DNA of 34,225 nucleotides from Nanobdellota archaeon. Lineage in GTDB: Archaea; Nanobdellota; Nanobdellia; Woesearchaeales; JACPBV01. The stretch spans positions 1-34,225 of the forward strand of contig JAHJAV010000083.1 of the NCBI GenBank assembly GCA_018813685.1, given 5' to 3'. The translations under genes and the position numbers were made by a program. Below are positions 1 through 34,225 of the stretch, one piece after another (the first letter of the stretch is position 1; every line of letters begins with the position of its first letter). Under the pieces are notes generated by a model. The model did no database searches, was not told the DNA's origin, and saw only the letters and a list, made by a program, of their open reading frames with translations.

Positions 1-1
1 G

Positions 2-79
2 GTCGACAAAATGATATCAAACTTAAATACAGGCGATTTAACAGAAGTTTATGGGTTTTTTGATTTAAACCCTTACTGA
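2..79 (+). CDS. possible C-terminal end of an upstream CDS truncated by the window edge (VDKMISNLNTGDLTEVYGFFDLNPY*)
   Basis: Frame-2 open reading to TGA at 77-79; too short to assign. Confidence 0.25.
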   Translation, partial: VDKMISNLNTGDLTEVYGFFDLNPY

Positions 80-160
80 CGACAAAAAGTGCCTTAAATC
101 GAAAATTAAAAATGGGGGTTGAGGTTTATCAAAGCATTCGACTATCCAAAAACCGAATGA

Positions 161-173
161 TTTATATATTAAA
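161..173 (+). promoter_or_regulatory. TATA-box promoter of purP, likely leaderless transcript
   Basis: gatttatatattaaa ~25 nt before ATG 190. Confidence 0.5.
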
Positions 174-189
174 CCCCCTCCCTAATTAT

Positions 190-1215
190 ATGGTGGTAGA
201 CAAAGCATACAAGATAGCTACTATTGGCTCTCACTCTGCGCTTCAGATATTGAAAGGAGCGAAAGACGAGGGATTTTCTACGATTGTTGTTGTTACGAAA
301 GGAAGAGAAAAGCCATATCAGCAGTTTAGGGTTGCTGACAAGATAATAACTATTGATTCTTATGATGATTTTGAGTCTGTTCAGGATGAGCTTTTGAAAG
401 AGAATGCCATAATTATTCCACACGCTTCTTTTATATCTTATATGGACATTGACCGGATAGAGAAATTAAGGGTGCCTTACTTTGGGAATAAGAAGATATT
501 GAAGTGGGAATCTGACAGGGTAATAGAAAAAACATGGCTTGAAAAGGCAGGCTTAAAATTACCTCGTTTGTTTAATGATCCTAAAGATATAGATACGCCT
601 GTAATTGTTAAGTTTCACGGAGCAGGCGGTGGAAAAGGATATTTCTTAGCTAAGAACTATAAAGATTTCAAAAAGAAGATAAAACTTCATCCTAACAGCA
701 AGAAATATGTAATGCAAGAGTATATTTTAGGGGTTCATATGTATGCTCATTATTTTCACAGCCCTTTAACAGGCGAGACAGAGCTGATGGGATTTGATAA
801 GAGGTATGAGAGTAATGTTGATAGCTTAGGTAGGATTTCTGCCAGAGACCAGATGGCATTGCCTAAAGAAAAGGTTGATCCAAGCTATGTGATTGTAGGA
901 AATATTCCGATTGTTGTCAGAGAGTCATTTTTGCCAAGATTTATCAAGATGGGCGAAGAGGTAGTTAGGATAAGCAAGGAGCTAGTTCCTGGCGGCTTAT
1001 TTGGGCCTTTCTGCTTAGAGAATATCATGACGCCTGATGAAGGCATCTATACTTTTGAGATATCTGCAAGGATAGTAGCAGGTACAAATCCTTATGTTAA
1101 TGGTTCACCATATACCTGGTTGAGGTATGATGAGCCGATGTCAACTGGAAGAAGAATAGCTCGAGAGATAAAATTGGCTATACAACAGAATAAACTGAAT
1201 AAACTATTGATGTAA
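190..1215 (+). CDS. purP: PurP-type formate-dependent FAICAR synthetase (ATP-grasp)
   Basis: [37 protein letters not shown] and [38 protein letters not shown] fit the PurP family. Start at ATG 190 preferred over 112 because a TATA box (TTTATATA, ~161) lies ~25 nt upstream. Confidence 0.88.
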
Positions 1216-1226
1216 GATGGCAAACA

Positions 1227-1245
1227 GGAAAAATAAAATTTTTCC
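1227..1245. repeat. perfect 7-bp inverted repeat GGAAAAA-taaaa-TTTTTCC between the purP paralogs
   Basis: Read directly; possible terminator or leader hairpin. Confidence 0.5.
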
Positions 1246-1266
1246 TTATGTCATTTGGCAAGCAAA

Positions 1267-2562
1267 ATGACAAAAACAAAAAAGATCGCAAAAACAAAAA
1301 AGAAAAAAGGAATGTTTGACAATCTGTTTAAAGGTATAAAGATTGAAGTAGGAAAGGTTAAAGAAAGCGCTGAAGATGGGGGCGAGAGGGTAATGGATAA
1401 GGTCAGCAAGATTAGCGGAAATGTATTGAAGCTGAAGCCTTCTATCAAGGTTTCACAGATTCTTGAAAGTTATGACAAGTCTGCAATTACAATCGGTGCT
1501 TTAGGAGGGCATTCTGCTTTGGATGTTTGCAGGGGAGCAAGGAAATTAGGCTTTAGGACAGTTGTAGTGTGCCAGAAAGGAAGAGAGTCAACTTATGCTA
1601 AATATTACAAGACAAGGGAAGATGGAAGGGGGATAATTGACGAAATAATAATGGTGGATAAGTTTGGGGATATTGTAAAAAAAGAAGTGCAGGAAAAATT
1701 GATTGCACTGAATACTATCTTTATCCATAACCGTTATTTTTGGGTGTATTGTGATTTTAAGAAGATAGAGAAAGACTTTAAGGTGCCTATATTTGGGACA
1801 AGGACAATGGTAAAGTTAGAGGAGAGAGATGTTCCAAAGAATCAGTATTATCTTTTACAGAAAGCAGGGATAAGAACTCCAAAAATCTATGATAGTTCAT
1901 CTAAAATTGATAAATTAGTTATTGTTAAAGTATCAGAAGCTGCCCGTGGTTATGAAAGGGCTTTCTTTTTCTGCAATAGCCCTGAGAGCTATAAGCAAAA
2001 ATCAGAAGAGATGCTGAAGGCTAAGACAATAACTGCAGAAGCGCTTAAGAAATCAGTGATTGAGGAGTATATTGTTGGAGCGCATGTAAATTTTAATTAT
2101 TTTTATTCTACTCTTACTGATGAGCTTGAGTTGATGGGAACAGATACAAGAAGGCAGACAAATCTTGATGGACTGTTGAGGTTGCCTGCTGATGTGCAGC
2201 TTGATGTTTTGAAATATTTAAAGCCAAAGCTGATCGAAACAGGGCATATTGCAGTTACGACAAAAGAAAGCATACTTGAGAAGATATTTGATATTGGCGA
2301 GAAGTTTGTTGCTACATGCAAAAAGGAGCATCCCCCTGGGATAATCGGGCCATTTGCTTTGCAGGGAGCTGTTTCTGCTGGGGAAGGAAAAGAGGAATTA
2401 GTGATATTTGATGTTTCTATGAGGATTCCCGGTTCGCCTGGTACTATTTCGACACCTTATTCTGGTTATTTATATCATGATTCTATCTCTTATGGCGAGA
2501 GAATCGCTATGGAGATAAAGAAAGCGATTGATGAAGGTAAGTTGGATATTATCTGTACTTGA
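1267..2562 (+). CDS. PurP paralog with Lys-rich N-terminal extension
   Basis: TIGALGGHSALDVCRGARKLGFRTVVVCQKGRE, GIIGPFALQGAV and SMRIPGSPGTISTPYSGYLYHDSISYGERIAMEI match PurP architecture; ATG 1267 preferred over TTG 1255. Confidence 0.83.
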   Translation: MTKTKKIAKTKKKKGMFDNLFKGIKIEVGKVKESAEDGGERVMDKVSKISGNVLKLKPSIKVSQILESYDKSAITIGALGGHSALDVCRGARKLGFRTVVVCQKGRESTYAKYYKTREDGRGIIDEIIMVDKFGDIVKKEVQEKLIALNTIFIHNRYFWVYCDFKKIEKDFKVPIFGTRTMVKLEERDVPKNQYYLLQKAGIRTPKIYDSSSKIDKLVIVKVSEAARGYERAFFFCNSPESYKQKSEEMLKAKTITAEALKKSVIEEYIVGAHVNFNYFYSTLTDELELMGTDTRRQTNLDGLLRLPADVQLDVLKYLKPKLIETGHIAVTTKESILEKIFDIGEKFVATCKKEHPPGIIGPFALQGAVSAGEGKEELVIFDVSMRIPGSPGTISTPYSGYLYHDSISYGERIAMEIKKAIDEGKLDIICT

Positions 2563-2585
2563 TTTTTTTAAAGGGGGTGTAAAAA

Positions 2586-3527
2586 ATGGATGTAAACAAA
2601 TTCATAGAAGAACAAATAAAGCAGATAAAGGAAAAAGTTGGCAATGATGTTGCGATTAATGCCCTTTCAGGCGGTGTTGACAGTTCTGTTGTTGCATTGT
2701 TGGCTCATAAGGCTTTAGGGGATAAGGTAAAAAACATATTTCTAAATACTGGTATGATGCGTGAGAATGAGCCTGAAACAATGAAGCAGAGATTTGCAGA
2801 AGTAGGGGTGAATGTAGAGATAAAAGATGTCTCAGACAGGTTCTTCAATGCACTGAAAGGAGAAGAAGATGGTGAAAACAAAAGAAAGATATTCAGAGAC
2901 ACTTTCTATAAAGTTCTAGGCGAAGCTGTAAAATCATCAGGGGCAAAATGCTTGCTGCAGGGAACAATAAAGCCAGATGTTGAAGAAACAAAAGCAGGAG
3001 TGAAAACCCAGCATAATATTTTATCTCAAATAGGCATTGATCCGGAGAAAGAATATGGCTTTAAAACAGTTGAGCCATTAATAGATTTGGTTAAATGGGA
3101 AGTAAGGGAAGTGGGAAAAGCTTTAGGATTGCCCCAATCAAGGTTCAATACAATGCCATTCTTAGGGCCAGGATTAATGGGCAGGGTTATTGGAGAAGTA
3201 ACAATAGAACGAGTTGCTATTGTAAGAAAAGCAAACAACATAGTAGAGGAAGAATTGATGCCATTAAAACCATTTCAATGTTTAGCTATTCTATTCAAAG
3301 ACATGGCAACAATGAAATCCGACGAGAATGCAAAAGGAAGGAACTATGGCAATATAATCGCAGTAAGATGCATTGAAAGCAAAGATGCAAGAACAGCTGA
3401 AATAACAGAAATCCCTTATCCGATTCTAAAGAAGATTGTACAAAGAATAACCACAGAGATTCCTGGAGTTATTAAAGTTGTTTATGATATTACACCAAAA
3501 CCGCCGAGCACTATAGAATATATTTGA
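2586..3527 (+). CDS. guaA (subunit B): GMP synthase, PP-loop ATPase subunit
   Basis: NALSGGVDSSVVALLAHKALG PP-loop, QGTIKPDVEE, C-terminal RITTEIPGVIKVVYDITPKPPSTIEYI; SD-like ggggtg upstream. Confidence 0.93.
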   Translation: MDVNKFIEEQIKQIKEKVGNDVAINALSGGVDSSVVALLAHKALGDKVKNIFLNTGMMRENEPETMKQRFAEVGVNVEIKDVSDRFFNALKGEEDGENKRKIFRDTFYKVLGEAVKSSGAKCLLQGTIKPDVEETKAGVKTQHNILSQIGIDPEKEYGFKTVEPLIDLVKWEVREVGKALGLPQSRFNTMPFLGPGLMGRVIGEVTIERVAIVRKANNIVEEELMPLKPFQCLAILFKDMATMKSDENAKGRNYGNIIAVRCIESKDARTAEITEIPYPILKKIVQRITTEIPGVIKVVYDITPKPPSTIEYI

Positions 3528-3602
3528 GAAGGATATAATTAAAATAAAGAAATCAATTGAATAATGAAAATTTGATTTGTACTTAGAAATTTAAAGTAAG
3601 GT

Positions 3603-4298
3603 TCATTCTTTAAGAATCCTTTTGAAAACAAGAGTTTCTTTTTGACTACTACTTATTTTTTCTAAATCATAATCTTTAAGCAATTCTTTTAGCTTTATTT
3701 CACATTTTTTAACTATTTCTGCAGCTGATGCTATTCCAGATATAATAAATATCATAGGAATATTTGCAGTTGTAATCGAAAATGATTGTTTAATTATATC
3801 TCTTTCCGTATCTTTTGTTCGAACAAATAAAACATGTTTTTCTATGTTTTCTAATACATTCATAATATCTTCTTTAAATTTTTCAATAGAACTAATATCC
3901 CCTATCAATATTCCAATGTACCTACTTAAGATTCCATTTTCTACGAATTGAGCAATATGCAATCCTTTAATTTGGTATTTATTGAAAATCTTACCTCTTA
4001 AAATTTTCCTTCTATCTTCTTCTTTCTCTTTTTCTAAGCTTCTTAAAGTTAAACCCATCTTCAAAAGAAAAAGTATTTCTTTGTCTTTGATATATTCTTT
4101 ATAAAAAGCTAGTTCATCAGACCTATACTGTTCTTTTACTCTCTCGATAGTTTTTTGGTCTTGAATAAAACCAAGTTTTCTATCCCTAAACTTTGTCGCT
4201 AACTTTTTTATAAAATCTGTTCCCCAATCAAGAAGTCCTTCGGCAGCACCTTTTGCTACCTTTTCAATAGGGTCATAAGACATCTCCAAACTCCTCAA
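3603..4298 (-). CDS. uncharacterised protein, second gene of a two-gene operon
   Basis: 231 aa ORF overlapping the start of the downstream-in-window ORF 4273-4515; MSYDPIEKVAKGAAEGLLDWG... Confidence 0.7.
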   Translation of the reverse strand: MRSLEMSYDPIEKVAKGAAEGLLDWGTDFIKKLATKFRDRKLGFIQDQKTIERVKEQYRSDELAFYKEYIKDKEILFLLKMGLTLRSLEKEKEEDRRKILRGKIFNKYQIKGLHIAQFVENGILSRYIGILIGDISSIEKFKEDIMNVLENIEKHVLFVRTKDTERDIIKQSFSITTANIPMIFIISGIASAAEIVKKCEIKLKELLKDYDLEKISSSQKETLVFKRILKE

Positions 4299-4515
4299 GA
4301 TATTTAGAGATACTTAATTCATTATCATCAAGAATGATTTCACTTCCTGGAAATATGACCATATTATCTATTTTTACTGGAATTTCTAAATATCTATCTA
4401 GTACTTTCTCTCTTTTTGAGTCTAAAACAAATTCCCCATCTGAACCATACCCCAATTCTTTTAAAAGAAGAACCTTGGATTCTTTAGAAATTTGTTTTAA
4501 TGATATCAGTTCCAT
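4273..4515 (-). CDS. uncharacterised 80 aa protein, first gene of the two-gene operon
   Basis: Overlaps the partner ORF by 26 nt; promoter-like sequence and inverted repeat upstream. Confidence 0.65.
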   Translation of the reverse strand: MELISLKQISKESKVLLLKELGYGSDGEFVLDSKREKVLDRYLEIPVKIDNMVIFPGSEIILDDNELSISKYLEEFGDVL

Positions 4516-4530
4516 CTTAGTTACCTCTTA

Positions 4531-4544
4531 TACTTAAATAAGTA
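4531..4544. promoter_or_regulatory. candidate operator TACTTA-AA-TAAGTA upstream of the 4515 start
   Basis: Perfect 6-bp arms with 2-nt spacer. Confidence 0.35.
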
Positions 4545-4608
4545 TGTGGGTGTTTAAATATCTATCGTTTTAACCCTATCTATTAAGTATTATGGGGTAG
4601 ATTTAACA

Positions 4609-6147
4609 TCAGCTACAGCTTTCGTAGCTTCTTCCGCCTTTTTTGCCTGCTTTAAAATCCTTTAATGTTTTGCAGTACATTGATTTTCCGCATGGTGTAG
4701 GGTATTGCCCTGTTAAGCAGCCAAGACATAAATCCTCTTTGGGCAATCCTATGCTTTTGATAAGCCCTGGTATTGTCTGATAGATCAAAGAGTTTGCACC
4801 CATATCATCTGCTATCTTTTTGCAGAGCTCATCTGATGTCTTTTCAGGATCAATCTTATCTTCATATTGAGGAACTAATAATTCACTCACAGTTGACATG
4901 TCTATGCCATAGAAGCAGGGTGCTTTTATTGGAGGGCATGTAACTCTTACATGAACTTCTTTTGCTCCTCCAATCTCTTTTAAGAATGTTACGATTCTTT
5001 TTGAGGTTGTTCCTCTTACTATGCTGTCGTCAACCAATAATATCTTTTTGTCTTTTAGGATGTCTTTGACTAATGTGTATTTGTTCAGCACTTTGTCGTC
5101 TCTTTTGTTTCCTTCTATGAATGTTCTTCCTACAAAACGATTTCTTATCAATCCTTCCATTGAAGGCAGCCCTAGTTCATAGGCATAGGCGTCTCCTGCT
5201 GCTTTTGCTGTGTCTGGCACAGGAATCACTACATGCTCTTTTGAGATATTTTCTGTTTCAAGCTTTGCAAGCTCTTTGCCTAGATTTGTTCTTGTAACAT
5301 AGACTGATTTATCGTCTAAAACAGAGCTTACGTTTGCGAAATAGACCCATTCAAACATGCAATGCGCTTTTTTCTTTGTTTCTGCATATCTTTCTATCGA
5401 ATGACTTCCGTTTTTTACTGAGATTATGTGGCCTGGCTCCAGTGATTTGAAATCATACAACCCTATATTGGCTAGAGCATTGCTTTCTGAGGCTATAAAG
5501 ACATTTCCGTCTTTAACTGCATAGCTTAAGGGCCTTATTCCTAATGGATCTCTGCAAGCTATTAGATCCCCATAAGCGTTTATGTAAGCAATATTGTAAG
5601 CACCGTCAAACTTTTTGCTTAAATTTCTGAATACATCAACTTCTTTTGGTTTTTTGCCACCTTTAAGCTGTCTTGCAAGGTAGTGCATTATGATTTCAGT
5701 ATCATTATTAAGGCTGAAGTGATATTCTGTTTTTTCAACAAGGGGCTTTTTCAATTCTTCAAAATTAACTAAGTTTCCATTGAAACAGAAGCTGAACCAT
5801 TTCCAGATCCTTCCGTGTTTTCTTTCAAATGGTTGTGCGTGTGATCTGTCATCTGCACCGCATGTTGCGTATCTTACATGGCCGATTCCTTTGGTTCCTG
5901 CATAGCGGTTGAATATCTCCATGCTTTTCTGTACATTGCTTGTCTTGAAAACTTCGTTTACGGTTCCAATATTTTTGTATGTGTTGATAAGCTGCGGCTT
6001 GTCTTTGTTATATGTAGTTATCCCAGCAGATAATTGGCCGCGGTTTTGAAGATTAAGGAGAAGCCTATAGAGGTAGAATAAAGCTTTTTTGTCATTCTTT
6101 AAAGATACTGCTGCTATGCCGCATTCATCATGGATTTCGTCCATCAA
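4609..6147 (-). CDS. purF: amidophosphoribosyltransferase
   Basis: Short propeptide then ECGIAAV, GHVRYATCG, FNGNLVN, VDDSIVRGTT, Fe-S-type Cys positions (HCMFEW, APCFYG, CLGC). Confidence 0.95.
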   Translation of the reverse strand: MMDEIHDECGIAAVSLKNDKKALFYLYRLLLNLQNRGQLSAGITTYNKDKPQLINTYKNIGTVNEVFKTSNVQKSMEIFNRYAGTKGIGHVRYATCGADDRSHAQPFERKHGRIWKWFSFCFNGNLVNFEELKKPLVEKTEYHFSLNNDTEIIMHYLARQLKGGKKPKEVDVFRNLSKKFDGAYNIAYINAYGDLIACRDPLGIRPLSYAVKDGNVFIASESNALANIGLYDFKSLEPGHIISVKNGSHSIERYAETKKKAHCMFEWVYFANVSSVLDDKSVYVTRTNLGKELAKLETENISKEHVVIPVPDTAKAAGDAYAYELGLPSMEGLIRNRFVGRTFIEGNKRDDKVLNKYTLVKDILKDKKILLVDDSIVRGTTSKRIVTFLKEIGGAKEVHVRVTCPPIKAPCFYGIDMSTVSELLVPQYEDKIDPEKTSDELCKKIADDMGANSLIYQTIPGLIKSIGLPKEDLCLGCLTGQYPTPCGKSMYCKTLKDFKAGKKGGRSYESCS

Positions 6148-6274
6148 GTCACCCCTTGTTTGTTATAATTAGACAGTTATTTATAAATCTTTGGGTCGAT
6201 TAATTATGCTTTCTAACTTCTGCATCTCAACAATCTTTATATACTTCTGGCTTTTGTTTTGTTTAGGGGAAATA

Positions 6275-7696
6275 ATGAGCGGAATTTTTGGCATAGTAAG
6301 CAATAGCAATTGTATTTCTACTTTATATTATGGTACAGATTATCACAGCCATCTTGGAACAGAGTATGGCGGGATTTCTATAATTGATGAAACTGGTAAG
6401 CCTGCCAAAAAGATACATAATATCTCAAATTCGCAGTTTAAGTCAAAGTTCTATGAAGGGAGTGATGTGGTAAAGAGCAATATGGGGATTGGAGTCATAT
6501 CTGATAAAGACCCTCAGCCTTTGAACTTTGAAAGCAGGTTTGGTGCTTTTGCAATATGCTGTGCAGGCCTGATTACAAATAAGCAAGAGCTTGTTCATGA
6601 GCTTATAAAAAAAGGAATCTCTTTTAGCGAGATATCTCATGGTGAGGTTAACACAACTGAGCTTATTGCGAACCTCATTAATCAAGGGGAATCTATTATC
6701 GAGGGTATTGAGAAGATGTATGAAAAAATCCATGGTTCTATATCTTTGCTTTTGCTGACTCCTTTAGGAATATATGCTGCAAGGGATAAAAACGGAGTTA
6801 CTCCTTTGGTCATTGGGGAAAAAGACAGCGAAGTTGCAATAGCAAGTGAAAGCTGCGCTTTTCCTAATCTTGGATTTAAATTAAAGAAGTTTATGGAGCC
6901 AGGAGAGATTCTTTTTATAAGTAAAAAAGGGATTGAGGCAAAAAAACCAGGGTGCTCTTCTAATAAGATATGCGCATTTTTATGGATTTATACAGGGTTT
7001 CCTGCTTCATCTTATGAAGGGATAAATGTAGAGACAGTGAGAGAGAACTGTGGAAAGTTCTTAGCTAAACGCGATAATGTTGAAGTTGATGTTGTAGGCG
7101 GAGTTCCTGATTCAGGAACAGCACATGCTATAGGTTATGCAATGGAATCAGGCAAGCCGTATAGGAGAGTGTTGTTTAAATATACTCCTGGTTATGGAAG
7201 AAGCTACACCCCCCCTTCGCAGGATGTGAGGGATAGGATTGCTTTGATGAAGTTGATAGCTAATGAGGGTGCTGTAAATGGTAATAGGATTGTTTTGTGT
7301 GATGATTCTATTGTTAGGGGAACTCAGCTTAAGAATTTTACAATAACTAAATTAAAGGACGCTGGTGTTAAAGAAACACATATCAGACCTGCTTGTCCGC
7401 CTTTGATGTTTCCGTGCATTTATAATTTATCTACTAGGAGCATTAATGAACTGGCTGCAAGGAGGGCTATAAGGGCTTTGGAAGGCAAGGATATGGACGA
7501 TGTTTCTGAGTATCTTGACCAAAATTCTGAGAAGTATAATAAGATGATCGATTGGATTGCAAAGGATTTAGGGGTTACTTCTTTGAGATATATGCTGCTG
7601 GATGATATGGTGCAGGCAATAGGGCTGCCTAAGGATAAGTTATGCACTTACTGCTGGACAGGAAAAGGGGTGCAGAAGAGCTTGAGTTCATTTTGA
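6275..7696 (+). CDS. PurF paralog with degenerate glutaminase domain
   Basis: Start MSGIFGIV (ATG 6275), RIVLCDDSIVRGTQ PRPP motif, GRSYTPPSQDVRDRIALMKL loop, Cys positions ICAF/FPCIYN/CTYC retained; glutaminase motifs substituted. Confidence 0.9.
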   Translation: MSGIFGIVSNSNCISTLYYGTDYHSHLGTEYGGISIIDETGKPAKKIHNISNSQFKSKFYEGSDVVKSNMGIGVISDKDPQPLNFESRFGAFAICCAGLITNKQELVHELIKKGISFSEISHGEVNTTELIANLINQGESIIEGIEKMYEKIHGSISLLLLTPLGIYAARDKNGVTPLVIGEKDSEVAIASESCAFPNLGFKLKKFMEPGEILFISKKGIEAKKPGCSSNKICAFLWIYTGFPASSYEGINVETVRENCGKFLAKRDNVEVDVVGGVPDSGTAHAIGYAMESGKPYRRVLFKYTPGYGRSYTPPSQDVRDRIALMKLIANEGAVNGNRIVLCDDSIVRGTQLKNFTITKLKDAGVKETHIRPACPPLMFPCIYNLSTRSINELAARRAIRALEGKDMDDVSEYLDQNSEKYNKMIDWIAKDLGVTSLRYMLLDDMVQAIGLPKDKLCTYCWTGKGVQKSLSSF

Positions 7697-7743
7697 CATT
7701 TTCAAAAAATATATAAACTTAGGTCTTTTCTATTTTTTTATAG

Positions 7744-9060
7744 GTGATTATCATGGTAAACATACTTTTAATCGGAAATGGTGCAAGAGAGCATGTTATT
7801 GCAGAAGCTATTGTTCTTAGTCCGCAAAAACCTAAGCTGTTTTCTTATATGAATTCTAATAATCCTGGTATTGCTAAACTTTCTGAATCTGTTCAGATAG
7901 GGAAGTATAATGAGCTTGATAAGATCAATGCTTTTGCACAGGCTAATGCTATTGATTTTGCATTTATAGGTCCTGAAGACCCTCTTAGCCAGGGTGTTGT
8001 TGACTCTCTTGAAGAAGTTGGAGTTAAATCAGTTGGCCCTAAGAAAGAGCTTGCTAAATTGGAGACATCTAAATCATTTACAAGGCTATTGATGAAGAAA
8101 TATTCTATATCTGGCTTGCCTGCTTTTAGGGTTTTTGAAAGCAAAGATGGTTTGAAAGAATATATTGATTCTATGGATGCTTTTGTAGTGAAGAAAGATG
8201 GTTTAGCTGGCGGCAAAGGTGTTTTGGTGCAAGGGGATCATTTTGAAACAAAAGGAGATGGATTTAGGATAGCTCTTGACATGATTGAAAACGGAGATGC
8301 TGTTGTAATAGAAGAGAAATTATTGGGGGAGGAGTTTAGTTTGATGAGTTTGACTGATGGGAAAAGTTTGTTTGATTTTCAGCCTGTGCAGGACCATAAG
8401 AGGGCTTTTGTAGGTGATAAAGGCCCTAATACAGGTGGCATGGGTTCATATTCAACTGGAAAGCTATTGCCTTTTATGACTGAAAAGGATTTATCTGATG
8501 CACGTATAATAACTGAGAAGGTTTTAGCTGCGCTTAAACAAGAGACCGGTCTTGATTATAAGGGGGTTATGTATGGCGGTTTTATGATAACTAAGAATGG
8601 TGTGAAGTTAATAGAGTATAATGCAAGGTTTGGAGATCCAGAGGTAATGAATGTGCTGCCTATATTGAAGAATGATTTTGTTGCTGTGTGCCAGGCTGTA
8701 ATTGATGGGACTCTTTCAGAGATTAAACCAGAGTTTTCATCTGAATCAACTGTTTGCAAATATGCTGTTCCAGAAGGCTATCCAGATAATCCTGTTGATG
8801 GTAAAAAGATATTTTTAGGGGAGGTTCCTAAGAATGTTAAAGTCTATTATGCGTCTGTTGATAAAAGAAACGATGGATTGTATATGTCCAAGTCAAGGGC
8901 TGTTGCTTTTGTTGGAATAGCTCCTACACTTGAAGAAGCAGAAGTGATTGCTGAGAATGGAGTGTGCTCTGCACAAGGGCATATCTTTCATAGAGAAGAT
9001 GTTGGAACTAAAGAATTGATAGATAAAAGGATAAAGCATATGGGGAAGTTAAGGTTTTGA
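7744..9060 (+). CDS. purD: phosphoribosylamine--glycine ligase
   Basis: NILLIGNGAREHVIAEA, FAFIGPEDPLSQGVVD, DHKRAFVGDKGPNTGGMGSYS, EYNARFGDPE. Confidence 0.95.
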   Translation: MIIMVNILLIGNGAREHVIAEAIVLSPQKPKLFSYMNSNNPGIAKLSESVQIGKYNELDKINAFAQANAIDFAFIGPEDPLSQGVVDSLEEVGVKSVGPKKELAKLETSKSFTRLLMKKYSISGLPAFRVFESKDGLKEYIDSMDAFVVKKDGLAGGKGVLVQGDHFETKGDGFRIALDMIENGDAVVIEEKLLGEEFSLMSLTDGKSLFDFQPVQDHKRAFVGDKGPNTGGMGSYSTGKLLPFMTEKDLSDARIITEKVLAALKQETGLDYKGVMYGGFMITKNGVKLIEYNARFGDPEVMNVLPILKNDFVAVCQAVIDGTLSEIKPEFSSESTVCKYAVPEGYPDNPVDGKKIFLGEVPKNVKVYYASVDKRNDGLYMSKSRAVAFVGIAPTLEEAEVIAENGVCSAQGHIFHREDVGTKELIDKRIKHMGKLRF

Positions 9061-9708
9061 TCCCTTTTCACTTAATTCGGTTATTAGATCATATCCATAG
9101 AACATAAATGCATATCTTAAAGCCATACGTAAGTATTTTTCAGATATTGTATTTTCAGCATCATTCAATCTCCTGAACTTATCCCTATCTATTCTGTCCA
9201 TTATATTACCCCTTAATCTTTTTTCAGGCACATATCTTTCATCTTGAGTCATAGTTTTATAAACCCTAATTATTTCCTGAGTAAAAAGGCCTTTATTTCT
9301 AGCAGCATAATTAGCCGGTCTTATGTGGCTTCTCCAAAGATCATAGGTTTCCTCATTTATTTTGCCACCTTCTTTCAATGCAACAGCAATAAAATCTAAG
9401 CTTTTATATTCTAATCTGGATTTGTGTCTATAAAGCCACAATATTAATTCGTCCCTTTCTTTATATTCGGGCCTGTCTTCATGTAAAAATTCTGTTCTAT
9501 CATAAAAATCAGCTGCATATGCAGAATACAATATCTCACTTCTATCTTTATTCTTTTTCAATATAGCTAAAACGTCAGCTCTTGTTTTGAAATCAAACTC
9601 ATCCCTTATCCTATTAACTTCAGCTATTGTAAGTGCATCTAGGTCAATCCCTTCTTCTTGAACAAATCTTCTTACTCTAACTTCTGCTGGCGCTTTCATT
9701 ACAATCAC
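9049..9708 (-). CDS. uncharacterised 219 aa protein, convergent with purD (12-nt overlap)
   Basis: Long ORF, soluble charged composition, TATA-like sequence upstream. Confidence 0.6.
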   Translation of the reverse strand: MIVMKAPAEVRVRRFVQEEGIDLDALTIAEVNRIRDEFDFKTRADVLAILKKNKDRSEILYSAYAADFYDRTEFLHEDRPEYKERDELILWLYRHKSRLEYKSLDFIAVALKEGGKINEETYDLWRSHIRPANYAARNKGLFTQEIIRVYKTMTQDERYVPEKRLRGNIMDRIDRDKFRRLNDAENTISEKYLRMALRYAFMFYGYDLITELSEKGSKP

Positions 9709-9831
9709 TAAGAACCTCTTTTATCCTTCAAAATAGAAATCCGCTTAAAAATATATCGTTTATTCAATAATTAAACATCATTGCCCTAAATAAATCAATT
9801 TATCAAATAATGAACAAAATGTCCAAAACAA

Positions 9832-9846
9832 AACATTTAAATATAA
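9832..9846 (+). promoter_or_regulatory. TATA-box promoter for the orphan ncRNA
   Basis: aaaacatttaaatata ~25 nt before the start of the structured element. Confidence 0.5.
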
Positions 9847-9862
9847 GCTCATCCAGAATATG

Positions 9863-9960
9863 TAATTGAGCGATATGCCTCGGATTGAGTACCGAAGCAA
9901 CTTTTAAGGTATAGGCGCTCTATAACACTTTAGGGGGAAGAAAATTCCTCCTTTATTTTT
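9863..9960 (+). ncRNA. orphan structured small RNA candidate with terminator-like 3' hairpin
   Basis: GAGCG(9868-9872)/CGCTC(9916-9920), TATGCCT(9874-9880)/AGGTATA(9907-9913), CGG(9881-9883)/CCG(9892-9894); then GGGGGAA(9933-9939)/TTCCTCC(9945-9951) followed by T-rich sequence. Confidence 0.55.
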
Positions 9961-10021
9961 TAATTTAAAATGCAATTCAAATCAAAGATTTGTATTTCAT
10001 TTCAAAAACAGAGTTTTTAAA

Positions 10022-10120
10022 ATGCAGAAAAACCTTTCGGAATTTATCGATTTAAGATCAATCTTGATTGACGAGAAAACACTTAGCATAGTAAGGGACA
10101 GCAAGATAGAGTTTTGTTAA
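10022..10120 (+). CDS. possible 32 aa small ORF MQKNLSEFIDLRSILIDEKTLSIVRDSKIEFC
   Basis: ATG directly after hairpin AAAAAC-AGA-GTTTTT (10004-10018); below the size cutoff of the ORF track. Confidence 0.3.
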   Translation: MQKNLSEFIDLRSILIDEKTLSIVRDSKIEFC

Positions 10121-10130
10121 TTTATTATCA

Positions 10131-11000
10131 ATGGATCATAGATGGGGTGGTATAATAAGTAGAATATTTCCTGGAGATAGTTTAATCTCTATAAAACGCT
10201 TTAGCAAAGGTGTTATCAATAATACTTATGATGTAAAGCTGAAAAAAAGAAATGTTGTTCTTCGTGTTTATCCGACTGATCTATGGAAGGTTGAGAAAGA
10301 GGAATATCTTTATGGGCTAATAAGAAATAAAACAGATGTTCCTGTGCCCGAGGTTATAGCAAAAGGAAATGATTATATTGTCTTGTCTAGGATAATAGGT
10401 AAAAGCATTTCTGTGGATAATAAATTACTTGTGGAAAAAGCAGGAGAACTATTAGCTAAGCTGCATTCTATAAAGTTTCCTTATTATGGGTGGATAATCA
10501 AGAGTAAGATAAATCCTAAATTTGAGAAGTGGGGCGATTTTGTTCTTTATGATCTGAATCTTAAATTGGGGAAGATGCCTTTTAAGCATAATGAACTAAA
10601 AGATAGGGTAAAGAAAATAATAGCCAGCAATAAGTATCTTTTGGATGTTGAGACTGAGCCGTGCTTATTGCATAAAGATTACCATTCTTCGCATATTTTA
10701 GCTTCTGGCGGCAAGATAAACGGAATAATTGACTTAGAGTGGGCAATGGCTGGGCATAATGAGCTTGATCTGGTGAAATCATGCATGTGGATGTTTGATA
10801 AAAAGCCAGAGATGGAGAAATTATTCTTTAAGGGGTATAAGAAGTATGGGAATATATCTAAGGAGTTTAAGAATAGGAGAAAGCTGTATAAGATAATAAC
10901 TTCTTTGTCTTCATTGTCTTTTTCATATGAATGCAGAAATAAGAAATGGTGCATATATAATTTTGACAAGTTAAAAGGTGAGTTAGATGAATATAACTAA
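10131..11000 (+). CDS. aminoglycoside phosphotransferase (APH)-fold small-molecule kinase
   Basis: FSKGVINNTYDVKL, LLHKDYHSSHIL catalytic-loop-like motif, INGIIDLEWAMAGHNELDLV. Confidence 0.8.
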   Translation: MDHRWGGIISRIFPGDSLISIKRFSKGVINNTYDVKLKKRNVVLRVYPTDLWKVEKEEYLYGLIRNKTDVPVPEVIAKGNDYIVLSRIIGKSISVDNKLLVEKAGELLAKLHSIKFPYYGWIIKSKINPKFEKWGDFVLYDLNLKLGKMPFKHNELKDRVKKIIASNKYLLDVETEPCLLHKDYHSSHILASGGKINGIIDLEWAMAGHNELDLVKSCMWMFDKKPEMEKLFFKGYKKYGNISKEFKNRRKLYKIITSLSSLSFSYECRNKKWCIYNFDKLKGELDEYN

Positions 11001-11619
11001 ATTGACTGAGACATATATAGACAGCCATCCTAGCGTCAAGGATTGTGTTAGAAAAGGATTGATAAATTATTCAGCATTGACAAGGAAGATGTCTGAAGAC
11101 TTAGGGCTTGACTTAAAGGATAATTTTGATGCTATATTGATTGCCTGCAGAAGGTATTACAGCAAGATAAAGAAAGAAGCTGGCCTAGAGGATAAGATCA
11201 TCGGAATATTGAAGAAGAGCAAGCTGGAAGTTAAGAATAAGATAATGGTGGCGGTTGTTGAAAAGAGCATATTCTTTAATCATCTTCTTGAATTACAGAA
11301 GATTGTTAAGGTGAAATCAGAAGTTTTTCATATCATTGAAGGCAGCAGCACAATCACCCTGATAACTTCAGAGGATTTTAAGGAAGAAATTAAGAAATTG
11401 TTTAAGAATAAACTTATACGGCTGAGCGATAGTCTAGCTGAAATCACTCTTAAGAGCTCAGAGGATATGGAGCAGACACCGGGAGTGTTGGCTTATCTTA
11501 CTTCTTTATTGGCTGAGAATGCTATAAACATAGTAGAAACAATGTCGACGTGGACTGACACTCTTTTTGTTATTGAGGAGAATGATATTGCAAGGGTTAT
11601 GGAGGTGCTGAAGTTTTAA
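10987..11619 (+). CDS. ACT-domain-like regulatory protein
   Basis: C-terminal [46 protein letters not shown] fits an ACT domain; overlaps the kinase ORF by 14 nt. Confidence 0.7.
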
Positions 11620-12221
11620 TCTTTTATTATCCCTTCTTTGTCCAACAGATGCCCTAGTTTTTCTTTTTTAGTATCTAAATATCTTTTATTGTTTTTGTTT
11701 GGAGTAATTATCAATGGGACTCTTTTTATTATTTTTAATCCGTATTTCTCTAGGCCGTTGATCTTTTTTGGATTGTTTGTTAATAGCTTTATAGTTGTTA
11801 GTTCTAAATCTGCTAATATCTGCGCGCCTATTGTGTAATCTCTTAGATCTGCTTTAAAGCCGAGCTTTTCGTTTGCTTCTACTGTGTCACACCCTTCATC
11901 CTGCAGTTTGTATGCTTTTATCTTGTTTAATAATCCTATTCCTCTTCCTTCCTGCCTTAGATACAATAATACACCGCCTTCTTTGCCTATCAATCTTAAT
12001 GCTTCTTCTAACTGTTCTCCGCAATCACATCTTAATGAGTGAAATGTGTCTCCTGTAAGGCATTCAGAATGGACTCTTACTAAAACATCTTTTCTTTTGA
12101 CATCCCCTTTGATTAAAGCGACATGATGATTCTTTTCTTTGTCTTCATAGACATTTATAGTAAAATCCCCATAGAACTTTGTAGGAAACTTTGCAGATGC
12201 TTTTTTGATTATAAGGCTCAT
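11616..12221 (-). CDS. ribA: GTP cyclohydrolase II
   Basis: [47 protein letters not shown]. Confidence 0.93.
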
Positions 12222-12297
12222 AATTGCTGTAGAATTATATTATCAATTATAAAGGTTATTCTTTTTAGTAGGGTAGAATCAGTAATTTGATATATGC

Positions 12298-12489
12298 CTA
12301 AAATTCTTCAGGCTCTTCTTCTGCATCGACTTCATCAATCTTTTCTTCAGCTTCTTCATAGCCTTTCATGAAGCCTTCTTCACTTGGCGACATCTCATCG
12401 TCTTCAACTAAGTCTTGCCTGCCGCTTTCTTCATATATGCTGCTTTCGTTAAGTTCTTCGTCATCTGATTTATGTCTGTGTTTTGCCAT
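12298..12489 (-). CDS. small acidic protein with conserved-looking SPSEEGFMKGYEEAEE core
   Basis: 63 aa ORF, very acidic. Confidence 0.6.
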   Translation of the reverse strand: MAKHRHKSDDEELNESSIYEESGRQDLVEDDEMSPSEEGFMKGYEEAEEKIDEVDAEEEPEEF

Positions 12490-12628
12490 GATGAAATCCC
12501 CTTAAAATTGCGTAACTCAGCTAGTCATTTATATAACTTACGTTTATAATTTATATAGAAATAGTTTTACTTTTTGTTTAAGAATTCTTCTGCTCTTTTT
12601 AGCATATCTTTTAGAAAAAACTTTTTTT

Positions 12629-12841
12629 CTAAGTATCTTTTTTCAGTCCAATAAAAAATCCGCCTATCTTACCAGCAGCATAAGTCGCTTCTTTTTCTTT
12701 TATTATTTCGTTTAATGCTGGATGCTCTACATCGATGTGAGTAATTCTTGCGAAGCTTTTTCCTTTTTGATGGATATAGACTTTAGCTCCTTTCAGTTCG
12801 ATTTTTCCTTCGCCTGGGCCTGACATGAGTTTGAATATCAC
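12629..12841 (-). CDS. uncharacterised 70 aa protein
   Basis: ORF with upstream AT-rich promoter-like region. Confidence 0.5.
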   Translation of the reverse strand: MIFKLMSGPGEGKIELKGAKVYIHQKGKSFARITHIDVEHPALNEIIKEKEATYAAGKIGGFFIGLKKDT

Positions 12842-12952
12842 TTCTATATTATTAAATGTTATGGAACTATTTTTTTATTATAGTGATTTAAACTATATAT
12901 CCCAGTATGTATCAAAACCAAAAGGTTTAAATATCACTAATATACAGATTAG

Positions 12953-12964
12953 TATACTAGTATA
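12953..12964. promoter_or_regulatory. perfect 12-nt palindrome TATACTAGTATA, candidate operator
   Basis: Self-complementary, between a TATA box (tttaaata, ~12927) and the leader hairpin. Confidence 0.35.
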
Positions 12965-12972
12965 ACAATTTA

Positions 12973-13052
12973 AAAAGAGGCAGGAATTGGTTGGTGTAAC
13001 ATAGGAGAGAACAAGCATGGCTTGAACTATGTTACAACCACTGCACTCTTTT
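12973..13052 (+). ncRNA. long extended hairpin, leader RNA or small RNA upstream of the coiled-coil gene
   Basis: AAAAGAG(12973-12979)/CTCTTTT(13046-13052), GCAG(12980-12983)/CTGC(13041-13044), GGTTG(12989-12993)/CAACC(13035-13039), TAACATAG(12997-13004)/CTATGTTA(13027-13034), apical CAAGC-atg-GCTTG. Confidence 0.6.
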
Positions 13053-13062
13053 GGACGGTAAA

Positions 13063-13320
13063 ATGGAACAAGAAACAAAACTGATGGATCCGAAAACATT
13101 TATAGATAATGTTGATTCCTGGATAAAGCAGATAAGAGCTGAGTTCAGCCAGATAACAGATGTTTCTAGTGTTGTTGAAGAGAATGTCTGCAACATACAG
13201 CATAATTATGAGCTTATATACGAGTTAAAGGAACAGGTAGAGACATTAAAAGATGAGATAAAGGCATTAAAAGTTATGCAGCTTATCAATCTTAAAGAGA
13301 GCCTTGCAAGAAAGCATTAG
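13063..13320 (+). CDS. short coiled-coil protein
   Basis: ATG 13063 (TTG 13051 lies in the hairpin); YELKEQVETLKDEIKALKV heptad pattern. Confidence 0.6.
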   Translation: MEQETKLMDPKTFIDNVDSWIKQIRAEFSQITDVSSVVEENVCNIQHNYELIYELKEQVETLKDEIKALKVMQLINLKESLARKH

Positions 13321-13619
13321 AGTTTTTCTATTATCTTCTTTAAAGCATCATCTATTGCCATGAATATATTAGGTTTGTTGCTTTCACTTAGTATTTTGTT
13401 ATTTTCTAAATCTAGTTCTGCTTTTATATTTAGTGATTGTTCAGTCCCTTGTAATGTTATTGATAGTTTAGTGTAGTTTCCTTTTTTATTTTGAATCTGT
13501 CTTGCGTGATTGCCTATTATCTTTTTTAGGACTACAAGTTTGCTTCTTTCAATGATTTGGAAACCGTTTAATTCAATATTTCCACCTAGGGAGATATGTT
13601 CATTATTTTTAGCTTCCAT
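13317..13619 (-). CDS. uncharacterised 100 aa protein
   Basis: ORF with upstream ggtgaac SD-like sequence; convergent with the previous gene. Confidence 0.55.
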   Translation of the reverse strand: MEAKNNEHISLGGNIELNGFQIIERSKLVVLKKIIGNHARQIQNKKGNYTKLSITLQGTEQSLNIKAELDLENNKILSESNKPNIFMAIDDALKKIIEKL

Positions 13620-13672
13620 CTAGGTTCACCTCGCATTATTTTAGATTATTGGGGAGCTTGTATAAAAAATTT

Positions 13673-13721
13673 GTTGTTTATCCTTAGTATAGATACTATC
13701 TCCATTAGTTTTATAAACAAC
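13673..13721. promoter_or_regulatory. 9-bp inverted repeat GTTGTTTAT...ATAAACAAC in a divergent promoter region, with inner AGTAT-AG-ATACT
   Basis: Arms 13673-13681 and 13713-13721; inner repeat 13686-13697. Confidence 0.45.
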
Positions 13722-13742
13722 CTCCTTGTTTCCCCTTAGGAT

Positions 13743-15128
13743 ATGCTTGTACAATCATTTTCAGGAATAAGGGGAATATACGGCAAGGATCTTACAGAGG
13801 ATACTGTGAGAAAGTATGCTTATGTATTCAGCCAATCTTTAAGAGATAAATTAAAGAGAGAGCCTACTGTTGTTGTTGGTTATGATACTAGGAAATCTTC
13901 AACCACCTTGAAGAATGCCCTGCTTGATTCTTTGTTTAGGGTGATTGATGTTGGGATAATGCCTATAGCTGCTGTGCAGCTTGCTGTTAGATCATATAAA
14001 GCAGACTGCGGAATAGTGATAACTGCTTCTCATAATCCCAAGAGGTATAATGGATTGAAGTTTTTGGATAAGGATGGTGCTGTGTTAAGGCCTTCAGCTG
14101 TTGATAAGGTGATAAAAGGATTTGGGCAGATAAGCAAGATAAAAGAAGATAGGTTTATGGATAAATATATTTATGGTGGTGAGCTGGAGAATAGGGTAAA
14201 GAGGGTAGTTAAGTCAAATATGGATTTGATCCATAAGTATTCTGCTTTTTTGAAAAAGACTGTTGGAACATTTGATAATAAAAGAAAGGTTATCTTAGAT
14301 GTTAATGGGGGGGCTGGAATTGTTTTGAAAGAGATAATCGCTAATCTGCATATCCATAATATCAAGTTGATAAATAATAAGAAAGGGGAGTTCAAAAGAG
14401 CAATTGAGCCAAATTCAAGGTCTCTTAAATATCTTGAGAATGTTGTTAAAAAACAAGGGGCTGAGTTTGCTGCTGGTTTTGATTGTGATGCAGACAGGGT
14501 AGAAGTGATATTAAGAGATGGGACTATAGTTGATGGAAATCAGATTTTGGCTTTGATTGCAGATGATATATTGAGCAAGAAGAAAGGAACTGTTGTAGTT
14601 AATGATGCAACTTCTAATCTTATAAGGGGAATAGCCGAAAGGCATAGATGTAAGGTTAAGGAAGTAGAGGTTGGTGAAATAAATGTTGTTGATGAGATGT
14701 TAAGATTAAAGAGCCCTGTTGGTGGAGAAGGAAGCAATGGCGGGATAATAATACCTCCTTCAAGGTGCAGAGATGGGATATTGTCTTTGTTTTATCTGCT
14801 TAAGATAATGGATAGTTCTGGAAAATCACTTAGAGAGCTATTGGATGAGCTTCCTGTATATTACAGTGTGCAGAAAAAAGTAGCTTTTAAGAGAAAGGTG
14901 GATATTAGGCTTTTTAGGGCGAAGCTGAAGTCTTATTATTCGCGTAAAGGGTATAAGATAAATGAAACAGGGGGCATAAGTGGAGGGCTTAAGATACTGG
15001 TTGATAATGATAGTTTTGTTTGGTTTAGGTTCTCTAAGACAGAAGCTAATCTTCTTAGGATCATATCTGATTCTACTTCATTGAATTCTTGCAGGAAGAT
15101 GATTGAAGAAGCTGTTTCTTTGTTGTAG
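13743..15128 (+). CDS. alpha-D-phosphohexomutase family (phosphoglucosamine/phosphomannomutase-like)
   Basis: FSGIRGIYG, IVITASHNPKRYNGLKF, GFDCDADRVEV, GGEGSNGGII. Confidence 0.9.
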   Translation: MLVQSFSGIRGIYGKDLTEDTVRKYAYVFSQSLRDKLKREPTVVVGYDTRKSSTTLKNALLDSLFRVIDVGIMPIAAVQLAVRSYKADCGIVITASHNPKRYNGLKFLDKDGAVLRPSAVDKVIKGFGQISKIKEDRFMDKYIYGGELENRVKRVVKSNMDLIHKYSAFLKKTVGTFDNKRKVILDVNGGAGIVLKEIIANLHIHNIKLINNKKGEFKRAIEPNSRSLKYLENVVKKQGAEFAAGFDCDADRVEVILRDGTIVDGNQILALIADDILSKKKGTVVVNDATSNLIRGIAERHRCKVKEVEVGEINVVDEMLRLKSPVGGEGSNGGIIIPPSRCRDGILSLFYLLKIMDSSGKSLRELLDELPVYYSVQKKVAFKRKVDIRLFRAKLKSYYSRKGYKINETGGISGGLKILVDNDSFVWFRFSKTEANLLRIISDSTSLNSCRKMIEEAVSLL

Positions 15129-15146
15129 GTGGATTTAGTTAAAACT

Positions 15147-15515
15147 CTATTTACCCTTATATCCAAATAATTTGTTATATTTATCATGGTCCATAAATTC
15201 AAGGATAAAAGCGATAATCTTAACATCTTCACCTATTAAGGTATAGAGAAGCCTCCAATAACCTACTAATTCAACTCTCAATATCTTATCAGTCCCATAT
15301 CTTTGGAAAACTCCTTTTGAAATATATTTTCTAGGGATCAAATCACCATAATGTGGGTTTGCTTTGAGATTTTTTATGGCTGTATTGATAGAACTAAGTA
15401 ATTGTTCGTATGTGGGCTTCTTTTTGGATGATTGACTTTTTGTAACAAGTTCCTGTAGTTCTTCGTATTCTTTATATGCTTCTTCATCAAACTTTACTTC
15501 AACTAATTTGTGCAT
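15147..15515 (-). CDS. RelE/ParE-superfamily toxin
   Basis: NPHYGDLIPRKYI...GTDKILRVELVGYWRLLYTLIGEDVKIIAFILEFMDHDKYNKLFGYK. Confidence 0.78.
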   Translation of the reverse strand: MHKLVEVKFDEEAYKEYEELQELVTKSQSSKKKPTYEQLLSSINTAIKNLKANPHYGDLIPRKYISKGVFQRYGTDKILRVELVGYWRLLYTLIGEDVKIIAFILEFMDHDKYNKLFGYKGK

Positions 15516-15516
15516 C

Positions 15517-15786
15517 TTACATCACTGTAATTCCTTTTTTGAGCTTGGCTCTTAATTTTGGGCTAATCTCATCTTTATGTATCCAGATTATCCCTTCTTT
15601 AAGCAGAGCAATCTTTCCGCTTTCTTCTAGGTAACTGAGAATAAGGTTAAGTGTTGGTCTCATAACCTTCTTGGTTAATCTTCGGTCTATCTCATTCTTT
15701 GAAAGAGGACTCATTGCGACCCTTATTGTTTTTTCAACATTTAATATTGTATCAAGCCTAGGGTAATGAAGTACTTCAGTTGTCAT
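15517..15786 (-). CDS. probable winged-helix-like antitoxin paired with the RelE toxin
   Basis: 89 aa ORF 1 nt upstream of the toxin ORF; LSKNEIDRRLTKKVMRPTLNLILSYLEESGKIALLKEGIIWI resembles an HTH. Confidence 0.68.
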   Translation of the reverse strand: MTTEVLHYPRLDTILNVEKTIRVAMSPLSKNEIDRRLTKKVMRPTLNLILSYLEESGKIALLKEGIIWIHKDEISPKLRAKLKKGITVM

Positions 15787-15805
15787 TTTAATTCACCTTA
15801 TATGT

Positions 15806-15821
15806 TTATACTATAGTATAA
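15806..15821. promoter_or_regulatory. perfect 16-nt palindrome TTATACTATAGTATAA, candidate toxin-antitoxin operator
   Basis: Self-complementary, between TATA-like sequence and the antitoxin start. Confidence 0.5.
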
Positions 15822-15920
15822 GTATATATCATATATAAACTTTGTGGTTTTTAAGATGCAATACTTTTATAAAACAAAAACCTTTATAAATAGATTAAGA
15901 CATATCTAGTAAATATAGGG

Positions 15921-16082
15921 GTGGTCAATATAGCAGTAGATTACGGCAATTGTAATCTTTGTAAAAAAGGAAACCTTGTAAAGCTAGGAGAAAGAGAGAT
16001 AAGCAAGACTACCTATGTAGTTTTAAGGTGTGATAAGTGCAATCATCAGGTTGCAAGAAGCATGGATAAAAATGGCAGATGA
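15921..16082 (+). CDS. 53 aa zinc-ribbon protein (GTG start)
   Basis: VVNIAVDYGNCNLCKKGNLVKLGEREISKTTYVVLRCDKCNHQVARSMDKNGR: CxxC...CxxC; absent from the ORF track. Confidence 0.6.
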   Translation: MVNIAVDYGNCNLCKKGNLVKLGEREISKTTYVVLRCDKCNHQVARSMDKNGR

Positions 16083-16203
16083 GAAATCACTTCAGTCAAT
16101 TGAAGGGCAGGGAGCAAAGAAATGCCCGGAATGCGGCAGTAAAGACATCATTAGAGAGGATAATGAAGTTTACTGCAAGAAATGCGGTTTTGTTATAGAT
16201 TAA
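16072..16203 (+). CDS. 43 aa stand-alone TFB-like zinc ribbon
   Basis: MADEKSLQSIEGQGAKKCPECGSKDIIREDNEVYCKKCGFVID; overlaps the preceding ORF by 11 nt; absent from the ORF track. Confidence 0.65.
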   Translation: MADEKSLQSIEGQGAKKCPECGSKDIIREDNEVYCKKCGFVID

Positions 16204-16311
16204 CTTAAACTGGTTCTTAGCTTTTATTAGGGGATTTTGTAGAATTTTAATTTGTTATTTCTTTTGTGACATCTCAAAAATGCCCTTCATTTCTGATGAT
16301 GCTCAAAAACC

Positions 16312-16638
16312 TTAGATTTTTGACACTTCTTCAATTAATTTTTCTGCTGTCAAATCGTCTTTTGATAGGTTGCTATTGCTGCAATATGGGCACCTTAGCT
16401 TAACTTTAGAACCTTTTCTGATAGAGAAATGATACTTGCAGTCTAAACATACTAGTTTTATGGAGTCTAATGGTTCTTTTGCTGCTGAATAAGCTTGTTT
16501 TTTCTTTTCCTGCTTTTCCATAACTTTGTTATGGCAAACTATACAGAGAATTCTTTTTCCGTCAATGCTGTATCTTATATTCTCAAATGGGAATCTTTTA
16601 TTACATACATTACAGATATATGCCTTGCCATTTTTCAT
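16312..16638 (-). CDS. double zinc-ribbon-like protein, fourth gene of the ftsZ operon
   Basis: CNVCNKRF...CIVCHNK and CLDCKYHF...CPYCSNSN. Confidence 0.7.
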   Translation of the reverse strand: MKNGKAYICNVCNKRFPFENIRYSIDGKRILCIVCHNKVMEKQEKKKQAYSAAKEPLDSIKLVCLDCKYHFSIRKGSKVKLRCPYCSNSNLSKDDLTAEKLIEEVSKI

Positions 16639-16650
16639 GCTCTTGCCTTT

Positions 16651-16986
16651 TTATCTTTTATTACTGCCTGAGTAAAAGAATTTCTCGATAGAGACATCTT
16701 GAGGTCCGTATTCGCCATATCTTGCATTGCCTTTTGATGGGGTTGCTTGCTGCCTTTCTGGTTGAGGTTCTTCGAATTTTTTTATCTGCTCCTGCCTGAT
16801 TGTGGGTTTATGCTCGCTTAAGTTTCTCTTTATGTCAGAAATCTCTTTTGTGAGGCTGTTTATGGCTTCTTTTATGCTGGTTATTTCATTAGCAAATTTC
16901 TTGCTGTGCATGTCCATCATCAGCTCTATCTTCTTTTCAATAAAAAAATCCGGGTTCATGTTCTGTTGTAACACAGTTTCTACCAT
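16651..16986 (-). CDS. coiled-coil protein, third gene of the ftsZ operon
   Basis: MHSKKFANEITSIKEAINSLTKEISDIKRNL heptad pattern; gap of 15 nt to the neighbouring gene. Confidence 0.65.
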   Translation of the reverse strand: MVETVLQQNMNPDFFIEKKIELMMDMHSKKFANEITSIKEAINSLTKEISDIKRNLSEHKPTIRQEQIKKFEEPQPERQQATPSKGNARYGEYGPQDVSIEKFFYSGSNKR

Positions 16987-17001
16987 ATTACCCTCCTTAT
17001 G

Positions 17002-17733
17002 TTAGTCATGGAAGTTTTCTTTTATGAAGTTAATCATAACGTCGTTTCCTGCTAACCCATATGCTTCCAAAGCTTTTGATATATGCTCATCTTTTAAGCA
17101 TATATCTCCTACTGCATTGAGCCTTTCTTGGTCTTGCGCAAGCTCAAATGCCTTTATTGCATAGTTATACTCTTTTTCTTCCATGCATTTGTTGCCTAAT
17201 ACAACTAATTTTTCTTTGTCATTTATCTTTGAAAATATGTCAAATGCATATTCAAACTTGTACTTGTCAAGGCAATGGTTGCCTATCTCTATCAGCCTTT
17301 CATTGTCACCGACTGATATGAATGCTTTGACAGCATGCGCAAACCTGCCTTCATTGATGCATCTTTTTCCTACTTCATTTAGTTTTCCAATGTTTCCTGA
17401 CATCTTATAGACTTCAATGCAGTTGTCAAATTGTAATAGCCTTTCATAGTCTTCTCCTACCTCATTTAGTTTCTGCCTGTTTCCTGCAAGTAGGAATGAT
17501 TTTACTGCATCGTTTAAGTTTCCTTTTCTCCTGTAGGCTTCACCCAGTGCTGTAAGTATGTTAAATTTCATCTCAGGGCTGAACATTGTAAGATTAAGGT
17601 TATCAATACCTTTTCTTAACAGCTGAGGAACCATCTTATCAAATTTGTTTGTGTCTTCTTTTTGATTAAGGAATTCCTGGTTCTTTTCAACTATAGTTCC
17701 TACCATCTTTTTTATGATTTCATCATCAACCAT
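17002..17733 (-). CDS. TPR-like helical repeat protein, second gene of the ftsZ operon
   Basis: Repeating A.KAF..(A/V)GD..RL..(V/I)G..C units. Confidence 0.72.
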   Translation of the reverse strand: MVDDEIIKKMVGTIVEKNQEFLNQKEDTNKFDKMVPQLLRKGIDNLNLTMFSPEMKFNILTALGEAYRRKGNLNDAVKSFLLAGNRQKLNEVGEDYERLLQFDNCIEVYKMSGNIGKLNEVGKRCINEGRFAHAVKAFISVGDNERLIEIGNHCLDKYKFEYAFDIFSKINDKEKLVVLGNKCMEEKEYNYAIKAFELAQDQERLNAVGDICLKDEHISKALEAYGLAGNDVMINFIKENFHD

Positions 17734-17742
17734 ATTTTCACC

Positions 17743-18813
17743 TTATGTCAATACATCTATGCCCAGTTCGTTGCCTAACATTTTTCTTTGTGCAATTTCG
17801 CGCTTACTATCAAGCTTTCCACATATCCATGGGGAAGTTACACCTGTTACGATTGTCATTACACAGATTTTGCCCCTCATTGAAGGGTTAATCCTAGCTC
17901 CCCATATGATATTAGCGTTTTCATCCATGTTTTCAGTTGCTATATCGCCAATCTTAGCTACTTCATCTAATGTCATGTCTGGACCGCCTTCAATATGGAT
18001 CAGGGCGCCTTCTGCTCCTTTGTAATCAATATCTAGCAATTGGTTTGATAGGGCTCCTTTTACTGCTTCTTCTACTCTGTTTTTAGTGTCAGAAACACCT
18101 ACACCTATTGCAGCGACTCCTCCCCCTTTCATTATTGCTTTTACATCTGCAAAGTCTAAGTTAACTAATGATGGAACAGAGATTGTTTCAACTATTCCAC
18201 TGATCATTGTTGAGATAAGTTCATTTGCTACTGCAAATGCCTGCTGTACAGGAAGGTTTCCTGCAATCTGGACTAATCTATTATTGTCTATTACAATTAC
18301 AGTATCACAGACTTCTCTTAATCTTGCCAGGCCCATCTCTGCTCTGTCTATCCTGGCTCTTTCGATCTTGAATGGCATTGTTATTGTTCCAATTACAATT
18401 GCTCCTTTTTCCCTAGCTACATTAGCAATTATCGGAGCTGCTCCTGTTCCTGTTCCGCCGCCCATTCCAGCGCATACAAAGACCATGTCTGAACAGTTTA
18501 AACTGTCTTTGATCTGGTTTATAGTTTCTTTTGCTGCTTCTGCTCCTTTTGCAGGAAAACCACCACAGCCTAGCCCTCTAGTGAGGTTTTTACCAATAAG
18601 GAATTTATAATCAGCTTCTGTTATGTTTAAGTGAGGCTGATCAGTATTACAAGCGAGAATCTCAGCGCCTTTAACGCCTTTTTTGTGAAGCCAGCTTACC
18701 ATGTTGCTTCCTGCTCCACCTACTCCGATTACTTTTATGTTGGCCTGGCCCACTGCAGCAGGTGTGTTTTGCTTGGATTGTTGGTTGATTGCGTTTTCAA
18801 AGATTGACATCAT
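17743..18813 (-). CDS. ftsZ: cell division protein FtsZ
   Basis: KVIGVGGAGSNMV, AGMGGGTGTGAAPIIA, LVNLDFADVKAIMKGGGVAAIGVG. Confidence 0.96.
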   Translation of the reverse strand: MMSIFENAINQQSKQNTPAAVGQANIKVIGVGGAGSNMVSWLHKKGVKGAEILACNTDQPHLNITEADYKFLIGKNLTRGLGCGGFPAKGAEAAKETINQIKDSLNCSDMVFVCAGMGGGTGTGAAPIIANVAREKGAIVIGTITMPFKIERARIDRAEMGLARLREVCDTVIVIDNNRLVQIAGNLPVQQAFAVANELISTMISGIVETISVPSLVNLDFADVKAIMKGGGVAAIGVGVSDTKNRVEEAVKGALSNQLLDIDYKGAEGALIHIEGGPDMTLDEVAKIGDIATENMDENANIIWGARINPSMRGKICVMTIVTGVTSPWICGKLDSKREIAQRKMLGNELGIDVLT

Positions 18814-19063
18814 TTTTTTGCCCCCTAACCCCTTTTTCTTTTTTATCTATACTTTAGCCAAGGATAAGCCTTTCTGAGACAAATCTCCTTTTTTTAGCTA
18901 GGTTAGTATAGAACTATTATTATGGCATAGCTAATATATAAATGTTACTATTTGGTATACTGGGATACTTATATAGGAAAAGTGTTTTTTTGCTCTGGGA
19001 AGGCTGAGAAGGGGAAAAATGGCAGGGATAGATTTATAACTCTAACTTTATTTCATTATTTTT

Positions 19064-20350
19064 ATGACTAATATATACTTCCAAACCCATGGCTGCTCTA
19101 CTAACTTATCAGAGTCAGAAGTGATGATGGGTTTGCTTAGGGAATCTAAGTTTGAGATAGTTGAAGATCCAAGCGATGCAGATGTTATTGTTATCAATAT
19201 ATGTACTGTTAAAGGGGAAGATACTGCTTTGAGGGAGATAAGAAAGTTGAATGATAATTTTTTGGGTAAGAAATTGATTGTAGCTGGGTGTATAACTAAG
19301 ATAATACTTAATGAAACGAGAAAGATAAATGATGAAATCAGTTTTATATCTACCCACAATATAAAATCCATAGTTGAGGTTGTTGAAGAGACACTTAATG
19401 GGAATGTCATAGAGGCTACTGGGAGAGACCAGTATGAAAAGATAAATCTGCCTAAAATGAGGAAGAATCCTGTTGTGGGGATTATACCTATATTGAATGG
19501 ATGCGCTGGTTATTGCGCTTATTGTTCTGTTAAATATGTTAAAGGTAAACTATTTTCTTATCCGATGCAGGATATTGAGAAAGAAGCTAATGAATGCTTA
19601 ATTCAAGGATGTAAGGAATTGTGGATAACTTCACAAGATAATGCAGCCTATATGTTAGAAAGGGATAAGTTGACTAAGCTGCCTGAGCTGATAGAGAATT
19701 TATCAAGAATAGACAAGAAATTCTTTATGCGTATTGGGATGATGAATCCAGAGCACCTGCTTAAGGTATTGCCCCAGATGATAGAAGCCTATAAGAGCGA
19801 TAAGGTGTTTAAGTTTTTGCATATTCCTGTGCAGTCTGGGAATGATGAAATCTTAAAGCTGATGAAAAGACAGTATACCGTTGAGGATTTTAAGCTGATT
19901 GTCAATGAATTCAGGAAAAATATACCTTCTATTTCAATAAGTACAGACTTAATTGTGGGATTTCCTACAGAAACAGAGCAGCAGTTTAACGATTCTTTAG
20001 GATTAGTGAAAGAGATAAAGCCAGATGTTTTGAACATATCTAAGTTTCAGGCGAGGCATGGCACAGATGCAGTAAAGATGAAAGAGCAGGTTGATGGGGT
20101 GATTGTTAAGGCAAGGTCGAAATTATTAACAGATATATTCCATAATATTTCCAGGATGAATCATGAGCAATGGATAGGGTGGGAAGGTGAGGTATTGATA
20201 GATGAGATAGGTAAGAACAATACATTTATCTCTAGGAATATAGATTATAGGCAGATTATCTTAAGCGGTGAGTTTAAGTTAGGTGATATAGTTAGAGTTA
20301 GGGTTATTGATGGGACTACTTTTGATTTGAGGGGAGAAAGGGTAACTTAA
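19064..20350 (+). CDS. tRNA t6A37 methylthiotransferase (archaeal MtaB/CDKAL1-like radical SAM)
   Basis: FQTHGCSTNLSESEVMMGLL, GCAGYCAYCSVKYVKG radical SAM CxxxCxxC, HIPVQSGNDEIL, STDLIVGFPTET. Confidence 0.9.
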   Translation: MTNIYFQTHGCSTNLSESEVMMGLLRESKFEIVEDPSDADVIVINICTVKGEDTALREIRKLNDNFLGKKLIVAGCITKIILNETRKINDEISFISTHNIKSIVEVVEETLNGNVIEATGRDQYEKINLPKMRKNPVVGIIPILNGCAGYCAYCSVKYVKGKLFSYPMQDIEKEANECLIQGCKELWITSQDNAAYMLERDKLTKLPELIENLSRIDKKFFMRIGMMNPEHLLKVLPQMIEAYKSDKVFKFLHIPVQSGNDEILKLMKRQYTVEDFKLIVNEFRKNIPSISISTDLIVGFPTETEQQFNDSLGLVKEIKPDVLNISKFQARHGTDAVKMKEQVDGVIVKARSKLLTDIFHNISRMNHEQWIGWEGEVLIDEIGKNNTFISRNIDYRQIILSGEFKLGDIVRVRVIDGTTFDLRGERVT

Positions 20351-20937
20351 ATTTTTATTCCTTCAAAAAATGGCAGTAATGCTTCATTTGCCCTAAGATA
20401 TTTTAACAAATCTTTATTAATCACTTTTATTCCTGCATTGGTGTCCATCTCAATTCTAGATTGAATCAATGAATCTGATATCTTTCCTTTTAGAAAGTTT
20501 CTGTGATCTTTTAAATTGCCAAACATTTCCAGATTTAATATCTCTTTGATTATATTCTTGTAATACTTATCAAAATTGTCAATAATATCTTTAAGAACAG
20601 ACAAAAATCCAAGTATGCATCGCTTGTATTCTTCATTGTTTCTAATATCTAAAGTGATCCTTATTTTTCCAAAACCTTCAGTATACAGCTTGAATTGCAG
20701 ATGCTCTGAGCCATGAGGGTGAGTTTCTCTCGGTTGGTGGTGTTCAATTGCAATATCCCTATGCACTATTATCTCCTCTTCCTTGTGCCTTGATTTCATC
20801 CTAAACCTATATTCTTCCTCATTTGGGTTTTGGCATGGCAGTTCTATAATCTCTATCCGTATGTCTCCTTTATTAAATTCCCTACTTTTAATGTATATTG
20901 GCAGAAATTGAAAGTCAAGCATTTTAGCTGCCTGCAA
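20347..20937 (-). CDS. uncharacterised protein, partner of an RHH regulator
   Basis: 196 aa; overlaps the RHH gene by 14 nt; His-rich HRDIAIEHHQPRETHPHGSEHLQF. Confidence 0.65.
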   Translation of the reverse strand: MQAAKMLDFQFLPIYIKSREFNKGDIRIEIIELPCQNPNEEEYRFRMKSRHKEEEIIVHRDIAIEHHQPRETHPHGSEHLQFKLYTEGFGKIRITLDIRNNEEYKRCILGFLSVLKDIIDNFDKYYKNIIKEILNLEMFGNLKDHRNFLKGKISDSLIQSRIEMDTNAGIKVINKDLLKYLRANEALLPFFEGIKI

Positions 20938-21604
20938 CAGAGTTTTCCAATTGCTTTTTTGTTTTTAAGTCAACTTTTCTTTCAGAGAAATTCCTTAATA
21001 CATCCTCTACGTCATTTATGAAGGATTCCTGGCTTAAGTTATGTTTGGCGTAAATAGCTTTAAACTCCATAATGTTTATTTCATCAGCAGAAGGAACATA
21101 TTTCCATTTAGGGATTCCGAATTCATTATAGATTATTTCCACTAAGAGTTGAAAATAAATTCTTGTAAATTCTTCTGATAAATGCTTATGTTCATTATCT
21201 ACTCCGAAAAATTCACTTGGATTATATGATTTTTGCTTATGATAAACTTTGAGTATTTTAATATCAAGTTCCCATTCACCTTCTTTTTTTGGAGGAACAT
21301 TGTATTCATATTCATAACCTGTCTTTTCTATTCTAATTGGAAGTATATCCTTTAAATATGTGGCTAATTCAATAAACTCTTTCTTTCTTTTATATTGTAT
21401 AACAGAAGATTTGTTTGTAGTTATTTCCCCAGACCTTTCTGGCTCCGCTCTTCTGATCATACGCCATATTACATCTTCAAAAGTCTCATCTTTATTTCCG
21501 ATTTCAGCTAATTTAGCTCTTAGTGTATTACTTACCTTGATTGTTGTTTTATTTGGCACGCTTTTTAAATTGTTAGTTATATTGTTTTCCATTATACTCA
21601 CCAT
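20924..21604 (-). CDS. protein with N-terminal ribbon-helix-helix-like DNA-binding segment and unknown C-terminal domain
   Basis: KTTIKVSNTLRAKLAEIGNKDETFEDVIWRMIRR fits an RHH/VapB-like fold; alternative start ATG at 21592. Confidence 0.7.
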   Translation of the reverse strand: MVSIMENNITNNLKSVPNKTTIKVSNTLRAKLAEIGNKDETFEDVIWRMIRRAEPERSGEITTNKSSVIQYKRKKEFIELATYLKDILPIRIEKTGYEYEYNVPPKKEGEWELDIKILKVYHKQKSYNPSEFFGVDNEHKHLSEEFTRIYFQLLVEIIYNEFGIPKWKYVPSADEINIMEFKAIYAKHNLSQESFINDVEDVLRNFSERKVDLKTKKQLENSVAGS

Positions 21605-21634
21605 ACTGGGTATACTAGGTATACTGGGTATACT
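21594..21634. repeat. five tandem ATACT units at exact 9-bp spacing, candidate operator
   Basis: ATACT begins at 21594, 21603, 21612, 21621, 21630; overlaps TATA box (TTTATATAG on - strand, ~21634-21642) and the start codon. Confidence 0.7.
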
Positions 21635-21701
21635 ATATAAATCTTTCGGTTTTAAATAAGAAATGTAATATAATTAATTTAAAATAGAATAAAAAGATAT
21701 T

Positions 21702-22724
21702 TTAAATACACTGCTTGCAGTAGTCTATCCCTAATGCCTTGTTTGTCTTTTCTATTGATTCTTTTGCATCTTTAAAGCCCATTGCTGCCCTTATTGCATC
21801 TATGTTTTCACAGACAACATCAGATTCCTGGTGTATAGCCTGAAGGTATAATAGTTTTTTACCTGTGACGCCTATTGCTTCTTTCCAGACTACTATCTCA
21901 GGCATATCTGATCTTAGCCTTCCAAGGTCTTTTGCGAATTCCATAATCTCTGCTGTTGACCTTACTGCTGATGCATTGTCAACTAATCTTACCCTGGTTG
22001 TTTTTTCGAATAGTTTTATAACTTCGTTTACATCAGGTGTCTCTTTGCAGTCAACTGTTATTGCGTGCAAGTGCATCAATGTTGTTGAGACTGACAAAGC
22101 AGTTGTGAATATGGGCATTCCATGCAGTACTGTCTGCACATCAGGGCCGTGGTGTGAAGGAAGTTCTAGTTCAGGAATAATTGCGTTTATAGGGCCATGC
22201 CTTATATCCCATGGATCTGCCCCTCTTCTTATCATTGTGGCATGGACTGCTTCAATTCCATATTTACTTTTGATTGCATTTAATGTCCTGCATAGCCCTG
22301 TTGTGTTGCAGCTTACGACTCTTATATAATCTTTACCTACAGCTTCATCATAATTGCATTGGGCTGTAAAGCTTACATCTGCTACTTTTGATTTTTCTCC
22401 GCCCTGGAATATTGCTTTTATCTTGTTAGGTATGTAATATTTTTCTTTATTTTCAGCTCCTCCTTTTTTTGGAGAGCAGTCTATGATTATATCTACTTTT
22501 TTCAGCATGTCTTCAAATGCGCCTTCTATCTTAAGGCCATTTAAATCTTCTGCGCCTAGCAATCTGTACATTGGGATGTTTTTTGTCTGCGCAGAGATCA
22601 TCCTATAATTATAGCTGTGGGCTGTTACTCCAATAAGCTCCATATCATCCTGTAACATTACAGCATCAGCAACTCTTTTGCCGATTGTTCCATATCCAAC
22701 AATTCCCACTTTTGTTTTGCTCAT
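21702..22724 (-). CDS. gap: glyceraldehyde-3-phosphate dehydrogenase, archaeal type II
   Basis: KVGIVGYGTIGKRVADAV, VSCNTTGLCRTLNAI, RRGADPWDIRHGPINAI. Confidence 0.95.
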   Translation of the reverse strand: MSKTKVGIVGYGTIGKRVADAVMLQDDMELIGVTAHSYNYRMISAQTKNIPMYRLLGAEDLNGLKIEGAFEDMLKKVDIIIDCSPKKGGAENKEKYYIPNKIKAIFQGGEKSKVADVSFTAQCNYDEAVGKDYIRVVSCNTTGLCRTLNAIKSKYGIEAVHATMIRRGADPWDIRHGPINAIIPELELPSHHGPDVQTVLHGMPIFTTALSVSTTLMHLHAITVDCKETPDVNEVIKLFEKTTRVRLVDNASAVRSTAEIMEFAKDLGRLRSDMPEIVVWKEAIGVTGKKLLYLQAIHQESDVVCENIDAIRAAMGFKDAKESIEKTNKALGIDYCKQCI

Positions 22725-22741
22725 GTTCTCACCCTCGCGGT

Positions 22742-23695
22742 TTATTTAAATAAATCTGCTTTATTGTCGCAGCCTAAGAGCTTAATCTTTCTTTTTACAA
22801 TCTCTTTTACTAAGTCTCTAGCTGGGCCTAAATATAATCTTGGATCAAAGTTTTTTGGGTCTTCTGAAAGGGCTTTTCTTATTCCTGCAGTTAATCCTAA
22901 TCTTAAGTCAGTGTCTATGTTAACTTTTTGAACACCTATCTTTACAGCTTGTTTAATCTGGTCTTCAGGAACTCCTTTGCTGCCTTTTATCGCTGCTCCG
23001 TATTTATTGCATATATCAACATATTCTGGGAGTACTGAAGATGAGCCGTGCAGGACTAATGGGATCTTGACAATTTCCCTTATCGCTTTTAGTCTTTCAA
23101 AGTCAAGTTTTGGCTCTGATTTGAATTTATAAGCGCCATGTGATGTTCCTATTGCAACTGCTAATGAGTCGCATTTTGTTTTTTCTACAAATGTTTTTGC
23201 TTCATTAGGGTCTGTGTAGACAGCAGAAGCTGCTACTTTTCCGCCTTCTCCTGAATCAAACTGTTCCCCTATCAATTTTCCTAGTTCTGCTTCTACAGAA
23301 ACTTTTTTAGGATGAGCATAATCTACAACTTTTTTTGTTAGTGCAATGTTACCTTCAAATGGTTCGTGAGAACCGTCTATCATAACAGATGTGAATCCGT
23401 CTTCTATAACTTCCTGGCATAGTTCAAAAGTATCTCCATGATCTAAGTGTATTGCTATGGGCAGTTTAGTTTCTTTTTCAGCTGCTTCAATCAATTTCAT
23501 TATATAGTTTCTTCCTGCGTATTTTCTTGCTCCTCTTGAGATCTGAAGTATTAGTGGGGCGTTTAGTTCTTTGGCTGCTTCTGTAATTCCCTGTATGAGC
23601 TCCATGTTATTTACATTAAAAGCGCCTAGAGCAAAGCCTTCTTCCATTGCTTTGTCCATCAATTTCTTGTTTGTTACAAATGGCATATCAATCAC
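22742..23695 (-). CDS. fba: class II fructose-bisphosphate aldolase
   Basis: GAFNVNNMELIQGI, AIHLDHGDTFELC, SVMIDGSHEPFEGN, LVLHGSSSV, KVNIDTDLRL. Confidence 0.95.
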   Translation of the reverse strand: MIDMPFVTNKKLMDKAMEEGFALGAFNVNNMELIQGITEAAKELNAPLILQISRGARKYAGRNYIMKLIEAAEKETKLPIAIHLDHGDTFELCQEVIEDGFTSVMIDGSHEPFEGNIALTKKVVDYAHPKKVSVEAELGKLIGEQFDSGEGGKVAASAVYTDPNEAKTFVEKTKCDSLAVAIGTSHGAYKFKSEPKLDFERLKAIREIVKIPLVLHGSSSVLPEYVDICNKYGAAIKGSKGVPEDQIKQAVKIGVQKVNIDTDLRLGLTAGIRKALSEDPKNFDPRLYLGPARDLVKEIVKRKIKLLGCDNKADLFK

Positions 23696-23698
23696 CTT

Positions 23699-24757
23699 TT
23701 AGTCTGTTTCAAAAAATAATTTTGCTTCGTCAAATCTTTCTTTTGGAACTGTTTTTAGTTTTCCAACTGCTTTGTTTAAGTCTACTGCAATAATATCTAT
23801 TCCTTTTAGAGCAGCCATCTTTCCAAATTCTCTTTTGTCTATCATGTCAGCTGCTTTTACCCCTAGCCTTGTTCCCAGGACTCTGTCAAATACAGTTGGG
23901 TCGCCTGCTCTTTGAAGATGGCCTAGAACAACGTGCCTGCATTCGATTCCTGTTCTTTTTTCGATCTCTTCTGATAATCTTTCTGCTATCCCGCCTAATC
24001 TTACATGGCCGAATGCATCTTTTTCCCCTGTCTGTAATATCATCTGGCCTTCTTTTGGAACAGCTCCTTCTGAGCATGCGATTATAGCGTAATTCTTTCC
24101 TTTCTTTTTTCTGTTTTTTAGTATGTTGCAGATTTCATTGAGGTCAAATGGTTCTTCTGGTAATAGTATTACTGAAGCGCCTCCTGCTATTCCTGATTCT
24201 AATGTCATCCAGCCTGCATGCCTTCCCATTATCTCTACTACTATTGTTCTATGGTGGGATTTTGCAGTTGTGTGTAGGTTTTGGATAGATTCTGTTGCCC
24301 TTGTTATTGCTGTATTGAATCCAAATGTATAATCTGTCTCATTTAGGTCATTATCGATTGTTTTTGGAACACCAACTACTTTTACACCCTCTTTGAATAG
24401 TTTGTTTGCTACGCCTAGTGTGTCTTCTCCGCCGATTGCTATAAGAAAATCACAGTTTAATTTTTTTAAGTTATCTTTTACTTTTTGCGGGCCATTTTCT
24501 ACTTTGTATGGATTTGTTCTTGAGGTGTGCAAAATAGTCCCTCCAAGCATGTGTATATCTGAAACTTGGTCTAAGTCTAGAACACCGCAGTGGCTGCAGT
24601 CTAGTAATCCTTTCCATCCGTCTAAAATTCCGAGAACATCATATCCTAAACTTTTAGCTTTTACGACTATTCCTCTGATTACTGCATTAAGCCCAGGGGC
24701 ATCTCCTCCGCCGGTTAAAACTGCAATCTGTTTTCCTTTTTTTCCTGTTACAGCCAT
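23699..24757 (-). CDS. PfkA-family 6-phosphofructokinase, PPi-type signature
   Basis: AVLTGGGDAPGLNAVIRG, GGEDTLGVA, GVPKTIDNDLNETDYTFGFNTA, EIMGRHAGW. Confidence 0.92.
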   Translation of the reverse strand: MAVTGKKGKQIAVLTGGGDAPGLNAVIRGIVVKAKSLGYDVLGILDGWKGLLDCSHCGVLDLDQVSDIHMLGGTILHTSRTNPYKVENGPQKVKDNLKKLNCDFLIAIGGEDTLGVANKLFKEGVKVVGVPKTIDNDLNETDYTFGFNTAITRATESIQNLHTTAKSHHRTIVVEIMGRHAGWMTLESGIAGGASVILLPEEPFDLNEICNILKNRKKKGKNYAIIACSEGAVPKEGQMILQTGEKDAFGHVRLGGIAERLSEEIEKRTGIECRHVVLGHLQRAGDPTVFDRVLGTRLGVKAADMIDKREFGKMAALKGIDIIAVDLNKAVGKLKTVPKERFDEAKLFFETD

Positions 24758-24759
24758 TT

Positions 24760-24776
24760 CAAAACCTCTGGTTTTG
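24760..24776. promoter_or_regulatory. perfect 7-bp inverted repeat CAAAACC-3nt-GGTTTTG immediately upstream of the pfk start codon
   Basis: Read directly; ends 3 nt from ATG at 24757. Confidence 0.5.
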
Positions 24777-24807
24777 TAATACCGTCAAAATTTTACAATT
24801 TTTGAGG

Positions 24808-24819
24808 CATAATACCACC
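24808..24819 (-). promoter_or_regulatory. 12-bp motif GGTGGTATTATG in the pfk leader
   Basis: Exact copy at 24928-24939 on + strand; on - strand followed by a 5-codon frame MPQKL* (24793-24810). Confidence 0.6.
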
Positions 24820-24927
24820 CTATTATTAATTTGGAAAGGAGCTAGTATATAAATCTTTCTATTATCATATACTATCATACTAATAACGAAAGGTTTATAT
24901 ATAAGTCTTATAAATACTATTGATTAT

Positions 24928-24939
24928 GGTGGTATTATG
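24928..24939 (+). promoter_or_regulatory. 12-bp motif GGTGGTATTATG including the start codon of the RHH-nucleotidyltransferase gene
   Basis: Inverted relative to 24808-24819. Confidence 0.6.
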
Positions 24940-25800
24940 AAGGAACGAATTACAATAACGCTTAAAGAAGATTTGATAAAACAGCTTGATAAAAGAATAG
25001 ATGGCGAGCAGATAAAGAACAGGAGCCAAGAGATAGAAACAATATTAGAGGATGCTTTAGGGAACTCAATTCCTTCAAAGGCTTTGATATTAGCTGGCGG
25101 AAAAGGAACAAGATTAAGGCCCCTAACTCTGAAGATCCCTAAAGGTTTAGTTGAAGTGCAGGGAAAAACACTTACGGAATGGCTTTTTGAGCTGCTTAAG
25201 AAATATGGGATAAGGGATGTGATATTATCTACAGGCTATCTTTCTGAAAAGATGAGAGATTATTTTACAGACGGAAGCAAGTTTGGGATGAATGTTGATT
25301 ATGTTGAAGAGGATCCAGAAAAGCCCATGGGTACTGCAGGACCTCTTAGACTGGCGCAGCATATGCTTAAAGAAAGTTTTATAGTTTCTAATGGCGATGA
25401 GCTTAAGTGCATCAATATTCCCAGGATGTTTAGGTTGCACAAAAGGAAGAATGCATTGGTTACTATTGCCCTTACTACTGTGGATGATCCTACCCAGTAT
25501 GGTGTTGCAAGGCTGGATGGTTCACGGATACTTGAATTTGTCGAGAAGCCTAAGCGGAAAGAAGCACCTTCTAATCTGATAAATTCTGGATTTTATATTA
25601 TTGAGCCAGAGGTAATTGAGATGATCCCTAAAGGAAAGTTCTGCATGTTTGAGAAGGATATTTTTCCGCAGCTGGCTAAGGAAGGAAGGATCAGAGGATT
25701 TCCATTTTCAGGGCAGTGGTTTGATACTGGAAATTTTGAAAGATTGGAAAGAGCTAGAAAATTATGGAAAGGGATTATTGTTGAGGAAGATGGGGATTAA
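24937..25800 (+). CDS. RHH DNA-binding domain fused to sugar-1-phosphate nucleotidyltransferase
   Basis: N-terminal MKERITITLKEDLIKQLDKRIDGEQIKNRSQEIETILEDAL (RHH) then KALILAGGKGTRLRPLTLKIPKGLVEVQGKTLTEW, NGDE, GQWFDTGN (NTP_transferase). Confidence 0.88.
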   Translation: MKERITITLKEDLIKQLDKRIDGEQIKNRSQEIETILEDALGNSIPSKALILAGGKGTRLRPLTLKIPKGLVEVQGKTLTEWLFELLKKYGIRDVILSTGYLSEKMRDYFTDGSKFGMNVDYVEEDPEKPMGTAGPLRLAQHMLKESFIVSNGDELKCINIPRMFRLHKRKNALVTIALTTVDDPTQYGVARLDGSRILEFVEKPKRKEAPSNLINSGFYIIEPEVIEMIPKGKFCMFEKDIFPQLAKEGRIRGFPFSGQWFDTGNFERLERARKLWKGIIVEEDGD

Positions 25801-25853
25801 ATATATTTTCTCGAATACATATCTTTATAAATTTGTTTCCATTTTCCTAAGAA

Positions 25854-26615
25854 ATGAAAATAGAAGTTGAGTTAGGGGAAAGGTATTATTTTTTTTATCA
25901 TTTAGCTAAATCTCTAAAAACCGGTGTTGACCTCCCTACATCATTGACAAGATGTGCCAATAGATTCAGAGAAGGTCATCCATTAAGGCAATATTGTGGT
26001 GTGGCTGTACAAGAATTAGCTAGAAGCGGATTCGATGGGTTCTTTAATTCATTTGATGGTTTTGTCTATTTTCCAATGTTTCCTAGATATAGTGAACGTA
26101 AAATAAATTCTTTTCATGGGGGAGTTCCTATTTTTTCGCCAACAGAACCAGGTTTAATTTGCCCTCCTACTCAACCGGGAGAAGTTGTAATGCCGTATAG
26201 AATCCATTTCATAGGAAGCCTAGAATATATTGCCCATATGCTAAGTTATAGGGATAAAATGGGTGAACAAAATCCTGTGTCTGATTTAAGGGCAATAGGC
26301 TTATATCTGAGAATGTTCCCTGATTTTTTAGATAGCCAAACATTATGGATGGATGTCGCAGGATTATGTGAAAGTGGAACTATAATTAATTATTACCGCT
26401 GGAATAGGGGATTGGAAGAATCTGAATTGTTAGCGAAGTTTAAAAGTGGCATACCTAATCCTCCTTCATTCTCAGAATTCTTGTGTGAAGCATTTGGTTT
26501 TTATTCAGCTAAAATTGAAGCAGGAGAAAAAGTGAGCAATATTATACCTGGTGATTTGGATAAACAACGAATCTGGATTGGTGTTGCTTTGGAGATAATC
26601 AATGCTACTGAATAA
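25854..26615 (+). CDS. uncharacterised 253 aa protein
   Basis: Long ORF, no family recognised. Confidence 0.6.
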   Translation: MKIEVELGERYYFFYHLAKSLKTGVDLPTSLTRCANRFREGHPLRQYCGVAVQELARSGFDGFFNSFDGFVYFPMFPRYSERKINSFHGGVPIFSPTEPGLICPPTQPGEVVMPYRIHFIGSLEYIAHMLSYRDKMGEQNPVSDLRAIGLYLRMFPDFLDSQTLWMDVAGLCESGTIINYYRWNRGLEESELLAKFKSGIPNPPSFSEFLCEAFGFYSAKIEAGEKVSNIIPGDLDKQRIWIGVALEIINATE

Positions 26616-26716
26616 GGTTCAGGCGAAATGGCTAGGGATCTGGAAGAAACTATATAACACTTTAACCATAACAGTTCTGCATAACTTTTATATACTTCAG
26701 AGCATTGGTTGTTTTT

Positions 26717-28048
26717 ATGTCAATATTCAAAGCTTATGATGTAAGGGGAGTTTATCCTTCTGAGCTGAATGAAGAGATTGCATATAAAGTAGGCAGAGCC
26801 TTTGTCACTTTTTTGAAGGTGGATAATGTGGCTGTTTCACAGGATATGAGGGAGAGTTCTGATTCTATCAAGAAAAGCTTGATTAAAGGGATAATTGACC
26901 AAGGCGCAGATGTTATTGAAGTAGAAGGCCTTTGCAGTACACCTAAGAATTATTTTGCCTGCTGGTTTTTGAAAGCTTCTGGATCTATAATGGTAACTGC
27001 TTCGCATAATCCTGGCAAGTATAATGGATTTAAGTTTACTCGCGAGCAGGCAATTCCTATTTCCGGCGATACAGGGATAAAGGAGATTGAGCAGCTTGTT
27101 TTGAAGAATAAGTTTAAAGAAGTTACTCATAAAGGAAAAGTTGTCAGAAAGGATATTGAGAAAGAGTATGCTAATCATGTTCTTAACATGATTGATGTCA
27201 AGAAGATAAAGCCATTGAAAGTTGTGATTGATGCTGGCAATGGAATGGGTGGAAAAGATATTGAGCTTGTTTTGGATAATTTACCTTTGAAAGTGACTAA
27301 GATGTATTTTGAGCCTGATGGAAGTTTTCCAAATCATGAAGCAAATCCTTTGAAAGAAGAGAACTTAATTGATCTGAAGAAAAGGGTGTTAGGGGAGAAG
27401 GCTGATTTTGGAATTGCCTTAGATGGTGATGCTGACAGGGTATTTTTTATTGATGAAAATGGCGAGACAGTTGCTTCTGATCTGATAACCTGTTTGATTG
27501 CAGAAGAGATTCTTTTGATGAATCCTGGAGAGAATGTTCTTTATGACCTTCGGAACTCGTGGATAGTTAAAGAGATTATTGAGAAGAATAAAGGAAAAGC
27601 ACACATGTGCAGGGTAGGGCACGCTTTTATCAAAGAGCAGATGAGAAAAGAGAATGCTGTTTTTGCAGGTGAGCTTTCTGGACATTTTTACTTTAAGGAT
27701 AATTTCTATACAGATTCAGCTGTTATAGCTGCTTTGAAAGTCATCCAGATAATCTCTGAGAAAGGGAAAAAGTTAAGTGAATTGGTGAAGCCACTTAGGA
27801 AATATTTTGCATCTGGCGAGATAAATTCCGAGGTTGAAGATAAAGAAGGAAAGATGAAAGAATTGGCTGAGAAGTATTCTTCTGGCAAGGTTTCTTATCT
27901 GGATGGAATCAGGATTGATTTTAAAGATTGGTGGTTTAATGTCAGGCCCTCTAATACTGAGCCTTTGCTTCGGCTGAATCTGGAAGCCAAGTCAAATGAA
28001 ATGATGGAAAAGAAAAGGGATGAAATTCTTGGGATTATAAGGGGATAG
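26717..28048 (+). CDS. phosphomannomutase/phosphoglucomutase
   Basis: FKAYDVRGVYP, MVTASHNPGKYNGFKFT, ALDGDADRVFFID, GELSGHFYF, RPSNTEPLLRL; ATG 26717 preferred. Confidence 0.93.
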   Translation: MSIFKAYDVRGVYPSELNEEIAYKVGRAFVTFLKVDNVAVSQDMRESSDSIKKSLIKGIIDQGADVIEVEGLCSTPKNYFACWFLKASGSIMVTASHNPGKYNGFKFTREQAIPISGDTGIKEIEQLVLKNKFKEVTHKGKVVRKDIEKEYANHVLNMIDVKKIKPLKVVIDAGNGMGGKDIELVLDNLPLKVTKMYFEPDGSFPNHEANPLKEENLIDLKKRVLGEKADFGIALDGDADRVFFIDENGETVASDLITCLIAEEILLMNPGENVLYDLRNSWIVKEIIEKNKGKAHMCRVGHAFIKEQMRKENAVFAGELSGHFYFKDNFYTDSAVIAALKVIQIISEKGKKLSELVKPLRKYFASGEINSEVEDKEGKMKELAEKYSSGKVSYLDGIRIDFKDWWFNVRPSNTEPLLRLNLEAKSNEMMEKKRDEILGIIRG

Positions 28049-28149
28049 CTTACTGAGCTTAGAAAAACAACAGCCTGAAGAATTAGGCATTAAGTTCTGG
28101 ACTTATTAAGGGCAAATGTATATAAACCTGAAGTGGTTGGATAGTTTAT

Positions 28150-28830
28150 ATGTTAAGGAAAAAGAATGTAATTTTGGCCTTGTGCTTTGGTTTAGCAGTC
28201 TGCATCTGTTTGGTTGTTTTTATAACCAGCTTTAAACTGAATTCTTTTGGTGAGGAGTTTTATAAGGTTGAGTTTGAAAAATATGATGTTTATGGGAACT
28301 TCTATGGGCAGGATGTTGATGAAATAAACCAAGAGGTTTTGGATTATATAAAAGGGAAGGGAGATAGTTTAGATACTGAGGTTTTTGAGAAGAATGAGAT
28401 AGAGCATCTAGTGGATGTAAGGGGGGTAATAGCTAAGATAAATTCATTTTATTATTGGAGCTGGTTGATTTCTGTTGTTTTAATGGTAGTTTTATTTAGC
28501 GTCAATAGAAAGGGATTTGTTAAGAATATAATCAAGGTTTTGGTTTATAGTGGATTGTCTACCATTATTTTAACTCTAGTTATATTGGCGTTGGTTATCT
28601 TAAAATTTGATTCGGTTTTTACATCATTTCACCACATATTTTTTCCACAAGGCGGATGGTTATTTAATACTTCTGACAAGATAGTAAATTTATATCCTTC
28701 TGGGCTTTTTTATGATATTGCAAAAAGGATATTTTTTAGTGTGATGGTGTATGGCTGTGTTTTAATTTTGTTGGGGGCATTAGGACACAAGATTTTAGTA
28801 AAATATTTAAACAAGGGCAAGAATAAGTAA
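28150..28830 (+). CDS. integral membrane protein of unknown function
   Basis: Several hydrophobic segments (VILALCFGLAVCICLVVFI, LISVVLMVVLFSV, TIILTLVILALVIL, FFSVMVYGCVLILLGAL). Confidence 0.65.
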   Translation: MLRKKNVILALCFGLAVCICLVVFITSFKLNSFGEEFYKVEFEKYDVYGNFYGQDVDEINQEVLDYIKGKGDSLDTEVFEKNEIEHLVDVRGVIAKINSFYYWSWLISVVLMVVLFSVNRKGFVKNIIKVLVYSGLSTIILTLVILALVILKFDSVFTSFHHIFFPQGGWLFNTSDKIVNLYPSGLFYDIAKRIFFSVMVYGCVLILLGALGHKILVKYLNKGKNK

Positions 28831-28834
28831 GATA

Positions 28835-29584
28835 ATGAGAAAGACAATAATCGCTGGAAACTGGAAGATGAACAAGACAATAGCTGAATCTGTTTCTTTG
28901 GTTAAAGAGCTGAAGAAGATTTCTGCAGATGTTCGCAATAGGGAGATTATAGTCTGTCCTGCTTTTACTTCATTGAGCGCTGTTGCTGCTGAGCTTAAAT
29001 CAAGCAATATAAAAGTTGGAGCGCAGAATATGCATTTTGAGAAGAATGGCGCATTTACAGGTGAAATTTCTGCTTTGATGCTGAAAGATATTCCAGTTGA
29101 TTATGTTATATTAGGGCATTCTGAGAGAAGGCATGTTTTTGGTGAGGGTGATGAGCTTATCAATAAGAAAGTAAAAGCTGCGCTTTTGAATGGCCTTAAT
29201 TCAATATTTTGTGTTGGAGAGACCCTTAAAGAGAGAGAATCTGGGAAAACTAAAGATGTTATCGGAAATCAGGTTTTGAAAGGGTTAAAAGATGTTAGTA
29301 AAAAGGATATCCGGAAGGTAGTTATTGCTTATGAGCCTGTATGGGCAATAGGAACTGGGAAGACAGCTGCACCTGAGCAGGCAGAAGAGGCTCATTTGTT
29401 CATTAGGAAATTGCTGGGGAAGATATTTGATGATAATACATCTAATTCAGTTAGTATACTCTACGGTGGTTCTGTGAAGCCAGACAATATAAAAGAGCTT
29501 ATTGCAAAAGAGAATATAGACGGAGCATTGGTAGGAGGAGCTTCATTAGATGCCAAGATCTTTTACCAGATAATAAAATGCTAG
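28835..29584 (+). CDS. tpiA: triosephosphate isomerase, bacterial-length type
   Basis: AGNWKMNKT, VILGHSERRHVFGE, VIAYEPVWAIGTGKTA, ILYGGSVKPDN; 249 aa. Confidence 0.95.
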   Translation: MRKTIIAGNWKMNKTIAESVSLVKELKKISADVRNREIIVCPAFTSLSAVAAELKSSNIKVGAQNMHFEKNGAFTGEISALMLKDIPVDYVILGHSERRHVFGEGDELINKKVKAALLNGLNSIFCVGETLKERESGKTKDVIGNQVLKGLKDVSKKDIRKVVIAYEPVWAIGTGKTAAPEQAEEAHLFIRKLLGKIFDDNTSNSVSILYGGSVKPDNIKELIAKENIDGALVGGASLDAKIFYQIIKC

Positions 29585-29802
29585 AAGAAAACCAAGTTGA
29601 ACAGGGCAAGAGTGTGCTAGACAATCCGATAATAGCTAAAGAAGAGGCTTTGTTAAAGCCGCAGCCTGTTAAGAAAAGCAAGATGTGGATATTTAAGCTG
29701 ATTTTGGTGTTATTGATATTAGGGGTTGTTTTGTATCTGTTTATGAACTCTGAGAAGATACAGTCTTTTGTTAATTCTTATTTTAATAATGTGCTCAGTT
29801 AA
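29578..29802 (+). CDS. small single-TM protein
   Basis: WIFKLILVLLILGVVLYLFM; start overlaps the tpiA stop. Confidence 0.55.
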   Translation: MLEENQVEQGKSVLDNPIIAKEEALLKPQPVKKSKMWIFKLILVLLILGVVLYLFMNSEKIQSFVNSYFNNVLS

Positions 29803-30560
29803 GGGACATCTACATAGAGCTTGTGGAGGGTGTCGTAACTGTTGTCTTTAGTTCTAATAGAACAGCCTGTATCAATATCATATTGGACTGGATTAGGATC
29901 AGTGCTGATCTTTTTCCAGCATTTGCATTCAGGAGAATTTGTTAAAGCATGAAGGGGATCTTCTGTATCACTATTAGCATAGCACACAGTTAAATCAAAC
30001 ACATAGGTTCCTGCTGGTGCGCCTTTAACACTTACCCCTAATAAGAATTTCTCCTGTTCGTTGTTTTTTACTGTTTTTTGGAGGGTTACGCCTGAATAGT
30101 CTATGCCATTAGCAGTTGTGCTTGTTTGAAGCCATGTATCTGGTGAACCGCAACTGCCGCTTGTTGGGGGATCGACACTACATAATACATCATTCCCCTT
30201 ATTAAATGCCTTGTTGAATCTGACGTTTACCTGAAACTCATTAGAGGAGCCTATATTCAGTGTATTTAAAATGCCTATTCCAAATGTCTTAAACTCGCCG
30301 TTGCCTATTGTTTTCTTGTCAAATGGGATAGCTACCCTGCTGCCGTCATCCAGTAATCGCTCTATCTCCTGTTCTGTCCTTTCGTCATATGTCATCTTAA
30401 TTGTTTCTGCGTGTGAAAAGAATTTTTTAAGGATGCCTATGCTAAATCCAAAGATTACTATGCAGATGATCAGAATTACGATAAAGTTGACAGAAAGCTC
30501 AAATCCTGCTTTTTTGTTTCCCAGAGGGAAATTTAAATTTTTTTTCTTTTTAACATTCAT
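29799..30560 (-). CDS. pilin-like protein with N-terminal hydrophobic helix
   Basis: NKKAGFELSVNFIVILIICIVIFGFSIGIL followed by extracellular-like domain. Confidence 0.65.
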   Translation of the reverse strand: MNVKKKKNLNFPLGNKKAGFELSVNFIVILIICIVIFGFSIGILKKFFSHAETIKMTYDERTEQEIERLLDDGSRVAIPFDKKTIGNGEFKTFGIGILNTLNIGSSNEFQVNVRFNKAFNKGNDVLCSVDPPTSGSCGSPDTWLQTSTTANGIDYSGVTLQKTVKNNEQEKFLLGVSVKGAPAGTYVFDLTVCYANSDTEDPLHALTNSPECKCWKKISTDPNPVQYDIDTGCSIRTKDNSYDTLHKLYVDVP

Positions 30561-30598
30561 TTTATAATTTATTGATGAGTGGGTTTAAATATTTTACG

Positions 30599-31183
30599 TT
30601 AAAACTTACTCATTATGTTTTGGAACCTGTAATCCTGAGAATATTGCGCGTAATAATTTGCCCTGTATTTATTTATGGCATCCTGCATCTGCTTCATGAC
30701 TTCTTCTGGGTTGTCTATGAATTCAAGCTCCATCTTTGTTTCTTTTATACCTGTTAGGTCAATAACTATTTTTCCTGCGCTTAGGGTTGATTTCTTTTCA
30801 TAGCTGATCTTAGCAATGTTTTGATAAGGTATCTCTTTAGCGCTTACCTGGAATATCAAAAGACTTTTTGAGTAGACCAGCTTGTCAGGGTATAAGGTGT
30901 ATGCGACCTTGCCTAATGATGCATAGTTTTTTATAAGCAAAAGAACAGTGAATAATATAACAAAGAAGATAAACCACCTGATTATGGATGAAGCAGACAC
31001 TTCTATCCCAAATTCCCTGAAAGTGTCAAGGAAAACATCTAATCCCACTATACTATTTAGATAGAGCACTATGCCTATAATCAATGTTACTGTTATACCG
31101 ACAAAAACGAGATTTGAAATAAATGCCTTTTTTACATTTGGCCTTATTTCAGCTAATGCAGCTTCCATTTTAGAATTAATCAA
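30599..31183 (-). CDS. membrane protein with bacterial PH-like (bPH) domain
   Basis: Two TM segments then YTLYPDKLVYSKSLLIFQVSAKEIPYQNIAKISYEKK... Confidence 0.65.
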   Translation of the reverse strand: MINSKMEAALAEIRPNVKKAFISNLVFVGITVTLIIGIVLYLNSIVGLDVFLDTFREFGIEVSASSIIRWFIFFVILFTVLLLIKNYASLGKVAYTLYPDKLVYSKSLLIFQVSAKEIPYQNIAKISYEKKSTLSAGKIVIDLTGIKETKMELEFIDNPEEVMKQMQDAINKYRANYYAQYSQDYRFQNIMSKF

Positions 31184-31388
31184 CTATCTCGTATTCCTTG
31201 ACTATAAGTATAAGGAAGAGAACAAGGATAATTGCCCCGATTATTATCATAGAAAAGCCAGTCATGCTAGTCCCCACAAATATCCTATATAATCCATAAC
31301 CCATTATAGCTACACCTAACCATAAAAACTTGTCAAGAACCATTTTCATTATTTCGAATTCTTCACTAGGTGTAAGGCGCTTTTTCAT
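31176..31388 (-). CDS. small two-TM protein
   Basis: FLWLGVAIMGYGLYRIFVG and FSMIIIGAIILVLFLILIV; overlaps the PH-like gene. Confidence 0.6.
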   Translation of the reverse strand: MKKRLTPSEEFEIMKMVLDKFLWLGVAIMGYGLYRIFVGTSMTGFSMIIIGAIILVLFLILIVKEYEIVD

Positions 31389-31417
31389 CTAACAACCTCT
31401 TTTTTAAAAAATAAGAT

Positions 31418-32140
31418 CTATTTGGTGACTTTTATGGTGAAGTCTTTTTGGTATTGACTTGCAACAGAAGCCTGGCATAAGTAAGTTCCAGGCGCTATAC
31501 CCTTAGGTATAGTCATCAGATCATTAAAGGATGCTGATTCGCCTTGATTAATCTTCTTTGCATTCATCTGTTGGGTAACAGCTATTCCGCTGCAGCTTAC
31601 AGAAGGGGTTATACCTACTGCATTTTTGCAAATTGTTCCATCCCACATACAACCAATTTGAGTGTCACAAACGGCTTGTGTATTTACTGGAGCAGTTCCG
31701 CATACAGTATCAGTTCCAGAACATGTAGAAGTTGAAACAGCCCAAGTACAAGTTTTCTGGCTAGTGCATAAGCTTTGAGTTCCATTAAAATCTGTACATG
31801 GCCATGCTCCAGTCTTAGACCAATCTTGGTTAGAAGGATTATAAACCTCAATTTTTAAAACAGTATTGCTGCCTGAATTTACTATCATAGTTTCCCTTGA
31901 TAATGTAATTGGATCAGACCCGGTAGCCTGAGGCGGTTCTGGCTCTGTACTAATCTGCTCATCAAAGTTTGATGAAACCTTACTAAACATCCCTCGAATA
32001 AAACCTAAACCTAAGCCTAACATGACAATCGCCAGTATCAAGACTACAATTGCGGTAACAGACAATTCCATTGCTGCTTTTTTATTTCTCCTAGGGAAAT
32101 CTAAAAAACTTTGTTTTTTAACATTCATCTTTATAAGCAC
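31418..32140 (-). CDS. pilin-like protein carrying an inserted Cys-rich repeat module
   Basis: NKKAAMELSVTAIVVLILAIVMLGLGLGFIRGMF plus CTSQKTCTWAVSTSTCSG / CDTQIGCMWDGTICKN. Confidence 0.68.
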   Translation of the reverse strand: MLIKMNVKKQSFLDFPRRNKKAAMELSVTAIVVLILAIVMLGLGLGFIRGMFSKVSSNFDEQISTEPEPPQATGSDPITLSRETMIVNSGSNTVLKIEVYNPSNQDWSKTGAWPCTDFNGTQSLCTSQKTCTWAVSTSTCSGTDTVCGTAPVNTQAVCDTQIGCMWDGTICKNAVGITPSVSCSGIAVTQQMNAKKINQGESASFNDLMTIPKGIAPGTYLCQASVASQYQKDFTIKVTK

Positions 32141-32146
32141 CTCGTT

Positions 32147-32650
32147 TTATTGAACTATTTTTATTGTAAAGTCTTTTTCATAATTAGGTATTGTTGTAGC
32201 ATCTGCCCTTTCTATTTGTACCTGGCAAAGATAAGTATTTGGAGCAGATGAAGGTATGGTTGAAAGAAGATTGAATATAACCGATTGGCCCTGCTCAACA
32301 TTTTTAGGATTTGCATCTACTGTTATTCCGTTTAGAGGAGGAGTACAGCTTATTGTCGGGCTGATTGTGAGCCAAGATTCATTAGATGGATTATATAATC
32401 CTACTTTAATAATCTCTTTATCTCCTGCATGAGTTATTAAACTTTCTCTAGACAGAGTAATCGGAAAAGCTCCTGTCGGAGCAGAAGGCTCTGGTTCTGC
32501 TGCAACCTGCTGTTCAAGCTGAGTGCTTACTTTACCGAACATCCCTCTTATAAATCCTAATCCTAATCCCAACATGACAATTGCTAATATCAAGACTACA
32601 ATTGCGGTAACAGACAATTCCATAGCTGCTTTCTTATGCATAATTAACAC
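32147..32650 (-). CDS. pilin-like protein, tandem paralog of 31418-32140 without the insert
   Basis: KKAAMELSVTAIVVLILAIVMLGLGLGFIRGMFGKVSTQLEQQ. Confidence 0.68.
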   Translation of the reverse strand: MLIMHKKAAMELSVTAIVVLILAIVMLGLGLGFIRGMFGKVSTQLEQQVAAEPEPSAPTGAFPITLSRESLITHAGDKEIIKVGLYNPSNESWLTISPTISCTPPLNGITVDANPKNVEQGQSVIFNLLSTIPSSAPNTYLCQVQIERADATTIPNYEKDFTIKIVQ

Positions 32651-32747
32651 CTCTTTTCATATAGTATGAACCATGATATTATTAAAAATCTACCTAATTA
32701 TCGATTATGAGTTAACTAATTTATAAATCTTTCTATTATTTGGCAAA

Positions 32748-32970
32748 GCCAAGAACCGTGACTTAAACTTGTTGGGGTGATAAAAACCACAACCTTCAAA
32801 AAAAGTTTCTGCCCATTTAAAATGAATAAAAGAAGCTGACGCTTTTATCAATTTAAGGTTTCTATCAGATGGGGAGATAGGCCCTTTTTCTGAGATTTGT
32901 CAAAAACCACTTAATGATAGTTTACATGTAAATCATGCCACCATGCTTTAGCATGGTGGTTTTTGACATA
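32748..32970 (+). ncRNA. candidate multi-helix RNA upstream of the Pop5-proteasome genes
   Basis: TATA box (tttataaat, ~32720); stems 32771-32778/32786-32793 (7 of 8), 32809-32816/32869-32876 (7 of 8), 32826-32832/32842-32848 (7 of 7), 32899-32910/32956-32967 (12 of 12), 32938-32946/32951-32959 (9 of 9). Confidence 0.5.
32938..32964 (+). terminator. terminator-like hairpin CCACCATGC-TTTA-GCATGGTGG-TTTTT
   Basis: Perfect 9-bp stem, 4-nt loop, T5. Confidence 0.5.
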
Positions 32971-33122
32971 TAAATTTCAATATTCATCTAATTTATATAT
33001 TTTTCAGGCCTCGCTAACTTGACAGCCCAAAAAACCGAACAATTTAAATACCCTAACTTAATTCTTAGCTATGAAGTGAGAGGAGAAGGGAAGGTTTATA
33101 TTGTTTCTCACAACTTTGTAAG

Positions 33123-33437
33123 ATGAAGTTAAAACCTAGCAAAAGGCCAAAGAAAAGGTATATTGTATTTGAGGTGCTCTCAGGGGAGCTAAAAACAGAT
33201 TCAGCCATCCATAATGCTATAAAGCACTCTGCTTTGAATGTTATGGGAAATACATATTATGAAGCAGGCATAAGGTTTTTAAAAGATAAATACAAATCAT
33301 CTTTAAATAAAGGCATCTTAAGAGTAAATAACAAATACTCTAAAGTCCTGATAGAATCAATAAATAAGGGTAAGGACATAAGGACAATAGGGATGAGCGG
33401 TATATTAAAAAAAGTAGAGGCTAAGTACCTTAATTAA
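33123..33437 (+). CDS. rnp2: RNase P protein component 2 (Pop5-like)
   Basis: KRYIVFEVLSGE, AIKHSALNVMGNTYYEAGIRFLKDKY, KGILRVNNKYSKVLIESI, SGILKKVEAKYL; upstream of psmA. Confidence 0.85.
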   Translation: MKLKPSKRPKKRYIVFEVLSGELKTDSAIHNAIKHSALNVMGNTYYEAGIRFLKDKYKSSLNKGILRVNNKYSKVLIESINKGKDIRTIGMSGILKKVEAKYLN

Positions 33438-33461
33438 CAAAAAAATAAAGAGGGTGAAAAA

Positions 33462-34214
33462 ATGACAGAACCAATGCCACACCAATTGATGGGATATGAT
33501 AGGGCAATAACAATGTTTTCTCCTGACGGGAGACTTTTGCAGGTTGAGTATGCTAAAAAGACAGTAAGGCAGGGCTCAACAGCAATAGGGATGATATGCT
33601 CTGATGGAGTTTTGTTTGTAACAGATAAAAGGATAGTAGATACATTAGTTGTGCCAGAATCAGTAGAAAAGATATGGCAGATAGATGAGCATATCGGAGC
33701 AACTGCTTCAGGGATATTATCTGATGCCAGGGTATTGATAGAAAGAGCACAACTTAAGGCACAGCAGCATAAGGTAACTTATGATACTCCTGTTGATGTG
33801 ATTACAATCGTAAAGGATATCTGCAATCTAAAACAGATATGCACTCAAAGCGGAGGATTAAGGCCTTTTGGTGTTTCTATACTTGTAGGGGGGATAGATG
33901 CAAACAAGCCAACTCTGTTTGAGACAGATCCAACTGGGATATTTTTTGAATACAAAGCAAGCGTAATAGGTGAAGGTGAAGTTGAGATTGAAGAGATACT
34001 TCACAAAGAATATGATTCTGAACTTACAATCGAGGAAGGATTAGGATTATGCCTAGGCGCTTTGAAGAAAGTTTTAGGGGAGAATTTTTCAATAGACAGG
34101 ATAGATGCAGCATATATAAAAACAGCTGACCAGAAATTCAAGAAACTTTCTAAAGAGACTATTGAAAGGAACATGTCAGAATCAAAAGCACCTAAAAAGA
34201 TAAAAAAGAAGTAA
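33462..34214 (+). CDS. psmA: proteasome alpha subunit
   Basis: GYDRAITMFSPDGRLLQVEYAKKTVRQGSTAIGM, SGGLRPFGVSILVGGID. Confidence 0.96.
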   Translation: MTEPMPHQLMGYDRAITMFSPDGRLLQVEYAKKTVRQGSTAIGMICSDGVLFVTDKRIVDTLVVPESVEKIWQIDEHIGATASGILSDARVLIERAQLKAQQHKVTYDTPVDVITIVKDICNLKQICTQSGGLRPFGVSILVGGIDANKPTLFETDPTGIFFEYKASVIGEGEVEIEEILHKEYDSELTIEEGLGLCLGALKKVLGENFSIDRIDAAYIKTADQKFKKLSKETIERNMSESKAPKKIKKK

Positions 34215-34225
34215 ATCAAAATGAC

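Follow-up and report, generated by a model that had tools for sequence, protein, structure and literature searches.

PurF, a textbook case of glutamine channeling, catalyzes the committed step of purine synthesis. The window, that is, the whole 34,225-nucleotide stretch of DNA from a Nanobdellota archaeon that was analyzed here, carries two divergent genes related to it. A canonical purF lies on the minus strand (4609..6147), and its product has a short propeptide followed by Cys (DECGIAAV). On the plus strand, a 473-amino-acid PurF homologue without a glutaminase site is encoded (6275..7696), here called PurF'-like. The locus raises the question of what a PurF without glutaminase does beside one that has it. 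A preliminary description of this DNA had proposed an ammonia-dependent or regulatory phosphoribosyltransferase (PRT), or a subunit of a hetero-oligomer with PurF.

A PurF homologue with altered glutaminase motifs

The PurF'-like gene was defined by reading of the open reading frame, profile search, and an AF2 model. It extends from an ATG at 6275 to a stop at 7696, and its product begins with MSGIFGIV. The 127-bp intergenic region between the divergent genes (6148..6274) contains a putative TATA-like sequence, TTTATATA, at 6236-6243 and a gggg stretch at 6266-6269 just 5' of the ATG. An upstream start restoring an N-terminal Cys, one of two findings that would have overturned the preliminary description, was ruled out by reading the sequence 5' of 6275 and by the relatives of 72-80% identity to the window protein, which begin at the same Met. 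The match to PurF spans the whole protein, with B. subtilis PurF (1gph/1ao0) as the best hit (4e-61). The TIGR01134 profile scored 228 bits, below its curated cut-off of 350; the canonical neighbor, also identified by alignment, scored 341.9 bits against the same cut-off. The AF2 model (pLDDT 88, pTM 0.88, low in the flexible loop 305-314) had PurF structures as its top PDB matches, with TM scores of 0.82-0.85 to 1ao0, thereby predicting a two-domain PurF fold.

Residues were compared in an alignment of 88 relatives, 37 canonical PurF rows, and B. subtilis PurF (all features of the protein are given on the plus strand). Residues 1-225 (6275..6949) form a putative pseudo-glutaminase domain of the class II GATase fold, with Ser in place of Cys1 (PF13537 GATase_7, 55.5 bits, and alignment). 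The domain matched this fold family and lacked the Cys1 and supporting site of an active class II (Ntn) glutamine amidotransferase. Cys1 of B. subtilis PurF aligned with Ser2 of the window protein, R72-Y73-A74-T75 (GHVRYAT) was deleted, N102 (NGNLVN) was replaced by Ala97, and D127 of the DTE motif was replaced by Thr127, whereas the neighbor retained all four. The replacements previously read from the two genes (GHVRYATCG, FNGNLVN, and NNDTE of the neighbor against GIGVISDKDPQPL, CCAGLITN, and VNTTE) were borne out in this way. The site of the RYxT Q-loop deletion, GIGVISDKDPQPL, lies at 6485..6523, CCAGLITN in place of the oxyanion-hole HNGNLVN at 6557..6580, and EVNTTE in place of SSDTE, with Asp127 lost, at 6644..6661.

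The same changes were found across the family. The Cys1 position was Ser in 63% and Gly in 34% of relatives and Cys in 0 of 88, and the R72-T75 gap was present in 88 of 88. The B. subtilis N102 column was variable, with Asn still in 26%, and the D127 column was mostly Pro or Thr. Among the 37 canonical rows, the glutaminase residues were 97-100% conserved, A74 excepted (Ser/Ala/Pro). The scaffold of the glutaminase fold (G3, H26, G28, G98, N102, and E129 in the numbering of the window protein) was invariant in the 88 relatives, and conservation density in the first 40 residues equaled that of the PRT core. A signature, GTDYHSHLGT (residues 20-29, 6332..6361), replaces the canonical QHRGQE region; most of its positions were 97-100% conserved in the relatives and most were missing from canonical PurF. 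Judged from the alignment, the catalytic glutaminase motifs are gone and a glutaminase-fold domain is retained, which qualifies the earlier statement that all recognizable glutaminase motifs were lost.

The other part of that statement, that the PRPP motif and four Bacillus-type cluster Cys are kept, agreed with the alignment. The PRPP-binding loop LCDDSIVRGTQ occupies residues 341-351 (7295..7327); D346-S347-I348-V349-R350-G351-T352 were 98-100% conserved in the 88 relatives, as were the PRT residues D282, S283, R311, and K328. Of these, D282, R311, K328, D346, S347, R350, G351, and T352 showed 100% conservation. Cys233 (6971..6973) aligned with B. subtilis C236 and Cys381 (7415..7417) with C382, each being Cys in 98% of relatives, and Cys457 and Cys460 (CTYC, 7643..7654) were Cys in 97-100%. 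All four cluster Cys of a Bacillus-type [4Fe-4S] PurF are present, and a cluster is predicted. Since Cys1 and RYxT are absent family-wide while the PRT residues are almost invariant, the glutaminase loss is not attributable to chance. Substrate-loop residues consistently unlike those of PurF were also found in the 88 relatives, with a KYTP insertion and GTQL instead of GTTS. Overall, B. subtilis PurF shares with the window protein the two-domain fold, the PRPP loop, and the four Fe-S Cys (31% identity in structural alignment), but the window protein lacks Cys1, the RYxT Q-loop, Asn102, and Asp127 and has the conserved GTDYHSHLGT.

Range of the family and its gene neighborhoods

Relatives were found by scanning genome contigs with two peptide patterns, and at least 558 were confirmed. 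Among the matches listed, Thermoplasmata relatives had 72-80% identity to the window protein, and the closest relative beyond the organism's own family was from Thermoplasmatales (80%); further hosts among these matches were Omnitrophota, Planctomycetota, Elusimicrobia, Syntrophales and other Desulfobacterota, Aminicenantes, Acidobacteria, Spirochaetes, Gemmatimonadota, Anaerolineae, Myxococcota, and Lokiarchaeia. The family also occurs in Clostridia and Bacteroidota, gut Bacteroides included. Within Nanobdellota it is rare, with matches at E ≤ 1e-80 in 7 of 279 genomes. Cultured members are Peptoclostridium acidaminophilum (WP_025436666.1), Bacteroides finegoldii (WP_007756110.1), and Parabacteroides distasonis (WP_009018525.1); the first two have 45-48% identity over full length and are annotated as glutamine-dependent amidophosphoribosyltransferases despite the absent glutaminase site.

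In a tree built by a quick method, the PurF'-like family was split from canonical PurF by a branch with a support of 99, and the window protein grouped with those of G003, Thermoplasmatales, and G240. Between the window protein and that of G003, pN was 0.122 for the pseudo-glutaminase half and 0.115 for the PRT half; synonymous sites were saturated, which precluded a dN/dS estimate. A locally arisen, decaying duplicate was rejected on the basis of the separate clade, the conservation across phyla, and the equal constraint on both domains, and the earlier term paralog is misleading insofar as it suggests a local copy that lost its motifs. By these comparisons, the Cys-less PurF-like proteins are a real, old, and widespread family of probable enzymes and not a local oddity.

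The concept of a Cys-less, ammonia-dependent PurF' is already known. Brown et al. (2011) described such proteins in Crenarchaeota, encoded in the vicinity of purF and of further purine genes, and proposed a role as ammonia-dependent aminotransferases (PMC3261824). The window protein likewise has no N-terminal Cys, a true PurF in the genome, and a gene near purF and purine genes. Compared by description and not in one tree, PurF' was reported in Crenarchaeota only, with Ala or Val frequent at the Cys position (PMC3261824), whereas the window family has Ser or Gly, the Q-loop deletion, and a bacterial-archaeal range. Mlab_0150 of Methanocorpusculum labreanum also has Ser for the nucleophile Cys and lies beside a normal PurF, but it was described as having arisen recently by duplication of the purF in the same genome (PMC3261824), whereas the window family is an old separate clade. 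The range of the family, the Q-loop deletion, the GTDYHSHLGT signature, and natural replacement of purF were not found in the searchable literature, nor were PurF-like or pseudoenzyme forms beyond those of PMC3261824.

Judged by sequence, the gene in the window is surrounded by a functional purine pathway. Downstream lies purD (7756..9060, plus strand; TIGR00877, 425 bits, cut-off 288), encoding phosphoribosylamine-glycine ligase, the user of the PurF product. Profile search also placed purP (112-1215), a second purP-like gene (1255-2562), and a guaA ATPase subunit gene (2586-3527) on the plus strand; the second purP-like protein, adjoining the normal purP, has a Lys-rich N-terminal extension. 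The host genome (1.56 Mb, 94% complete) contains purD, purM, purL, purB, purC, purE, a purH-like frame, and the two purP-like genes. It also encodes a third PurF-like protein (L263:7974-9551, contig C37, 525 amino acids, MCGIIGG...) with largely present glutaminase motifs and a PRPP loop reading TEDTIVRGDT; it is approximately the converse of the PurF'-like protein.

Canonical PurF was also found in about 40 of 50 host genomes (37 exceeding the cut-off, the others with partial or slightly weaker matches); in the compared operons it was called with the reference purFcan_w and N-terminal sequences. The two genes adjoin divergently in the window and in G003, which keeps the window order purF'-purF-purD. 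They are also neighbors in Lokiarchaeia (L087, L096), in Planctomycetota near purM (L047, L050), and in Anaerolineae (L106). Omnitrophota L242-L244 have the operon purB-purL-LOG-purQ-purF'-purF-purM-purD-purE, with the order varying between purQ-purF'-purF-purM and purQ-purF-purF'-purM. A fecal Clostridia-like contig (L282, MT836108) reads purE-purC-purF'-purF-purM-purN, and G240, of the same taxonomic order as the window's organism, has purL-purQ-purM-purE-purC-purB-purA-purH-purF'-purD. In many genomes the two genes lie far apart; where linkage is present, the linked genes are mostly purine genes. In Bacteroidota and Peptoclostridium, pepT and not a purine gene adjoins purF', and a solitary purF' lies beside carB/DUF1846 in Omnitrophota L237 and L245.

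Several other features of these contigs were recorded. A LOG-type gene (lysine_decarbox, PF03641) lies regularly between purL and purQ in Omnitrophota purine operons (L186:7696-8433, L227-L229, L234, L235, L239, and L242-L244). In Omnitrophota L237 (4493-6028) and L245, a gene for a DUF1846 protein separates carB from the PurF'-like gene, and L195 has another DUF1846 gene near purM-region genes. The order purF' then pepT was seen in Peptoclostridium and three Bacteroidales (L279-L281, L283), a linkage spanning two phyla, with gcvT next in Bacteroidales. MT836108 is deposited as "Bacteriophage sp.", and its content is that of a bacterial purine operon contig. The complete operon of G240 includes a peptidase S51-type protein gene (L191:5479-6141). 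The canonical purF of G240 (L199:3272-4297) breaks off at about 4222, immediately ahead of the PRPP loop. A split enzyme was considered and rejected, since the break also cuts an antisense gene, the missing half was not found as a copy elsewhere, and relatives in G240's family are without purF'; rearrangement or a chimeric contig is likelier.

Genomes in which canonical purF was not found and the probable role of PurF'

Among 139 Omnitrophota, 51 carried both genes, 14 purF' only, 69 purF only, and 5 neither (Fisher p = 0.014, uncorrected for phylogeny), and purM and purD were present in 11 of the 14 with purF' only. Three Omnitrophota with purM and purD carry neither PurF form, so the absence calls are noisy; gaps in the MAGs and masked stretches, as in G408, weaken them further. 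The absences in G408 were voided because its giant 24,675-amino-acid frame with a PurL match was a masked run of N and not a gene, and G333, labeled a chromosome, was dismissed as proof of absence for its internal 100-N scaffold gaps. In three MAGs (G418, on a 240-kb contig, G391, and G335), an intact operon holds purF' alone where relatives carry purF'-purF, and canonical purF was not found elsewhere in them. In G373, other genes fill the site after guaA where G365 has purF. Presence of canonical purF changes at least 3 times on the purF' tree. Conversely, purM and purL were not found in G008 (99% complete), which has purF' and purD, and none of purD, purM, and purL was found in G415 and G320, which have purF'; in such genomes purF' may serve some additional purpose or be retained for other reasons.

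The reading that we favor, by a modest degree, is that purF' encodes a PRPP amidotransferase that uses NH3 and acts in purine synthesis alongside or in place of PurF. It is based on the family-wide loss of glutaminase residues with strict conservation of the PRT and Fe-S residues, from the recurrent linkage to purine genes and purF, and from the operons with purF' alone at the purF position. E. coli PurF with Cys1 changed to Ser or Ala, reported to retain NH3-dependent activity (PMC3261824), is a precedent. A pure purine role is weakened by the genomes G008, G415, and G320 and by the pepT neighbors in Bacteroidota and Peptoclostridium. The earlier proposal of an ammonia-dependent or regulatory PRT, or of a subunit beside intact PurF, fits the residue pattern, the recurrent pairing with canonical purF, and the purine operons; ammonia dependence was not a new idea.

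A hetero-oligomeric or regulatory subunit, which would join canonical PurF and take its glutamine-derived NH3 or sense PRPP or nucleotides to tune it, ranks second and is rather doubtful. The tandem or divergent pairing in Omnitrophota, Planctomycetota, Anaerolineae, Lokiarchaeia, Clostridia-like bacteria, and the window's archaea would suit such a partner, as would a pseudo-glutaminase domain as constrained as the PRT domain, but the purF'-only operons of G418, G391, and G335 and the wide separation of the genes in many genomes argue against it. It is unlikely that the enzyme works outside purine synthesis, in some other PRPP-dependent reaction with another amine or nucleophile for NH3. Altered but strictly conserved residues, located within the flexible loop and C-terminal to the PRPP loop, leave room for such a nucleophile, and the genomes without purM and purL and the pepT and gcvT neighbors in Bacteroidota point the same way; however, purine genes predominate where linkage exists, and purF' takes the purF position in intact operons. 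Ntn hydrolases can use Ser, and MetAP would expose Ser2, which matches the Ser of most relatives, yet a residual hydrolase of this kind is very improbable given Gly in about a third of them, the deletion of the Arg/Tyr Q-loop in all, and the loss of Asp127. The loss of every glutaminase residue, taken alone, would be compatible with a decaying pseudogene or an artefact of a wrong start or sequencing error, a reading made practically negligible by the open frame and same start in every relative kept in the analysis, the strict conservation across phyla, and the lack of excess amino-acid change.

Implications for the first step of purine synthesis

If the favored NH3-using role is right, the PurF'-like enzyme would make phosphoribosylamine for PurD from PRPP and NH3 without glutamine hydrolysis, which would give the first purine step a second branch, fed by ammonia, beside canonical PurF. 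The enzyme would be competent with NH3, and the NH3 could be free ammonium or ammonia freed by the neighboring PurF. In wild-type enzymes, entry of free NH3 has been proposed to occur via the glutamine side (PMC12017579), and the Q-loop deletion could open an entry path there. The conserved pseudo-glutaminase domain presumably retains some role. More tentatively, we consider a two-protein PurF, in which glutaminase-dead synthase subunits of archaea and many bacterial phyla might assemble with canonical PurF and take its released ammonia, or cells might switch the first purine step between glutamine and ammonium, and the ammonia-only form might have replaced PurF altogether in some lineages.

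The Bacteroides and Peptoclostridium members make the PurF' question of 2011 testable in cultured strains. If the ammonia-using role is true, many records named amidophosphoribosyltransferase would be wrong on the nitrogen donor, and part of the microbial world would supply the first step of purine synthesis with ammonia.
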